Origin: Ignavibacteria bacterium
GTDB taxonomy: Bacteria > Bacteroidota > Ignavibacteria > Kapaibacteriales > UBA4661
Length of the DNA stretch: 64,000 bases
Direction: 5' to 3'
Assembly (NCBI GenBank): GCA_014654705.1
Contig: JACVZY010000090.1
Location: forward strand, 124,001 to 188,000
Shown one piece after another: positions 1 through 64,000 of the stretch; position 1 is the stretch's first letter; every line of letters starts with the position of its first letter. Below the pieces are notes generated by a model that was not told where the DNA came from, did no database searches, and saw only the letters and a program-made list of their open reading frames with translations. Made by a program: the position numbers and the translations under genes.

Positions 1-1107
1 GTTGCCGGAAGCATTGCCGCTCTGCGGCTTGCGCGGTATCGTCCGGACGAGAACACAAGCGGAAGCGCATGGTTGTATTCGGACACTGCAACGGCACAGT
101 CCGCAAGCGACTGGAGCGGCGATTGGGTGCTGATGGAAGGGCTGAACCGTCTCTTTTTTAGCCGTACAAGCGGCGCGTGGACGGATGCAAGCACGTGGTC
201 GTTTGCGTCGCACATAGGCGCTGCTGTTCCGCCCGGCATATTTCCGTCGCGCTTGACCGATTCGGTCGTTGTGGGCGGTGGAGTGAGCGGGAACGGAAAC
301 CATATTGTTGTGCTGGCGGCTTCGGCGGTAGCAGGTGCACTCACGCTTGGCACGGGAATTGCAAACACAGGAACATTGGAAGTTCAGCAAGAAGCCTCGC
401 TGGGCGGGCGTTTGTTTTGGCTTCATGACCGCTCCACGCTGAGAATTGGCACAAGGAACGGCATCGAAGCAGTGCCCTTGCAAGAAGGTGCGGTGCGCTC
501 TACGCAGGAACGGCGCTTTTCGCAAAATGCTGTCTATGAATACATCGGTGCAAGCGAACAAACGTTTGGCTCGGCGCTGCCTGCAAGCGTCTATGCGCTG
601 ACGGTGAACAAACCCGTGGGTACATCGCTCAGAGCAACACGGAATTGCGGCATTTGGCAAAATCTCACGCTCCGAAGCGGCACTCTGGACGCGCAAGGCT
701 TTATGCTGTGGAACACTACGTCAGCTAATACATCTGCCACGACCTTCATGCTGGATTCGGCGGGGACGCTGCGCATCGGTGCGAGTAATGGTTTTGCCGA
801 TGCCACAAGCGGCACAGTGCGCGGCTTTGGCGCATACACACTCCATGAGCGCAGCGTGGTGGAGTTCTACGGCACAAACCAAGCTATTGAGCCAATTCCA
901 ACGGGTAGCTTTTATGGCAATGTCAGCATTCGCAGCGCCGGCGCAAAGACCGTCTGGAACCCGCTCATTGTGCGGGGCGACGTGCTGGTGCAGGACGGCG
1001 CAATCTTCACAAACAACAGTCGTGGAGCGGGATTGCAGATATTTGGCTCGTTTTTCAATAGCAATGCTTCTTCGCGGAATAACGGTGTGATGGATGTAGG
1101 TCGGTAA
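1..1107 (+). CDS. Large surface/adhesin-like protein, 3' part (5' end outside window; possibly truncated)
   Basis: The reading frame is open from base 1, so the gene begins upstream; 368 residues are visible. It is rich in G, T, N and S with repeated beta-strand patterns, as in parallel beta-helix surface proteins of Bacteroidota. A motif near residues 57-95 (GAWTDASTW, then DSVVVGG) matches one in the 1457-residue protein at 49587-53960 (GRWSNPTTW, then DSVEINH). The last 70 residues align by eye with residues about 185-255 of that protein (GLQIFG versus GLQVFG). The homologue continues for about 1200 residues, but this one stops at DVGR with no T9SS sorting domain or dockerin-like tail, so it may be truncated. 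Its exact role is unknown. Confidence 0.7.
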   Translation, partial: VAGSIAALRLARYRPDENTSGSAWLYSDTATAQSASDWSGDWVLMEGLNRLFFSRTSGAWTDASTWSFASHIGAAVPPGIFPSRLTDSVVVGGGVSGNGNHIVVLAASAVAGALTLGTGIANTGTLEVQQEASLGGRLFWLHDRSTLRIGTRNGIEAVPLQEGAVRSTQERRFSQNAVYEYIGASEQTFGSALPASVYALTVNKPVGTSLRATRNCGIWQNLTLRSGTLDAQGFMLWNTTSANTSATTFMLDSAGTLRIGASNGFADATSGTVRGFGAYTLHERSVVEFYGTNQAIEPIPTGSFYGNVSIRSAGAKTVWNPLIVRGDVLVQDGAIFTNNSRGAGLQIFGSFFNSNASSRNNGVMDVGR

Positions 1108-1198
1108 TTTTTTTGTAGATTGCGCTTTGACATCGGGCAGGATTTTCGCCGTGCCATCGTTCAATTCAACTCTTTTAGCCATTGTGAAGGGCTTCAAT

Positions 1199-2155
1199 AT
1201 GCAACCTTTTCGTACTATTCGCTCCCGCTCTTGTGCGGTTACAGTTCTGCTTGCAGCCGTCTTTTTTTGTATCGGCAGCTACTCCGTTATTCTGGCACAA
1301 ACGCCGGAAGTTCCTCCTGCCGTTGCGCCGTCTTTTCTGCGGTATGGGCTTTTGGGTGGGGTGGTGGTGAATAATCATTCTCCGAATTTCAGTGATTTTG
1401 CAAATGCCACAAATAGCCCAAGCATCGTGCCGAGCGGTTTTGGCCCCACATTCGGTATGATATCTTCTTATGTGGGCGGCTTAGTAGAAGTGCCTGTTAT
1501 AGAGCGCTTCGGCGTATCATTGCGGGCAAGCGTAACGAATGTGGGTGGATTTACATTGGTTGGGCGAGAAAACTTGGCGGCTCCTAATCCCACAGGTTCA
1601 GGCTTGTATAATTTTCAAATATCCCATGCTCTCACGGTCAATAATTTACTCATGTTCTCTGGTGAACCTTATTTGACATACCGCGTTCTGGGTGGTTTGA
1701 CGCTTTACGCCGGAGCACGTTTTGGGTTCATGTCTAACCCGACGTACGCATATATGCAAACAATCCCAGATGACAGCCCGATAAAATTTCTACTACCGAA
1801 TGGGCAGTTGACCTCAGTATGGAATTCTCAAAGTGGAACTATCCCCCAAGTCAATTCGGTTAACACTGCGCTTTCGGGCGGTGTCAATCTTGAAACACCC
1901 ATAGACCAACAAGGGCACTGGTTTCTGGCAGTCGAAGCCTTCTATATGCACGGGCTGACACAAGTAGCAAATGGCTTGGTGTTGCGCCGTCCCCTTGCTA
2001 CCAATAATGGACTTCCCGCGACCCGCACCGTACAACAGAATGAATTTGGTACAGACAAAGACCCATTAAGTCCTGCGTGGCCCAGCGAGATTGTCGCGGG
2101 TTCGTGGCTTTTCAACAACCTACGCGCCGGAATTTCGCTGCGCTATGCGCCATAA
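1199..2155 (+). CDS. Outer-membrane beta-barrel protein (paralogue of the barrel part of the next gene)
   Basis: The 318-residue product starts with a signal peptide: basic RTIRSRS, a hydrophobic stretch, then cleavage near ILAQ. The GTG/ATG frame opens at 1127, but the ATG at 1199 places the signal peptide correctly. The mature protein has alternating aromatic/hydrophobic strands typical of outer-membrane barrels (YLTYRVLGGLTLYAGARFGF) and ends in LRAGISLRYAP, a barrel-like end with aromatic residues. It matches residues about 65-330 of the next protein along its length (GLVE.P, SGEPY.TYR, AGSW, RAGVSLRY), but has no OmpA domain. It may be a porin-like or structural barrel; the substrate is unknown. 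Confidence 0.75.
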   Translation: MQPFRTIRSRSCAVTVLLAAVFFCIGSYSVILAQTPEVPPAVAPSFLRYGLLGGVVVNNHSPNFSDFANATNSPSIVPSGFGPTFGMISSYVGGLVEVPVIERFGVSLRASVTNVGGFTLVGRENLAAPNPTGSGLYNFQISHALTVNNLLMFSGEPYLTYRVLGGLTLYAGARFGFMSNPTYAYMQTIPDDSPIKFLLPNGQLTSVWNSQSGTIPQVNSVNTALSGGVNLETPIDQQGHWFLAVEAFYMHGLTQVANGLVLRRPLATNNGLPATRTVQQNEFGTDKDPLSPAWPSEIVAGSWLFNNLRAGISLRYAP

Positions 2156-2361
2156 GCGTATTTTTCCCCAGATACAAACGAAAGTACCACGATTTTCTTC
2201 GTGGGAAAAGTTTTTTGGTGCAGACTTTTTTGTTATTTTACCGTCCGCTTAGTGCATTCGCATTGTGCGGGATTCCGCCGTGCGCGGAAGGATAGCTATA
2301 AAGGCAAGCAATACGTAAACAACAGACATTCCTTTTTACACTTTTTTCGAGGGCTGGTTTT

Positions 2362-4728
2362 ATGAAATCGCGCTCCCACGTTTCCTTGTATGCAGCTTGG
2401 ATACTGGCGCTATTGGTGGCACTTCCGCTTCTGCCGCACAATACCCACACGACAGCTTTGGCTCAAACTCCCCCGCCTGCTCCGGCAAGTGCGGATACAA
2501 CCTCATCGGGATTGGGGTTTAATTTTGACGAGATGATGGCAGATGCTGATAAGCCGTTGTATATTCGGTATGGACTTTTTGGGGGAGCGACGTGGAGCCA
2601 GCATTTAGCAATTTTCTCTCAATTTGCAGGAGTTGATAATACAGCTACTGTATTTGGTCAAATTATTGCATCCTCACCAACGTACTTTTTTGGCGGTCTA
2701 GTTGAATATCCTATTGTAGGTCGTTTGGGGGTCGCACTCAGAGCCAGCTATACAGCAATTGGCACAAAAATGTTCTCAAATGAAAGGATTTTGGGTGTAA
2801 ATAATACTCCAATAAACTTGCAGCATGAAATTAATATCAGCAACCTTGCCCTTGTATCGGGTGAGCCCTATATTACTTATAGACCTTTAGATGCGTTGAC
2901 TTTGTATGCAGGTGTAAGACTAGGGTATATGGTAAATGACAGCGTTAAATTTGTAGAACGAATGATTGATAGTGCTAGCTTTCGATTCAAACTTGATGAC
3001 GGTTCTTTTAGCACTCAACGTAATGGATTTGTCGGTAAAATACCAAACGTGAATTCACTAAATATTGGCTTAACAGGTGGTATTAGCTACGAAATTCCTC
3101 TTGATCCAAATGGGAAATGGCTTGCAGCAGTAGAAGCATTTTATACTCTTGGATTAAATCAAGTAGCGAATCGCCTTAGTGCTCGTACACCGAAAAGCAC
3201 ATTTAATGGAGTTTCCGCAAATAATCCGGTCGAGACTAAGGATTTAGCAACAGATCGTGACCCCTTAAGTGAATCATGGACTCGGGACACTCTTGCGGGT
3301 TCGTGGTCGGTGAACAGTATCCGTGCAGGTGTGTCCCTCCGCTACTCCCCATTCCGTACTATTCGCCCTGAACTTACGCCTTCTATGCAAGAAACTTTCA
3401 AGCAAATCAAGAAAATTGATAGTGCTATTGCGCAAGAGCGTATTCAGAACAAAAAGCGTCTGGCACAGGTAGATTCTATCAACACTGCCATTGCGAAGAA
3501 AGTGGAAGAGTTGAAGAAAGTCGGTATCAGCGTGAACATCACGAAAGTAGTCGGCATAGACGAAAGCGGCAAAGAAATACCGGGTAAGGCAAAGCTCATC
3601 GTAGAGCAGTTCCGCAAATCCGTCACACAGCCCATTCTACCCGCTATTTTCTTCGATGAAGGCTCCTTCACGATTCCCTCCAAGTATCGCCGTCTGAAAG
3701 CCGCCGACCGAGGCACGTTCAAGATGGGCGACCTTGCGGGCAAGAGCAACTACGAGATATACCGCCATACGCTGAACATCGTCGGTAAGCGCATGGAAGA
3801 AAATCCTGCTGCGGTGCTGTTTGTAACGGGCTGCAATTCAAACTCCGGCTCGGAGCAAGGCAATCAAAAAATATCCGAGCAACGCGCACAAGCCGTGAGC
3901 GACTATTTGCAAGACGTGTGGAAGGTGCAAGCAAAGCGCATCATTATTCAGAAGCGTGATTTGCCGGAAAATCCTTCTAACAGCGCCGAACCAACGGGCG
4001 CAGCCGAAAACCGTCGCGTGGACTTGTCCTCGACGCTGCCCGAACTCTTGGCTCCGGTCGTGAGCGATGTCATTGCAAAAATTCCGAACCCGCCGACCAT
4101 TCGTTTTGGTCTGGAAATCAACGCGGGTGCGGGCTTGAAGCAATGGAACTTTGAAACAACCCAATTCCAAGACGACGAAGTGGCGACGGTCTTCCAACGC
4201 ACCGGTACGAATACCTACCCAACGCAGCTAGACTGGAACTTAGCGCAAGAAGCGAACACCGTCCCAAGTTCGGGACAAGACCTGACCGTCCAGCTTTCCA
4301 TGACGGACATCAACAACAAAACCGGTGATGCGCCCTTGACGGCAATTCCGGTGGAGCAAATCAACGTCCAGAAAAAAGAACTGGAAGGCAAAGGCGACAA
4401 ACGTATTGACTGGTTTGATATTATCGGCTTCACCGGCGGTGCAAATCCTGCCTTGGACGAAGTAAATCAAAAAACGATAGATGCTATCAAAGCAAAACTC
4501 AAGCCTGATGCTGTGGTAACTATCAACGCTTACACCGACAACACAGGTGATGCGGCGCAGAACAAACAGCTTGCGCAAAAACGTGCAGAGTTCATTGCAA
4601 AATCGCTCGGCACTCCGAACGCAAAAATCAACGCCGTAGGACCGACAACACTCCACGACAATAACAACCCCGAAGGCAGGATGTACAACCGCCTCGTGCG
4701 CGTGGAACTCATCACGCCGACGAAGTAA
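2362..4728 (+). CDS. OmpA-family outer-membrane protein: beta-barrel plus two peptidoglycan-binding domains
   Basis: The 788-residue protein probably anchors the outer membrane to peptidoglycan. In order: signal peptide (cut near ALAQ, residue 35); barrel at about 65-330, homologous to the upstream gene; a charged helical linker (IKKIDSAIAQERIQNKKRL); an OmpA-like domain at about 460-560 (LFVTGCNSNSG, SEQRAQAVSDYL, ENRRVDL); a beta-rich stretch; and a second OmpA-like domain at about 695-788 (TINAYTDNTGD, LAQKRAEFIAKSL, NRLVRVEL). Two OmpA domains in one chain are unusual. The barrel-coding DNA (about 2620-3260) is visibly more A+T-rich than the rest of the gene. An intrinsic terminator follows at 4757-4795. 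Confidence 0.85.
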   Translation: MKSRSHVSLYAAWILALLVALPLLPHNTHTTALAQTPPPAPASADTTSSGLGFNFDEMMADADKPLYIRYGLFGGATWSQHLAIFSQFAGVDNTATVFGQIIASSPTYFFGGLVEYPIVGRLGVALRASYTAIGTKMFSNERILGVNNTPINLQHEINISNLALVSGEPYITYRPLDALTLYAGVRLGYMVNDSVKFVERMIDSASFRFKLDDGSFSTQRNGFVGKIPNVNSLNIGLTGGISYEIPLDPNGKWLAAVEAFYTLGLNQVANRLSARTPKSTFNGVSANNPVETKDLATDRDPLSESWTRDTLAGSWSVNSIRAGVSLRYSPFRTIRPELTPSMQETFKQIKKIDSAIAQERIQNKKRLAQVDSINTAIAKKVEELKKVGISVNITKVVGIDESGKEIPGKAKLIVEQFRKSVTQPILPAIFFDEGSFTIPSKYRRLKAADRGTFKMGDLAGKSNYEIYRHTLNIVGKRMEENPAAVLFVTGCNSNSGSEQGNQKISEQRAQAVSDYLQDVWKVQAKRIIIQKRDLPENPSNSAEPTGAAENRRVDLSSTLPELLAPVVSDVIAKIPNPPTIRFGLEINAGAGLKQWNFETTQFQDDEVATVFQRTGTNTYPTQLDWNLAQEANTVPSSGQDLTVQLSMTDINNKTGDAPLTAIPVEQINVQKKELEGKGDKRIDWFDIIGFTGGANPALDEVNQKTIDAIKAKLKPDAVVTINAYTDNTGDAAQNKQLAQKRAEFIAKSLGTPNAKINAVGPTTLHDNNNPEGRMYNRLVRVELITPTK

Positions 4729-4756
4729 GACGAATACCGATTAAGACAATTCTCAT

Positions 4757-4795
4757 AAAGCAGCTGCGCTTCCCGAAAGTGCAGCTGCTTTTTTT
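4757..4795 (+). terminator. Intrinsic terminator of the OmpA-family gene
   Basis: The arms AAAGCAGCTGC (4757-4767) and GCAGCTGCTTT (4781-4791) pair perfectly over 11 bp, with a run of T to 4795. It lies 28 bases after the OmpA-family stop codon. A possible upstream start of the next reading frame (4779) falls inside this hairpin, which argues for the later start at 4905. Confidence 0.85.
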
Positions 4796-4904
4796 ATATC
4801 GAATTTTTATATCGAACGAACAATTTCCTTCGCATACCATCGGGAAAAGTGCGATTTTGAGGGTGCAACAAGTCATTTTGCCCTTTTTGTTCCTATTGCT
4901 CCCA

Positions 4905-7900
4905 ATGTACGTCCTACACAATCCCCGTCCTTCTTCCTTCGAGATTTCGGCGCCGCTAGAGGTGATGCTCGAAAAAGCGCTTGCCTCCGATGCAGAGAAT
5001 ACGCTCCAATCCTTCGTGTGCATTGTCCCCACGGGGCGGCGTGTGCGTCTGCTGAAGCGCTTTGTGGTGCGCGAAGTCTTCAAGCGGACGCAGAAGCCTG
5101 TTTCGGCGATGAACATTTTCACGCTGGAAGGTTTCGTGCGCCACACGGCGCAGTCGCTTTTGGGTAATGCCATGCCACACCTTGCCAGTGAAGCGCTGCA
5201 AGCTGCCATTATGGAGGAAGCCGCCGAAAAATGCCGCAAGGAAATGACCTTTTTCACGAGCGGCGGGAGCAGATTCCAAGCCATTTCCCCTTCGGTACTG
5301 GAACGCCTGAACAGCATTATTCTGGGGCTGAAGGAAGACGGCATCACGCCGCAATCGCTCCGTGCCGACCTTACCTCAAGCATGATGAGTGGCAGCGACG
5401 TAACCGACCCGCGCCGTTTGGCAGACATTGCCACGCTCTACGAAAGTTACGAGCGGACGCTGGGTGATGCGGTGTGCGATTACCCAAAACTCCTGACACT
5501 GCTCACGGATGCGCTCACAAAAGAACAAGCCGTACTCCGCACAGAATCAGGTCTTGAGGCAGTGTGGACGCATCTTTTCCCGCACGTATCAACGCTTGCA
5601 CTGGACGGTTTCACGGAGTTCAAAAAACCCGAAGAGCGCTTTCTTGCTGCGCTGTACTATGCGCCATTCCACACAAGGATTATTCTGGATTACTCCGATG
5701 CGAACGGTCCGCTTTTTGGGGGCTTGCAAGACACCATTACCAGTTTGCAAGGATTTACGGGCAGAACTCCGAAGCAAACGGACGCCAAGCCAGATGAAAT
5801 CTCGCTTGTGCCGCGCTATACCGCCTACTCCACCGACAATGAAGTAAACGACCGCTTCAAAGAACACCGCGAAGAGCATCTGCCGAGAGCCTCGTATTTG
5901 CGGCGCTGGCTCTTTAATACCGACGAAGACATTCGCCATGCGGGTTTCAACGATGCTGTGAGCATCATTGCCTTTGAAAATCGCGCTGATGAAGCTCGTT
6001 CTATTGCGAAACTTGTGCGCCACTGGGCGGTGAAAGAGAATATGCCCTTGTCGGAAATGTGCGTGGTCATGCGCCAGCCAGACCAGTATTCGAGCCTCTT
6101 CCGCGAGATGTTTGCGATGTACGATATTCCGGCGAATATCACCGACCGCTTCCCGTTAGAGAAATCACCTGTTGTAACGGCAGTTTTTGCGGTGCTGGAT
6201 ATGCTGCTGTACGGTTACAAGCGCGAGGACGTGAACCGCGCCCTGCAAAGCCCGTATTTGCGCTTTGCGAGGAAGGAGCGCGGCTACAAAAAATTTGCTC
6301 CTTTGAACGCAGCGAATTTGTTCACCGTCGCGGGGCGCTTGCGCATTAGCGGCGGGCGGCGTTTTGGGCGCGACGGCAAAACGCAGTGGCTACGCCGCAT
6401 GGACAGCCGTTTGGCATATCTGTCCAAGCGTGAAATTATGCTCAACCGTGATGCGAATGCTGACCGTGACGAACTTGCCGAAACGCGCCGCTTCATCGAA
6501 GAAATTGAACTTGCCAAGCGTGATTTTAACGCCCTGCTAACGCTTTTTCCCGACGGGCGCGAAGAACTCACACCGCTCGAATTTGAAGAATTTATCAAGG
6601 ATGCAATTTTGGCGAAACTCAAAGTGCATGAGCAAATCGTCAATTTTCACAAACACGCACGGGAACTGGCTTCTGCCGAAAATTCTTCCGAAGCAAAACG
6701 CATGACGGAGTTTTTGAGCCTTGACGAAGAAGTCGAAAAGGATGCACGGGCGCTCACGGCGTTTCTTGACATTATGGATGAGATGACTGCTATTTTGCAA
6801 GAACGTGACCGCCGTGCAAGCCGTGCTAATGCTGCAATCGCACCGGAACGCAAACGCTCGTTGGAGGAATATATCGAACGCCTCAGGACTGCTGTGCGCA
6901 ATGGGCGCTATCAGGTGCGGGAAAAACTTGGCTACGGCGTTACGGTAACAGCACTGGAGCAGATTCGCGGCGTACCGTTTCGCTTGACGATTGTTTGCGG
7001 CGCTGTGGATGGCGAGTTTCCGGGGCGCTATGTGCCGGAGACCTTTTTGGGAAAAGAGCTTATTGACTCCGAAGAACGGTTTTTGCGCAAAGAGCGTGTG
7101 CAGTTCTATCAGGCGCTCACCAACAGCGCTCAACGGCTTGAAAGCGGCGATAAACGCATTATTATCACTTATCCCGAGCGCTCCGATGGCGGCGATGATT
7201 TCACGCGCTCGTCCTTCGTCGATGCGCTGCTCAAAATCACATCACTCCATGAGGCGGGGCATCTGCACAACGCGCACGAAGCGAGGAAGAAAATTACGAA
7301 TGGCGAGTTAGGGATGACGAATGAAAATAGAGCGAACAGCGGTGCGCAAGTTCCACCGTGGCTGCTGAACACACTTTTCGGGCTTGCTTCTGATGAAGAA
7401 GCTGTGCGGTCGGCGGCTCTTGGCTATGTCGGGGCGGATGCAGAATCGCGTGCGAAGATCATCGGCACATTTTCGGGCGAACTTATGCGGCAGGACGCAA
7501 AGCAAGCACTTGTGCGAGTGCAGGAGCATCTTGCCAAGGAGACTGAGCGCACAGCACGTTCCGAAAAGCAGGTTCTGGTCGAAGGAGAAAGTCTTGCGAA
7601 GTCGGCGTATTCGATTTCGGCACTGGAGCAGTATGCAAAATGCCCATACCAGTTTTTCGCGGCAAAGTCCCTGCGTTTACGCGAGATTCAGGAGTTCGAC
7701 ACCTCGCTTTCACCGCTTGAAAGTGGGTCGTTGCTGCACCGAATTTTATTCAAATTTTATCAGGAAGTGCAGGGCGAGCAGCGCGAAGGAAATTTGGTCA
7801 TCAAGCCGATAAAAGAAGGTTTGCCGGATATTGTGCCTGTGCATCTGGAATCCAGCGAACGCGAGCGTTATCGGCGATTATTGCATCGTATTGCCGAAGA

Positions 7901-8765
7901 GGAATTGAAAGTGATTCGTTTCGACCATCCTTTTTTCGACCTTGACCGCGAAAGTCTTGTGGGGACTGGGATGACGAATGAGGAATTACGAATGACGAAG
8001 GAGGAGCATGAATCAGTCGCAAGCAGTCAAGCTGCAAATAGCCAAGCCGCAAATAGCCAAGAATACACGCGGCGTGGCAAGCTGGATATTTGGCTGGACA
8101 GCGAACTGGCGCGGGCAGAGGGAACGGGCATACCCGGCGACAAAAACAGCCAAAGCGCATGGCTCTTTGCTCCGGCATTGTTTGAATTTGCCTTTGGCGA
8201 GTTGAAAAGTACGCTTGGCAATATAGAGTTGAAGGACAATCTGAAGCTGCACGGAAAAATAGACCGCATTGAGATTCTGCCTGGCGAAACACCCGAAGAA
8301 CCCTATAAAATCTTGATTGGCGATTACAAAAGCGGATCCAGCGTTTCCGGCAATAAGGATATAAAAAATGGGCTGTCTCTCCAAATGCCGCTTTACAGTG
8401 TCGCTGCGGAGCAGATTTTGCGTGAGGGGTATGGCATTGAAGCAGAAGCTGCGGGCGGGGTGTACTACATTCTATCTCCCAAAACGGCGAAGAAAGGCGA
8501 AAACGCCGAAACGCATAGCTTTGTGATGTTACCGAAAGATTCGCACATTGCGCCGGAATCTCAACGCAAAAATGGTGGTTTTGTGGCTGATAACGACGCT
8601 CTCCGAACGATGATAGATGCTTCGGTTGAGGCGGCATCAGGGTATGCGGAGCATATCAGCAACGGTGAGTTTCCTGTCGAGCCGACAAAGCGTGGCGGCT
8701 TTGTGCCATGCGATTATTGTGATTTCAAGCCCGTGTGCAGAATCAGCGAGATGCAGCCGGACTAA
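4905..8765 (+). CDS. AddB-like PD-(D/E)XK nuclease/helicase-like protein
   Basis: This 1286-residue protein resembles the AddB subunit of AddAB/RexAB recombination nucleases, which process double-strand breaks. The C-terminal nuclease shows GKIDRIEI and IGDYKSG (PD-(D/E)XK core) with the AddB iron-sulfur cysteine pattern: one Cys in YAKCPYQFF, then C-x2-C-x5-C in CDYCDFKPVC at the end. The N-terminal segment VPTGRRVRLLKR sits where a Walker A would be but lacks GKT, so ATP hydrolysis there is doubtful. No AddA is in the window. The start at 4905 (MYVLHNPRPS) is preferred because the frame's first Met lies in the upstream terminator. Two low-complexity insertions (7291-7330, 7968-8003) look like translated small repeats. 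Confidence 0.85.
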   Translation: MYVLHNPRPSSFEISAPLEVMLEKALASDAENTLQSFVCIVPTGRRVRLLKRFVVREVFKRTQKPVSAMNIFTLEGFVRHTAQSLLGNAMPHLASEALQAAIMEEAAEKCRKEMTFFTSGGSRFQAISPSVLERLNSIILGLKEDGITPQSLRADLTSSMMSGSDVTDPRRLADIATLYESYERTLGDAVCDYPKLLTLLTDALTKEQAVLRTESGLEAVWTHLFPHVSTLALDGFTEFKKPEERFLAALYYAPFHTRIILDYSDANGPLFGGLQDTITSLQGFTGRTPKQTDAKPDEISLVPRYTAYSTDNEVNDRFKEHREEHLPRASYLRRWLFNTDEDIRHAGFNDAVSIIAFENRADEARSIAKLVRHWAVKENMPLSEMCVVMRQPDQYSSLFREMFAMYDIPANITDRFPLEKSPVVTAVFAVLDMLLYGYKREDVNRALQSPYLRFARKERGYKKFAPLNAANLFTVAGRLRISGGRRFGRDGKTQWLRRMDSRLAYLSKREIMLNRDANADRDELAETRRFIEEIELAKRDFNALLTLFPDGREELTPLEFEEFIKDAILAKLKVHEQIVNFHKHARELASAENSSEAKRMTEFLSLDEEVEKDARALTAFLDIMDEMTAILQERDRRASRANAAIAPERKRSLEEYIERLRTAVRNGRYQVREKLGYGVTVTALEQIRGVPFRLTIVCGAVDGEFPGRYVPETFLGKELIDSEERFLRKERVQFYQALTNSAQRLESGDKRIIITYPERSDGGDDFTRSSFVDALLKITSLHEAGHLHNAHEARKKITNGELGMTNENRANSGAQVPPWLLNTLFGLASDEEAVRSAALGYVGADAESRAKIIGTFSGELMRQDAKQALVRVQEHLAKETERTARSEKQVLVEGESLAKSAYSISALEQYAKCPYQFFAAKSLRLREIQEFDTSLSPLESGSLLHRILFKFYQEVQGEQREGNLVIKPIKEGLPDIVPVHLESSERERYRRLLHRIAEEELKVIRFDHPFFDLDRESLVGTGMTNEELRMTKEEHESVASSQAANSQAANSQEYTRRGKLDIWLDSELARAEGTGIPGDKNSQSAWLFAPALFEFAFGELKSTLGNIELKDNLKLHGKIDRIEILPGETPEEPYKILIGDYKSGSSVSGNKDIKNGLSLQMPLYSVAAEQILREGYGIEAEAAGGVYYILSPKTAKKGENAETHSFVMLPKDSHIAPESQRKNGGFVADNDALRTMIDASVEAASGYAEHISNGEFPVEPTKRGGFVPCDYCDFKPVCRISEMQPD
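7291..7330 (+). repeat. FVI-type small repeat inside the AddB-like gene, copy 1
   Basis: The segment reads as KITNGELGMTNEN in frame and as FVIPNSPFVI on the other strand. It shares AATTACGAATG and GGGATGACGAATGA with a second copy at 7968-8003. The repetitive heptad-like pattern is unlike the flanking protein and preserves the reading frame. Confidence 0.6.
7968..8003 (+). repeat. FVI-type small repeat inside the AddB-like gene, copy 2
   Basis: This copy reads GMTNEELRMTKEE in frame and SSFVIRNSSSFVI-like on the reverse strand. It shares 11-14 base words with the copy at 7291-7330. It is followed by a second low-complexity stretch (SQAANSQAANSQ) before the nuclease core. Confidence 0.6.
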
Positions 8766-8774
8766 AATGCTGTT

Positions 8775-9518
8775 TTACTCAACCCTGCCAAGCCTGAGAT
8801 GTAATTTCCACCGCACGGTGAGGGGCTTCTGCGGGTCTGTCCAGACGCTGCCGAGTGCAGATTCTGCCTGTGGTATGGGGCTTTCACCGTGTTGTTTCTC
8901 ATATTCTTTGACCCCCGACCACGAGCGGTAGTAACCCAGTACGTCCGCCATATTCCAAGCGGCTTCCATAAAAAAGCTCGGTGCAGCCAGTTCCTCAAAA
9001 GGAAAAGGAAGCGTGGCGTATTCCTCATCTACCCATTGGCGTTCGGGCGGGAAGTAGGGGCGCATCGTGGCGTAGAACTCGCGCATGACGGCATCTATCT
9101 GCGGCGTAATGGTGCTCTGGCTGTATGTCCAGACGGCAAGAAGCCCGCCATTCTTCACGACGCGACGCACTTCATCGTAAAATCGTTCTCGGTCGAACCA
9201 GTGCAGCGCTTGAGCAACAGTGCAAATATCAACTGACAATGGCTCTAAACCTGAGTGTTCAGCCGGACTCACGTTGTACTGTACCTTCGGATGCGCTTCT
9301 CCTCCTGCAATTTGCTCAGCGCTGGCATCGGTGGCGATAACGTGTGAAAAATACTTTGCAAGTGCTGTGGCTGCTTGCCCGTTACCGGTGGCACAGTCCC
9401 ATGCTTGCAGACGTGAGGGCGCTTGCTCTGCCAGATAAGCAAACAGTGCTTCGGGGTAGCGCGGACGATGCCGAGCGTAATCGCCGGCAAGCGAAGAAAA
9501 ATGGTCTTTGAAGGACAT
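8775..9518 (-). CDS. Class I SAM-dependent methyltransferase
   Basis: The 247-residue product has the Rossmann methyltransferase signature: motif I AWDCATGNGQAA (residues about 38-49), acidic strand-2 end VIATDAS, and the QALHWFDRERF motif, seen in many yeast TMT1/UbiE-like methyltransferases. The start at 9518 (MSFKDHFSSLAGDYARHRP) matches the usual N terminus of the family; the longer frame to 9551 adds 11 unrelated residues. The substrate cannot be told. It converges on the AddB-like gene with only nine bases between the stop codons. Confidence 0.88.
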   Translation of the reverse strand: MSFKDHFSSLAGDYARHRPRYPEALFAYLAEQAPSRLQAWDCATGNGQAATALAKYFSHVIATDASAEQIAGGEAHPKVQYNVSPAEHSGLEPLSVDICTVAQALHWFDRERFYDEVRRVVKNGGLLAVWTYSQSTITPQIDAVMREFYATMRPYFPPERQWVDEEYATLPFPFEELAAPSFFMEAAWNMADVLGYYRSWSGVKEYEKQHGESPIPQAESALGSVWTDPQKPLTVRWKLHLRLGRVE

Positions 9519-9809
9519 AATCGTGAGATTGTAGTGAAAAATGGAGCGCAATAGAAAGTAGCAAAAAAACTAGATTTCCCAAAATAGTATCATAACTGGC
9601 ACGAAAATTGAATGGTACGATACAACAGGCAGTATTGCTTGAACAGGTTGGTTGACGAAGGTGCTTGAGCAAAAGCAAAGAAAAATTTCTTGTTCCGGCA
9701 TGAAAGGCTTGTATTTTTCCTCACGAATCTCTATCTTTCGCGCCCAAACAGTAAGCGATGCCCATTAAGCTGCATTTACTGTGGTGCGTAACAAAAGAGG
9801 AGCTATGCT
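9519..9809. other. Intergenic region before the toxin-antitoxin pair
   Basis: This stretch of about 290 bases separates two divergent transcripts. It is A+T-rich and has no convincing reading frame. It contains CCCAAAATAGTAT at 9578-9590, which recurs at 10540-10552 on the other side of the toxin-antitoxin pair. Confidence 0.5.
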
Positions 9810-10073
9810 ATGGCTATACACAATGAAAATGTGAGCAATAAGCTCGACTTTCTGGTCAATGAAAGTGCGAGTTTTATTCGCCGTTATATTGACGAACTTC
9901 AGGGACACAAAGAGCGTCAAGCAGTTCTTGACCAGATTGTAAGTGGCATTGAGGGGTTCAAAAGTCCTGGCGAGGTCTATCGTCCGTTCTCCAAATTCGC
10001 TCCTGTCGAGCCAATCGCTCAAGCAAGCGGCGGCGAGTCTTCTTCGCAATTACTCATCAAAGGACGACAATGA
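9810..10073 (+). CDS. Putative antitoxin of a PIN-toxin pair
   Basis: The 87-residue hydrophilic protein overlaps the next gene by four bases (ATGA), the usual antitoxin-then-toxin coupling. GAGGAG lies 8-10 bases before the ATG, one of the few good ribosome sites here. I see no recognisable AbrB, RHH or Phd motif; the N-terminal half is probably helical (KLDFLVNESASFIRRYIDEL) and the C-terminal half looks disordered, which fits toxin wrapping. The antitoxin assignment rests on gene position and size. Confidence 0.65.
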   Translation: MAIHNENVSNKLDFLVNESASFIRRYIDELQGHKERQAVLDQIVSGIEGFKSPGEVYRPFSKFAPVEPIAQASGGESSSQLLIKGRQ

Positions 10074-10525
10074 CACTCTATTACCTTGATTCTACCGCGT
10101 GGCTCCAATACTACATCCGCGAAGCAGGTTCGGAAAAGGTGGCAGCACTGTTTACTCCTTCCACGATTCTCGCTTGTGCCTCTTTTGGCTTTATCGAGGT
10201 AGTCGTTACCCTGAGCCGTTTGGCAAATTCAGGAAAAATCTCCAAAGACGATTTAGATCATAAAATTCATGAGCTTGAGAACGATTGGACGCAATTTCTG
10301 CAAGTCCATCCCTCGTCTCGCGTCATAAAGCTCACCGAAGCTGTGGCGCTCAAGCATGATTTGTCCCCGGAGCGAGCTTTGCACCTTGCTTCTGCCATTG
10401 CTGTGCACGAACACAGCCAAAATAGCGGTGCCGACACAATGACCACCTTTGTCTCAACCGACCCCGAACTTCTCGTTTTGGCTGCGAAGTACGACCTTAT
10501 GACCAGCAACCTCACGACAACTTGA
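10070..10525 (+). CDS. PIN-domain protein, VapC-like toxin
   Basis: The 151-residue product fits the PIN ribonuclease family. Visible acidic positions are D7 in YYLDSTAW, E in FIEVVVTL near residue 46, D in ALKHDLSPERALHLASAIA near 98, and D in VSTDPELL near 132, matching the four-acid PIN site. VapC enzymes cleave RNA, often tRNA, and are neutralised by a cognate antitoxin. It is translationally coupled to the 87-residue gene upstream. Confidence 0.82.
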   Translation: MTLYYLDSTAWLQYYIREAGSEKVAALFTPSTILACASFGFIEVVVTLSRLANSGKISKDDLDHKIHELENDWTQFLQVHPSSRVIKLTEAVALKHDLSPERALHLASAIAVHEHSQNSGADTMTTFVSTDPELLVLAAKYDLMTSNLTTT

Positions 10526-10664
10526 TTTGTTCCTCTTACCCCAAAATAGTATTCCAAAACATTAGAGAAGATATTGAGTTCTTGTTCGTACAGAATTCTC
10601 AATACAACGTATTTCCGCGCTCCACAGGCGCGTTTTTCGTTTTTTACAGCCCCCGACTTCCATT

Positions 10665-11564
10665 ATGAACACTTCTCATACCCGCGCCCTTATTTTGCTC
10701 GCACTCACTGCCGTTCTTTGGAGTTCCGGTGGTGTGTTTATCAAGCTCGTCGAATGGGATGCTCTCTCTATTGCCGGTGTGCGGAGTGCTATTGCGGCGC
10801 TGATTCTTGGCATCGTTGCCCCGCCGCGCACGTGGTCGCCTTTGCGCTTGACGCGTTATGAGTTTGGCGGTGCGGTGGCGTGTATGCTAACGATGGTGAT
10901 GTTTGTTGCCGCCACGAAGCTCACCACTGCTGCGAATGCAATCTTGCTCCAATATACCGCGCCGGTACACGTTGCGCTCTTTGGTGCGTGGTTTCTGGGC
11001 GAGCGAACAACAAGGCTGGATTGGATGACAATTGCATTAGTTTTTGTAGGAATGATTCTATTTTTTGTGGAGAGCCTTTCGGCGGCAAGCATGGCGGGAA
11101 ATCTGCTGGCGATTGCAAGCGGAATGAGTTTCGGGTGGCTCGTGCTTTTTATGCGCAAGAATGTGCAAGAGCGCACTCACGAAGCGCCAAGCTCGCGCTC
11201 AGACGGTGTTTTTTGGGGAAATGTGCTGACGGCGATTATTTGCTTACCGTTTGCCGCGCAATCGTTGGCGTCAGGTTTTACGCCCTCTCTACAGAGTTGG
11301 ATAGGCATCGCTCTTCTTGGCGTTTTTCAGCTTGGCATATCATACGCACTTTATTCCCGTGTCATTTCTCACGTTTCGGCATTGGAAGCGATTTTAATAC
11401 CTATCATTGAGCCGCTCTTGAGTCCGCTTTGGGTGGCGCTTTTTGCGGGAGAACTGCCCGGCAAGTGGACGATTATCGGTGGCATGGTTGTGATTGGTGC
11501 TGTTACCATGCGGAGTCTCCTTGTTATGCGGCATGAACGCTTGCTTCGACAGAACTTGAACTAA
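10665..11564 (+). CDS. EamA/DMT-family membrane exporter
   Basis: The 299-residue hydrophobic protein has about ten membrane segments in two halves, as in the drug/metabolite transporter superfamily. The first half carries AVLWSSGGVFIKL and ILLQYTAPVHVALFGAWFLGE; the second has SHVSALEAILIPIIEPLLSPLW and GEL. These are typical EamA features. The cargo (amino acid, nucleotide or other metabolite) cannot be inferred. The gene converges on lpxH with seven bases between the stop codons. Confidence 0.88.
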   Translation: MNTSHTRALILLALTAVLWSSGGVFIKLVEWDALSIAGVRSAIAALILGIVAPPRTWSPLRLTRYEFGGAVACMLTMVMFVAATKLTTAANAILLQYTAPVHVALFGAWFLGERTTRLDWMTIALVFVGMILFFVESLSAASMAGNLLAIASGMSFGWLVLFMRKNVQERTHEAPSSRSDGVFWGNVLTAIICLPFAAQSLASGFTPSLQSWIGIALLGVFQLGISYALYSRVISHVSALEAILIPIIEPLLSPLWVALFAGELPGKWTIIGGMVVIGAVTMRSLLVMRHERLLRQNLN

Positions 11565-11571
11565 GGAATTA

Positions 11572-12330
11572 TTATTTGCCACGATGAACTGCGAAAAAAT
11601 CATCTAAGCGGCAAAGACGCAGAGTTACGCCGTCAAATTCCGCGTAAGTGCGGTGCGTTAGCCAATCGCCTGTGTTGACGTAAAGACCTCTGCCCGCCTT
11701 GTGCTCAAACTGTTTTTCGATGGGTTTGTGTAAATGTCCCATGAGCACAAAGTCGCATCCTGCCTTGATTTTCTCCTCTGCAAACGCTTCCAAGCCGTCA
11801 CGTTCATTCCCAAATTGTTTATCGCTGGTGTAAGCGCGGCTTTTCCGCGAGGCTCGTGCGGCAATGCCTACACCAACGTCAGGATGAAGCCATTTCCAAA
11901 GCCAGAGCGCAACAGGATTGCGCAAGACCGCTCGTAGTATGAGATAGCCGGTATCATTGAATGCTTTCCCGTCGCCATGAGCAAGGTAGAATCGCTTCCC
12001 GTGCAGCACCGCCTCATGGTCGCCTTTGTGAATGGTGATACCAAGCTCTTCCTCAAAAAAGGTTTTGTGCCCGAAGTCGTGATTGCCAATCAGATATTCT
12101 ACCGAAATACCGCTATCGGCATAATCAGCAAGTGCTGAGAGTGTGCGGATGTGGTATTTGGGAACAACAGTGGCATATTCAAACCAATAGTCGAACAAGT
12201 CCCCCAAAATAAAAAGCCGCTCACAGTGCGGCTTTGCTAGGGTAAGAAATTTCAAAAGGTCGCGCTCACGCTGTTTGTCGGCGGAGCGCTCACCAAGACC
12301 TAAGTGTTGATCAGAAATAAAGTATATCAT
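11572..12330 (-). CDS. lpxH: UDP-2,3-diacylglucosamine diphosphatase, lipid A synthesis
   Basis: LpxH hydrolyses UDP-2,3-diacylglucosamine to lipid X and UMP at the inner membrane, the fourth step of lipid A synthesis. The 252-residue product has the calcineurin-like metallophosphatase set in order: SDQHLG, GDLFDYWFEY, GNHDFGH, AHGDGKAFNDTG, and GHLHKP near the C terminus. HPDVGVGIAARASRKSR is typical of the Bacteroidota LpxH group. The first motif has DQH where most relatives have DVH; the metal ligands are kept. It follows the TerC-like gene by 19 bases on the same strand, so the two are probably one operon. Confidence 0.88.
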   Translation of the reverse strand: MIYFISDQHLGLGERSADKQRERDLLKFLTLAKPHCERLFILGDLFDYWFEYATVVPKYHIRTLSALADYADSGISVEYLIGNHDFGHKTFFEEELGITIHKGDHEAVLHGKRFYLAHGDGKAFNDTGYLILRAVLRNPVALWLWKWLHPDVGVGIAARASRKSRAYTSDKQFGNERDGLEAFAEEKIKAGCDFVLMGHLHKPIEKQFEHKAGRGLYVNTGDWLTHRTYAEFDGVTLRLCRLDDFFAVHRGK

Positions 12331-12349
12331 TTCGTTCAGATAGGCAGCG

Positions 12350-13318
12350 TTATGCGTTCTGGTCGGCTTCTTTTATTTCGGCTTCGTTGGCTTCCGGCTC
12401 TTTTATGCTTCCTTGTGGCCAAATCTTGGAGGCAACGATGGAGGCGACGAGAACAAAGATTACAAAGCCAAGTGCAGCACCGATTGGAATTTTGTAGATG
12501 TCCATAATGAGCATCTTGACACCAATGAAGCTAAGAATAATCGAAAGACCAAATTTCAGATAGTGGAAGAGATTCATAATGCCCGCAAGAGCAAAATAAA
12601 GCGAACGTAAACCCAGAATAGCAAATATGTTCGAGGTGTACACGATAAATGGGTCTTGCGTTACAGCAAAGACGGCAGGAATGGAATCGACGGCAAAAAG
12701 AATATCTGTTGCTTCGACGATAAGCAGCACAATGAAGAGCAGTGTTGCCTTGCGCTCGCCATTTTCGAGGGTGAAAAACTTGCTACCGTCATACTTGTCG
12801 CTCACGGGGAAAAAACGGCGAAATACTTTGACCAGAATATTATTTTCGGGATTGACCTCGTCGCCTTTGTCGAACGCCATGCGAACGCCGGTGATGACGA
12901 GAAAAATGCCAAACAGGTACAGAATATAGTGAAACTGGGCAATGAGTACTGCACCAATACCAATAAAGAGTGCCCGCATGACTAATGCTCCGACAATCCC
13001 CCAAAACAATACCTTGTGCTGGTAATCAGCCGGAACTTTGAAATACGAAAACAGCAGCAAGAAAACGAAAAGGTTGTCCACGCTGAGGGATTCCTCCAGA
13101 AGGTATCCGGCGAGGAATTCCAAAGCGGAATCGTAGCCTCTGACGAAGAAAACGCCGGCATTGAAAATGAGAGCAAGGCTTATCCACACTGCACTCCACG
13201 TAAGCGCCTCGCGTACGGTTACTGTGTGTGACTTCCGATGGAACACACCCAAATCAAGTGCGAGCATCAGAAAAATAAAGATGTGGAAGCCTATCCACCA
13301 ATAGAGTTGTTCGGGCAT
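12350..13318 (-). CDS. TerC/Alx-family integral membrane protein
   Basis: The 322-residue protein has about nine membrane segments and the TerC-family motifs LALDLGVF, EESLSVDNLFVF and VEATDILFAVDSIPAVFAVT, whose acidic residues are conserved. Relatives (Alx, TerC, MeeF-like proteins) act in manganese or other metal export and membrane metal homeostasis. The frame extends to 13441, but the Met at 13318 (MPEQLYWWIGF) is the family N terminus. I looked for a yybP-ykoY riboswitch upstream, common before this family, and saw none. Confidence 0.87.
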   Translation of the reverse strand: MPEQLYWWIGFHIFIFLMLALDLGVFHRKSHTVTVREALTWSAVWISLALIFNAGVFFVRGYDSALEFLAGYLLEESLSVDNLFVFLLLFSYFKVPADYQHKVLFWGIVGALVMRALFIGIGAVLIAQFHYILYLFGIFLVITGVRMAFDKGDEVNPENNILVKVFRRFFPVSDKYDGSKFFTLENGERKATLLFIVLLIVEATDILFAVDSIPAVFAVTQDPFIVYTSNIFAILGLRSLYFALAGIMNLFHYLKFGLSIILSFIGVKMLIMDIYKIPIGAALGFVIFVLVASIVASKIWPQGSIKEPEANEAEIKEADQNA

Positions 13319-13604
13319 GGCTATATCCTTCAGAAAAAGCCGGAAAGAAAAAGGCGGACAACCGAAAAGCCGCATATCAAGCGGAAGCCGCACGGTCGAA
13401 AAAATATTGTGCGTGCTACTATCGAATGGTCGTTTCTGCACAAGGGCGCGAGAGGGAGCGATTTTCGTGCATCGTGTTTCGCAATTATTCCGTAATTTAG
13501 TAAAAATCTGTTATCGTGCATGGAAAATCACACCAAGACGAAAGAGATTTTACAAGTTTGACAAAAAAAGTTTTTCGTACCGTTCAATATTACCACCTAC
13601 AATT

Positions 13605-14300
13605 ATGGAAGCACATCGCATTCAAGCGCACCAGCAAGCCACGGCAAAAGGGCGTTTCGTCTCGAATAAAGACGAGACTATTCCACTTTTCAAAAATCCG
13701 ATTCTCGAATATTTTTCACATATTCATCCCGTCACGCCACTCGTTACTTTTATTCCTGTTGCAGCTGCTACTGCGTACTTTTCGGTACTGGCTCTCGGCG
13801 CTTTGTGGACGCTTGGGCTTTTTGCCATCGGCGTGAGCGTCTGGACGTTGACGGAATATGTCCTGCACCGTTGGGTATTTCACTATCACCCAAAATCCGA
13901 GATTGGTAAAGAAATTCATTTTCTCGTTCATGGCATTCATCACGATTATCCGCGTGATTCTACGCGCCTTGTGATGCCGCTTCTGGTCAGTATTCCGCTT
14001 GCATTGCTTTTCTACGGTGCTTTCTACGCAGCACTGGGTGTGTACACCAATGGAGTGTTTTGTGGCTTTATTGTCGGTTATATGCTTTATGATTCAATTC
14101 ACTACGCCACACACCACTTGCCGATGAAAAGCAAATTCGGTCGTTTTCTCAAGACTTACCATATGCGCCATCACTACCAAGATAGCGACACCGCGTATGG
14201 TGTGAGCAATCCGCTCTGGGATTATGTGATTGGTACTGTTCCTCAGTATCTCAAAAATGATGCCAAAAATGCGGAATTTAACGAAAAAGAAAAGATTTAG
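13605..14300 (+). CDS. Fatty acid hydroxylase-superfamily membrane protein
   Basis: This 231-residue membrane protein has the metal-binding histidine clusters of the sterol desaturase/fatty acid hydroxylase superfamily: HRWVFHYH, HFLVHGIHHDYP, HYATHH and HMRHHYQD. The spacing is closest to Scs7/FA2H-type enzymes, which 2-hydroxylate sphingolipid acyl chains; a role in 2-hydroxylating fatty acids of lipid A or sphingolipids is possible but inferred. The first in-frame start (13317) gives a non-homologous basic extension, so the ATG at 13605 is chosen. It is divergent from terC. Confidence 0.85.
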   Translation: MEAHRIQAHQQATAKGRFVSNKDETIPLFKNPILEYFSHIHPVTPLVTFIPVAAATAYFSVLALGALWTLGLFAIGVSVWTLTEYVLHRWVFHYHPKSEIGKEIHFLVHGIHHDYPRDSTRLVMPLLVSIPLALLFYGAFYAALGVYTNGVFCGFIVGYMLYDSIHYATHHLPMKSKFGRFLKTYHMRHHYQDSDTAYGVSNPLWDYVIGTVPQYLKNDAKNAEFNEKEKI

Positions 14301-14374
14301 ACACCGCATAGCAGTAAAAAACTCCATTGTTCTGTAAGCAAATTTTTATCCGTCATTCATATTCCTGCCCATTT

Positions 14375-14896
14375 ATGGCACTGACAAAAGAGACGATTTT
14401 GCAAGTCCTCGCGCCGATTTGCGGCACGGTGGAAGTGGTTGAGTATCGCGGCGAAACGACCTTTATGATTGACAAAGGTGATATCGTCGAGGCAGCCCGC
14501 GAACTCCAGACCAACCCGCGAACGAAGTTCGAGATGCTGATAGATATTACCGCCGTTGATTATTTTCGCCGGAAGAATCGCTTTGAAACAGTCTATGTGC
14601 TGTTCGCTCTCGAAACTGCAACCCGTATTATTCTTAAAGTGCCGCTCGACGATTATGACGAGCCGCACTGTCCGACGCTGACGGGAGTCTATGAGGCGGC
14701 AAACTGGTATGAGCGCGAAGCGTACGACATGTACGGCATTATCTTCGACGGGCACCCCGATTTGCGCCGATTCTATATGCCGGAGGATTTTGTTGACCCC
14801 GACACCGCCGAACCGCTCTACCCCCTTCGCAAAGACTTTCCGCTCATGGGCATTCCGGGTTCATTGCCGCTGCCGGAGAAAAGCCCGCAGTATTGA
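14375..14896 (+). CDS. nuoC: NADH-quinone oxidoreductase subunit C
   Basis: NuoC is a peripheral-arm subunit of respiratory complex I, on the cytoplasmic side. The 173-residue product has the family signature YEAANWYEREAYDMYGI, then GHPDLRRFYMPEDF and the C-terminal YPLRKDFPL. The ATG at 14375 (MALTKET) is preferred over the frame start at 14327. No other nuo gene lies beside it; both neighbours are unrelated and a terminator follows at 14940-14973, so it is transcribed apart from the rest of complex I. Confidence 0.92.
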   Translation: MALTKETILQVLAPICGTVEVVEYRGETTFMIDKGDIVEAARELQTNPRTKFEMLIDITAVDYFRRKNRFETVYVLFALETATRIILKVPLDDYDEPHCPTLTGVYEAANWYEREAYDMYGIIFDGHPDLRRFYMPEDFVDPDTAEPLYPLRKDFPLMGIPGSLPLPEKSPQY

Positions 14897-14939
14897 GGCT
14901 ATAAGCGATAATAAACGATTCGTCAGTATTGATACAACA

Positions 14940-14973
14940 AAACGTCCTTGCAGTCTGTCTTGCAAGGACGTTT
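14940..14973. terminator. Bidirectional terminator between nuoC and the thioredoxin-like gene
   Basis: The arms AAACGTCCTTGCA (14940-14952) and TGCAAGGACGTTT (14961-14973) are a perfect 13-bp inverted repeat around an eight-base loop. It sits between convergent genes and could serve both. Confidence 0.85.
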
Positions 14974-14996
14974 ATGTATGATGCCGTTCTGTACGC

Positions 14997-15626
14997 TTAT
15001 TCCTTCGACCATTCCCGCACGCACGCCAGCATCTCGCCTTGCAGTGATTCTGTCTTGTCTTTGGCATACCATGCGTGAACGTTGGCAATCACCGTGTCGT
15101 GGTCTGTTCCGAGCGCTTTTTGTTCCATTACATAGTCTTGAGCGGCTTTTGGGCGTGGTCCCCACTGCCCGATTTCATCTAATGTAGCAGCATCAAGGCA
15201 TATCAACTTGGGGATAGCACGGGCTGTTCCGCCCGTCAGATAGGCATTCATCACGTCGGGGTGCTGATCGCGGAGTAAGATTTTAATTTCAATAGCTGGC
15301 GAAAGTTCTGCAAGGCGCATAAAGACAGGCAAGTTTTGTGCTGCATCGCCACACCACGATTCCGAGAGAATGAGCCAAATCCATTGCCCTTGTACGCCGC
15401 GCACTGCCTCTTGTAAATCTGCATGAAGCACTGTCGTCTTATAGATTCGGCTTGTGCGCTGAAGATTGACCTTTGTATATTCGAGTATCTGCGGCGTATT
15501 CAGTCCGTCGGCTTCCGATGTGGTGCGTCCTTTGGCAAAAAGTTCTTCGGAAAGGTGCAAGTACTCTTGATAGGTCATCGCGCCAGCGATATGCGCCCGC
15601 GTAATGACCGATTGTGGCTTGTTCAT
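14997..15626 (-). CDS. Thioredoxin-fold protein with a single active-site cysteine
   Basis: The 209-residue protein belongs to a Bacteroidota thioredoxin-like family beginning MNKPQSVITRAHIAGAMTYQ. The active-site region reads SESWCGDAAQNLP: WCGDA replaces WCGPC, so only the first cysteine remains and ordinary dithiol exchange is unlikely. IPKLICLD holds the cis-proline expected in the fold. The frame reaches 15749, but the Met at 15626 matches the family start. Its partner is unknown. It is divergent from menA. Confidence 0.8.
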   Translation of the reverse strand: MNKPQSVITRAHIAGAMTYQEYLHLSEELFAKGRTTSEADGLNTPQILEYTKVNLQRTSRIYKTTVLHADLQEAVRGVQGQWIWLILSESWCGDAAQNLPVFMRLAELSPAIEIKILLRDQHPDVMNAYLTGGTARAIPKLICLDAATLDEIGQWGPRPKAAQDYVMEQKALGTDHDTVIANVHAWYAKDKTESLQGEMLACVREWSKE

Positions 15627-15757
15627 GCGATATTGGTGAAAGTGTACAAAACGTGCTTCTGCAGTGGCAGTGATGGTTATCCTCAGAAAATTACGCAAAT
15701 TGAAGCACTCTGCCCAAAATTCATTCCTCAAAAATTCAACACTCAACACTTCCCATT

Positions 15758-16636
15758 ATGAATCCTTGGTTTCTCGCTATTCGCCCCAAAACGCTACCCG
15801 CCGGTGCGGCGCCTGTTGTCTTGGGAACGGCGCTGGCATTTGCTGCGGGGAAATTTGCCGTGCTTCCCGCGCTTGCAACGCTTGTGTGCGCCTTGCTGAT
15901 GCAAATTGCCTCTAATCTCATCAACGACCTCTACGACTATCGCAAAGGCGCAGACACCGCCGAGCGCTTAGGTCCGCCGCGTGCGGTTTCGTCCGGAATG
16001 CTCTCGGAGCAAGCCGTGAAAAGGGCTGCGTGGCTGGCTGCGGGAACGGCTTTTGTGTTGGGGCAGTACCTCGTCTGGACGGGCGGCTGGCAAATTCTGG
16101 CTATTGGCGTGGTGTCGCTCATTGCTGCATGGGCGTACACGGGCGGTCCCGTGCCGCTTGCGTACATTGGGCTTGGCGAAGTGTGTGCCTTTGTATTCTA
16201 TGGTGTGGTGTCTGTCTGCGGCACGTACTACCTTCAAGCGCACGAGTGGTCGCCCATAGCGCTTCTCTTCTCGCTTGCACCGGCATTTTGGTCGGCGAAT
16301 ATTCTGCTCGTGAATAACATACGCGACATTCCCACCGATGCCGCCGTCGGGAAGCGCACCCTTGCTGTACGCATCGGCGAAGAAAATGCACGGCTGCTCT
16401 ATTGCTTTATAGTGGGGGCGGCGCTTCTTGTTCCCGCGTATTATGCGCTCACGTGGCGTGAGTGGTGGATGCTGCTGCCACTTCTGGCTGCGCCGCTTGG
16501 CATGATGGCGTGCCGGAGCGCTATGACCTTGCAAGGCGCAGCCCTAAACGCCTTGCTGCTTCAGACGGTGCGCTTGCTCATCGTCCACACAGCGCTTATT
16601 GCGGGAGTGTTGTGTGGGAAGGCGCTTTTCCTTTGA
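15758..16636 (+). CDS. menA: 1,4-dihydroxy-2-naphthoate polyprenyltransferase
   Basis: MenA prenylates 1,4-dihydroxy-2-naphthoate in the membrane to make demethylmenaquinone. The 292-residue product begins with the MenA signature WFLAIRPKTLPAGAAPV and has the two aspartate motifs for Mg-diphosphate binding: NLINDLYDYRKGAD (about 52-65) and NNIRDIPTDAAVGKRTLAVR (about 187-206). About eight membrane segments are visible. Its presence implies menaquinone respiration, consistent with nuoC nearby. Confidence 0.92.
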   Translation: MNPWFLAIRPKTLPAGAAPVVLGTALAFAAGKFAVLPALATLVCALLMQIASNLINDLYDYRKGADTAERLGPPRAVSSGMLSEQAVKRAAWLAAGTAFVLGQYLVWTGGWQILAIGVVSLIAAWAYTGGPVPLAYIGLGEVCAFVFYGVVSVCGTYYLQAHEWSPIALLFSLAPAFWSANILLVNNIRDIPTDAAVGKRTLAVRIGEENARLLYCFIVGAALLVPAYYALTWREWWMLLPLLAAPLGMMACRSAMTLQGAALNALLLQTVRLLIVHTALIAGVLCGKALFL

Positions 16637-16739
16637 ATCTTCGGGGGAAAATGCGAAATTGCGCTTCAGTCAGGCAAAATGCTTTCCCCCTTAAGCCGAT
16701 AAACGGCGTAACAATGTGCAATATTAACTACAAGCAATT

Positions 16740-17897
16740 ATGAAACTCCTGCGATTTCTCCTGCCCGTGCTGTTGCTTCCCGTATTTCTAACGGCACTTC
16801 ACGCTCAAAGCAACACAACGGCAACAGTCTTGCGCCCCTACATTACGAGTGTTTCGCCATCAATAATTTCCCCGGGGTCGCCTCAAACAACAATTACCAT
16901 TAACGGTAGGCGCTTTCAGCAAGGTTTGGAGGTGTATTTCTCAACCCAAAAACTCTCACAGGTGTTTCTCGCGGGAGATTCGCTCATTACTGCCACTATT
17001 CCGGCTTCACTGCTGATTCAGCCCGGGCAGGCTTCATTGCTGGTTGTTAATCCCGACCAAACAGCGATTGGCTTCATTGTACCGATTGGTGTTCTTCGTA
17101 ATGAGACTTCAAGAATCTCAATTGAGCCTTCCGTAACGTTGGCTACATTAACAGCTTTTACCGTACGGATTAGTGGTTCCGGCTTTAACGGGAATACACG
17201 CGTATTCTTGGATGGCTTTGGCAATACAGAATTACGCATCATCAGCATAAGCCCTACCCTTATCCTTGCTCAAGTGCCGGCATATCTTAATGTACCTGAT
17301 TTCCATGTTATAGTAATTGTTGAGAATAATATCAACGTACAGGGAGCAAGATTAACAATATTTGAGATTGAGCGACCATGGATACAAATTACGCGGATTA
17401 CGCCATCAATCTTATCGGCAACTGGTGGCACTATAACGATAAGCGGCTTCGGTTTTTCTTTAGGTGCGAGAGTATTTTTTGGTTCTCAGCAACTCACAAT
17501 CTTGAGTAGTAGCGCCACCCAGATAGCTGCGGTTGTTCCTGCAAATCTGCCTTTTGGTTACTATCTGCTGAGTGTAGTAAATCCCAATGGGGCAACAGCC
17601 ACACAGGCGTTAGGCTATGGAGTGAATAGCGTCTTTGCCCCTTCTGAAAATACCACCCTCTACCCCAACCCCGCCACCACAGCCCTCACGCTCGAAACCA
17701 CTCTCGACCGCGCTGCCACACTGACGCTTACTCTGCGCAATATCCTCGGTGAAGCCGTGCTGCAAGAGCGCCACACTGCCGCTTCGGGACGCTTCTCTAC
17801 GACGCTGGACGTAAGCGCACTTGCTAACGGCGTGTATATGCTGGAAGTAAGCGATGGCACAGGCGGACGCTGGGTGCAGAAGGTCGTCAAATACTAA
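16740..17897 (+). CDS. Secreted IPT/TIG-repeat protein with T9SS sorting domain
   Basis: The 385-residue protein has a signal peptide (cut near LHAQ), three IPT/TIG immunoglobulin-like domains (ITSVSPSIISPG, ISIEPSVTLATL, ITRITPSILSATGG) and a T9SS type A C-terminal domain (LYPNPATTALTLE, LRNILGEAVLQE, NGVYMLEVSDG). It is predicted to cross the outer membrane by T9SS and be released or anchored at the surface. The last 250 bases are nearly identical to the 3' end of the next gene. The ligand is unknown. Confidence 0.88.
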   Translation: MKLLRFLLPVLLLPVFLTALHAQSNTTATVLRPYITSVSPSIISPGSPQTTITINGRRFQQGLEVYFSTQKLSQVFLAGDSLITATIPASLLIQPGQASLLVVNPDQTAIGFIVPIGVLRNETSRISIEPSVTLATLTAFTVRISGSGFNGNTRVFLDGFGNTELRIISISPTLILAQVPAYLNVPDFHVIVIVENNINVQGARLTIFEIERPWIQITRITPSILSATGGTITISGFGFSLGARVFFGSQQLTILSSSATQIAAVVPANLPFGYYLLSVVNPNGATATQALGYGVNSVFAPSENTTLYPNPATTALTLETTLDRAATLTLTLRNILGEAVLQERHTAASGRFSTTLDVSALANGVYMLEVSDGTGGRWVQKVVKY

Positions 17898-17915
17898 TTT
17901 AATCTTCAAGTAACT

Positions 17916-19346
17916 ATGCGACTCACACGACTGCTCTTTTTTGCTTTGCTCTGCTGTGCTTCCTTCGCAAGCCTGCAAGCGCAAAGCACGACCACCGCAA
18001 CAGTCTTGCGTCCCTACATCACGAGTATTTCCCCGCAAAGCCTACTCGCGGGGGTAGATTCTACCGTGCTGACGATAAACGGCAAACGCTTCCAACGTGG
18101 TGCGGCGGTCTATTTCAATGCCCGCAAGCTCACGAATGTGCGCATTGACGGAGATTCGGTGATAGTGGCTGTTGTTCCGGCGGAACTGACGGTCAATGCT
18201 GATGTAGCGGTCTTGCTGGTGGAGAATCCTGATGAGACGAAGATTGGGACTAGACTTAGCGTAAGACCGGAACCATGTTCACCATTTGGTGTGGCATCAG
18301 GCGGGTTCGGCGAAATTCGCCCAACATCAACATTTGCATCAACGCAACCATTTACGGTACAAGTGCTTGGTACTAGTTTTGCAGGAAATATTCGTGCTGT
18401 GCTTGGTGGGGTTGAATTGCTTGTTTATAGTACAAGTGCAACAAGCGTTATGGCAAGAGTACCTGCATTTTTTAGCTCTGGTCAGCACTTGCTTCAGGTA
18501 ATTCAAAGAGAGGGATGCGTACTCGGGAAGCTTATGTTTATTTACCCTCACGACCCAATTTTTGCTCCGGCAATCACAAGGGTAAACCCAATTTTCTTTC
18601 CTCCAAACGGCGGAAATATCACTATTACTGGAGTGAATTTTTCAACATTAGCAACTGTGAGGCTTGGAAGCACAACTTTGGCAATTGTTAGCATCTCGGA
18701 GACTAGAATTGTTGCTATTGTTCCACCTGTAGGCTATAGTCTGTTTACGACACTTTCTGTTACTAATCCTGATGGGCAGGTTGATACACAGACACTAGGT
18801 TATATTGTTGATCCTAACAATTTAGCACCCGCCATTACAGAAATTTCACCGCCATATTTATCAGCAAATGGTGGTGTTTTAACAATAACGGGGGCGGATT
18901 TTTCTACCCAAGCAATAGTTAGACTTGGTAGCAGTATCCTAACGACTATCAGCATTTCCGCAAATCGTATTGTTGCAATAGCCCCGCCAAATCTTGAGTA
19001 CGGCAGAAATTCATTTGTTGTGTCTGTTACCAATCCTGATGGATGGTATGTGTCTAGGATATGGGGAATCAGTGTTAGCGTCAATATCTCTGAATCCCAG
19101 GTACACATCTCTCCCAACCCCGCCACCACAGCCTTAACCCTCGAAACCACGCTCGACCGCGCTGCCACACTTACGCTCACGCTGCGCAATATCCTCGGCG
19201 AAGCCGTGCTGCAAGAGCACCACACTGCCGCTTCGGGTCGCTTCGCCACTACACTGGACGTGAGCGCACTCGCTAACGGCGTGTATATGCTGGAAGTAAG
19301 CGATGGCACGGGCGGACGCTGGGTGCAGAAGGTCGTCAAATACTAA
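17916..19346 (+). CDS. Secreted IPT/TIG-repeat protein with T9SS sorting domain (paralogue)
   Basis: The 476-residue protein has a signal peptide (cut near LQAQ), about four IPT/TIG-like domains (ITSISPQSLLAG, ITRVNPIFFPPNGG, ITEISPPYLSANGG) and the same T9SS type A ending as its neighbours. It starts 18 bases after the upstream paralogue. The first 330 bases closely match the reverse-strand gene at 48164-49324, and the last 250 bases match both paralogues, while the centre (about 18250-19090) is AT-richer and divergent. Confidence 0.88.
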   Translation: MRLTRLLFFALLCCASFASLQAQSTTTATVLRPYITSISPQSLLAGVDSTVLTINGKRFQRGAAVYFNARKLTNVRIDGDSVIVAVVPAELTVNADVAVLLVENPDETKIGTRLSVRPEPCSPFGVASGGFGEIRPTSTFASTQPFTVQVLGTSFAGNIRAVLGGVELLVYSTSATSVMARVPAFFSSGQHLLQVIQREGCVLGKLMFIYPHDPIFAPAITRVNPIFFPPNGGNITITGVNFSTLATVRLGSTTLAIVSISETRIVAIVPPVGYSLFTTLSVTNPDGQVDTQTLGYIVDPNNLAPAITEISPPYLSANGGVLTITGADFSTQAIVRLGSSILTTISISANRIVAIAPPNLEYGRNSFVVSVTNPDGWYVSRIWGISVSVNISESQVHISPNPATTALTLETTLDRAATLTLTLRNILGEAVLQEHHTAASGRFATTLDVSALANGVYMLEVSDGTGGRWVQKVVKY

Positions 19347-19368
19347 CAATTCCCACAACTACCACACT

Positions 19369-19842
19369 ATGAAACAAACAGTCATCATGTACACCGACGG
19401 CGCGTGCAGCGGCAATCCCGGTCCGGGCGGCTACAGCGCCGTGCTGATAGCGGGTAAGCACCGCAAAGAACTTTCCGCCGGCTTCCGCAAGACTACTAAT
19501 AATCGTATGGAACTTCTGGGCGCTATCACGGGACTGGAAGCGCTCACGCGCCCTTGCAAGGTGCATCTGCACACGGACTCGGCGTATATCGTGAACGCGG
19601 TGAACAAAGGCTGGGCAGTGCGCTGGCGTTCGCAAGGCTGGATGCGCAACAAAAAAGACGCGGCGGAGAATCCGGATTTATGGGAACGACTACTGGCACT
19701 GATAGACAAGCACGAGGTAGATTTCGTGTGGGTGCGTGGTCATGCAGGGAATGTGGAGAACGAAATTGCCGACCGCTTGGCAGTAGCAGCCTCGCAGGCA
19801 AGTGTTCTGGCGGTAGATGAAGAATATGAGCGGCGGGGATGA
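19369..19842 (+). CDS. rnhA: Ribonuclease HI
   Basis: RNase HI cuts RNA in RNA-DNA hybrids, removing R-loops and primers. The 157-residue product has all catalytic acids in context: D in YTDGACSGNPGPGG, E in NNRMELLGAI, D in LHTDSAYIVN and D in ENEIADRLA, plus the basic handle region (WRSQGWMRNKKD). The ATG at 19369 is chosen; the frame opens earlier but overlaps the upstream T9SS gene. It lies 22 bases downstream of that gene and may be co-transcribed. Confidence 0.95.
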   Translation: MKQTVIMYTDGACSGNPGPGGYSAVLIAGKHRKELSAGFRKTTNNRMELLGAITGLEALTRPCKVHLHTDSAYIVNAVNKGWAVRWRSQGWMRNKKDAAENPDLWERLLALIDKHEVDFVWVRGHAGNVENEIADRLAVAASQASVLAVDEEYERRG

Positions 19843-19872
19843 GGCGAACTATACTCGAAAATATGAATCTCT

Positions 19873-20709
19873 CTACTCTTTGAGCGCCCCTGCAGTCAGC
19901 CCTTGAATAATTTGCTTTTGGAAGATGAGAAAGAGTATCAGTATTGGCAGGGCAGAAATGCTTGCACCCGCCATCAGGTGCGACCAATCTATCGTCTGCT
20001 TGCCTTGAAAAGAAGCTAGTCCGACGGTCAACGTGCGATGCGCGGTATCGTTAGCGAAAAGAAAAGGGAATAGGAAGGAATTCCATGTGGCGAGGAAAAC
20101 ATAGAGCGCAAGCACCGTCAACGCTGGCTTGGCGAGCGGCAGCACAATACGAAAGAGAACATACCACTCACTTGCACCATCAATGCGGGCAGCGTCCTCC
20201 ACATCGCGGGGCAGGCTGAGAATATACTGCCGGAGCAGAAAAATACCGAAGGGCATGACGAGCCAAGGAATAATCAGCGCATAATACGTGTTAATCCAGC
20301 CGAAAGCAACCATCATGCGGTAGAGCGGAATCATCACCACGTGCGGTGGAATCATCATTACGCCCAGCACGGTTGTGAAAAACAACTCCCGACCGCGAAA
20401 TTCCTTGCGGGCAAAAGCAAATGCCGCCATGAGGCAAAAGAGGAGGTTGCCTAGTGTAACAATGACGGAGATGCCGAGAGAATTGAGGAAGTAGCGCCCG
20501 AAGGTATCGGCGAGGAGAATATCACGGTAATTAGCAAGAGTGTTCGGCGCAAAGAGAAGGTCAATGAAGGTGGCGTAGCTCTGCGGACGTTCTTTGAGCG
20601 AAAGCAGCAGCATCCACCCCAACGGAAAGACCATGAGCGCGGCTGCGGCGATAAGCACCGCGTAGCGCAGGCTATGGGCAAGCAAGGAACGAATACTGCT
20701 GCTGTTCAT
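19873..20709 (-). CDS. Carbohydrate ABC transporter permease, MalG/UgpE type
   Basis: The 278-residue permease has six predicted membrane segments and the cytoplasmic EAA loop DAARIDGASEWYVLFRIVLP that docks the ATPase. N-terminal FPLGWMLLLSLK and C-terminal IIQGLTAGALKE are typical of sugar-importer permeases. No partner permease, binding protein or ATPase is in the window, so the other subunits must be elsewhere. It starts 18 bases after the TPR gene and is probably in the same transcript. Confidence 0.87.
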   Translation of the reverse strand: MNSSSIRSLLAHSLRYAVLIAAAALMVFPLGWMLLLSLKERPQSYATFIDLLFAPNTLANYRDILLADTFGRYFLNSLGISVIVTLGNLLFCLMAAFAFARKEFRGRELFFTTVLGVMMIPPHVVMIPLYRMMVAFGWINTYYALIIPWLVMPFGIFLLRQYILSLPRDVEDAARIDGASEWYVLFRIVLPLAKPALTVLALYVFLATWNSFLFPFLFANDTAHRTLTVGLASFQGKQTIDWSHLMAGASISALPILILFLIFQKQIIQGLTAGALKE

Positions 20710-20727
20710 AAAGGCATTCGTGGCATA

Positions 20728-22191
20728 TTAAGACAAAAGTCGCGTAACGGCGCTGCGGAGACGTTGGATTTTATCGTCGCTGAGGAACATCATAAAATCA
20801 ATCTCATAGACGCTTTCCATCTTGGGTTCGAGTTTGAGAGCGCTTGCCAGCAGTTTTGCGGCATCGTCGATCATATCTTCAGCCGCATAAATTTTCGACA
20901 GTGCGTAGTAGCCATCCGCCCACTCCGGCGCAAGGGCAATCACTTGCTGAAAGGCATAGATTGCTGCCGGAATATTGCCCAGATGCAAGGCTGTATCGCC
21001 AAAATCGAACCAACATTCGTGGTCTTTCGGATTGAGTTCCAGTGCGCGGCGGTAGCATTTGAAGGACTCTTCCACCTTGCCAGTGTTGTAGAGCAGGTCT
21101 GCCTTTGCGTACCAGAGGTCTGCGTAGGAAGGCATCATCTCAAGGGCAGTGTCGTAGTCAAGCAGCGCTGATTGGTACTGCTCCATTGCGTCATAGCACG
21201 ACCCACGTGCAAAGTACGCATCGGCATACTTTGCGTCAAGGCGCAAAGCGCGGGTATAGAGTTCGATTGCCTTTTGAAACTCGCCGCTTTCTTGGTACGC
21301 ATTCCCAAGATTGTACAGCGTCGGGATGTCATTCGGCTCGTGTTTCAGCGCTTCCTGATAGCTCTCGATTGCTTCTTTAATGCGGTGCAGCGAGGCGTAG
21401 GAATTACCGCGATTGTACCACGCGGCAGCAAAATCTTCCTTAATGGCAATCGCCATATCGTAGCACTCAATTGCCTGATAATACTGCTCTTGCTTGCTAT
21501 AGACCACGCCGCAGTTATACCATGCGTTGTAGTTGTACGGATGCTCGTCTATGTGCTTATTGTAGGCGTTAAGCGCCTCGTCGGGCTTATTGAGAAAATC
21601 ATAGCAGTATCCCAGCTCATACCACGCATCTTTGGCGAGGCGCTCGGAATGCAGAAGATATTGAAAGAGCTTGATAGCGTCATCGTATTTTTCGTAGCGT
21701 TCCAGAAGCGTTGCCTTCATAAAGAGTGCTTCTTCGTTGTCGGCTTCGTACATGAGGGATTGCTCGACGGTCTCCATCGCCTCGTCATAGCGCCCAAGAC
21801 CGTCCAGCGCCCATGCGCGGTTGATATGGGTTTCGATGTCGGCAGGGTCGAGTGCGAGGGCGCGGTCAATGGCTTCCAGCGCTTCTTGGTAGCGTCCCAG
21901 TGCGCTCAGGGCAACCCCTTTTTTCTGCCACGCATCGCTGGAATAAGGCATAGATTCGGTGAGAAGCAGGGCAAAATTCAGCGCATCGTCGAATTTTTCT
22001 GTTTCCAGACAATAAAGAATCAATTCCTCTAAAGCAGAGGTGCTCGGTGTTTGACTGCGGGAGTCATCGCTCCGAGAGCCGTCGCCACGCATTGCTTCGC
22101 GGAAACGGCGAATTTGCTCGTCCATTTCCTTTTTATTCCAATGGGGCTTGTCGAACTCAAAATCGTCATCGTCAAAACCGTGCGTATTCAT
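20728..22191 (-). CDS. Tetratricopeptide-repeat protein
   Basis: The 487-residue cytoplasmic-looking protein has an acidic N-terminal region (HGFDDDDFEFDKP) and then about eleven TPR units from residue 50 to the end, for example AWQKKGVALSALGRYQEAL and AWYNRGNSYASLHRIKEAI. No signal peptide or enzymatic domain is seen. TPR scaffolds bind partner proteins; the partner is unknown. An ABC permease gene follows after 18 bases. Confidence 0.85.
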   Translation of the reverse strand: MNTHGFDDDDFEFDKPHWNKKEMDEQIRRFREAMRGDGSRSDDSRSQTPSTSALEELILYCLETEKFDDALNFALLLTESMPYSSDAWQKKGVALSALGRYQEALEAIDRALALDPADIETHINRAWALDGLGRYDEAMETVEQSLMYEADNEEALFMKATLLERYEKYDDAIKLFQYLLHSERLAKDAWYELGYCYDFLNKPDEALNAYNKHIDEHPYNYNAWYNCGVVYSKQEQYYQAIECYDMAIAIKEDFAAAWYNRGNSYASLHRIKEAIESYQEALKHEPNDIPTLYNLGNAYQESGEFQKAIELYTRALRLDAKYADAYFARGSCYDAMEQYQSALLDYDTALEMMPSYADLWYAKADLLYNTGKVEESFKCYRRALELNPKDHECWFDFGDTALHLGNIPAAIYAFQQVIALAPEWADGYYALSKIYAAEDMIDDAAKLLASALKLEPKMESVYEIDFMMFLSDDKIQRLRSAVTRLLS

Positions 22192-22397
22192 GGCGGTATC
22201 CTTCCAAAGTGTGGGCGCGTGAATCCGTGATTGTTATACAATGATAGCTAGTTCGCCGACGATTTGCAAACAAAAACCGTCAGCCGTGCAAACGCTGCGC
22301 GAACATCATATCATTATATCTGCTGAACAAGACGCTAATCACCATAAAAAAGATTCATCGCGCCCAAATACTTTGCCAAGTTATTAGTGATTCTTAT

Positions 22398-23438
22398 CTA
22401 TGCCTCTTCTCCGCCCGGCGGAAATTCGCCACGTAAGAATGCCTCTGCTTCCAGCACGTCGTCTTTGCTGCCGATGAAGAGCGGTGAGCGCTCGTGAATA
22501 GAACCCGGACGCTTGTCAAGAATACGATGCACGCCATCGCTTGCCATACCGCCCGCTTGCTCGACAATCATTGCCAGAGGATTACATTCGTACATCATGC
22601 GCAATTTGCCTTTGGGATTACTTTTGTCTGCCGGATACATAAAAATACCGCCATACATAATCGTTCGGTGCAGGTCGGCAATACTTGTGCCCACATAGCG
22701 CAGCGAATACGGACGGCGCTTATCGGCAGACGGCGTTTTTAAGTAGTCAATATATTTTTTAAGGTTATCATCCCACTTCGAAGAATTACCTTCATTCACG
22801 CTGTAACACTTACCTCTATTCGGCATTTGTATCTTTTCGTCGCTGAGCAAAAACTCGCCAATGGTCGGGTCGTAGGTAAAGATATCAACGCCGTTGCCGG
22901 TGGTATAAACCAACTGCGTACTGCTACCGTAGCAGACATAGCCCGCAGCTATCTGTCGTGAACCCGGCTGCAAAACATCTTCCAGTGTGCCGTCGCCCAC
23001 ATAATCGGGCGTAACGCGGTGGTAAATAGAAAAAATCGTACCGATAGTAACATTCACATCTATATTCGATGAGCCGTCGAGCGGGTCGAAGAGGAGAACG
23101 TACTTGCCACGAGCGTATTCGGGCGGAATCATAATCAGTTCTTCGCTTTCTTCCGATGCCATCACGCAGAGGTGCCCGCCGTGATCCATAGCGCGAAAAA
23201 TCGTATCATGTGCGAGCATATCCAGCTTTTTTACCTGTTCGCCGTGAACATTTGTGCCGTCGGTGATGCCGAGTACGTCGTTCAGCCCGGCACGGCGCAC
23301 ATCCCGTGAGATGAGACGAATAGCCAAGAGCATATCGCGCATCAGCCGCGAAAATTCCCCGGATGCGCCCTTGTGCGCGTGTTCTTCTTCGGCAATATGC
23401 CGCTCAATTGTTACTAGTTTGCTGACACGCATTCGCAT
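22398..23438 (-). CDS. fbp: Fructose-1,6-bisphosphatase, class I
   Basis: FBPase hydrolyses fructose 1,6-bisphosphate to fructose 6-phosphate in gluconeogenesis. The 346-residue product has the metal site LLFDPLDGSSNIDVN, upstream VMASEESEE, and the substrate region YGGIFMYPADKSNPKGKLR, LMYECNPLA-like and EQAGG. The frame opens at 23501, but a clear AAGGAGG stands before the ATG codons at 23438 and 23432, which decide the start; 23438 is used. Confidence 0.93.
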   Translation of the reverse strand: MRMRVSKLVTIERHIAEEEHAHKGASGEFSRLMRDMLLAIRLISRDVRRAGLNDVLGITDGTNVHGEQVKKLDMLAHDTIFRAMDHGGHLCVMASEESEELIMIPPEYARGKYVLLFDPLDGSSNIDVNVTIGTIFSIYHRVTPDYVGDGTLEDVLQPGSRQIAAGYVCYGSSTQLVYTTGNGVDIFTYDPTIGEFLLSDEKIQMPNRGKCYSVNEGNSSKWDDNLKKYIDYLKTPSADKRRPYSLRYVGTSIADLHRTIMYGGIFMYPADKSNPKGKLRMMYECNPLAMIVEQAGGMASDGVHRILDKRPGSIHERSPLFIGSKDDVLEAEAFLRGEFPPGGEEA

Positions 23439-23680
23439 ATATCCTCCTTGTAAGTAAATTGATGCACCGCGCACGATGCAGAGTTTGATAAATTCACACA
23501 AAAAACACTAGTTGGGTTTTCATCCATACCGTTTTCTCGTGCCGAATATAGCGTTTATGCAGGAAATAACAGGAGTAAAATTTTGGACGAACAAAATTTT
23601 CTTGCAAACAAAACGTATGGCTGCTCGTTCACGATAGCTCCACAAATAACTCGGGGCAATATGAATCGTAAGCTGCAAAG

Positions 23681-26600
23681 TTAGAGTGCGGCTTGTGGTA
23701 AAGACACTGTAAAGGTCGTTCCTCGCCCCTGCTCACTCTGGCAGACGATGGTGCCGTGCATAAGCTCTACCAGTTGTTTGACGATAGATAATCCTAATCC
23801 CGTGGAGTGTTCGCCAGCAGTGGGGCGTGGCGTGAGTTTCGCAAAGCGCCCAAAAAGCAGCTTTTGGTCTTGCTCGCTCAACCCCGGACCTTCATCGCAC
23901 ACACTGACCTGAACATGATTTGTCTCTGCTACCACCGTCAGCCACACATTACTTTGTGGGAAAGAGTATTTGACCGCATTGGAGAGCAGATTGTCAAAAA
24001 TCTGACGGAGTGCTCTCGCGTCAGCAATCGCAAACAGTGCTTCACCGCCGGGGCTATGCAGTGTAATACCTTTTTCTTGAGTGGCGGCACGGTAATCGCT
24101 GACCGTTGCGGCAAGCAGTGACGTTACTTCTACGGTCTCCAGCGTCAGATTAAATGTACCGGTTTCAATAGCCTCCACGTCCAGCAAATCCACAATGATT
24201 TTGTGCATTCGCTCACCTGTCTCCTCAATGCGGCGGACGTTTTGCATCACATCATCGGGCTTCATCTTGCTCCAATAGCGGCTAACCATGGAAGCGGTCA
24301 TCATGATAGCCGTCAGTGGGTTCTTGAGATCGTGTGCCACCACGCTGATAATTTCGTTTTTACGTTGGTTGAGCGTTTGCAAAGCCGCATTTTTCTCTTG
24401 AAGTTCCGTGTTGACAAGCTCGACCTCGCGTGCCTGCTCCTCCAGCATCGTACCAAAGCGATTCATCTCAGCGCTGTACTCCTCTAACTGTTCATTGACT
24501 GCTTGTAATTCCAGATTTCGCTCTTGAAGCTCGCTGTTTGCCATTTCAATATGGCGTGTCTGCTCCTCCAAAACGGCATTTTGGCGGCGTATTTCCTCAT
24601 CGGCGGCAGTAATTTCTGCATTACTTGCTTCCAGTTCGGCAGTGCGCTCCTGAACGAGTTTCTGCAAGAGCCTATTGCGGTGCCGCACAACGCGCAAACG
24701 GGTGATGTGGGTAAGCCATAGCGTCATACACAACGCTGCAAACGCCAGCGCACGAAACCACCACGTCGCCCAGAACGGCGGTAAAATTACGATGCGAATG
24801 GATTTACCCGTCTCATTCCAGATACCATCGCTGTTGCTTGCTTTGACGCGGAAGGTGTATTCGCCCGGCTCCAAATCGGTGTATGCCGCATACCGTCTGC
24901 CCTTAGGAAATATCCAATCATCATCAAGACCTTCAAGCTTGTACGCATAGCGGTTTTGCGAAGAATTGACAAATTCCAGCGCTGCAAATTCAAAAGCAAT
25001 GAAGTTTTCATTGTACCCAAGCCTGATTTCATCCAAGTCGTTCAGAGGTTTATCGAACGTGCGCGGCTCATTGAGCACATTGAACCACGTGATAGCAACT
25101 ACAGGCGGCGTAGAATCGACCTTAATGCTATCCGGATGAAACATGGTAAACCCCTCCAGCCCGCCAAAAAGCATTTCGCCGGAAGGCAATTTAGCGAAGG
25201 CACCTGAATTGAACTCATTGCCCGGCAGGCCGTCTGTGCGGTCGTAGTTTTGAAAGGTTTTCGTGCGGAGGTCGAAGCGCGAAAGCCCGTTGTTGCTGCT
25301 CATCCAGAGATTCCCCTGCCCGTCTTCTAGGCAGCCATACACAAAATCATTTGGCAAGCCATCTTTTACGGTAAAGCGTGTAAAGGACTGCGTTTCAGGG
25401 TGAAACAGATTCAGCCCTGCAGCAGTTGCTACCCAGAGTTCACCCTTGGTGGTTCTGAAGATATCGGTAATAATGTTACTGCTGAGAGTGCTGTGATTTT
25501 TTGTATCGCTTTTGAAATGGGTAAATGTGCCGTGTTTGCGGTCAAATTTCTCCAACCCGGCACCCTGTGTGCCTAGCCAGAAAGTATTGCCGCTTGAGTC
25601 GGCAGGGTCAATGAAAATACACCGCACCTCGTTGTTACTTAATGAAGAAGTATCATTCGGATTCGTTTGGAAACGTTTCCAACCTGTACGCGCATCGGAT
25701 GAAGACGGGCTGGGGTGATAGCAGAGACCGCCCGTTGTGCCGCGTACACCTTGCGTGAGGAATAGTCCTGCCCAGATGCCGCCTTTGCTGTCCACCACCA
25801 GCCAGCGAATACGATTGCTGGCGATAGAGGTGCTATCATCGGGGTTGTAGGTAATCTGTGTGAACCGTTTGCCGTCAAAGCGCACCAGACCACCGCCGTT
25901 TGTACCGAGCCAAAGCGTGCCGTCCGGCGTTTGCGCTTGCGCACGAATCTCTGGATTGGTCAGCCCTTCACGTACAGAAAAATTCTTCAAGCGCTGTGTG
26001 CGAGGGTCAAAATAATTGAGTCCATTGTCGGTGCTAATCCAGAGATTGCCGTTCCACGCTCCGTGCCGTGTGTCCGGCAAAAAGGAGCGGACGCTACTAT
26101 TGGTGAGGCTACCTGTCATGGTAGTGGTCGTGGGTTCACTTTTGTAGGAGGTAAATTTATACCGCGCCGGATTCCACGAATTAAGTCCGTTGTCCGTGCC
26201 AACCCACATCGTGCCGTTGCGGTCTTGATAAAGAGAGCGGAGTAAATTGTGCCCCAGACTTTTAGGGTCGGCGGGCGAGTGTTCGTATGCCGTCAGCGTC
26301 TTTGTGCGCAGGTTGTATATATTCAGCCCTCCGGAGGTCGCAATCCACATTCTGCCGCTTCTATCTTCTGCAAGCGCCGAAACAATGTTGCTTCTGAGAC
26401 TTTTTACATCTTTTGGATCGTTGAGGAAAGCCTGTACCGATGCGGTTTGTGGGTTAAAAAGAAGCAAGCCTGTTGCCATTTGTAACCAGAGATTTCCGTG
26501 CGAGTCCGGTTTGATGTCGAGAATGGTATTGTGAGCGCGAAGCGAGGACGGGAGCGCTGTTTCCGGATGAAAATACTGTGCAGAATTGTTGTCAAAGCGA

Positions 26601-27391
26601 GGCGAGGACGACAGTTCGCACCGCACCAAGCCTTCATTTGTGGCTATCCACAGTGCTGCCCTCACAACGCATAAAGCGCTTACGGACTGCGCGGAGCGAC
26701 GACCGTCCCCCGGTAGTGGCACAGCAATAAACCGTTCTGCGCCACGCTCCAATACAAACAATCCCTGTGGTGTGCCTATCCACAGGCGCGAGGCACTATC
26801 CTGCCGAAGAGATGTTACACTCGTACCGGAGAAACCATGCCGCGCAGCATCGGACGTGCTTAAAAAATCGACGTTCCCCCGCGTAAAACCGCCTTCTCCG
26901 GGCGTTACCTTTGCCAACCCACCGCTTGTACCCACCCACAGCGTACCCGTCGCATCCTCAAGACAGCAGGATATGGTAATGCTGGTTTGATGGGCTTTCG
27001 CGGTTGCGGGAATACAGTAAAATGGTGTAAAGGTCTCCTTGATAGGGTTAAAAAGATTGACTGCCGAGCGCGTAATAACCCAGATGCGTCCGGACGGAGC
27101 GGCGTAGATGTCGTTAATCCAATTCAGCGCCAGCGACAAGGAATCGTCGGGGATATTGCGAAAACTACGAAAGGTATAGCCGTCGTAACGGTTCACTCCG
27201 TCCTGCGTGGCAAGCCACAAAAATCCCGTACGGTCTTGCGCAATGGCGTAAATACTGCTTTGCGAAAGTCCATCATCCAATCCCAAACGCTCGAACTTTA
27301 CAGCATCGCGCGGCATTTGCCCGTAAGAATGTTCTACGAACAGAAGGTAATGGCTCAAGACCATGGCAAGAAAGCACAACACAAAGCGCAT
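23681..27391 (-). CDS. Propeller-sensor histidine kinase (no receiver domain)
   Basis: The 1236-residue membrane kinase follows the plan of Bacteroidota HTCS-type sensors. In order: signal peptide; two seven-bladed periplasmic propellers with repeated reg_prop motifs (DGLSQSSIYAIAQDRTGFLW and ten or more similar ones); a Y_Y_Y-like domain (KLEGLDDDWIFPKGRRYAAY); a membrane segment (ATWWFRALAFAALCMTLWL); a long coiled coil of repeating ELQE/NAEI units; HisKA with H1020 (HDLKNPLTAI); and HATPase with DNLLSNAVKY, DEGPGLS and STGLGLSIVK. Unlike classic hybrids it ends after HATPase, with no receiver or AraC domain. The start at 27391 gives the signal peptide. The ligand and regulator are unknown. 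Confidence 0.92.
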   Translation of the reverse strand: MRFVLCFLAMVLSHYLLFVEHSYGQMPRDAVKFERLGLDDGLSQSSIYAIAQDRTGFLWLATQDGVNRYDGYTFRSFRNIPDDSLSLALNWINDIYAAPSGRIWVITRSAVNLFNPIKETFTPFYCIPATAKAHQTSITISCCLEDATGTLWVGTSGGLAKVTPGEGGFTRGNVDFLSTSDAARHGFSGTSVTSLRQDSASRLWIGTPQGLFVLERGAERFIAVPLPGDGRRSAQSVSALCVVRAALWIATNEGLVRCELSSSPRFDNNSAQYFHPETALPSSLRAHNTILDIKPDSHGNLWLQMATGLLLFNPQTASVQAFLNDPKDVKSLRSNIVSALAEDRSGRMWIATSGGLNIYNLRTKTLTAYEHSPADPKSLGHNLLRSLYQDRNGTMWVGTDNGLNSWNPARYKFTSYKSEPTTTTMTGSLTNSSVRSFLPDTRHGAWNGNLWISTDNGLNYFDPRTQRLKNFSVREGLTNPEIRAQAQTPDGTLWLGTNGGGLVRFDGKRFTQITYNPDDSTSIASNRIRWLVVDSKGGIWAGLFLTQGVRGTTGGLCYHPSPSSSDARTGWKRFQTNPNDTSSLSNNEVRCIFIDPADSSGNTFWLGTQGAGLEKFDRKHGTFTHFKSDTKNHSTLSSNIITDIFRTTKGELWVATAAGLNLFHPETQSFTRFTVKDGLPNDFVYGCLEDGQGNLWMSSNNGLSRFDLRTKTFQNYDRTDGLPGNEFNSGAFAKLPSGEMLFGGLEGFTMFHPDSIKVDSTPPVVAITWFNVLNEPRTFDKPLNDLDEIRLGYNENFIAFEFAALEFVNSSQNRYAYKLEGLDDDWIFPKGRRYAAYTDLEPGEYTFRVKASNSDGIWNETGKSIRIVILPPFWATWWFRALAFAALCMTLWLTHITRLRVVRHRNRLLQKLVQERTAELEASNAEITAADEEIRRQNAVLEEQTRHIEMANSELQERNLELQAVNEQLEEYSAEMNRFGTMLEEQAREVELVNTELQEKNAALQTLNQRKNEIISVVAHDLKNPLTAIMMTASMVSRYWSKMKPDDVMQNVRRIEETGERMHKIIVDLLDVEAIETGTFNLTLETVEVTSLLAATVSDYRAATQEKGITLHSPGGEALFAIADARALRQIFDNLLSNAVKYSFPQSNVWLTVVAETNHVQVSVCDEGPGLSEQDQKLLFGRFAKLTPRPTAGEHSTGLGLSIVKQLVELMHGTIVCQSEQGRGTTFTVSLPQAAL

Positions 27392-27599
27392 AACAGTTAA
27401 ATGGTATAAGTGGAAGCAACGATCGTGCTTTAATAACCGAAGAATAACGCAGACAACCAACCAAAACACAATATCGGAAAAAGAGCAAGAATTTCATACA
27501 CAATCTGAAAAACGTGTTGCGTAGCTGCAAGGAAAATGCGAAATTTCGGTCTTAAAGAAGGGTATTATTGTTTTCATTCCCAAAACCACTTGCAGCGCC

Positions 27600-30245
27600 A
27601 TGAAAAAATTCCTCTCTGTTCTCGTCGTTCTTATCCTCCTCTTTGTCATAGTGCTGGCTGCCGTGCCGCTTCTTTTCAAAGACCGTATCGTACAGTTTGT
27701 GAAGGACAAAGCGAACCAAAACCTCACAGCAACGCTCAATTTCAGCGATGTGGATATTTCCTTGATGAAAAATTTTCCCAGCGCCACCGTCATTTTGAAG
27801 AATGTTTCGGTCGTCAACGCCGCACCGTTCCTCGGCGATACGCTCTTTTCGGCGAAGGAAATAGACTTTACCGCCGAGCCGATTGCTTACGTGCGCGAAG
27901 GCGTGGTAAAACTGCTTGCGCTGCATCTGGACGAGCCGCGCATCTATACGCACGTGCTTTCGGACAGCCTGAAAAATTGGCGCATCACCAAGCCAAGTCC
28001 CAAAGAAACTTCCGAGAAAGACACAGCATCTATGCGCCTTGCGCTCAAGAATTATTCCATCAAAAACGGTTCGTTTCGCTTCCGTAGTGAAGCAGCAGAC
28101 CGCGAATTTGTGCTGGAGAATATCAATCACGAGGGTAGTGGCGACTTTGCGAATGATGTCTTCACGCTTATCACCCGCACCGATGCACTGACGAGCTTCC
28201 GGCAGCGCGGCGCAGCCTACATGAACGCTGTGAAAACAAGTCTTACGGCACAAATCGGCGTTGATTTGAAAAACAATGTCTATACCTTCAAAGAAAATGA
28301 ACTGACGATGAACGACCTCCATGCAGGCTTTGAGGGGTCTGTGGGGCTACCCGACGGGCGCGATGATATTGACCTCGACCTCAAATTCGCTACGCGCAAT
28401 GCCGACTTTAAGGCGTTTCTCTCGATGGTTCCCGCGATGTATTCGGCAAAATTTCAAGATCTGAAAGCAAGCGGCAGCGCGGATGTGCAAGGCTTTGTAC
28501 GCGGCGCATACAACGATGCTGGTTATCCGGCATTCGATGTGCGGGCAACCGTGCAGAACGGCATGGCTGACCACCCCAAACTCCCTGCCGCGCTCAAAGC
28601 CGTCATGCTGGACTTCCAAGCACAGAGCACAGGTGGTGGGCTTGACAATGCAGTGATAACCATTCGCCAGCTCTCACTGCTGCTTGCCGGAAACCCATTT
28701 GATATGACGCTTGAAGTCCGCACTCCCATTTCCGACCCGAACGTAACGGCTTCGATAAAAGGTCGTGTGAACGCTGCGGACGTGAAACAGCTTGTGGAAT
28801 CAGAACAGCTGAACAAGATTAAAAGTGGTGTTGCCGTGATGGATGTGGCGTTTCGCGGTACAATGTCGGCAGTGAAAAATAAAGAATATCAAAATCTTTC
28901 GCTCTCCGGCACAGCAAGCATGGAAGGCTTCGAGTACGCATCTGACAGTCTGCCGGAAAAAGTCGCTGTGCCCTCTGCTACACTCACTTTTAGTCCGCAG
29001 AAAACTGCACTTTCTAATTGCCGCATCACACTCGGTAAAAGTGATATTGCGCTGGAAGGACAACTGGAAAACGTGATTGGCTATGCGCTCTATGACGACT
29101 TGCTCAAAGGTTCGCTACGCCTTACTTCCACGTACTTCGACGTGAATCCGTGGATGAAAAGCGATTCTGCGGAAAAGCCCGCAGCCAGCACCAAATCTGA
29201 TACCACTGTCAGCAGCGTCGAGCTTCCCGCCAACATAGATTTTACCATGCAAGCCGCCATGAAACGTGTAATTTTCTCTAATCTGGATATGCAGGACGCG
29301 CAAGGCACGATGACGTTGCGAGAGAAAGTATTGCGTTTTGAAAATCTGGGCGTGAAACTCTTAGGCGCAAAGATGCTGGCAAGCGGCTCCTATAACACAC
29401 AAAACCCGCTCCAACCCAAAACGGATTTTAACCTGCAATTGACCGATGTCGGCATCAAGGCGCTGTATGAAAAGTTTGTCACGGTGCAAGAATTTGTGCC
29501 CTTTGCACGGCATTTGCAGGGTAACATTGCGCTCAAACTCAAACTGGCAACCGACCTCGACGGTACAATGAAGCCTGTTTGGAGTACGTTCCTGAGCGAT
29601 GGCGGCATCAACATTGCCATTCTCAAATTGGAAGACTTCAAGCCCATCAATGCCATTGCTGATGCGCTCAAATTCGATCCGCTTCGCAATCCAACACTCT
29701 CCAAAATCGCAGCGTTTTACGAAATCAAGGACGGACGATTTTATCTGAAACCCTTCAAAACAAAAATTGCCGGCGTTGATGTAACTATCGAAGGCTCGAA
29801 CGGTCTGGATAAATCCATTGACTACACGGTCAATCTGGTGCTTCCGGGCGACAAACTCACGGGACCTGCTTTTGATGCGCTTGGCAATATCGGCGGTGTA
29901 AATCTGGCGGCACTGAAACCCAAGACGATTCCCGTAACGGTGCATATCACCGGCACACTCGAAAATCCTATCATTCAGCCGTCGCTGCAAGGCGCACAGA
30001 ATGTAGGGCAGCAGGTACTCGACGCAGCACAAGAAGAAGCAAAGCGCCGTGCTGAGGAGGAAATTCAAAAAGCACAGCAAAAACTGAAAGACGAAGCCGA
30101 CAAACGCGCGAAAGAATTAGAAGACAAAGCCAAACAAGAAGCAGACCGCAAGGCAAAAGAACTGGAGCAAAAAGCCAAAGATGAACTCAAGAAGCGGCTT
30201 CCATTCGATATGTTTGGCGGAAAAAAAGATACCACCAAGAAGTAG
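27600..30245 (+). CDS. AsmA-family envelope protein
   Basis: The 881-residue protein has an N-terminal membrane anchor (FLSVLVVLILLFVIVLAAVPL) and then AsmA-type sequence (LNFSDVDISLMKNFPSATV) through a large beta-rich region to an AsmA C-terminal domain (about 560-800). It ends in a highly charged helix made of K/E/A/Q (AQEEAKRRAEEEIQKAQQ). AsmA/TamB-like proteins bridge inner and outer membranes and are linked to phospholipid transport. It is divergent from the histidine kinase gene and converges on a small membrane-protein gene 16 bases away. Confidence 0.87.
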   Translation: MKKFLSVLVVLILLFVIVLAAVPLLFKDRIVQFVKDKANQNLTATLNFSDVDISLMKNFPSATVILKNVSVVNAAPFLGDTLFSAKEIDFTAEPIAYVREGVVKLLALHLDEPRIYTHVLSDSLKNWRITKPSPKETSEKDTASMRLALKNYSIKNGSFRFRSEAADREFVLENINHEGSGDFANDVFTLITRTDALTSFRQRGAAYMNAVKTSLTAQIGVDLKNNVYTFKENELTMNDLHAGFEGSVGLPDGRDDIDLDLKFATRNADFKAFLSMVPAMYSAKFQDLKASGSADVQGFVRGAYNDAGYPAFDVRATVQNGMADHPKLPAALKAVMLDFQAQSTGGGLDNAVITIRQLSLLLAGNPFDMTLEVRTPISDPNVTASIKGRVNAADVKQLVESEQLNKIKSGVAVMDVAFRGTMSAVKNKEYQNLSLSGTASMEGFEYASDSLPEKVAVPSATLTFSPQKTALSNCRITLGKSDIALEGQLENVIGYALYDDLLKGSLRLTSTYFDVNPWMKSDSAEKPAASTKSDTTVSSVELPANIDFTMQAAMKRVIFSNLDMQDAQGTMTLREKVLRFENLGVKLLGAKMLASGSYNTQNPLQPKTDFNLQLTDVGIKALYEKFVTVQEFVPFARHLQGNIALKLKLATDLDGTMKPVWSTFLSDGGINIAILKLEDFKPINAIADALKFDPLRNPTLSKIAAFYEIKDGRFYLKPFKTKIAGVDVTIEGSNGLDKSIDYTVNLVLPGDKLTGPAFDALGNIGGVNLAALKPKTIPVTVHITGTLENPIIQPSLQGAQNVGQQVLDAAQEEAKRRAEEEIQKAQQKLKDEADKRAKELEDKAKQEADRKAKELEQKAKDELKKRLPFDMFGGKKDTTKK

Positions 30246-30261
30246 CCCTAAACTATTGCTA

Positions 30262-30780
30262 TCACTTGCCGGAGTATGACGCAAAAATGTGTTCGTATTC
30301 CGGCTTCTCTTTGCGAGGAATCCAAAGTTTTAGCGTCTTGGGGAGTTGTCCTTTGGTGCGGTAACGTAGCAGTACGCCCCATTGCTGTTGCTGAACGTCA
30401 TTGTCCCAAATAATGGCATCTACGTCCGTCCACAGGGTGAATGTGGTCAGGTAAACAAATCCATTCGCACCTATCCAAAAGCGTCTTGCGATACCCTGCG
30501 TACCACTAAACATAAGCCATACGGAGATTTGAATTGTTGTCGGTAAAGCCGCCTGCCATCCTTTTAGTACACCGATTGTAATGGCTATGCCTATCCATGC
30601 GAGAATAGCAACAGGCAAGAACCGCTCTAGTTTTTTACTGACCTTTGTAAAGAGGAACAGTTGGCGCGCATTGTTGCCAAGAGCTTTCAGAGACTGAGCC
30701 GAGCGATAGTAAACAATGAGATAAATCGAAAATGCAATTCCAAGAATAGCGCTAGATATCACGTAATCAGCGAAGCTCAT
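30262..30780 (-). CDS. Small membrane protein of unknown function
   Basis: The 172-residue protein has a membrane segment at about 8-27 (VISSAILGIAFSIYLIVYY) and two more at about 55-95, then a C-terminal soluble part of about 75 residues rich in W and K (LTTFTLWTDVDAIIWDNDV, RTKGQLPKTLKLWIP). This layout resembles small YcxB/DUF5673-like proteins, where a soluble domain follows two or three membrane segments, but I cannot assign a family. It lies downstream of obgE on the same strand with 50 bases between. Confidence 0.65.
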   Translation of the reverse strand: MSFADYVISSAILGIAFSIYLIVYYRSAQSLKALGNNARQLFLFTKVSKKLERFLPVAILAWIGIAITIGVLKGWQAALPTTIQISVWLMFSGTQGIARRFWIGANGFVYLTTFTLWTDVDAIIWDNDVQQQQWGVLLRYRTKGQLPKTLKLWIPRKEKPEYEHIFASYSGK

Positions 30781-30830
30781 AGCACAGAGGTGTATTCAAG
30801 AAAATTCGATTGCAATAAATTCATTGAAAA

Positions 30831-31856
30831 TCAGCTTTGCACCTGCTCTCGCGAGGCTTGCAGCGCATTCCACATAGCGTGTTTGAGTTCGCCTAAATGT
30901 TCGCCCGAAACGCCGGAGATAATCCGGACAGGCTTCTCGCCGCGAATCTTGAGTTTGGCGAGGGCTTTACGCTCGTCATCTGTGAGTGCGTCTGCCTTAC
31001 TGACGCAAATAATACGCTCTTTATGCTCAAGGTCGGGATTAAACAGTTTGAGTTCCTTGCGCAGCATTTTGAATTGGTCTTTGGGAGCAATTTCAGCCGT
31101 GGGGTCAAGCAGAAACACGAGTACCTGCGTACGCTCCACATGGCGCAAGAACTGAAAACCCAGTCCGCGCCCTTCGTGTGCGCCTTCTATCAAACCCGGA
31201 ATATCGGCAACGCAGAAATTCTCGCTGTGCGCATGCGTGGGGTCGTTGTGCAGCGAGACGATACCAAGATTCGGAATAAGCGTGGTGAAGGGATAGTCCG
31301 CAATTTTCGGGCGTGCCGCCGAGATAGAAGCAATAAGGGTTGATTTGCCCGCATTCGGGAAGCCCACCAAACCGACATCGGCAATGAGCTTGAGTTCGAG
31401 ACGAATTTTCTTTTCTTCGCCCGGCTCACCCGGCTCGGCATGGCGCGGTGCTTGATTGGTAGCGGTGGCAAACTCCGCATTGCCCCGTCCGCCTCTGCCG
31501 CCTTGCAGTAGCACCACTTCTTCATCGGCAGTGGTAAGGTCGGCAAGGAGTTCGTCTGTATCGGCATCGTAAATGAGTGTTCCGCACGGTACTTGCACAA
31601 CGACGTTCTTTGCACTTTTGCCCGTCCAATTAGAATTTGCGCCGTCTGCACCCGGCTTTGCGACGTAGTGCTGTTTATAGCGAAAGTCCAAAAGGGTGGT
31701 CATATTTGGATTGGCACGAAAAATAATATCGCCGCCTTTGCCGCCATTCCCGCCATTGGGACCACCCATAGGAGCAAATTTTTCGCGACGAAAACTAACA
31801 ACACCTTTGCCACCGTTGCCGGAAGCAATATGAATGACTGCGCGGTCAACAAACAT
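30831..31856 (-). CDS. obgE: Obg/CgtA GTPase
   Basis: Obg is an essential GTPase of large ribosomal subunit assembly and stress control. The 341-residue product starts with the glycine-rich Obg fold (MFVDRAVIHIASGNGGKG, PMGGPNGGNGGKGGD) and continues with the G domain: G1 GFPNAGKST, switch II DIPGLIEGAHEGRGLG, and a NKxD-like position reading CVSKAD. No OCT domain follows, as in many bacteria. rplU-rpmA, often beside obgE, are instead at 61.4-62.0 kb. A leader of about 375 bases with attenuator-like hairpins precedes it. Confidence 0.94.
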   Translation of the reverse strand: MFVDRAVIHIASGNGGKGVVSFRREKFAPMGGPNGGNGGKGGDIIFRANPNMTTLLDFRYKQHYVAKPGADGANSNWTGKSAKNVVVQVPCGTLIYDADTDELLADLTTADEEVVLLQGGRGGRGNAEFATATNQAPRHAEPGEPGEEKKIRLELKLIADVGLVGFPNAGKSTLIASISAARPKIADYPFTTLIPNLGIVSLHNDPTHAHSENFCVADIPGLIEGAHEGRGLGFQFLRHVERTQVLVFLLDPTAEIAPKDQFKMLRKELKLFNPDLEHKERIICVSKADALTDDERKALAKLKIRGEKPVRIISGVSGEHLGELKHAMWNALQASREQVQS

Positions 31857-32238
31857 AAACGAGAGAAATAGTAAGGAAAAACATGGACATCAAACGAACC
31901 TGTTTCGTACAGCCTGCAAAGCACAGAGAATGTAGAGGACAAGTTACTGGGTTTGGTGATATAGACGGCAGGAGGTGGTAGATATTTGGTGTTACGGGCG
32001 CGGGGTAAGCAGTGAAATCTCTTCTTTGTAAGGCATCGGAACCCCTAAAAACTGAGATGCCTCTCGATGTCACCACTCATCAAGAGGCACTCCCCTACTC
32101 ACCTTTCACCACCACAACGAAAGGATTTTGCTAAGAATGTTCGATAAATTTTTCTTTTTGAACACGTAGGAAGATTTTTTTCAAATCTTGGGAACGTTTT
32201 TTTTATACCTAGTGTTTAGTGCTGTCTCACACCTACAA
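31857..32238 (-). promoter_or_regulatory. Putative long structured leader of obgE
   Basis: No convincing gene lies here. A promoter-like element at 32239-32270 would start a minus-strand leader of about 375 bases. On that strand, 32092-32054 forms a hairpin: GAG plus TGCCTCT, a U.G pair, GATG, an eight-base loop, CATC, AGAGGCA, one bulge and CTC, followed by AG and five U. A competing pair, GGCATC (32061-32056) with GATGCC (32037-32032), uses the same 3' arm. This is the form of a terminator/antiterminator switch. The effector is unknown. Confidence 0.45.
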
Positions 32239-32270
32239 CAAACTTACACTGATAGAACATCAAAAACAAG
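32239..32270 (-). promoter_or_regulatory. Putative Bacteroidota-type promoter of the obgE leader
   Basis: On the minus strand TAAGTTTG (32246-32239) fits the -7 consensus TAnnTTTG. CTTG (32270-32267) lies 20 bases upstream, close to the -33 TTTG. The element is upstream of obgE and downstream of the glycosylase gene on the same strand. Confidence 0.5.
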
Positions 32271-32404
32271 TTTTTTTCGCCATTCCCTAAAAAAACGTAC
32301 TAAATTCTAACCTGCCAAGCGATTACATTTTTACCAAAAACGTAAAAAAGAGCCAGTTTGTTGATGCTTTTCGCTTAGAGCGAAGAAAAGTAGAGTAGAG
32401 AGCA
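32271..32404. other. A+T-rich intergenic DNA downstream of the glycosylase gene
   Basis: This is the rest of the 548-base gap between obgE and the glycosylase gene. It is A+T-rich with several runs of T and A, and I see no gene or clear hairpin in it. Confidence 0.5.
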
Positions 32405-33043
32405 TCATTTCAAAATCAAGCCCGCCTCCGATGCCCAGAAGTAAAGGTCGAGTTCGTCCATTGCAATTCCTACGTGGTCGGCAAATTTCTTAAAACCTTC
32501 TCCCGCTGCCAAGTATCGTGCCTTTCCCGCAATGTTCGGTACTTCTGCGAATACCCCACAGCGAACCAGATGTTTCAGTGTGTGGCGGTCTAAAATGGCG
32601 AGATTCCGATAGCCAGTGTTCCGTAAATAATGCGAAGCCTCTTTCCAGCTCATGCCGTCCACGTTTTCTACCAGCCATTCGCGTTTTTGCTCATCGTCAA
32701 GCCCGGAATCAAGAACGGAAGCGATGCCCAGCCATTCATCACGTGCCTTGAGTAAACGCCGTGCTTTTGTTTCGTGGAATCGGATGTAGTGCGCTTTGTC
32801 GCGTAAGATAGAAACAGGGTTGAAGCCAGTGCGCTCAAAATCACGTTCCTGAAGAATATTCACGACAGCGTTTGCATTTTCTGCTTTTGACTGCGGCGTA
32901 CAAAGGCAATAGCACAGTTCGTAAAAGCGCTGTTCCCGCGGCACACGGCGAAAATCCTCTAGTCGTGCAAGAATCTGTGGACGCAGTTCGGCAAAGCGCT
33001 TGCGGTCTTCGTCTGTGAAGGTATAGGCGGTGCGCTTGCTCAT
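32405..33043 (-). CDS. Ogg2-type 8-oxoguanine DNA glycosylase/AP lyase
   Basis: The 212-residue helix-hairpin-helix enzyme resembles the Ogg2 group, common in archaea and scattered in bacteria, which removes 8-oxoguanine and nicks the abasic site. The HhH segment NVDGMSWKEASHYLRNTGY carries the catalytic lysine K134, and AILDRHTLKHL supplies the aspartate D152. LCTPQSKAENA is typical near residue 50. Its start overlaps the mutL stop by four bases, so the two repair genes are translationally coupled. Confidence 0.88.
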   Translation of the reverse strand: MSKRTAYTFTDEDRKRFAELRPQILARLEDFRRVPREQRFYELCYCLCTPQSKAENANAVVNILQERDFERTGFNPVSILRDKAHYIRFHETKARRLLKARDEWLGIASVLDSGLDDEQKREWLVENVDGMSWKEASHYLRNTGYRNLAILDRHTLKHLVRCGVFAEVPNIAGKARYLAAGEGFKKFADHVGIAMDELDLYFWASEAGLILK

Positions 33044-35079
33044 GAGGTTCTTCCAAAGCGTTTGTCAAATTCCGCAAGCGGCACTTCAATTATCGTCGGG
33101 CGGCCGTGGGGACACGTGTACGGCATTTGTGCAGCGTAGAGATCATCCACTAGCTGACGCATTTCCTGAAAGGTGAGCGCATCGCCAGCACGAATGGCGG
33201 AGCGGCAGCCGAAGGATGCCGCAAGATTGTCGCGGACGCTGGTGTGGCGGAGGTCGTTGTATTCGCGGTATTGCTCCAAGAGTTCACGTAGAGCATCCTC
33301 TTCTCGTCCCGTGCGCACGTCCGCCGGAACACCGCGTATTTCCACGCCTTGCTCCATTTGCCCAAGGTCGAAGCCCATTTTTTGCAAATCCTCCTGCAAT
33401 TCTTTCGTCAGTGCCGCATCGCCGCTTGTCATTTGCACGTGCACCGGAAAGAGCAATTCCTGTCCGTACTTAAAGCCCTCGTTCATTGCCTTCAATGCTC
33501 GCTCATAGAGGATGCGCTCATGGGCGGCGTGTTGGTCAATAATTGCCATACCGCTTGCTGTCGGCATCACCACGTACTTTTTGTGCAGTTGCCAGTAGAA
33601 TTTTGCAGGTGCGAAGTGCTGTTGTGATGAGCCTTCTGGGGCATTTTGCGCTAAGGGAGAACCATTTGATGTCTGAGCAAACGAATCGTTTTGAAAAGCA
33701 TCGCGCTGAAAAGCGTCACGCTGAAAAGCATTTCCCTGAAAAGCGCTTGCTTGGCGGTTTTCAGTGCTGAAGCGCTCTGAAGCGGGACGTTCTGACGCAA
33801 ATCGCTCCGACGCAGAATTTCGTTCACGCCCAAAAATCTGCTCGTAGGCGCTCATCTCGCCCTGCGTCATGCGCCGCTCGGAAGGCGGTGCATAGCGGGG
33901 GTCAGGCTCTTTGGCGCTTGGCGAAAGAATTTCTCCCGTATCGCGGTTGACCAGTACCGATTCGCCCAAGAGCGTGGGGTGTTGCGGCGCAAGCGTCATG
34001 CGCTCAAGATTGCCGCCGAATTCAGGGAAGCCTTGCGTTTCGCGGAACTGTGCGCTTGGCGTGAGATTGTGCCTCGCCAGTGTTTCCGCCACAGCGCGGC
34101 GAATGGCGGTGTACATCGTGCGGTCGTCGTCGAATTTCACTTCGTGCTTTTGCGGATGAATGTTCACATCCACGCGCTCCGGGTCAACGGCGAGAAAAAG
34201 CACAAATGGTGGGTAGCTGGACTGGTCTATCAAATGCTCGTAAGCGCTCATCACGGCGTGGCTCAGTTGACGACTCGAAATCACGCGCCCGTTCATGTAA
34301 AAAAATTGTTCCGCTTTGGTGCGCTTGGCAAACTGCGGTTGCCCGATGTAGCCCGTGACGTGAATATCGGAACTGTTCGCAAGCTGCTCCGAAAAATCAA
34401 CCCGCATGAGCGTATCCGAAAAGCGCTTGCCAAGGGCATCGGTAATGCGCTGGTGTGGTGGTGCGGGTGCGAGGTCATGCACAAGGGTGTCGTCGTCGTA
34501 GAAGACAAAGCGGACATCGGGGCGGGAAAGCGCAAAGCGCGTCATGGTGTCGGCGATGTGGCGAAATTCGGTCAGGTCGGAACGCAAGAATTTTCGCCGC
34601 GCCGGAAAGTTGTAGAAAAGGTTTCGCACAAAGACTTGCGTTCCGGCTTCCATGGCGCAGGGTTCTATCGTTGGTTCTTGGAGCGGTTCGGCAGCAAGTT
34701 TCCAGCCGTGTTCGTCCTTCGGGCGGCGGGTGCGGATTTCCACCTGTGCCACCGAACAAATCGAAGCCAGCGCCTCGCCACGAAAGCCCAGCGTCATAAT
34801 GTGTGCGAGGTCTTCGGTGGTCTTGATTTTGCTTGTGGCGTGGCGTTTGGGCGCAAGCGCAAGGTCGGCTTCGCTCATACCTTTGCCGTTGTCCATGATG
34901 TGCAGAAGCTGTTTGCCCGCACCGCGTACCACGACTACGATTTCCGTTGCACCCGCATCCAGACTGTTTTCCACAAGCTCTTTTACGACCGATTCCGGAC
35001 GCTGTACGACCTCGCCTGCCGCAATTTGATTGGCAATAAAGTCCGGTAAAATCTGGATTTCAGTGTCGGTGAGGTTCAT
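33040..35079 (-). CDS. mutL: DNA mismatch repair endonuclease MutL
   Basis: The 679-residue MutL has the GHKL ATPase motifs NQIAAGEVVQRPESVVKEL, DNGKGM, ATSKI and GFRGEAL. The C-terminal domain has DQHAAHERILYE, the endonuclease motif DQHA(X)2E(X)4E, and CPHGRPTI near the end, so this is a nicking MutL of MutH-less bacteria. The linker contains two short tandem repeats (AFQRD units and ASER units; 33681-33822). The start at 35079 (MNLTDTEIQILPDFIANQI) matches the family; the frame opens 11 codons earlier. Confidence 0.95.
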   Translation of the reverse strand: MNLTDTEIQILPDFIANQIAAGEVVQRPESVVKELVENSLDAGATEIVVVVRGAGKQLLHIMDNGKGMSEADLALAPKRHATSKIKTTEDLAHIMTLGFRGEALASICSVAQVEIRTRRPKDEHGWKLAAEPLQEPTIEPCAMEAGTQVFVRNLFYNFPARRKFLRSDLTEFRHIADTMTRFALSRPDVRFVFYDDDTLVHDLAPAPPHQRITDALGKRFSDTLMRVDFSEQLANSSDIHVTGYIGQPQFAKRTKAEQFFYMNGRVISSRQLSHAVMSAYEHLIDQSSYPPFVLFLAVDPERVDVNIHPQKHEVKFDDDRTMYTAIRRAVAETLARHNLTPSAQFRETQGFPEFGGNLERMTLAPQHPTLLGESVLVNRDTGEILSPSAKEPDPRYAPPSERRMTQGEMSAYEQIFGRERNSASERFASERPASERFSTENRQASAFQGNAFQRDAFQRDAFQNDSFAQTSNGSPLAQNAPEGSSQQHFAPAKFYWQLHKKYVVMPTASGMAIIDQHAAHERILYERALKAMNEGFKYGQELLFPVHVQMTSGDAALTKELQEDLQKMGFDLGQMEQGVEIRGVPADVRTGREEDALRELLEQYREYNDLRHTSVRDNLAASFGCRSAIRAGDALTFQEMRQLVDDLYAAQMPYTCPHGRPTIIEVPLAEFDKRFGRTS
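33681..33822 (-). repeat. Short tandem repeats coding the MutL linker
   Basis: About 15-base units encode AFQGN-AFQRD-AFQRD-AFQND, preceded in the protein by ASER-type units (SASERFASERPASERF). They lie between the ATPase and dimerisation domains, where length changes are tolerated. Confidence 0.7.
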
Positions 35080-35145
35080 GGTGTTGGGGAGGAATGCTTT
35101 GCTTATTAGCAATGGTGCGCTTTATTGAGGTTGTCTATCCAATCG

Positions 35146-35295
35146 TTATGCTTCGACCAGCTCAACTTTGGAGGCAGATTCCATCGTTGCTTGCTGCTGC
35201 AAATAATATGCAACAAGTTTATAGGGGTCATTATCACATTCGGCAAATATTTCTTGTCGCACAGTCCAAATTTCTTCTAATGTTGGCTCGTTCAT
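35146..35295 (-). CDS. 49-residue partner of the PIN toxin (possible antitoxin)
   Basis: This short gene encodes MNEPTLEEIWTVRQEIFAEC followed by DNDPYKLVAYYLQQQ and a tail ending VELVEA. Its ATG overlaps the stop codon of the PIN gene by four bases (ATGA), which supports its being real despite its length. Small acidic proteins of this kind often sit beside PIN genes in Bacteroidota and cyanobacteria. The order is toxin first, the reverse of the usual arrangement. mutL begins 66 bases downstream on the same strand. Confidence 0.65.
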   Translation of the reverse strand: MNEPTLEEIWTVRQEIFAECDNDPYKLVAYYLQQQATMESASKVELVEA

Positions 35296-35774
35296 GGCTC
35301 TATTCCTAATAGTTCAAGTGGTGTGATAAGTTGCGGTGTATATAATCCCAAAAGCGTGTTTATCTGCCTGATGTGCGGTGTTTTATTTGCATTGGCAATA
35401 TGCTTACAGTTCCATGTCAGCAATATATCGCACTTGTGCCAAGAGGCGATTGCAAGATGCAAGGCATCACCGCCTGCGTTGGCGGGCATAACTTTATGCC
35501 GGATATACGTGTCAACAATTAGTGCAATATCCGCTTCAATCCGCAGCAGAGCAGTGTTGCTCAGCAAATCTAAGCAATCTGACTTTTTAATCGGATCATA
35601 GTTTCCGCGTCGTAGTTCGTCGAGTACTGCCGGACTTGTCCAAACGTCGTAATTGCGTCGCTCGTTATTCCACCACTCATGCGTCCAATTGCGCCGTGCA
35701 ATAGCTTCAGCATTGGTGCGGGTTTCAAAGTAAAAACTCGGTATGCTTGTTTCGATATACACTTTGGGTTTCAT
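35292..35774 (-). CDS. PIN-domain protein, VapC-like toxin
   Basis: The 160-residue product begins KVYIETSIPSFYFETR, the start of a common PIN subfamily with E8 in place of the first aspartate. It continues with SPAVLDELRRG, GGDALHLAIASWHKCDILLTWNCKHIANA, supplying the other acids (E near 53, D near 103, D/N near 120). Such proteins act as RNases in type II toxin-antitoxin pairs. It overlaps the 49-residue gene that follows it. Confidence 0.82.
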   Translation of the reverse strand: MKPKVYIETSIPSFYFETRTNAEAIARRNWTHEWWNNERRNYDVWTSPAVLDELRRGNYDPIKKSDCLDLLSNTALLRIEADIALIVDTYIRHKVMPANAGGDALHLAIASWHKCDILLTWNCKHIANANKTPHIRQINTLLGLYTPQLITPLELLGIEP

Positions 35775-35886
35775 AGCACCAAACTACGCAAAAGCAGGCG
35801 GAAAAGCAAAAGCGGCGCGGTTGATTGTTGTGTGCAGAGAATTTGGGAGCATAGGCTATAACTGATTTGATAATCCCCTCACCCTA

Positions 35887-36765
35887 TCATCTATTTTTCA
35901 TCATTGGACTGATTGGAAAATCATAACGATATTTCTTGATTTCACGAATCATTGCACCTGCTTTGACTTTTGTTAAAAGTTGTTCAATGTCTATCATGGT
36001 TTCGCCAAGGTCAAGAGATGTGAATTTCCCTACGAAACAATCTTTACGCATGAGATTAAGTTTATCGTTGAATTCAAGTTTTGGTGTATGCCCTCCAATG
36101 GTGATTAACATAGGGCTGAAGAGCATTTCTTCGTATGCAATTTTCGAGAGAAGAAGCAAGTAGAAATGATTCATTTTAGGGACAAATTCAAAAGAATGAC
36201 TACCTCCCATTCCAGCAACGTAGCCATTCATAACCCATCCTGCATTTCTTAAAACGAAATTTTGGATTGTACTGTCCCCTTTTAAATTTTCGATTACCGA
36301 CACTCTGCAAGTAGAACGTAAACCATCGCAAAATGACTCGTCGTTATAGCAGGTATCAATTTTTGCTATCACTATCAAATTCGCGGTTAATATGCTACGC
36401 CTTCTGGCATCACCCACAAGGCTATACATAATGTCAAGAACAGGTAAGCCGATTCTTGTTAAATTTTCAATATATTCTTTGGTGTATCCGCCTGTAACGA
36501 GACGATACAGCACCCCTTCAGTAAAATATGGGGCGTTCAAAGTCCTTTGAAGATAGTCTTTTTCACGGGTAGAATCCTTCATTAGCGATAGTTTTTCTGT
36601 CATTTTTGTTCTTACGTAGGGAACAAGCTCATCCCATTGCTTTTGCAAATTCATTTTCTCAATGAATTTTTTTATATCCTCTTGGGCAATGGCTTGTCCC
36701 AAAGAGGCAAAAAGAAACAGTACAAAGAAAGCTAACTGTGCAAATGCAAATGATTGAATCCGCAT
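35887..36765 (-). CDS. Exported protein of unknown function
   Basis: The 292-residue protein starts with a signal peptide (hydrophobic FAQLAFFVLFLFASLGQAIA, cut before QED), so it is exported to the periplasm or beyond. The mature part is mixed helix and strand with no domain I recognise. A cysteine-containing segment (DTCYNDESFCDGLRSTCRV) could form disulfides. There is no T9SS C-terminal domain. The start at 36765 is chosen for the signal peptide. A TATATTTG promoter-like box lies at 36809-36816. Confidence 0.7.
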   Translation of the reverse strand: MRIQSFAFAQLAFFVLFLFASLGQAIAQEDIKKFIEKMNLQKQWDELVPYVRTKMTEKLSLMKDSTREKDYLQRTLNAPYFTEGVLYRLVTGGYTKEYIENLTRIGLPVLDIMYSLVGDARRRSILTANLIVIAKIDTCYNDESFCDGLRSTCRVSVIENLKGDSTIQNFVLRNAGWVMNGYVAGMGGSHSFEFVPKMNHFYLLLLSKIAYEEMLFSPMLITIGGHTPKLEFNDKLNLMRKDCFVGKFTSLDLGETMIDIEQLLTKVKAGAMIREIKKYRYDFPISPMMKNR

Positions 36766-37120
36766 AAATTCCTTCAATTTTATTTGAAATGAAGCACTTT
36801 GTATGAGACAAATATACAAAACCCACCCCATGCCGCGCTAGTGTCGGATGTAACGAAAAACCCGTTACAATCCATATTGCAACATTTAATTTTGTCTGTA
36901 TTTTCCCACTAAATGCAAAAGAAGTAAAATGTTAGGTTGTGCGTTGTGTTGCGAAAGTATTTTTCGCAGAGCGCATTTTTTAGGGCTTTCTACCCCGAAA
37001 TATCTTTTTGCACGAACATTTGCGCCGTTAAACATTTCGCCGTATAATGCTGTCGAAAAGAAATCCTCGGAAAATTCCTAGAAGAACATCATTCATTTAT
37101 TGTTGTGAAGGGTTGTCATT
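36766..37120. other. Intergenic region between divergent exported-protein genes
   Basis: These 355 bases hold the promoters of two divergent genes. On the minus strand, TTTTGTATATTTG (36821-36809) contains a TAnnTTTG -7 box; the same 13 bases recur upstream of the deacetylase-like gene at 45222. No other gene or clear RNA structure is seen. Confidence 0.5.
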
Positions 37121-39553
37121 ATGATTCGTACTATGACTATGGTGCTACTGCTCTGCAGTGTCGGCGCATTGTCGAGCGCACGCGCGCAAATTTCCAAAAC
37201 GCCTGCGCCTGCAAGTTCTGCGCAGCAAAGCACAGCGCAAAGCGCTGCACCTCTCGCTGCGGCGGAGCAGAAGAAACTGGAGTTTCAAGTTTCCATACGC
37301 GATGCCGGCTTTATGGGCTGGACGGCTGGCGGCACGATGTCCGGTATGCTGGAGCGCGGGTTTGCGATTGACGGCATTCAGGCTCGCTTTGTGGCAGGCG
37401 CTACGGGCGGCGTATGGTACGCGGTCTGCACTGACGACGGCGTATGGCAGCCGTGGGTGAAAAACGGCGAAACGGCGGGCGCAGTAAGTCAAAAAAATAT
37501 CAATGCCATAGCGCTCCGACTCTACGATATGCCGCGCACGAGCATCGCCTACCGCGTTCACACGACAGGCGGTGAATGGCTGGAATGGACGCGCAACGGC
37601 GAGGCGGCGGGCATAAAAGGCAAAACGATTGATGCCGTCGAAATTCGTCTTGAACAAGGCAGAGAATCTGTTTCCACACTGAGCGCAAGTGTGCCTCCGC
37701 CCACGCTCACAACGGAAACGCCGACGCAAGGTTCGGTGGCTACATCGGGGAAGTCTCTTCCGGGCGCTCTTGCCAAGACAAGCACAAGCGATGCACAAAG
37801 CACCTCATCTCAAAGCTCTTCTGCACAAAGTTCTTCTGCGCCGAAGAAAATCGAAACCTTCACCGTGAAGGATACGCCTCCGCCTGCTGCCACGCCTACA
37901 AGTGTGCAGAAAAGCACCGATACGCCCACAGCCACGCAGCAGGCTTCGTCCCCAACGACGACCAGCCAGCAAAATACTAGCCAGCAAAACTCTGGGCAAA
38001 ATAACGGTTTGCAGCAACTGGGGCAGGGTGTTGGACAGGGCGTAAGTCAAGGACTTGCAAATCAAGGAAATAATCAAAACACGCAGAACTGGAACAATCA
38101 GGGCAATAACCTGAACACGCAGGGTAGTAACCCAAACACGCAAGGCTATAACCAAAACACGCAAGGCTATAACCAAAACACGCAAGGGAACAATCCCAAC
38201 TGGAATAATCAAGGCTATACCACGAGCGGGCAGCCCAATCAGCCAACGGGACAAACATGGTCGCAGTGGACAAACCAGCCCATGCAACGCGCACAAGGCT
38301 CCGGTACGACGGCAAAACCTGTTTTTGTGCCAATTTCCACACGCCGCGTGGCGCTTCTTGCCAATAACGGACGGTACATCTCGGTCGGCAACGACCCACG
38401 CATGGGCGCGGTCTTTGCGGCAATGGCTACGGGTGTTGGCGAAACAGAAGTGTTCGATATTGCTTTTGTGGGCGAGCACCGTGTGGCACTGCGGACGCTC
38501 AACGGTCGCTATCTCGGCTTGCAAAGCAATACAGGCAGCAGCGCCAGACTTGCGCCCGTGAATGACATTATCGGACAAAACGAAATTTTCGACGTGATGA
38601 GCGCCGGACAAGACCGTGTCGCCTTTCGCGCTCAGAATGGTCAATATCTGAGTGTGGAAGAGTTTGGTTCATACCGCCTTTTTGCGAAAGACGGTTTTGT
38701 GGGGCAATGGGAATCATTCGGTGTGGCACTGCCCGACGGCAAACCACTCTTGAACGAAACGCCTTCCAATGCGCTTTGGCGCACGCAAAATGACGGTTCG
38801 CGCGTGGTGGTCGTTGACCAGCAAGGGCGCGTCGTGGAATCCGCCGACCGTGTGCTGATGCTGGTGGCAAATTCTCCCACGAATTCCGCTTCCGGTGCTG
38901 CGTCCAGCGCTATTTCGGCAAATACTACTCCGACAACCACTGCAGCGGCAAGCACTACGCCCGCAAAGCCTGCCGCAGCCACAGTCGTGAACCCATCCAC
39001 CTATCTGACACCGATTGAAATGGACATCGTGCAGGAGTTAAATTTTGTGCGGACAAAACCAGGCGAATATGCAACGTTGCTGGAAGGGTATCGCAAATAC
39101 TACAAAGGCAAAACCTTTAGTGCGCCCGGACAAAAGGCACTGACGACAAAAGAAGGTGTAAAGGCACTCGACGAAGCAATTTTAACGCTCAAAATGACCC
39201 GTCCGCTTGAAGCACTCACTCCATCACAAGCACTCTCCAAAGCCTCACGTGACCACGTGGACAATGCCGGTCCGCGCGGACTCTTGGGACACGTGGGCAG
39301 TGACAAAAGCAACCCCAATGACCGCGCAGCCCGCTATGGCAAGGGCGTGGTGAATGAAAATTGCTGCTATGGACGCAGTGCAGCACGTGAGGTCGTCGTG
39401 CGTTTGCTCATAGACGATGGCACTGCTGACCGAGGCTACCGGAAAAATATCCTCAATCCGGCATTCAAACTGGTGGGCACGGCTTTTGGTCTGCACAAGA
39501 CGCAGCAAACAATGTGCAGTCAGGTGTTTGCGGCGGAATTTACCGAGAAGTAA
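37121..39553 (+). CDS. Secreted ChW-repeat / beta-trefoil / CAP-domain protein
   Basis: The 810-residue protein joins unusual parts. Signal peptide (cut near ARAQ); about residues 52-178, three ChW-like repeats (GGVWYAVCTDDGVWQPWVKN, GGEWLEWTRNGEAAG, IDAVEIRLE); a low-complexity region; residues about 281-390, very rich in Q, N and G with tandem NTQGYNQ units; residues about 407-536, a fascin-like beta-trefoil with three RVALLANNGRYIS-like repeats; and residues about 627-810, a CAP/SCP domain (VQELNFVRTKPGEYATLL, ENCCYGRSAAREVV, YRKNILNPAFKLVGTAF). ChW repeats are best known from clostridial surface proteins. No T9SS tail is present. The role is probably extracellular or cell-wall binding. 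Confidence 0.8.
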   Translation: MIRTMTMVLLLCSVGALSSARAQISKTPAPASSAQQSTAQSAAPLAAAEQKKLEFQVSIRDAGFMGWTAGGTMSGMLERGFAIDGIQARFVAGATGGVWYAVCTDDGVWQPWVKNGETAGAVSQKNINAIALRLYDMPRTSIAYRVHTTGGEWLEWTRNGEAAGIKGKTIDAVEIRLEQGRESVSTLSASVPPPTLTTETPTQGSVATSGKSLPGALAKTSTSDAQSTSSQSSSAQSSSAPKKIETFTVKDTPPPAATPTSVQKSTDTPTATQQASSPTTTSQQNTSQQNSGQNNGLQQLGQGVGQGVSQGLANQGNNQNTQNWNNQGNNLNTQGSNPNTQGYNQNTQGYNQNTQGNNPNWNNQGYTTSGQPNQPTGQTWSQWTNQPMQRAQGSGTTAKPVFVPISTRRVALLANNGRYISVGNDPRMGAVFAAMATGVGETEVFDIAFVGEHRVALRTLNGRYLGLQSNTGSSARLAPVNDIIGQNEIFDVMSAGQDRVAFRAQNGQYLSVEEFGSYRLFAKDGFVGQWESFGVALPDGKPLLNETPSNALWRTQNDGSRVVVVDQQGRVVESADRVLMLVANSPTNSASGAASSAISANTTPTTTAAASTTPAKPAAATVVNPSTYLTPIEMDIVQELNFVRTKPGEYATLLEGYRKYYKGKTFSAPGQKALTTKEGVKALDEAILTLKMTRPLEALTPSQALSKASRDHVDNAGPRGLLGHVGSDKSNPNDRAARYGKGVVNENCCYGRSAAREVVVRLLIDDGTADRGYRKNILNPAFKLVGTAFGLHKTQQTMCSQVFAAEFTEK
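38072..38219 (+). repeat. Tandem repeats coding the Q/N-rich region
   Basis: Units of about 21 bases (AACACGCAAGGCTATAACCAA and variants) encode repeated NTQGYNQ peptides. Two central copies are nearly identical, pointing to recent slippage. Confidence 0.8.
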
Positions 39554-39594
39554 AGGATGATTATTGAGCACGTAAAAAAATGACTAATACAAAG

Positions 39595-39633
39595 AAAAAG
39601 CCGCACCTTCGTTATGAAGATGCGGCTTTTTCG
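39595..39633. terminator. Bidirectional terminator after the CAP-domain gene
   Basis: AAAAAGCCGCACCTTC (39595-39610) pairs with GAAGATGCGGCTTTT (39616-39630) with one mismatch around a short loop. A and T runs flank both sides, so it can end both the CAP-domain gene and the convergent small gene. Confidence 0.8.
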
Positions 39634-39656
39634 TTTTTGTGTACTCTTTATCCAAC

Positions 39657-40103
39657 TCAGCGAAACATTTCTTTAATCATACCCCAAGTGCGGCGCACCG
39701 AACTGATAGTGTGCGAGACGGAAATGGTATTGGAATAAGTTGCTTTGTCGTTGACATCAATAATTTTCAGGCGATAAATATAAACCGAGCCGCCTTGTAC
39801 AGAACCATTACCGCCACTGGTGCTTGCCACAAGCGCGTTTTCATCGATAAACCGATATGCTTGCTGTGCGCCTCGTGCGGGTATTGCGCCGATGCGCTTG
39901 AAGTCGGCTTGGTTCACCGGGGAGCGTTCTACCTCATAAAGACTAATGCCTGTTTCCTGTGCGGAGCGCCATTCTATCGTGATAGCGCGTCCGTCGGAGC
40001 GAGCCAGAAAATTCTCAATTGTGGATTGTGCCAGAAGCGATACCGTGGCACAAAGAACAATCAGCAGTAAAGCGGCAATGCGAGATGTTGTGCGAGATTT
40101 CAT
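39657..40103 (-). CDS. Small exported fibronectin III-like protein
   Basis: The 148-residue protein has a signal peptide (IAALLLIVLCATVSLLAQ) and one FN3-like domain (ITIEWRSAQETGISLYEVER, FKRIGAIPA, YIYRLKIIDVNDKATYSN). It ends in RRTWGMIKEMFR, a basic-aromatic tail that I recall from other small exported proteins of this branch; this recollection is unverified. It lacks a T9SS type A domain. The Met at 40103 is chosen for the signal peptide. A TATATTTG -7 box lies at 40156-40163. Confidence 0.72.
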   Translation of the reverse strand: MKSRTTSRIAALLLIVLCATVSLLAQSTIENFLARSDGRAITIEWRSAQETGISLYEVERSPVNQADFKRIGAIPARGAQQAYRFIDENALVASTSGGNGSVQGGSVYIYRLKIIDVNDKATYSNTISVSHTISSVRRTWGMIKEMFR

Positions 40104-40293
40104 AAACAGCCAACGGCTAAATAGAGTTGACAACAGGTTCCTACGTTTTCCAATACAAATATACGTTTTTGCATTGATATGTAAAAGTAGAATAATGTCA
40201 TATTTTTTAATGACCAAAAGTCATACCATTTGGTTCTGAGTGCAGTCAAATCTGTGTGCAGCCAAAAGGGCGCTAGAACAGCAAACAGTAGCG

Positions 40294-41082
40294 TTACGGT
40301 TTCTTCATTGGGATATCGGACGGTTTGCCCGGTAGAACTTCAATTCCCATCACGGGATGTACCTCCCATGCAGTTGCTCGCCAGTTGTTTTCGCCAAACG
40401 TGTCGCCATTGTCTGATTGCCACGAGCCGGAAACGTGGTCATTGTCGTAGAAAAGCCAGCCCGTGAATTTTACCCATCGACCGACCAGTTTGTCGTTCAG
40501 GACAGCACTGTTCCAATCATTCCCAATATTCGACTGAAGCAGTCCTGCTGCTGCCAGCCTACGCGAACGCTCGGTTACTTCGACGATAAAGGTTTCTTTG
40601 GTGTCGTTTAGTGCTTCGTTGGGATAGAGCATCAGTTCGATGTGTGTATCGATTTGGTTGTCCTCACGTGCGCCGCAGTTGCAGGATTCGCCCCGTCCGG
40701 CAGCAAAGGCTTTTTTTACATATCCCACGACCGATACGCCCATTTTCTCCGGTTTATTGTCCACATTCACCACTTCGTAGAGCACGAATTTACGCCCGTC
40801 GCGCTCCACGTCTTTGGGGATTGTTTGGAGAGCTTCCAGCGCACGAAGATCGTTCAGGGACATTGGCGTGACTGCTGCGGGCAGAGTAAAACGGTTTTTG
40901 AGGCGATTGCGGGCTTTTTTGGGGTCGTCAAGGTCTTTTCGTCCATCAGTGGAGCAGGAATCGGGGTAGTTCGTTAACCGCGTAAGGTCGGGCCACTGCG
41001 CAGGGGTTTGGGCAAAAACTGAAATGTTGCTCAGCGCGACGGTACTCAGAAGGAGTACAATGGAAGTAAAGAAAGATTTCAT
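40294..41082 (-). CDS. Exported protein of unknown function
   Basis: The 262-residue protein has a signal peptide (SIVLLLSTVALSNISVFAQ) and a beta-rich mature part. The C-terminal third (VGRWVKFTGWLFYDNDHVSG, NNWRATAWEVHPVMGIEVL) matches a widespread uncharacterised pattern in which an OB-like domain ends in WE(I/V)HPV. A CNCG pair near residue 136 could bind metal or form a disulfide. Function unknown. Confidence 0.7.
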   Translation of the reverse strand: MKSFFTSIVLLLSTVALSNISVFAQTPAQWPDLTRLTNYPDSCSTDGRKDLDDPKKARNRLKNRFTLPAAVTPMSLNDLRALEALQTIPKDVERDGRKFVLYEVVNVDNKPEKMGVSVVGYVKKAFAAGRGESCNCGAREDNQIDTHIELMLYPNEALNDTKETFIVEVTERSRRLAAAGLLQSNIGNDWNSAVLNDKLVGRWVKFTGWLFYDNDHVSGSWQSDNGDTFGENNWRATAWEVHPVMGIEVLPGKPSDIPMKKP

Positions 41083-41240
41083 TTGATTGGGGATTTGGTA
41101 GTAGAATAGCGTCTCACCTCAATATACCAAATCTCTCGGAGAATGAAAAAGTAGGATATGAAAAGCGAGGCGGGTTGAAATTTTGTTAATTTGGTTGGGT
41201 GATGTTCTAAAAAAATAAAAAAAAACTCGCAAGTCGTTGA

Positions 41241-41675
41241 TTTGCAGTTTTTTGTTGCGCCCTGCGGGACGTGTATTCGGAAATGAAAGGTGCGTTCCAG
41301 ACCGTAGGCTCAACCATCTTTGTTACACAAGGCTTTGGCGAGGTGTTTGCTAACGACGACCCTTTTGCATGGGTAACGTATGTAGGCAATGCCCGAACAC
41401 CCACATTCAATGAAATGCGCTACTCTATTCTGAGTGATGCTTTTGCCGTATAAGATGCAAGCGGCAACCCCACATCAGAATTAGTAACTATGCGACTCGT
41501 AGATGTGCTTGGTCGAGAAATAATGCGCCCTCTTGAACAACAAAAGATGGAGAACGGCAACCATTCCCTATCGCTAGACTTGAGTGGCTTGCCAACGGGA
41601 ATATATCAATGTCGTATATTTACGGGTAATAATGTATATACCCTTCCAATTATTCACCATAACGAACTAGAGTAA
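41241..41675 (+). pseudogene. Remnant of a T9SS-secreted protein with an in-frame stop
   Basis: The frame encodes VYSEMKGAFQTVGSTIF and continues through NEMRYSILSDAFAV to a TAA at 41451-41453, then resumes in the same frame as DASGNPTSELVTMRLVDVLG and a T9SS type A-like ending (GREIMRPLE, LDLSGLPTGIYQCRIFTG). A single base change in a tyrosine codon would explain the stop. No signal peptide or true start exists upstream, since the frame is closed at 41238. It is probably a decayed 3' end of a larger gene. Confidence 0.7.
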
Positions 41676-41680
41676 TCATC

Positions 41681-42631
41681 ATGCGTAAAATACTCCTCAC
41701 ACTCATACTACTATCACTATTGACGCTTGCACTTGAATCGGTTTATGCTCAGATATTGCCTATTGACCATAATATGAAGAATTTGAAAGTTGGTAATACC
41801 TTTATCTATCGGTATAGATATTTAGTTATTCGTGTTCCCCCCGAAGAAACAATCCAATTTTTCTATGATAAAGTCATTCGGCATGATACCATTAACAATA
41901 AAGTATATGCTGTTTTTCAGAATGGTATGCGAGAGAGAGCAGATAGCTCAGGAGTGTATTGGATTCCGAATAGTACTGATAAAAACAATCCCTTTACAAA
42001 AGAGTATTTACGGTATCCATTATTTACTAATCCGAGGGACACGAATATGTTTTTGGTGAATATTCGGCAAAGTTTTATGGACCCCACTTGTTTCCCAAGC
42101 ACACTGATAATGCAGAAAGCTGTATTTAGAATTGAATCAGACACAAACACTGGAATTTTTGGAATAAAGTCTCGGCTCTTTTATTTAGATGTGCTGGGAG
42201 GGGGAAGGGTAAATTATTTTCCACTTTGGGGACCATCGCAGTATGGCAATAGTAGTAGTTTTTATGTAACCACCACCGCTCTCTGCGGTGCACTCATCGA
42301 AGGAAAATACTACGGCGATAGTGCTTGCCTAGTCGCCAGCAATACACCACTTCAGAGAGCAGAATTTGCCGCGCTTGCGCCTTCTCTTGCGCCCAACCCT
42401 GTAAGCGATATTGCTACGCTTCGCTTCATCTTGCCCACAGCACAGGGTGTCACGATAGAGATGTATGATATGCTGGGGCGTGAGGTCGCGCCACCGCTCC
42501 GTTTCGAGGCACTCAGCAGTGGTATGAATGCACTACCGATAGAGATGGCTAGTTTGCCGCGTGGGGTGTATGCCGTCAGATTACGCACCGCTTTAGGACT
42601 GCGGGCGACGACTATGATGGTGAAGGAGTAG
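41681..42631 (+). CDS. T9SS-secreted protein, first of a tandem pair
   Basis: The 316-residue protein has a signal peptide (ILLTLILLSLLTLALESVYAQ), an unrecognised central domain with KNLKVGNTFIYRYRY, AVFQNGMRERADSSGVYWIP and EYLRYPLF, and a T9SS type A C-terminal domain (LAPNPVSDIATLRF, MYDMLGREVAPPL, LPRGVYAVRLRT). The next gene is a paralogue seven bases away. The last 350 bases of the two are nearly identical, while the centres differ. The central domain is AT-rich and of unknown function. Confidence 0.82.
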   Translation: MRKILLTLILLSLLTLALESVYAQILPIDHNMKNLKVGNTFIYRYRYLVIRVPPEETIQFFYDKVIRHDTINNKVYAVFQNGMRERADSSGVYWIPNSTDKNNPFTKEYLRYPLFTNPRDTNMFLVNIRQSFMDPTCFPSTLIMQKAVFRIESDTNTGIFGIKSRLFYLDVLGGGRVNYFPLWGPSQYGNSSSFYVTTTALCGALIEGKYYGDSACLVASNTPLQRAEFAALAPSLAPNPVSDIATLRFILPTAQGVTIEMYDMLGREVAPPLRFEALSSGMNALPIEMASLPRGVYAVRLRTALGLRATTMMVKE

Positions 42632-42638
42632 AAACCGT

Positions 42639-43601
42639 ATGAAAAAATTCACCTTCATCATAACAATCTTGCTTTTGTTTTGCAAGACCGCTGACTCTTT
42701 GGAGGCGCAGACTATCCCAATAAATCATGGTATAAAAAACCTTAAACTGGGCAATATTTTCTTTTATAATTACCGCGTTAGATATACAAAATCTGGTTCG
42801 GAGCTGCGAGAGAATCAGTTTTTTTACAATAGAATAGTTCGTTATGATACAATTTCCAATAGAGCATACGCAGTGTTTCAAAACGGTGTTCGAGAACGAG
42901 CAGACAGTTCCGGCGTGTATTGGATTCCATTGAGTTATGATAGCACAAAACTGTTTACAAAGGAATACCTTCGATACCCGTTGTTCACATTTAATGCTGA
43001 TTCAGCCCGACTTCTATTTTGTAGCAGTGTAAATTTCATGTCGTCAAATTGTTTTCCAGAAGGTGATTCTTTTTATAGACTTATAAAACCTAACGTTTAT
43101 TTGTACCCTGACACAAATTATTATGTTTTAGGAATAAAAGTAAGAAATTTTTACGTCTCAGGTACATTACTTGGACAGGTAGATTGTTCAACCTTGTTGG
43201 GAGCATGGCAGCATAATTATAGTGAGGCTTTCTATAGCTATTCTACCACCCTCTGCGGTGCACTCATCGAAGGAAAATACTACGGCGATAGTGCTTGTCT
43301 CGTCGCTAGTAGTACGCCGCTTCAGAGAGCAGAATTTGCCGCGCTTACGCCTTCTCTTGCACCTAATCCCGTTAGCGATATTGCTACGCTACGTTTTATC
43401 TTGCCCACAGCGCAGGGCGTTACGATAGAGATGTATGATATGTTGGGGCGTGAGGTCGCGCCACCGCTCCGTTTCGAGGCACTCAGCAGTGGTATGAATG
43501 CACTACCGATAGAGATGGCTAGTTTGCCGCGTGGGGTGTATGCCGTCAGATTACGCACCGCTTTGGGATTGCGGGCGACGACTATGATGGTGAAGGAGTA
43601 A
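42639..43601 (+). CDS. T9SS-secreted protein, second of a tandem pair
   Basis: The 320-residue paralogue of the preceding gene has a signal peptide (cut near LEAQ), the same central pattern (KNLKLGNIFFYNYRV, AVFQNGVRERADSSGVYWIP, EYLRYPLF), and the same T9SS type A ending, with a long stretch identical at base level to 42279-42631. The pattern implies tandem duplication followed by divergence of the centre or conversion of the 3' end. Confidence 0.82.
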   Translation: MKKFTFIITILLLFCKTADSLEAQTIPINHGIKNLKLGNIFFYNYRVRYTKSGSELRENQFFYNRIVRYDTISNRAYAVFQNGVRERADSSGVYWIPLSYDSTKLFTKEYLRYPLFTFNADSARLLFCSSVNFMSSNCFPEGDSFYRLIKPNVYLYPDTNYYVLGIKVRNFYVSGTLLGQVDCSTLLGAWQHNYSEAFYSYSTTLCGALIEGKYYGDSACLVASSTPLQRAEFAALTPSLAPNPVSDIATLRFILPTAQGVTIEMYDMLGREVAPPLRFEALSSGMNALPIEMASLPRGVYAVRLRTALGLRATTMMVKE

Positions 43602-43609
43602 TAACAACA

Positions 43610-44053
43610 AAACGACAATACAATTTTTCTCTCAACATTTTTTACAGCGACAATGGTTTCAAGAACAAGCCTTCAACGAATTGGTGTGTTTTGCTGATGA
43701 ACGGGCGCGAAACAGACCGCATCGAACTCACCAATAACGACAATAATGAAGAAATTGTCTATCAAACCTCTAACCAAGCAGCCCAGCGGGCAATGCTCCA
43801 AGGCGCTGATGCCGCGCTCAACATTCCAATAGAATTTTATCTTGGCAAGACCAGTGTTGTAAGCGTCGGTATTTATGGTTTAGATGGCAAACTCATTCAA
43901 ACTGTTCTTAACGAGCGGCGTATTCTTGGCGAGCAAAGCACAGTATGGAATGGACGGGATGCAGCAAATAAAGCCGTAGCAAAAGGTCCGTACCTTTGCA
44001 TTATTACAACTGAACGTGGAAAAGTAGCACGAACGGTAATAGTGAAGCCGTAG
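43610..44053 (+). pseudogene. 3' remnant of a secreted-protein gene
   Basis: The frame runs from about 43610 without a start codon (YSDNGFKNKPSTNWCVLLMN) into a 100-residue FlgD/T9SS-like C-terminal domain (IPIEFYLGKTSVVSVGIYG, GKLIQTVLNERRILGEQSTV, WNGRDAANKAVAKGPYLCII, VIVKP). A TTG at 43691 is the only possible start and gives no signal peptide. It is most likely the end of a gene that lost its 5' part, next to the tandem duplication. Confidence 0.6.
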
Positions 44054-44103
44054 AACGTTATTGCTCAGGCTCAATGACACATTTCAATTACTGAGCAGAA
44101 AAT

Positions 44104-45183
44104 TTATTGAAGCGAAAGTTTGTATGTACGCTCGTTTGGTAATAGGTGCAAAAGAAGAGAATCCGTAAGACGAGAGTACACCTGCTCTCTTCTTCCTTCA
44201 AGCGTCAGTGTCGCAGCTTTCCCTTTCCATGTAGAAGGCAAGCGCAGCACAACGGTCAAGGGATAATTGTAGAGGATATTATCCAGATTATCCGTTACCT
44301 TGATTTCAATAGTATCATCAAGCATATTCAGTTCAATATGTGCTTTTGCCCGCTCTCGTGCGTACAAGGTAATATCTTGCAATGACGCAGACCAGAAGTC
44401 TCTGGCAAGTACGGCAGCAATATCAGCACGAAATTCCGATAGCTTATAGTACCCCCACCCTTGCTCATCACCAATTGCATGATAGGTAAGCGTCAGCCAT
44501 GCACTTCGGCGTACAGCAGCATCTAAATAAGGAACAAGTTCTTGATTGGAATTGATGCAAGTGTCGCAGTGCTCGAAAGCAAAGTCTTGCATGACTAAAG
44601 AAGGCAGCAGATACCAGTTTTCAGGAGTGGTAATAGAATCAGGCATAATAAGGCTTTTTTCCCCGACTCCGAAGCTAAAGGCTCGTGCGCTAAGAAATCC
44701 GGCATTTGCCACGGCACGCTGCGTACTTGATAAAAAACCGCCACCATTGGGATACGCATACGCGATTGGGCGCAGCCCAAATGACTGCATCGTTGCCGCA
44801 CACCGTGAGAACGATGCGAAGGCGCTATCATATTCAAGTTTGTCGTGATCTATATGCGTATCACCGTGCCCGAACAAGCTAAATGATTCGCCGGACATTG
44901 AACGGCGATAATACTCCATGAGTTCCGGGTACTGCCGGAAGTTTGCCGTTACCATTTCATACCCCAGATGCAATCGAGATTCAAGAACGAGAGCATTTAC
45001 CTTCCCGACCGCTTCCTCCGATAGCCAACCTGCATCATGCGTGAGCGAAATCGCTGCACGATGGTTGTCATGCCACTTGGCAATCGTAGCACTTGCAATC
45101 GGAGCAACTGTCGTCGGCGCTGAAGGTTTGCAGGATACGCAAAGACAACAAAGAAGTACAATCAATAGGGATGGAGATTGCAT
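44104..45183 (-). CDS. Polysaccharide deacetylase-like lipoprotein
   Basis: The 359-residue protein starts at 45183 with a lipoprotein signal (LLIVLLCCLCVSC, lipid-modified Cys). The NodB-like motifs are visible but modified: AISLTHDAGW (motif 1), FGHGDTHIDHDKL (metal histidines), AYAYPNGGG, and TLTYHAIGDEQGW. The family removes acetyl groups from cell-surface polysaccharides or peptidoglycan. A C-terminal beta-rich part of about 80 residues follows. The GTG at 45222 would put extra residues before the signal. Confidence 0.8.
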   Translation of the reverse strand: MQSPSLLIVLLCCLCVSCKPSAPTTVAPIASATIAKWHDNHRAAISLTHDAGWLSEEAVGKVNALVLESRLHLGYEMVTANFRQYPELMEYYRRSMSGESFSLFGHGDTHIDHDKLEYDSAFASFSRCAATMQSFGLRPIAYAYPNGGGFLSSTQRAVANAGFLSARAFSFGVGEKSLIMPDSITTPENWYLLPSLVMQDFAFEHCDTCINSNQELVPYLDAAVRRSAWLTLTYHAIGDEQGWGYYKLSEFRADIAAVLARDFWSASLQDITLYARERAKAHIELNMLDDTIEIKVTDNLDNILYNYPLTVVLRLPSTWKGKAATLTLEGRREQVYSRLTDSLLLHLLPNERTYKLSLQ

Positions 45184-45221
45184 GGATTCTATGAAAAGAA
45201 GATGTAAAAAGACCAACCTCA

Positions 45222-45229
45222 CAAATATA
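45222..45229 (-). promoter_or_regulatory. TATATTTG -7 box before the deacetylase-like gene
   Basis: On the minus strand TATATTTG fits TAnnTTTG and sits 38 bases before the start codon. It is part of TTTTGTATATTTG, also found at 36821-36809. No clear -33 TTTG is seen at the expected distance. Confidence 0.4.
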
Positions 45230-45625
45230 CAAAATCAAGCGCTACATAGAGGAGAGTAGTGCGTAGAGATAGACAAACAAATTGTACGAGTGGGCGTATT
45301 ATGTTTATCCCCTCACAGTGAATGGTGCGAGCAGTGTGAGGCGTGTTGTTGTGACGGGGGGAAGGCGTACTAACGATGAACAAAATATAGAATACAAACG
45401 GTATATAGAACCGTTTAAGCGAGATTTCCTAAAAACGGTCATACATAAACCAGAAATTTCACTCCGATCCATCGTATATTTCTCTCAAAATTGTAATCTT
45501 ATTCTGCGGGGTGGCAAATACGAACAGTGATTTCTTTTTAGCCTATCTTTTGAAATCAAATCTATGAAGTAAACTTTGGCAAAATTGTTGCGTTTGCAGG
45601 AAAGTTTAGGACACAAATAGGACAA
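45230..45625. other. Intergenic region without a convincing gene
   Basis: A frame of 82 codons (45282-45530, starting from a non-ATG codon) has no signal peptide, no recognised motif and low coding character, so I leave it out. Two small perfect inverted repeats occur: CCTCACA/TGTGAGG (about 45311-45341) and AAACGG/CCGTTT (about 45397-45417). Their role is unknown. Confidence 0.5.
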
Positions 45626-45657
45626 TAAAAAAGCCGCTTCAGGAATGAAGCGGCTTT
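45626..45657 (-). terminator. Intrinsic terminator of tRNA-Val
   Basis: AAAGCCGCTTCA (45630-45641) and TGAAGCGGCTTT (45646-45657) form a perfect 12-bp stem with a four-base loop. On the minus strand a run of T follows at once. It ends transcription coming from tRNA-Val. Confidence 0.85.
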
Positions 45658-45671
45658 GATGTGTATTTTTG

Positions 45672-45745
45672 TGCGCCCTACGGGACTCGAACCTGTGACC
45701 TTTACCATGTCAAGGTAACGCTCTAACCAACTGAGCTAAGAGCGC
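45672..45745 (-). tRNA. tRNA-Val (anticodon GAC)
   Basis: The 74-base sequence folds as a cloverleaf: acceptor GCGCTCT with AGGGCGC (one U.G pair); D arm with GCTCAGTTGGTTAGAGC; anticodon stem TTACC/GGTAA around TTGACAT, giving anticodon GAC; T arm CAGGTTCGAGTCCTG. The discriminator is A and CCA is not encoded. It stands alone, with its own promoter (45782-45812) and terminator (45626-45657). Confidence 0.95.
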
Positions 45746-45781
45746 AAAAGATATAGTCGGCAGTATTATCAAATGCGGACA

Positions 45782-45812
45782 CAAATATAGAATTTTTCTC
45801 CTTTGAGACAAA
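45782..45812 (-). promoter_or_regulatory. Bacteroidota-type promoter of tRNA-Val
   Basis: On the minus strand TTTG (45812-45809) and TATATTTG (45789-45782) are 19 bases apart, an exact match to the Bacteroidota consensus TTTG-N19-TAnnTTTG. The tRNA begins 37 bases downstream of the -7 box. Confidence 0.75.
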
Positions 45813-45831
45813 ATTTTTTTCCGTAAATTCG
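45802..45831 (+). promoter_or_regulatory. Putative promoter of hppA, overlapping the tRNA-Val promoter
   Basis: On the plus strand TTTG (45802-45805) and TAAATTCG (45824-45831; one mismatch to TAnnTTTG) are 18 bases apart. The element overlaps the divergent tRNA-Val promoter and would give an hppA leader of about 90 bases. Confidence 0.5.
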
Positions 45832-45928
45832 GGGCTGTTTTGTTTTTTGTGCTTGCATCGCAAATTGCAAGTGCTTTGTGTGCAATCTCAGACGTACAAT
45901 TTTTACTTACCTCAATTCACATATTTTT

Positions 45929-48070
45929 ATGGAATACTTAGCTATCATTCTGGTTCTGGGGCTTTTGTCCCTCGTCGTGGCGTTTGTTTTTTATCGGCGC
46001 GTAACGTCCGTTTCTATCGAAACCGGCGCGGCTTCTGCAGCAGAAGTAGCGCGTTTGACCGAAATATCGGATGCAATCGCTGAGGGTGCAATGGCGTTCT
46101 TGAAGCGCGAGTACTCAATTCTCGCCATTTTTATGGCAATTTTTGCCGTGATTATTGCTTTTGCCATCAGCGACCCTCACGCAAGCGCACCTATGGGGCT
46201 GCTCTCTGCTGTAAGTTTCGTGATTGGTGCCGGTATTAGTGTTGCTGCCGGATATATCGGTATGAACATTGCTACCAAAGGTAACGTTCGTACTGCAGCG
46301 GCAGCGCGTATTTCCTTGCAAGAATCCTTCAAAATCGCGTTCAACTCCGGTGCCGTGATGGGCTTCGGTTTGACGGGACTTGCTGTTTTGGGTATTGCCA
46401 TTGTTTATATCGGTTTGCGCCAAATGTTCCCAACAGAGCAAATCCATATCATTATGGAAATTCTTTCCGGCTTTGCGCTTGGTGGTTCTTCCGTAGCGCT
46501 TTTTGGGCGCGTCGGTGGCGGTATTTACACCAAAGCAGCAGACGTAGGCGCTGATCTTGTCGGTAAAGTGGAAGCCGGTATTCCTGAAGACGACCCACGC
46601 AATCCGGCTGTTATCGCCGACAACGTAGGTGATAACGTAGGCGATATTGCTGGTATGGGTGCCGACCTTTTCGGCTCGGTAGCAGAAAGCACCTGCGCTG
46701 CAATGGTTATTGGCGCGACGGCATTTGCATATGTTCCCGATGAAAGCCTACGCGTGGCTGCACTTCTTTTCCCGCTTATCGTGAGCGGCGTCGGTATTGT
46801 CGCCAGCTTCCTTTCGCTCTTTTTGGTTAATCCGAAGTCGGAAGACAAAGTCGAATCTTCGCTCAAAAACGCGCTTATCGGTTCGACTGTCTTTATGCTT
46901 GCTGCCTTGTATTATCCGACCATGAAATTTATTCCCGCAGATTTCAAACTCTCTCCCGAAAGCCAGTTCATCTATCACAATACTGGCGTATTTATCGCAC
47001 TTGCCGCCGGACTCATTTCAGGTTTGCTGGTAGGATTGCTGACGGAGTATTTCACTTCTCATCGTTATAGCCCCGTGCGTGAAATTGCTGCCGCTTCGCA
47101 AACCGGCGCTGCCACAAACATCATCTACGGTCTTGCAAACGGCTATAATAGCTCGGTTATTCCGATGCTGCTCATTGCCATTACGGCTGCTGTCGGCTTT
47201 AACTACGCCGGAATGTACGGTATTGCTATGGCTGCTATCGGTATGCTTGGTACGATTGCTGTTGGCTTGACCATTGACGCTTACGGTCCCGTATCGGACA
47301 ATGCCGGCGGCATCGCAGAGATGGCAGAAATGGGCAAAGATATTCGCAAGCGCACCGACGCGCTGGATGCTGCGGGTAACACGACGGCTGCTATCGGCAA
47401 AGGTTTTGCTATCGGTTCGGCTGCGCTCACGAGCTTGGCACTTACCTCCGCCTTCCTTACTCGCGCAGCACAGGCAAAACCGGAATTGAATAATATCAAT
47501 CTCACCGACCCTGCTGTTCTTGCAGGTTTGATGGCTGGTGCAGCTCTTCCGTTCGCATTCTCTGCTATGACGATGAAATCCGTTGGCAAGGCTGCTTTTG
47601 ATATGATTGAAGAAGTGCGTCGTCAGTTCCGCGAAATACCGGGCTTGCTTCAGGGCAAAGCACGTCCTGATTACCGCACCTGTGTTGATATTTCCACCAA
47701 AGCATCTCTCCGCGAGATGATTGCCCCGGGCTTGCTGGTAATTTTGACCCCGCTTCTCGTCGGCTTATTCTTTGGTGTGAAGATGTTGGCTGGCGTGCTT
47801 ATCGGTTCGCTTATCTCCGGTGTGATGCTCGCGATTTCGATGGCAAACTCCGGTGGCGCATGGGATAATGCAAAAAAATATATCGAAACCGGTCAACTTG
47901 GTGGTAAAGGCTCCGACACACACAAAGCGGCTGTTGTGGGCGATACCGTCGGCGACCCGTTCAAAGACACATCGGGTCCGTCGTTGAACATTCTTATCAA
48001 ACTCATGGCTATTATCAGCCTTGTGTTTGTGCCGTTCTTCGTGAGCAAGGGCGGAATTTTCATGAAGTAA
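45929..48070 (+). CDS. hppA: Membrane-bound ion-translocating pyrophosphatase
   Basis: This integral membrane enzyme couples pyrophosphate hydrolysis to H+ or Na+ pumping. The 713-residue product has about 16 membrane segments and the catalytic signature [19 protein letters not shown], plus [19 protein letters not shown] near the end. The site [18 protein letters not shown] has alanine where K+-independent enzymes have lysine, so it should be of the K+-dependent class; whether it moves Na+ or H+ is not settled here. The ATG at 45929 (MEYLAIILV) starts the first membrane helix. A strong terminator follows. Confidence 0.94.
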
Positions 48071-48096
48071 TTTCTTCATGACGATTGACTATTCAT

Positions 48097-48133
48097 GTGC
48101 GAATGATACTTCGGTGTCATTCGCACTTTTTTT
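48097..48133 (+). terminator. Intrinsic terminator of hppA
   Basis: GTGCGAATGATAC (48097-48109) and GTGTCATTCGCAC (48114-48126) form a 13-bp stem with one G.U pair capped by a TTCG tetraloop, followed by seven T. This is a textbook rho-independent terminator. Confidence 0.92.
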
Positions 48134-48163
48134 GCCTTTTCTGTGGCGGCGCTCGAACTCAAT

Positions 48164-49324
48164 TTAGTATTTGACAACTTTCTGCACCCAACGCCCGCCC
48201 GCATCATCGAGCACTTCCAGCAGATACACGCCGTTAGCAAGCGTGCTCACATCCAGCGTCGTAGCAAACCGTCCCGAAGCGGCAGTATGATGCTCTTGCA
48301 GCACTGCTTCTCCCAAAATATTCCGCAATGTGAGTATGAGCGTACTAGCGTGGTCAAGTGTAGTCTCGAGCGTGAGGGAAGTGGTGACGGGGTTGGGGGC
48401 GAGGGTGGTGTTTTCCTTTTCAGATTGTATGCTTGTAACTTGTGTGCTTATGGTTTGGAAGGCTGTGCCACCAATAGAATGTGTTACTGACAAAGTATAA
48501 TATCTTCCCGCTTGAAGACTATCAGGTAATCTAACAACGATGCGATTTGGTTCTACGCTAACGGTACTCAAGATTACTTGCCCCAGTCTTACTATGAGAT
48601 CAAGCTGACACCAAACTTGAAAATTACCTGTGATAGTTAAGGTTTTTGTGCTCCCTAGGATAATGCTTGGAGGAACTATACTGTTAATACTAATGATTGG
48701 AGGCTCTATTGTCGGCACGTAAATAGTCTGTCGTGATTCTTGTCCATCTGGATTAGTAACCACAATCAATTGAGGTCCAGAATAAATATCAACTGAATTA
48801 GGTATAACTACTGTTATAGTTGTGCTGCTCAAAGAAACAATGGACGAAAGTACACCACCTATCCGCACAACAGCTCCAGCAGAAAAATTCGTTCCACTAA
48901 TTGTAAGACCCTGTTTTGAGGATGGGCAAATTATTGATAAGCGTGTCGATGTTATTTTGGGTGGTGGTGGATTCAAAATACCAATCCTTATACCAACTTT
49001 AGTCTCATCAGGATTCTCCACCAATAAGACCGCCACATCAGAGGCTGTCGTTAACTCCCTCGGAACAAGAGCAATAATTACTGAATCACCTTCCAAGCGC
49101 ACATTCGTCAGTTTGCGAGTATTAAAATAAACCGATGCACCACGTTGGAAACGTTTGCCGCTTATCGTCAGCACGGTAGAATCTGCGCCTGTGAGTAGGC
49201 TTTCGGGGGAAATACTTGTGATGTAGGGGCGCAAGACTGTCGCCGTGGTTGTGCCTTGAGCGTGTAGGCTTGGAAATGAAGCGCACAAGAGCAGCACAAG
49301 TAAGAGAAATCGTGTAGGTCGCAT
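48164..49324 (-). CDS. Secreted IPT/TIG-repeat protein with T9SS sorting domain (third paralogue)
   Basis: The 386-residue protein has a signal peptide (FLLLVLLLCASFPSLHAQ), IPT/TIG-like domains (ITSISPESLLTG, LSIICPSSKQGLTISG, INSIVPPSIILGSTK) and a T9SS type A ending (LAPNPVTTSLTLE, LRNILGEAVLQE, NGVYLLEVLDD). Its 5' 330 bases and 3' 250 bases closely match the genes at 16740-19346, 30 kb away, whereas the centre is AT-rich and different. The ligand is unknown. Confidence 0.87.
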   Translation of the reverse strand: MRPTRFLLLVLLLCASFPSLHAQGTTTATVLRPYITSISPESLLTGADSTVLTISGKRFQRGASVYFNTRKLTNVRLEGDSVIIALVPRELTTASDVAVLLVENPDETKVGIRIGILNPPPPKITSTRLSIICPSSKQGLTISGTNFSAGAVVRIGGVLSSIVSLSSTTITVVIPNSVDIYSGPQLIVVTNPDGQESRQTIYVPTIEPPIISINSIVPPSIILGSTKTLTITGNFQVWCQLDLIVRLGQVILSTVSVEPNRIVVRLPDSLQAGRYYTLSVTHSIGGTAFQTISTQVTSIQSEKENTTLAPNPVTTSLTLETTLDHASTLILTLRNILGEAVLQEHHTAASGRFATTLDVSTLANGVYLLEVLDDAGGRWVQKVVKY

Positions 49325-49586
49325 AGTCGCTTGTGATTGAGAGATTGCACATAATTGTTGTTACGCCTTGTCCGGCGCTTTATCTGAAGCACAATTTCGT
49401 ATTTTCCTCCGAAGATTCAAAAGAAAAGCTGGCAAATGGTACCATTTCAACGAAACTTCTGAGGATCGTTTTCGCCTCTTGCACAGTGAAAAATTGTGTT
49501 GCTCACATTTTCCTGTTGCATAAATTCTCAGAATTACGCATCATTGTACCGAATACTCTTATCGTTCATCCAGTTCTCCCAAAGTA
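49325..49586. other. Intergenic region between divergent surface-protein genes
   Basis: These 262 A+T-rich bases hold the promoters of two divergent exported-protein genes. I see no reading frame or RNA structure that I can support. Confidence 0.4.
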
Positions 49587-52500
49587 ATGTCTCCAAAGGT
49601 TACAGTGTGCTTTGTCTCTACCCTCTTGCCATCACGATTGTTCCGCAATCTCCTCTTGTGCTATCTTTTCTTGACCGTAGTTCCACTTCATGCACAGCAT
49701 TTTGTCAATGATGCACTGGGGCAATTCACCAATAGCACGGGCGCTATCATACGGTTTCGCGCTGAGTCGGGTGAGTTCCGTAACGGCAATCCCGCTCCCG
49801 CACACGTTCGCAATGACGGCATTATTGAATTTCTTGGTGCAAATAATCGTTTCACGGGCGGTGCAGCGCTTGGTGTCAATGAATCGCTTCGTGTAGGAGG
49901 TTTGGTGCGCTATGCAAGTTCTTCTGCAACAATGCAGCAGCAAGTTCAAGCGCGGTGGTATAGCAATCTTGCGCTGGATGGTATCGCCCCGAAGCGCATC
50001 GAAAGCGGTGTCTATGTTGGTGGCGAAAGTGCTTCGACAGGTGTGTTCACTGCAAGTGGTGGCGCACGGTTCTATAACGGCACGTTTTTCTACGACAACA
50101 CCGCCACACAACTCCTTTTGGGCGGTGAGGACTACCAAAATGTCGAAATTTTACGTGGGAGCGAACCCAAGCGCATACGTGCTGGAGCGAGTGTCCGCAC
50201 ACGCGGCGCGTTTCGGCAGAACTCAAGCAATGGTGGTGGATTGCAGGTGTTCGGTGTGCTCAGTATCGGCACAGATGGTCTTTTCCCATCAACGTTTTCG
50301 GGAACGGGACGCATAGAAATTGGAACAACAGCAGTTTCTGGTGTGAATAATACACTTCCGCCAAGTCTTAGTATCGGTTCAGGGCGTTTGACTATCGGTG
50401 TTCAAGAGTGCAATCTTTATGCGGGCTTACTTGCAACACGCTCGGAAAACGCTTCCATTCTCATTCAAACCGGAGCAACGGTGCGTCTATTCGTGCAGCC
50501 GAGCAGTACGAGCGGTTCCGTCAGTCTTGGTTTTGCAGGGAATGAACTGATTGTGAGCGGGAATCTGCGGAATGACCTCGTAAGTGGCACAAACGCAACA
50601 TTTCACACGCAAAGTACCGTGCGCTATAATTCAATGCAGTCTCAAGCATTGATGCAGACTAGTCATACCAGCCCCTACGGGCATCTTATTCTTGAAAACT
50701 CCAATAAAACAGTCTTTGCGCTGCCGTCGAATGTGCCGACATCGCAAGAATTGTCGTTACAAGGGCAGATTGGTATATTTCTCGCCGGGGCGTTGCGGGT
50801 CAATTCGTCGTTTGTGGACGTAGGCGCTTGGGAAATGGTGATGCTCACACCCAGCGCGGATGCCGTCTTTGTGCAGCACTCCGACGAGGTGCAAGGCGCA
50901 ATGCGGCGCGTGATGGCAAGTAGCATACGAAACTACACGTTCAATAACGCTCAAACCCTCTTCAGAGTTGATTCCAATAGTACTCCTCGTGATATGACGC
51001 TCACAGTTACACCGCGCCGCGAGCCTATCGTGGCGTATGAGGTTGTGCGTGATGTCCGCAGAAAGGTGCGCTGGCATTGGTCTGGAGATGCCGCATGGAC
51101 AGGCGCTTTACGGCTTGGTTATCGGCGCGAGGAGATTGCACCGCCCTTTCTTGCGGCGAATGAAAGCAGTTTGAGTATGTTTGCGCTCACGAGTAACAAT
51201 GCTACGGCTGCTCCTCGGCTGCTTGGTGCGGTGGGTGTGGAGCGAATGTTGGCATTAAGCAATGCGCTGGGATTTGTCGAATTTCGCGGGCTAACTTCGC
51301 AAGCGGGAACGCCATTTTCCGTTGTGTCCGGTGATACACTTCTTTTGCGCGGTGGGCGTGAGTTGGTGCGGAGTGTACGGGATGGTCGTTGGTCGAATCC
51401 TACCACCTGGAATATAGCACGAGAGCCGGATGCAGAAGATAGTGTTGAAATTAACCATACTGTTCACGTGGGCTTTCGCCGAAATGCGCTTGACGGTACA
51501 ACACTGCTTGGGCAAGTATGGGAACGGGGTGCGGCGAGAAACGAGGCGCTGGCACAAACGGTTTCTTTTGCTTCTGCGGTCAATAGCGATACTTCCCGTC
51601 CGGCGGCGCTTCTTGTTGGTTCGTTTGCTGCCAGTGATTCCACATTCCTTGACGAAGCGCCGCCCGCACAAGGCAAGTGGTCTATCACTTCTGCAATAGT
51701 GCGCTCCGCACCGAGTACAACTTTTAGCAATGCTCCCGTTCCTTCGCGTGAGCAATTGCGGCGTTTGCGGAGTGATAGCCCCGTAGGATGGCAAGGTTTG
51801 GTCGTGTTTTCACCTGCTTCGATGTCCGATTCGACCCACCTGCAAATTGGCAGCCTGCAAAACGCATCGCTGGTATCGAATGGCGGGCGTATTGAGGTGT
51901 CGCAAAGCCTCGTAAGTACAGGGCTTATTCGCAATAACGGAACGGTGAGTAGTCGAGCAGATGAAAACGTTATTCAGCAAGATTCTATTGCGGGGTGGGT
52001 TGTGTTTTCGGGTGATGGGGTTGGGCGTGTGCAGCGCATACCTTCACTACGCTATACCAATCTTGCTCTTGCAGGACGTTCTCAGAAATTGATTATGCCG
52101 CAGAATGATCGTCGCTTCATTGTTTATGATTCCCTCCAAACAAGCCGTGATGCTGTTGCAGACGTACCGCCGACGAGCAGCATAGAAGTTCGTGGTGGTG
52201 TATCGCACGATGGTAGTATTGGTAATGCAAGCCGTGATGCGCTCTTGCAGTTGAACGGTGTGCGCCGCCAGTTTATGCGAGGTGCGGGTAGCATTGATGC
52301 GCTTACTATGGAAAATGATGCCGGAGTGGTGACCCTTGACGGGAACATTACTCTTCGTGCCGCACTAAATCTACGGCGGGGCGAATTTCAAAATTCAGAC
52401 GTGGCAAATTGTATTCTTGCCGACAACGCTGTCATAACACGCTTTCCTGAAGGCTCACTTGCCGTGCAGCCCATCGCGCAAGGGAGTGTGAGCCTGCGTA

Positions 52501-53960
52501 CACGCGGAGAGAGCGCAATGACGGCAACGGGTGAACTTTTACCACGCATTGCGGTGCTGGATGTGCGCAATCGCGGCGGGTATCGCATGACAAGAAATGT
52601 ACGTGTGAACGACTCGCTTACGCTTGCCTCACGCCTCTGGACGGAAAGTGAAAGTGTTACGGGCGCATATACGCTTGACTTTGCGGGTGCGGATGAGCTA
52701 GCTAACCCGCAGTTCTTGGAAGATTCCGCCGAAATTATCGGCACAGTGCGTCGCGTGATTCCGACCGATACTCTTCCCCGTCTTTTCAATAATCGCTACA
52801 CGACGCTTCAAATACTCTCCCCCACAAGCCAATCTTTGCAAACCACCGTGCGTGTCCTGCCTGACCGCTTCCCTTCACCGACAAGCGATACGACAAAAGT
52901 GCGGCGTAGTGTAGAAATAATACTTACGAGTAGCAATGATTCCCCAGCAAATACCCTCGTGAGAATCGGCTACGCATGGCGCATACAGCCACAAGACGAA
53001 ACCAATGACCTTGACGCTCCGCGTGTTCTGTTGCAGCATTGGAACCCCGAACTCGGTGCATGGCAAACAAATGGTACACCCCGCCGACCTACGGTGCGGT
53101 CAGCGTGGAACACACTCGCCGATGAAGGCTTGTGGCAATATGGAGTAATGGATAGTGTGCGAATTATGCCTACGTCCTCACGTTTTTTTGCGCTTGGCGT
53201 TGATTCTACACGAACGCTCGTACCAACTGCATTTATTGTTATGCAGGCATTTCTGGAGGGGGCGTATCTTGGTGATGGGCGTATGAAAACACTTCTGCGC
53301 GAGGACGGTATTCTGCCGCGCAGCCTTGACGGCATGAGTCTGTCGGTTCTTGACGGAGTGCAGAACGCTCAATTTATTGGTGAAAAGGCTGTAATAAGGG
53401 CATTGCCTAGTGATATGGTGGATTGGTTGCTTTTGGAGTTGCGCTCCGTTTCGCGTGGTATGCCGTCTGATTCTCTTCGCTTTTTTCTACCGATATTATT
53501 GAAGCGTAACGGCACTATCTACAGCTCAAGCCTGCAACCCGCAGTGGCGCTGGAACTGCCGGAATCGCTGGAAAGCGGTGGGCGTTTTATTGCAACGCTT
53601 CATCATCGTAATCACCTGCCCGTGCAGTGGCGCGATACGCTGGAGGTAGCGCCACAGCGACGTTTCGCACTGGATTGGAGCGACACCTCGCGCGTGATAG
53701 GCGGCGGGCGGGCACTGCGGCAATTTGGAGGAAGCGATGCTGCAAAGCCTGTCTTTATGATGCTTGCCGGAGATGTTAGTGATGAACAGCATGAACGCTG
53801 GTCGATTACTCGTTTTGATTACGATGCTGTCATGTCGTCGGCATGGAGAAATAGTCTGCGCGAAGGGTATCTCCGGCACGACGTTGACGCGGATGGGCTT
53901 ATCACCACACGTGACCTGAATTTGATTTGGAACAATCGTAACAAAAGGAGAGAGCGATGA
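49587..53960 (+). CDS. Giant beta-helix-like surface protein with dockerin-like C terminus
   Basis: The 1457-residue protein starts with a signal peptide (LLLCYLFLTVVPLHAQ) and has long beta-strand repeats rich in N, S, T and G. A TW module (GRWSNPTTW, EDSVEINHTVHVG) is near residue 590. The C terminus has an EF-hand-type loop D1432-V-D-A-D-G-L-I-T-T-R-D1443, followed by NLIWNNRN, preceded by a degenerate first loop (GDVSDEQHERWSITRFDYD); this is the two-loop layout of type I dockerins. No T9SS domain is present. It overlaps the next, T9SS-bearing gene by four bases. Confidence 0.82.
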   Translation: MSPKVTVCFVSTLLPSRLFRNLLLCYLFLTVVPLHAQHFVNDALGQFTNSTGAIIRFRAESGEFRNGNPAPAHVRNDGIIEFLGANNRFTGGAALGVNESLRVGGLVRYASSSATMQQQVQARWYSNLALDGIAPKRIESGVYVGGESASTGVFTASGGARFYNGTFFYDNTATQLLLGGEDYQNVEILRGSEPKRIRAGASVRTRGAFRQNSSNGGGLQVFGVLSIGTDGLFPSTFSGTGRIEIGTTAVSGVNNTLPPSLSIGSGRLTIGVQECNLYAGLLATRSENASILIQTGATVRLFVQPSSTSGSVSLGFAGNELIVSGNLRNDLVSGTNATFHTQSTVRYNSMQSQALMQTSHTSPYGHLILENSNKTVFALPSNVPTSQELSLQGQIGIFLAGALRVNSSFVDVGAWEMVMLTPSADAVFVQHSDEVQGAMRRVMASSIRNYTFNNAQTLFRVDSNSTPRDMTLTVTPRREPIVAYEVVRDVRRKVRWHWSGDAAWTGALRLGYRREEIAPPFLAANESSLSMFALTSNNATAAPRLLGAVGVERMLALSNALGFVEFRGLTSQAGTPFSVVSGDTLLLRGGRELVRSVRDGRWSNPTTWNIAREPDAEDSVEINHTVHVGFRRNALDGTTLLGQVWERGAARNEALAQTVSFASAVNSDTSRPAALLVGSFAASDSTFLDEAPPAQGKWSITSAIVRSAPSTTFSNAPVPSREQLRRLRSDSPVGWQGLVVFSPASMSDSTHLQIGSLQNASLVSNGGRIEVSQSLVSTGLIRNNGTVSSRADENVIQQDSIAGWVVFSGDGVGRVQRIPSLRYTNLALAGRSQKLIMPQNDRRFIVYDSLQTSRDAVADVPPTSSIEVRGGVSHDGSIGNASRDALLQLNGVRRQFMRGAGSIDALTMENDAGVVTLDGNITLRAALNLRRGEFQNSDVANCILADNAVITRFPEGSLAVQPIAQGSVSLRTRGESAMTATGELLPRIAVLDVRNRGGYRMTRNVRVNDSLTLASRLWTESESVTGAYTLDFAGADELANPQFLEDSAEIIGTVRRVIPTDTLPRLFNNRYTTLQILSPTSQSLQTTVRVLPDRFPSPTSDTTKVRRSVEIILTSSNDSPANTLVRIGYAWRIQPQDETNDLDAPRVLLQHWNPELGAWQTNGTPRRPTVRSAWNTLADEGLWQYGVMDSVRIMPTSSRFFALGVDSTRTLVPTAFIVMQAFLEGAYLGDGRMKTLLREDGILPRSLDGMSLSVLDGVQNAQFIGEKAVIRALPSDMVDWLLLELRSVSRGMPSDSLRFFLPILLKRNGTIYSSSLQPAVALELPESLESGGRFIATLHHRNHLPVQWRDTLEVAPQRRFALDWSDTSRVIGGGRALRQFGGSDAAKPVFMMLAGDVSDEQHERWSITRFDYDAVMSSAWRNSLREGYLRHDVDADGLITTRDLNLIWNNRNKRRER

Positions 53961-55255
53961 TGAACGTTACAAGGTTTTTCGCTGCTGTTATTGCAGTATG
54001 GGTTATTGCTGAAAATACTCTTATTGCCCAAGGAAATGAGCCATCGGCAGAGGTAGAAGTGCGCAACGTTGTTGTACTACCGCCGCGTCATGTTGAGTTT
54101 GACCTTGTGCTAACCAATCGTTTTTCTTCGGTGCAAACAGCATGGCGCACGTGGGCAAACGGCACGTTTTTTCTGACAACAACCAACCTCAGTCTTGCGG
54201 GAGCTACGCTGAATGTGGATTCCTCAGGCTTGCCGCCTGAACGCTCCCTCTTAGGCTCAAGGCGTTTGGGCTACGAGATGCTGACGCTTGTGCAAGCACC
54301 GCGTCAGAGAATAGGGGTCGTCATCATGGGTGCAGATAGTGTCGAAAATACAGTCTTGGTTTTGCCCGATTCATCGCGCATATTGGGGCGATTTCGTTTG
54401 TCGCTTGCTGATACAATACATGAGCCGGAGCGGGTGCGGCTTGCGTGGGTGCAACCCACAAGCCGCTTTCAAGCCAATGCTTTCAAAACTGCACACGAGC
54501 AAACAGTGGAAGGCAAACGCTATAACTCGAATGACAACATAGAAATGCCAACGCGCTATCGTGTGGATGTGCCAACGGTAGAGCTTGCCCCAACGCTAAG
54601 AGCAACACGCTTGCAAGCCGAGTACGCAGGCGATAAGAGTGTTCGTATTCGCTGGACGACCACCGAAGAGCGTGTAGGGCGGCGTACCAATGCCGGTTTT
54701 CTCCTGCTGAGGCAGCTTGTGGGTGCTGCTGCAAGTAGTACGGTGGCAAATAATTTCGATACGGTTGCATCCTTCTCGCGCACTTTCGGCTTGCGCCTGC
54801 GCGGAGCAAGTGGTGGTGCGGAATATGAATTTCTTGATTCGGTGCCTACGCGGGGCGATGTTTATGCGTACCGCTTGGGATTTCTGGACGCTACGATACG
54901 TCCGGCGCAAGAATTTCGTGCGGTCTTTAGCAGCGATACGGCACAGGCTGCCATCCCGAATGCTGTGCTTGCGAGCGCGGTTGCCAGCCCTAATCCTTTC
55001 GGCGAAAATACTCTTGTAAGCTATACGTTACTTGACCGCGCTCGTGTGACGGCATGGCTTTATGATGCTACGGGGCGAATTGTGCGCGAAATTTTTGCCA
55101 ATGTAGAGCGCCCGCGCGGTGAATACTCCTTTACGCTGGATGGTTCTTCGCTGCCGAACCAAGCCGCTTATTTCCTGCTACTGTCTGCGCTGCCCGTGAA
55201 CGATGCAGCAGTGGAGCGCTCGCAGACGACGCTGAAAATCCAGCTTTCGCGGTGA
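53957..55255 (+). CDS. T9SS-anchored partner protein with cohesin-like N-terminal region
   Basis: The 432-residue protein has a signal peptide (cut near LIAQ), then about residues 30-190 a beta-rich region (VEFDLVLTNRFSSVQTAWRT, WANGTFFLTTTNLSL, RFRLSLADT) with the layout of cohesin/CBM-like sandwiches, then an FN3-like domain (VRIRWTTTEERVGRRTNAGF) and a T9SS type A tail (ASPNPFGENTLVSYTLL, YDATGRIVREIF). It is translationally coupled to the giant dockerin-like protein (ATGATG at 53957). A surface receptor for that protein is plausible but inferred. Confidence 0.8.
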   Translation: MMNVTRFFAAVIAVWVIAENTLIAQGNEPSAEVEVRNVVVLPPRHVEFDLVLTNRFSSVQTAWRTWANGTFFLTTTNLSLAGATLNVDSSGLPPERSLLGSRRLGYEMLTLVQAPRQRIGVVIMGADSVENTVLVLPDSSRILGRFRLSLADTIHEPERVRLAWVQPTSRFQANAFKTAHEQTVEGKRYNSNDNIEMPTRYRVDVPTVELAPTLRATRLQAEYAGDKSVRIRWTTTEERVGRRTNAGFLLLRQLVGAAASSTVANNFDTVASFSRTFGLRLRGASGGAEYEFLDSVPTRGDVYAYRLGFLDATIRPAQEFRAVFSSDTAQAAIPNAVLASAVASPNPFGENTLVSYTLLDRARVTAWLYDATGRIVREIFANVERPRGEYSFTLDGSSLPNQAAYFLLLSALPVNDAAVERSQTTLKIQLSR

Positions 55256-55336
55256 TGGGGGATCTTTTGATAAAGCCTAACGTTAGCTAGCTGATAAGGG
55301 TAAGAAAGCGAGATGTTCCGAGTGCTTAAATAAGCT

Positions 55337-56098
55337 CTAAGTGCTACTTGTTTGGTCGAGAAGTTTTGTTAGCGTTGCTTGTGCTGTCGCCCGACGAGAT
55401 TGCAGTATTGGGCGCATGAGAGGCGTTGCGTGGTCGGTGAAAAAAGACAAAATTTTGAGGGTGTCCATGCACTCCACAGGCGTCGCCCCCACATTCATAG
55501 CACCTCGCAGGTGGGAGTAAAGTTGTGTGTTCCATCCCAAAACTGCCAGCACAGCCGCCACACTCAATTCACGAATCCGCGTCGGCAGCTCAGTGCGGCT
55601 CAGGGTTTTTCCATAACCTTCCAGAACCATCCAGTCGGCAAGGTCGGGACTAATGGCATGAAGATTGCGGTGCATTTTGTCGTACGCAGTCGTGTAAATT
55701 TGTTTGCACAATTCCTGACCACGATGAGAAAAAAGCTGATTGTCGAATGGTGCAGATGCCGGAGGTGCGAAACGAATCGAGCGCTCTGTGCAAACAGATA
55801 GAAGCACTGATAGACCCTCCAGAGCAGCAGGGAAGCCTGCAAAAAGATATGTTTGCAAGAGTGCTTCGTAGAAGGCGCGTGGCGTGGCGGTGTATGCAAA
55901 TCCGCTTGCAAGAATTGCTCTGAGCAAAAGCGGTTCGTTGAGAGCAGCGGCGGCGGCGGCAAGAATAACCGCCTGTTCGTGAGGAAATAAGACCTCCGAT
56001 TCTTCCAAAAGATGGTGGAGGTATTTCTCTAAATCGGCTTCCGAAGGCGTTTGTCCTGAAAAAGATGATAATTCTTGATGGTTGTGCATTTGCATCAT
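55337..56098 (-). CDS. Carboxymuconolactone decarboxylase-family protein
   Basis: The 253-residue protein contains AhpD/CMD-like helical segments (FYEALLQTYLFAGFPAALEG, RELSVAAVLAVLGWNTQLYSHLRGAMNVGATP). The CxxC redox pair of AhpD is absent, so peroxidase-partner activity is unlikely; the true activity is unknown. The frame extends to 56245, but Met codons at 56098-56089 begin the plausible soluble protein, and the upstream part is not protein-like. Confidence 0.75.
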   Translation of the reverse strand: MMQMHNHQELSSFSGQTPSEADLEKYLHHLLEESEVLFPHEQAVILAAAAAALNEPLLLRAILASGFAYTATPRAFYEALLQTYLFAGFPAALEGLSVLLSVCTERSIRFAPPASAPFDNQLFSHRGQELCKQIYTTAYDKMHRNLHAISPDLADWMVLEGYGKTLSRTELPTRIRELSVAAVLAVLGWNTQLYSHLRGAMNVGATPVECMDTLKILSFFTDHATPLMRPILQSRRATAQATLTKLLDQTSST

Positions 56099-56490
56099 AA
56101 CAGCAATTTTGTATATTGAGGGTGCAGGAAAAACTTGATAGTAATACAATCGGTATCGTCGGCAGAGTAAATATCTGCACTTGCGTAAGGGGCTTATCCA
56201 CAAGGATAGCGTATAGCACCATTCCGATTGTCCAAAACATTCCAAATCTACAAAATTTGCATGGTTTGTGTACGGAACTTTTAAGATGTTATACGGTCAT
56301 CAACAGGAAAAATTTTTTGCCAGATGCGGAAAGACTTGCTATCAGTGGCGCTCTTTCGTATTTTCGGGCAGTGTTAGCATTGTAAGTGTTCCCCCTCGTT
56401 TATTATTGACTTCCATGAAATTAGGCTTTTAATAAAAAAACTAGCAAGCAACATAATCTTGATTCACTCCATACTTCTCGCATTCGCGTT
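56099..56490. other. Intergenic region upstream of the chemoreceptor gene
   Basis: These 392 A+T-rich bases separate two divergent genes. I see no gene, RNA or convincing consensus promoter here. Confidence 0.4.
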
Positions 56491-58365
56491 ATGGTCAAAC
56501 TCATACGCTCATCTATTCGCTGGCAGATTGCTCTTGTGGCAACGCTTGCCATTGCAGTATTAACGACGTTTAACGTTGTAACGTCTTCTTTCCAGCAGCG
56601 TAAAAGCGGCTCAGAGCTGATGGAGGACGAAACAAAAGCCATCGCGCTGATTGCCTCCACTTCAGCCGTACCCGGGCTGGATTTTGACAACAGGCAGTCG
56701 GTTGCTGATGCTGTCGAAGGGGTATTGCAATTACCGAACTTTAGCTTCATCATTGTCAAGAAAAAAAGTGGTGATAGCATTTACACAAGCGGTATGGAAA
56801 AATGCCCTTCGCAATATCGTGAGCTCAAGCCACTGATTGAAAACACCGAAACTGCCTTCTCAATTGGCGGCGAAGCTATCGCTATTGTGCCGATTATGTC
56901 CAAAACAAAAGAGAAAATCGGCGAAGTGGTATTGGGTATCAATACAAAAACGATGACAGAAAGCGTCACACGGAGTGTCGGGGCACTTTCGATTATTGGT
57001 TTAGGCGGGGCAGTATTTTGCACGTTGATAATACTATTCTTCGTTCAGCGTATCGTCGCCGGTATTCATAAGCTCAGCAGTGCGGCTCAAAAAGTGAGCG
57101 AAGGCGATTTGAAGCAATCGGTCGAAAACAACTCACTCAACGAAGTGGGCGACCTCAGCCGTGCGTTCAATATCATGGTGGGGCGTATTCGGCAGTCGCA
57201 AGAAGAGACCTATTTGCTCTTGCAACAAACTGCCGAGCAGAATGAAAAAATTGAAGAGGCTGCAAAAAATGCTCACGAGGAGCAAGAATATCTCAAGCAT
57301 CAGGTAAGCCGTATCTCTATTGTGCTGGAGGCAATGTATAACAACGACCTGAGCCATCAGCTCGATGTTCACCGCGATGATGACGTGGGTAAACTTGTCT
57401 CGGTACTGAATACAACCATTCTCGGTTTGCGGCGTATGATTGCCCAGATTGGCGCTACCTCAAGCCGCGTAGCACGCTCGTTTGAGCAGATTGCCAACGC
57501 ATCTGGCGAAATGGCTGACCGCAGCGTCCAGCAAGCTCGCCAAACAGACGAAGTTGTTTCTTCGATTGAGCAAATGACAGCCACTATCAACGAAACAGCA
57601 CAAAATATTAACAAGACAACACAGCTTGCGAACGATACGATTAAAATTGCGAAGAGTGGTCAAGAAACCGTAATTGGTACAGTGGAAGGTATGCGCCGTA
57701 TCGCAGAAATCGTAACCGAAACGACGCAAATGATTGACAAACTTGGAACATCATCAGCGCAAATTGGCGAAATTGTACAGGTCATTGAAGAGATTGCTGA
57801 TCAAACAAACCTTCTGGCACTCAATGCCGCTATTGAGGCTGCCCGTGCAGGCGAGGCAGGACGAGGCTTTGCGGTTGTTGCCGATGAAGTACGGAAACTT
57901 GCCGAGCGCACCCAAAAGGCAACGAAAGAAATTAGCAAGACCATCCGCACGATTCAGCAAGATACCTCCACTGCGGTGGAAGCCGCACAATCGGGCGCGG
58001 AACAGGTTCGTTCCGGTATTGATCTTGCCGAGAATGCCGGTAAAGCTCTCGAAACTATCGTTTCTAGTATTCGCAAAGTGGGCGACATGATTTACCAAGT
58101 AGCTGCTGCTGCTGAGGAGCAGTCCGTAACGGCAGAGCATATCAGCCGCAACATTGACGCTATCTCGCAGGTTACCAATACCAATCTCCAAATCGTACAG
58201 AACGTCGCAAAAGACACCCGCGAACTCAGCGGTGAAGTGGGCGATATGCTGGGCACAATTGAGCAATTCTACCTTGGTGAAGATATGCACGCAACAAATT
58301 ATCAAGGCACAACGCATTTACAAAGCGCTCAGTCGAAACTGCTCGGGCAGAAAAAATCGACATAA
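56491..58365 (+). CDS. Methyl-accepting chemotaxis protein
   Basis: The 624-residue chemoreceptor has a first membrane helix (about 10-30), a small periplasmic domain of about 130 residues, a second helix ([21 protein letters not shown]), a HAMP domain (about 188-240), a coiled coil, a second HAMP-like region (about 290-340) and a signalling domain with the conserved tip [20 protein letters not shown]. The stimulus is unknown. No che genes are nearby. A terminator follows at 58391. Confidence 0.93.
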
Positions 58366-58390
58366 GGAAGAACCGCACGACATTATACAT

Positions 58391-58434
58391 AAATCCGCTT
58401 CGATAGCTTTACGGCATTGAGGCGGATTTTTTTT
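58391..58434 (+). terminator. Intrinsic terminator of the chemoreceptor gene
   Basis: AAATCCGCTTC (58391-58401) pairs with GAGGCGGATTT (58419-58429), including one G.U pair, followed by five T. The flippase gene on the other strand ends inside it, at 58409. Confidence 0.82.
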
Positions 58435-59725
58435 GGGGCAGCAAGATCAAACTTTTTACGCCATAGACCACCACCAAGATTATTTCCATTCCTACTGATG
58501 CAAACGCAGCCTTATATGCCGTGTCCACGGGAAACAGCACACACATCCCTGCAAAGACGCAGAGCGCCATTGCTAGTGTGCCATTAACAAAGTGTTCTGC
58601 CTTGTGAGCAAGGAGGTAGGGTTCAAGAATATTGACCAACGTCTGTAAAAGAAAAAGCCACGCGATAACACGCAAAAGTGGCATCAAATGGGCAAAGCGC
58701 TCTCCATAAATTAACCAGATAAGTCCACCAGCGCAAACATACAAAGCAGCGCTTCCTATTGCACCGATACAACCACCCAGCAAAAGCGCCTTCCGTAGTG
58801 TTTCAGGCTGTGGAGAGCGTACAAAACGAGGAAGCAAGACGTTAAAAAGAGCACCGGGCAAAATGCGTAGAGCAATGGTGAACCGTGCGACGGCACTGAA
58901 ATATCCCACTTCTATTTGTGTGGCAAGCAATGTCAGTGCGTAGATGCCGACACGTGACTGCACAACGCTCAAAGCCTGCATCATCACGAAGACCAAATGC
59001 TCCATGGACAAAGGAATGACACCATAGAAAATACTACTTGAAGGCGGGGCAGGACGTTCTTCGGACGTATGTCTGTTTTCATGCTGCAGATAGCGCATAA
59101 AGACAATACTTTTTAATGCTTCTCCGGCGATAAGGCAGGCAACGACAGCGCTTACAACCAAGCTAGGAGAGATTGCGAATGAAATGACGAGAGGTGCAGC
59201 GAGAAGACCTACCGCAAGCAAGTGCGATACGAAAGTCAGACTGTTTTCGACTCGTGCAATGATGCCAAAATGCTGCAAACCACGGAGTGCGTGGGAATAG
59301 GTCATTGCCAAAGCACGTACTAACGCCCAAACGCCATAAAGCAATACCGGTAGAGCAAGATAGGGTAGGCTTTGTGGTGCAGCTGTATTTCTATGAACTA
59401 ACATAAAAACACCATAGCCACCAGCAAGAACCGATGTTGCAAGAAGCCAGAGACGTGTTTTGGCGCGTTGTGCTGCCCCAATGTAGCTGGAAACATCATC
59501 GGGAGTTTGGCTGACAAGGAGAGGCAATCGTGTTTCGTAGCCCCAGTCAATAATGGCAAGAAGGAGAAGTCCAAAAGAAGAAGCGGTAGCAAAGATGCCG
59601 AGTGCCTCGGCGCCCACAATGCGAGCCATTGCTATCGGGAGCAGCGTTCCGCCCACAACCGTACCCGCATGAACAGAGAGAAGGGCAAGAAAGGACTGGA
59701 CGAAATGCGACCGAAATATTTTCAC
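58409..59725 (-). CDS. Polysaccharide-type flippase (Wzx-like, MOP superfamily)
   Basis: The 438-residue protein has about 12 membrane segments and begins FVQSFLALLSVHAGTVVGG, with GAEALGIFATASSFGLLLLA, the start pattern of RfbX/Wzx flippases. Later parts include ARFTIALRILPGALFNVLLP, typical of the family. It probably moves lipid-linked glycans across the inner membrane. No glycosyltransferase genes are nearby, so the substrate is unknown. It follows the leucine-rich-repeat gene by 18 bases and is likely co-transcribed with it. Confidence 0.83.
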   Translation of the reverse strand: MKIFRSHFVQSFLALLSVHAGTVVGGTLLPIAMARIVGAEALGIFATASSFGLLLLAIIDWGYETRLPLLVSQTPDDVSSYIGAAQRAKTRLWLLATSVLAGGYGVFMLVHRNTAAPQSLPYLALPVLLYGVWALVRALAMTYSHALRGLQHFGIIARVENSLTFVSHLLAVGLLAAPLVISFAISPSLVVSAVVACLIAGEALKSIVFMRYLQHENRHTSEERPAPPSSSIFYGVIPLSMEHLVFVMMQALSVVQSRVGIYALTLLATQIEVGYFSAVARFTIALRILPGALFNVLLPRFVRSPQPETLRKALLLGGCIGAIGSAALYVCAGGLIWLIYGERFAHLMPLLRVIAWLFLLQTLVNILEPYLLAHKAEHFVNGTLAMALCVFAGMCVLFPVDTAYKAAFASVGMEIILVVVYGVKSLILLPQKKSASMP

Positions 59726-59743
59726 GGGAGAGAATGATACACG

Positions 59744-61135
59744 TTAGTCCGTGCCAACGAGATTGGGAAATTTCGATGCCAAGCGCTGCTTCTCCACTGC
59801 GGAAAGCGGGTTCGCAGAAATTTCAAGAGAACGGAGTTGCACAAGACTGACAATTTCTTCCGGAAGCGTTGTGAGTTTGTTTCCATTGAGCAACAGAGTT
59901 TGCAAATCAGTCAGTCTGCCAATATCGGACGGCAAAGCCGCTATCTGATTCCCACTCAGTGATAAAATTTGCAAACGCCCCATTTCGCCGAGTTCAGATG
60001 GAAGGGAAGTGATTTGATTGTCGCTCAAGTTAAGATTTTGAACATTGGTTAAGTACCGAACAGCATCGGGTAGGCGCTTGAGTTTGTTGCTACTCAGGTC
60101 GAGTGTTTGAAGATTGGACAGCAAGCAAGTATTGCTGTCGAGTGTGGTAAGCTGATTGCCGGTGAGAATGAGCGTGCGAAGGCGGGTCAAATCTTTCATC
60201 TCTGCCGGTAAAGCATTTATTTGATTAAAGCCGAGTGCCAGCATTTGGAGGCTTTCGCATCCGCCAATACTATGCGGCAGGCTGGAGAGCTTGTTTACGC
60301 TTGCTTCCAGGCGTTCCAAGCGCTTGAGAGAGCCGATTTCGTGTGGAAGAGTAGTCAGTTTATTATTGACCACATCTACAATACGCAGATTTTCGAGCAG
60401 TACGATGTCCTCAGGCAATGCAGAAATTTTGTTCCCCACGACCTGCAAAAACTCCAACTTTGCGCATTTGCCAAGCGGCGGAAGTGCTGTCAGGTAGTTA
60501 TAGTTAGCGGCAAGAGTGGTGAGATTGGTGAGATTCCCAATCTGCTGCGGAAAAGCTGGAAGACGATTATTGTTGACATCCAACACACGGAGATTACTCA
60601 ATGCACCAATTTCGGGTGGTAGTGATGTAAGTTGATTGGACATAAGCACAAGTCTGGTAAGCTGCAGGAGCATACCGATTTCCGACGGCAGCGCAGTGAG
60701 CTTGTTGTGCGTAACGTGGAGCGTATTGAGGAGCAATAAATTACCGATTTGCTTTGGCAACGACGTAAGCTGATTGTTGCTGAGGTTGAGATATTGCAAA
60801 TTTCCAAAATTCCCTATTTGCGGCGGGAGCGCTGTTATCTCGTTATTGCCCAAGTCCAATACTTGCAAGTTCCGCATTTGTGCAATTTCAAGTGGAAACG
60901 CTTTCAACTTGCGGAAACTCAGATTTAATTTATAGACTTTACTCGGTTCTTTTGCCGCTTCTCTCAGGGAGTAATATGTCTTCTGTCCTGCAAGAGCAAT
61001 CGAATCAAGCACGATTCCTTGTGCTACACCAATAGTTACAAGTTGCTGATTTGGAGCTTGGGCTAGAGCCTTCACTCCACTACAAGCGCAGAGCACAAAG
61101 AAGGGTAGCGCGAAGAAACGAAGAATGTACATCAT
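59744..61135 (-). CDS. Exported leucine-rich-repeat protein
   Basis: The 463-residue protein begins with a signal peptide (FFALPFFVLCACSGVKALAQ; the Cys residues also allow a lipoprotein reading). From about residue 70 to the end it consists of 16-17 leucine-rich repeats of 23 residues with the bacterial-type consensus LxxLPxxIGxLxxLxxLxLxxN (LTALPSEIGMLLQLTRLVLM). Such solenoids bind proteins or glycans; the partner is unknown. The frame opens at 61222, but the Met pair at 61135/61132 starts the signal peptide. Confidence 0.88.
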   Translation of the reverse strand: MMYILRFFALPFFVLCACSGVKALAQAPNQQLVTIGVAQGIVLDSIALAGQKTYYSLREAAKEPSKVYKLNLSFRKLKAFPLEIAQMRNLQVLDLGNNEITALPPQIGNFGNLQYLNLSNNQLTSLPKQIGNLLLLNTLHVTHNKLTALPSEIGMLLQLTRLVLMSNQLTSLPPEIGALSNLRVLDVNNNRLPAFPQQIGNLTNLTTLAANYNYLTALPPLGKCAKLEFLQVVGNKISALPEDIVLLENLRIVDVVNNKLTTLPHEIGSLKRLERLEASVNKLSSLPHSIGGCESLQMLALGFNQINALPAEMKDLTRLRTLILTGNQLTTLDSNTCLLSNLQTLDLSSNKLKRLPDAVRYLTNVQNLNLSDNQITSLPSELGEMGRLQILSLSGNQIAALPSDIGRLTDLQTLLLNGNKLTTLPEEIVSLVQLRSLEISANPLSAVEKQRLASKFPNLVGTD

Positions 61136-61345
61136 CAAGGAGCAGAATTGTGGAGAAGAAGCGCCATTAGTCACGAATAGGCAGCGACGTTGTGAAACAA
61201 AAACGGATGAGAGGTGTTGCACAGTTTACACATTTCATAGGTTCTATCCAAATATGAAATTTATCAAGAGCGAAATTCCGCTTGTAGCGAAAAACCATAC
61301 TATAGATTTTAAGCTACTACGAATTCTACCGAAGCAAGGGGAAAC

Positions 61346-61393
61346 AAAAACTGTGCGCTGCTCACGTCAATTGGACGGATGAACAACGCACAG
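61346..61393 (-). terminator. Intrinsic terminator of rplU-rpmA
   Basis: On the minus strand CTGTGCGTTG (61393-61384) pairs with CAGCGCACAG (61360-61351), ten pairs including one U.G, followed by five T (61350-61346). It lies 28 bases after the rpmA stop codon. Confidence 0.75.
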
Positions 61394-61420
61394 GTTTAAT
61401 CAAGACTGGAAAACGTAAAT

Positions 61421-61678
61421 TTATGCTTCCGAAAGAATCGAAATAACACGTTTACCGTCACGTTTGCGGCTGAAGTGCACAAAGCCGTCCGAAAGCGCAA
61501 AGAGCGTATAGTCTCTGCCAACGCCGACGTTCAATCCCGGATGCGTAGCCGTGCCACGTTGACGGATAAGAATGTTGCCGGCAATAACTGCTTCGCCGCC
61601 GAATTTTTTTACGCCCAAACGCTGGGCATTAGAATCGCGTCCGTTTTTCGTAGAGCCGGCGCCTTTTTTGTGTGCCAT
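61421..61678 (-). CDS. rpmA: 50S ribosomal protein L27
   Basis: L27 reaches the peptidyl-transferase centre of the large ribosomal subunit. The 85-residue product begins [17 protein letters not shown] and continues with [14 protein letters not shown], the highly conserved family start; there is no N-terminal extension needing cleavage, unlike in Firmicutes. It follows rplU by 43 bases. Confidence 0.97.
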
Positions 61679-61721
61679 GACAGAATATTCCTTTCTGGTG
61701 AATCGAAGTTTGGGATGGTGA

Positions 61722-62033
61722 TTACGCTACGGCGATAGCGCCGATTTGAATTTGCGTGAAGTGCTGACGGTGACCGTTTTTCTTGCGGTAGCCTTTGCGG
61801 CGTTTTTTGTGGAAGACCACAACTTTTTCGGCTTTGCCGTGCGCCAGAATGGTTGCCGTCACCGAACCGCTCAGGGTCGGAGCGCCAATGCGGACATTCG
61901 CACCTTCGCCAGCAGCAAGGATATTGGTCAAAGAGATAGCGGAGCCAACTTCTGCATCCATTTTCGGGACAGTCAGTTTGTCCGACGGCTGTACGCGGTA
62001 TTGAAAGCCCGCGATTTCTACAACAGCAAACAT
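61722..62033 (-). CDS. rplU: 50S ribosomal protein L21
   Basis: L21 is a large-subunit protein binding 23S rRNA. The 103-residue product starts [20 protein letters not shown] and has the C-terminal signature [19 protein letters not shown]. The frame extends to 62117, but the ATG at 62033 is the family start, with GGGGAGGA eight bases upstream. It forms an operon with rpmA; obgE, often next, is 30 kb away. Confidence 0.96.
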
Positions 62034-62114
62034 GATTTGGGGAGGATAAAGTGAGAAAATACTTGAGGTTATGCTAGTTTTGTGTCTGCACGGAAATTTT
62101 CGTGTACAGAACTG

Positions 62115-62146
62115 CAAAGTTAGAACTTTTCTTTCGTTCTACCAAA
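62115..62146 (-). promoter_or_regulatory. Bacteroidota-type promoter of rplU-rpmA
   Basis: On the minus strand TTTG (62146-62143) and TAACTTTG (62122-62115) are 20 bases apart, matching TTTG-N19/20-TAnnTTTG. The predicted leader is about 75-80 bases and includes the imperfect palindrome CACGGAAATTTTCGTG (62090-62105). Confidence 0.7.
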
Positions 62147-62225
62147 ATTTTTTCGTGTAAATTTGTACATCACATCACCGTCATAATTGTTACTAACGCA
62201 CCACCACGCAATACTACCACGCACT

Positions 62226-63554
62226 ATGGAATCTCTCATCGTATTCTGGTTTCGCCGCGACCTGCGCCTGAGCGATAATGCCGGATTGTATCATGCTCTC
62301 AAAACAGCCAGTGCGCAAGGTGCTCGCGTACTGCCGCTCTTTATTTTTGACCGTACTATTTTGGATGAACTTCCTAGTAAACGCGACCGACGTGTGGAAT
62401 TTATCCATCATGCCCTAACAGATGTGCAGCAGGAACTCCAAACGCACCATTCCTCGCTTATGGTTCGGTACGGCTTCCCGATTGAGGTCTGGGAGCAACT
62501 TTTGCGGGAATATCGCATACAAGCAGTTTTTACAAATCACGACTACGAACCATATTCCACGCGCCGCGACGAAGCCGTTGGCAAACTTCTTGCCGTGCAC
62601 GGGGTAGAATTCCGAACCTTCAAAGATACGGTGATTTTTGAGAAAAATGAGGTGCTTACTGGTGATGACCGCCCCTATACTGTTTTTACGCCATACAGTC
62701 GTAAGTGGAAAGCGCAACTCGCTGATAGTCACACAAGGTCATATCCGGTGAATGAGTACAGAACTGCCTTCTGGCAGCCATTGGAAAATTATTCCATTCC
62801 AACACTCCAAGAAATGGGCTTTGAGCCGACGGGCGAAGCGTTCCCACCAAAAGAAGCCCGCACAGATATTATTCGCACGTATCACCAAACACGCGATTTC
62901 CCTGCACAGCGGGGGACGACGCGTCTTTCGGTGCATCTACGCTTCGGTACGGTGAGCATTCGTGAATTGGTGCGGACGGCGTTGGAACTGAATGAAATGT
63001 GGCTCAATGAGCTAATTTGGCGGGATTTTTACGTACAAATTCTCTGGCACTTTCCTCACATAGAGCATCGGTCATTTAAGCCTGCCTACGACAATATCCC
63101 GTGGCGGCAGGATGAAGCGGACTTTAAGCGATGGTGCGAGGGGAAAACGGGGTATCCGATTGTGGATGCTGGTATGCGCGAGCTAAATGCAACGGGCTAT
63201 ATGCACAACCGCGTTCGGATGATTGTCTCGTCATTTCTGACAAAACATCTTCTGTTGGATTGGCGTTGGGGCGAACGGTATTTTGCCCACCAGCTCCTCG
63301 ACTTTGACCTTGCGGCGAATAATGGCGGGTGGCAGTGGTCTGCCGGAACAGGTTGCGACGCTGCACCGTATTTCCGTATTTTTAATCCCACTTCGCAGAC
63401 AGAGAAATTTGACCCCAAACTGGAATACATCAAGCGCTGGGTGCCGGAATTAAGTTCGTTTGACTATCCACCGCCGATGGTTGACCACAAATTTGCCCGC
63501 GAGCGGGCGCTTGCTACCTACAAGCAAGCTTTGAAATCGTCAGGAGATGAGTAA
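62226..63554 (+). CDS. phrB: Deoxyribodipyrimidine photolyase (class I)
   Basis: This FAD enzyme repairs UV-made cyclobutane pyrimidine dimers using light. The 442-residue product starts with the photolyase domain IVFWFRRDLRLSDNAGLYHA; the FAD-binding half shows LNELIWRDFYVQILW, GKTGYPIVDAGMRELNATGY, MHNRVRMIVSSFLTKHLL and WQWSAGTGCDAAPYFRIFNP. The ATG at 62226 is chosen. TAAATTTG (62158-62165) upstream fits a -7 box. A cryptochrome cannot be fully excluded, but the motifs favour photolyase. Confidence 0.92.
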   Translation: MESLIVFWFRRDLRLSDNAGLYHALKTASAQGARVLPLFIFDRTILDELPSKRDRRVEFIHHALTDVQQELQTHHSSLMVRYGFPIEVWEQLLREYRIQAVFTNHDYEPYSTRRDEAVGKLLAVHGVEFRTFKDTVIFEKNEVLTGDDRPYTVFTPYSRKWKAQLADSHTRSYPVNEYRTAFWQPLENYSIPTLQEMGFEPTGEAFPPKEARTDIIRTYHQTRDFPAQRGTTRLSVHLRFGTVSIRELVRTALELNEMWLNELIWRDFYVQILWHFPHIEHRSFKPAYDNIPWRQDEADFKRWCEGKTGYPIVDAGMRELNATGYMHNRVRMIVSSFLTKHLLLDWRWGERYFAHQLLDFDLAANNGGWQWSAGTGCDAAPYFRIFNPTSQTEKFDPKLEYIKRWVPELSSFDYPPPMVDHKFARERALATYKQALKSSGDE

Positions 63555-63746
63555 AAGTCCAGCCTATCAAGATGTTGCTGCCTTTGCCGTCTTCGGGGTG
63601 AGTTTATGTATAGGGTGTTTTGCCCACACCTTTCTTGAAATGTAAATGCACAATTCTTCACCTCAACGATATTCAAACTTTTTCACGGAATGTTCGTATC
63701 TTACGGTGTACACGATATTTTTATTCACAACGGCTTTTGTGTCCTT

Positions 63747-64000
63747 ATGAACACCACGTCTAATGCGCTTTGCAAACACTACGGCGCTTTTCTTGCGGTT
63801 CTTTTCCTGTGCGCTTTTCAGGTCTTTGCGCCTGTGCTCTTGGCTCAACCCGGCACCGAAGAGCGTAAACTCCGCATGGCTGAATCCTACGAACAAAGCG
63901 GCGATATCCGAAGTGCCTCCCGAATCTATCAAGAGCTTTACGAAGCCAACAAAGCACAGCAAACATACTTCGATGGTGTTGTGCGGACGCTCACGGCGCT
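63747..64000 (+). CDS. Exported TPR-type protein, 5' part (runs off the window)
   Basis: From the ATG at 63747 the frame is open to the window end, giving 84 residues. A signal peptide is clear (FLAVLFLCAFQVFAPVLLAQ), then KLRMAESYEQSGDIRSASRI and YQELYEANKAQQTYFDGVVR, a TPR-like helix pair. Its full length and function lie outside the window. Confidence 0.75.
   Translation, partial: MNTTSNALCKHYGAFLAVLFLCAFQVFAPVLLAQPGTEERKLRMAESYEQSGDIRSASRIYQELYEANKAQQTYFDGVVRTLTA

Follow-up and report, generated by a model that had tools for sequence, protein, structure and literature searches.

A giant dockerin-tailed protein (P1) and the small product of the gene directly behind it (P2), both encoded in a 64,000-nucleotide stretch of the genome of an Ignavibacteria bacterium of the order Kapaibacteriales (hereafter the window), probably form a dedicated one-to-one cohesin-dockerin-like pair in which P2 anchors P1 on the cell surface. 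The conserved gene pair suggests a plug-and-socket means of keeping large proteins on the surface of the cell. The source genome is a 5.7 Mb draft of Candidatus Kapaibacterium type, in which the window occupies 124001-188000 of contig C90; among named genomes, metagenome assemblies of Candidatus Kapaibacterium and Ignavibacteria are closest to it. The locus comprises the following features:

49587..53960, + strand: P1 (ORF1), exported protein of 1457 aa (open reading frame)
53769..53825, + strand: first calcium loop of P1, degenerate, GDVSDEQHERWSITRFDYD, about residues 1395-1413 (tail alignment)
53880..53915, + strand: second calcium loop of P1, intact, DVDADGLITTRD, D1432-D1443 (translation, alignment, tail profile)
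53957..53960, + strand: ATGA overlap of the P1 stop and the P2 start (sequence)
53957..55255, + strand: P2 (ORF2), 432 aa, single copy, with a T9SS-like tail (open reading frame)
54026..54592, + strand: predicted N-terminal cohesin-fold domain of P2, residues 24-212 (AF2 model, Foldseek, VIA)
54593..54946, + strand: middle Ig-like region of P2 (sequence pattern; matches its counterpart in partners from other orders)
54983..55252, + strand: C-terminal T9SS type A sorting-like domain of P2 (TIGR04183 weak, orthologues better)

Judged by its sequence, P1 is an exported protein without a recognised export signal beyond its signal peptide, which was identified by eye (...VVPLHAQ). Pfam and NCBIfam searches found no domain over the cut-off in P1 and, as the initial annotation had stated, no T9SS domain; enzyme domains were likewise not detected, either in P1 or in proteins related to it. 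P1 occurs in its own genome in a single copy without paralogue. Among relatives the reading frame ranges from about 680 to 1550 aa, with the tail and the partner remaining constant. The last residues of P1 are DVDADGLITTRDLNLIWNNRNKRRER, and counting from the translation placed D1432, D1434, D1436, G1437, I1439, and D1443 exactly where the initial annotation had located a dockerin-type calcium loop. The degenerate loop that it had described in front of the intact one was likewise seen when P1 was aligned with the tails of 25 relatives, which also served to build a tail profile. These tails align as a dockerin pattern with two EF-hand-like calcium loops, as expected for dockerin type I (PF00404), and in most relatives both loops are canonical, the first one reading, for example, GDVNGDGTVDRADYD. 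In the genus of the window the first loop carries an insertion and is degenerate, which was counted against the proposed pairing.

Searches of the window proteins against Pfam, NCBIfam, and PDB sequences found neither a cohesin nor a dockerin in P1 or P2, and the PF00404 scores of the window's P1 (11.7 bits) and of its relatives (13.6-13.8 bits) lie below the Pfam cut-off of 22.9 bits. When the PDB sequences were searched with the P1-tail profile, the best matches were mostly dockerins, although weak ones (top match 5lxv_B, E 0.0086); this chain is the crystallised partner of 5lxv_A, the second-best cohesin match of P2 in the structure search described below. Since the tail profile has a match in the majority of the order's genomes, almost without exception beside an orthologue of ORF2, the P1 tail is not a chance resemblance.

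The second gene does overlap the first by four bases, as had been noted from the sequence. No Pfam or NCBIfam domain over the cut-off was found in the window's P2, and elsewhere in its own genome P2 is matched in the sorting-domain region only. The T9SS tail that had been assigned to this protein is weak in the window (14.7 bits against TIGR04183, cut-off 23) and becomes clearer in the orthologues, 18 of 30 of which match TIGR04183 at E<=0.1 (best 5e-6). The sorting domains of all ten scanned partners from other orders (10/10) exceed the PF18962 cut-off. The T9SS sortase PorU, the component for which a search was made, is encoded in the same genome (NF033707, 805 bits, E 4.9e-242).

The structure of the N-terminal domain of P2 (residues 24-212) was predicted by AlphaFold2 from 28 sequences, comprising the window and fetched loci, with a pLDDT of 93.1 and a pTM of 0.89. 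Foldseek placed cohesins on top (3fnk, E 1.7e-5; 5lxv_A, 1.9e-5); for most of its rows the TM-score was about 0.4-0.6 and the rmsd 5-8 A. In VIA-align the best match had a Z-score of 11.6 (3kcp_A, 139 residues, 3.1 A), and nearly all of the 50 rows listed were cohesins. The N-domain of a distant orthologue, taken from a second model, again retrieved cohesins first (VIA Z 10.9), and GH20 N-terminal and CBM3 domains ranked behind them (Z 8-9). The beta-sandwich fold itself is common to CBM3-type and GH20 N-terminal domains, a point that was counted against the pairing. On the sequence level, hhalign revealed no similarity between the P2 N-domain and PF00963 cohesins of the same order (0.24%), and PF00963 was not matched by any of the 30 P2 orthologues at E<=0.1. 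An indirect hint to PF00963 came from one subset of partners in other orders (hhalign 37%, E 3.5e-4). A cohesin fold of the P2 N-domain is thus supported by the models, and membership of the Pfam cohesin family is not supported. The cohesin-like character attributed to this region in the initial annotation therefore holds for the predicted fold (AF2, Foldseek, VIA) but does not extend to detectable sequence kinship with Pfam cohesins.

A WxxWANGT motif in this domain is near-invariant, with a conservation of at least 90% among orthologues chosen independently of the motif; its conservation in alignment A3 is biased, because the sequences of that alignment were fetched using WxxWANGT. The most conserved strands are, by strand order, beta-3 and beta-8, and they include polar residues that probably point outward. 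In known cohesins, beta-3 and beta-8 are part of the dockerin-binding sheet.

To assess co-retention of the two genes, 99 genomes of the order were searched separately for P2 orthologues and for the P1-type dockerin tail. P2 orthologues were found in about three quarters of them. Both genes are present in 73 genomes and neither in 23, whereas P2 occurs alone in two and the tail alone in one, and in all three single-gene genomes the locus is truncated at a contig end. Within the 73 genomes that have both, the gene with the P1-type tail and P2 are adjacent on the same strand in 71, so that the homologues are usually linked, contrary to one of the refuting conditions set in the initial annotation. 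A Fisher test on the co-occurrence takes no account of phylogeny, and its value is not to be read literally. Of 25 linked reference loci, 8 show the ATGA overlap as well. In the remaining two genomes (G005 and G006) both genes are kept on different contigs, which was counted against the pairing. One genome consisting of a single contig (G012) lacks both genes, which its congeners possess.

The survey was extended beyond the order to 296 genomes of the phylum by using the P1-tail profile and a P2-domain profile. The tail profile also matches in other orders and classes. For 13 of 34 dockerin-tailed ORFs outside the order, the next gene encodes a T9SS-tailed protein of 250-450 aa (~380 aa) with Ig-like and T9SS parts resembling those of P2, whereas such a next gene follows only 1 of 83 other ORFs of the same loci (Fisher 1.7e-7). 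As the same pattern is found in other orders, the pairing of dockerin and T9SS-partner genes looks older than the order. The P2-domain profile had no match outside the order among the 296 genomes, and the domain is, as far as a sequence profile can tell, order-specific. In a single comparison, the N-domains of one subset of the outside-order partners proved homologous to that of P2 (hhalign 92%, E 6.5e-7).

From the dockerin-type tail, the predicted cohesin fold, the T9SS-like tail, the sortase gene, and the linkage and co-retention of the two genes, we infer a scheme in which both proteins, each carrying a signal peptide, would be exported via Sec. P2 would then cross the outer membrane through the T9SS by means of its C-terminal domain and become tethered to the surface, where its cohesin-fold domain would hold the calcium-stabilised dockerin tail of P1, and the giant protein, which lacks a T9SS tail, would thereby be displayed. 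P2 might also help P1 across the outer membrane, and the adhesin-like filament suggested in the initial annotation would be a putative role of P1. A further-reaching version, which appears rather unlikely, is that the two proteins form a joint T9SS cargo in several Bacteroidota lineages, with P1 docking on P2 in the periplasm, being carried through the translocon, and being anchored by the signal of P2.

The two proteins could also serve the same surface structure without binding via these domains; the P2 N-domain would then bind a glycan or another protein, and the P1 dockerin would be a calcium-stabilised end cap or the ligand of a different cohesin of the cell. This explanation, which we regard as unlikely, draws on the sharing of the fold with CBM3-type domains and on the PF00963 cohesins that exceed the cut-off in 55 of the 99 order genomes, the window's own included, usually in large open frames. 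Because of these further cohesins in the same genome, the assignment of P2 as the partner of P1 rests on linkage and not on exclusion. A pseudo-complex model speaks neither for nor against docking. It was obtained from a locus (L093) where P2 lies in the same frame as the P1 stop TAA, and translating this codon as Gly gave one artificial chain; the model had a pTM of 0.59 with an unfolded dockerin (pLDDT 30-60). Only three alignment rows covered the dockerin, which probably accounts for its unfolded state, and dockerin-only rows caused MAFFT to misalign strands of the other domain. Against the explanation without binding, exactly these two domain types are co-retained and adjacent, also outside the order, and cohesins rank above CBMs in all structure-match lists.

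Alternatively, P2 might be a general receptor or mini-scaffoldin for many dockerin-tailed proteins, with P1 as its most constant client. Such a role would fit those order genomes that contain 4-11 matches to the P1-tail profile and a single P2, as well as the lack of a P2-like neighbour at the 18 loci with extra dockerins that were examined (L168-L185), but it is improbable, given that the P1-type dockerin is single in most order genomes, the window's own included, and that the extra tails differ in their consensus and may have other partners. Least probable is that the linkage reflects shared expression only, with P1 remaining periplasmic and P2 being secreted separately. The missing T9SS tail of P1 and the lack of a recognised export signal except the signal peptide would agree with this, yet both genes are kept where they are unlinked (G005 and G006), and the pairing pattern is seen again in other orders.

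The preferred reading of P1 and P2 as plug and socket has likenesses to several known systems. As in the cellulosomal cohesin-dockerin complexes of Clostridium thermocellum, Acetivibrio, and Ruminococcus (1ohz, 5lxv, 2b59), a cohesin fold and a C-terminal calcium-loop dockerin are found on separate proteins, one of which is anchored to the cell (as predicted for P2). The pair differs from cellulosomes in that no enzyme domain was found in P1, P2 offers a single cohesin-like domain where cellulosomes have a scaffoldin array, this domain lacks detectable sequence similarity to cohesins, the anchoring is of T9SS type, and the genes form a dedicated adjacent pair. A cellulosome was rejected as an explanation, as neither a dockerin enzyme (P1 and relatives) nor a multi-cohesin scaffoldin (one cohesin-like domain in P2) was found. 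The order is rich in cohesins and is not known for cellulosomes. The cohesin of Archaeoglobus fulgidus (2xdh; VIA Z 10.2) provides an example of the cohesin fold outside cellulosomes, like that predicted for P2, and non-cellulosomal cohesins of this type are not known to occur in a conserved pair of neighbouring genes that includes a T9SS tail.

The closest described case among the papers searched is Candidatus Stygibacter (Cloacimonadota), for which a 3,755-aa multi-cohesin scaffoldin with a T9SS-CTD and dockerin-bearing hydrolases as partners have been predicted (PMC8542988). There too a T9SS-type CTD would put cohesins on the surface and the partners end in dockerins, whereas P2 is small, offers a single socket, and has a dedicated large partner without recognised enzyme domain. 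Within T9SS biology the retention of SprB by SprF may serve as the nearest functional analogy, since here as well a Bacteroidota surface protein is retained by a specific partner. In that system the T9SS signal is part of the large protein itself, the type B CTD protein SprB, and SprF is a PorP-like outer-membrane barrel (PMC9143113), in contrast to the locus in the window, where the T9SS signal sits on the small partner P2 and not on the large P1. Among the open-licence papers searched there was none on the P1-P2 pair and none that joins Kapabacteria with dockerin.

Many large proteins of Bacteroidota and their relatives, to our knowledge, end in dockerin-like calcium repeats and have no T9SS tail, and we are aware of no established way in which they reach the surface or stay there. 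The pair offers a concrete, testable answer to how such dockerin-tailed giants might be retained there, would extend cohesin-dockerin logic past biomass degradation, and makes the next gene a cheap rule for locating dockerin partners.

Some additional observations concern other cohesins and dockerins and the surroundings of the locus. The window's own genome encodes a T9SS-tailed chain (contig C83, match at 11319-11651; L115) composed of a CUB-like domain, a cohesin (PF00963), a dockerin (PF00404), and a second cohesin, and a further cohesin-dockerin protein on contig C110 (L002). The extra dockerin tails mentioned above, with the consensus ADRVxxRNNxFxxTQVP, end many large proteins (L168-L185; genomes G018, G013, G022, G016, G024, and G031). 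At one locus (L142, 148-2508 and 4216-5844), a dockerin-tailed protein of another family itself has two stretches that match the cohesin profile, and two T9SS partner-like genes follow the dockerin-tailed gene, one of them with PF00963 over the cut-off. The divergent neighbour of P1 in the window (48164-49324, - strand) encodes a T9SS protein with TIG/choice-of-anchor Z repeats. Scans for promoters and terminators gave, taken together, no more than chance would; a strong terminator-like hairpin of 13 pairs followed by a T run lies at 48097-48126 (+ strand), just 3' of a gene ending at 48070.
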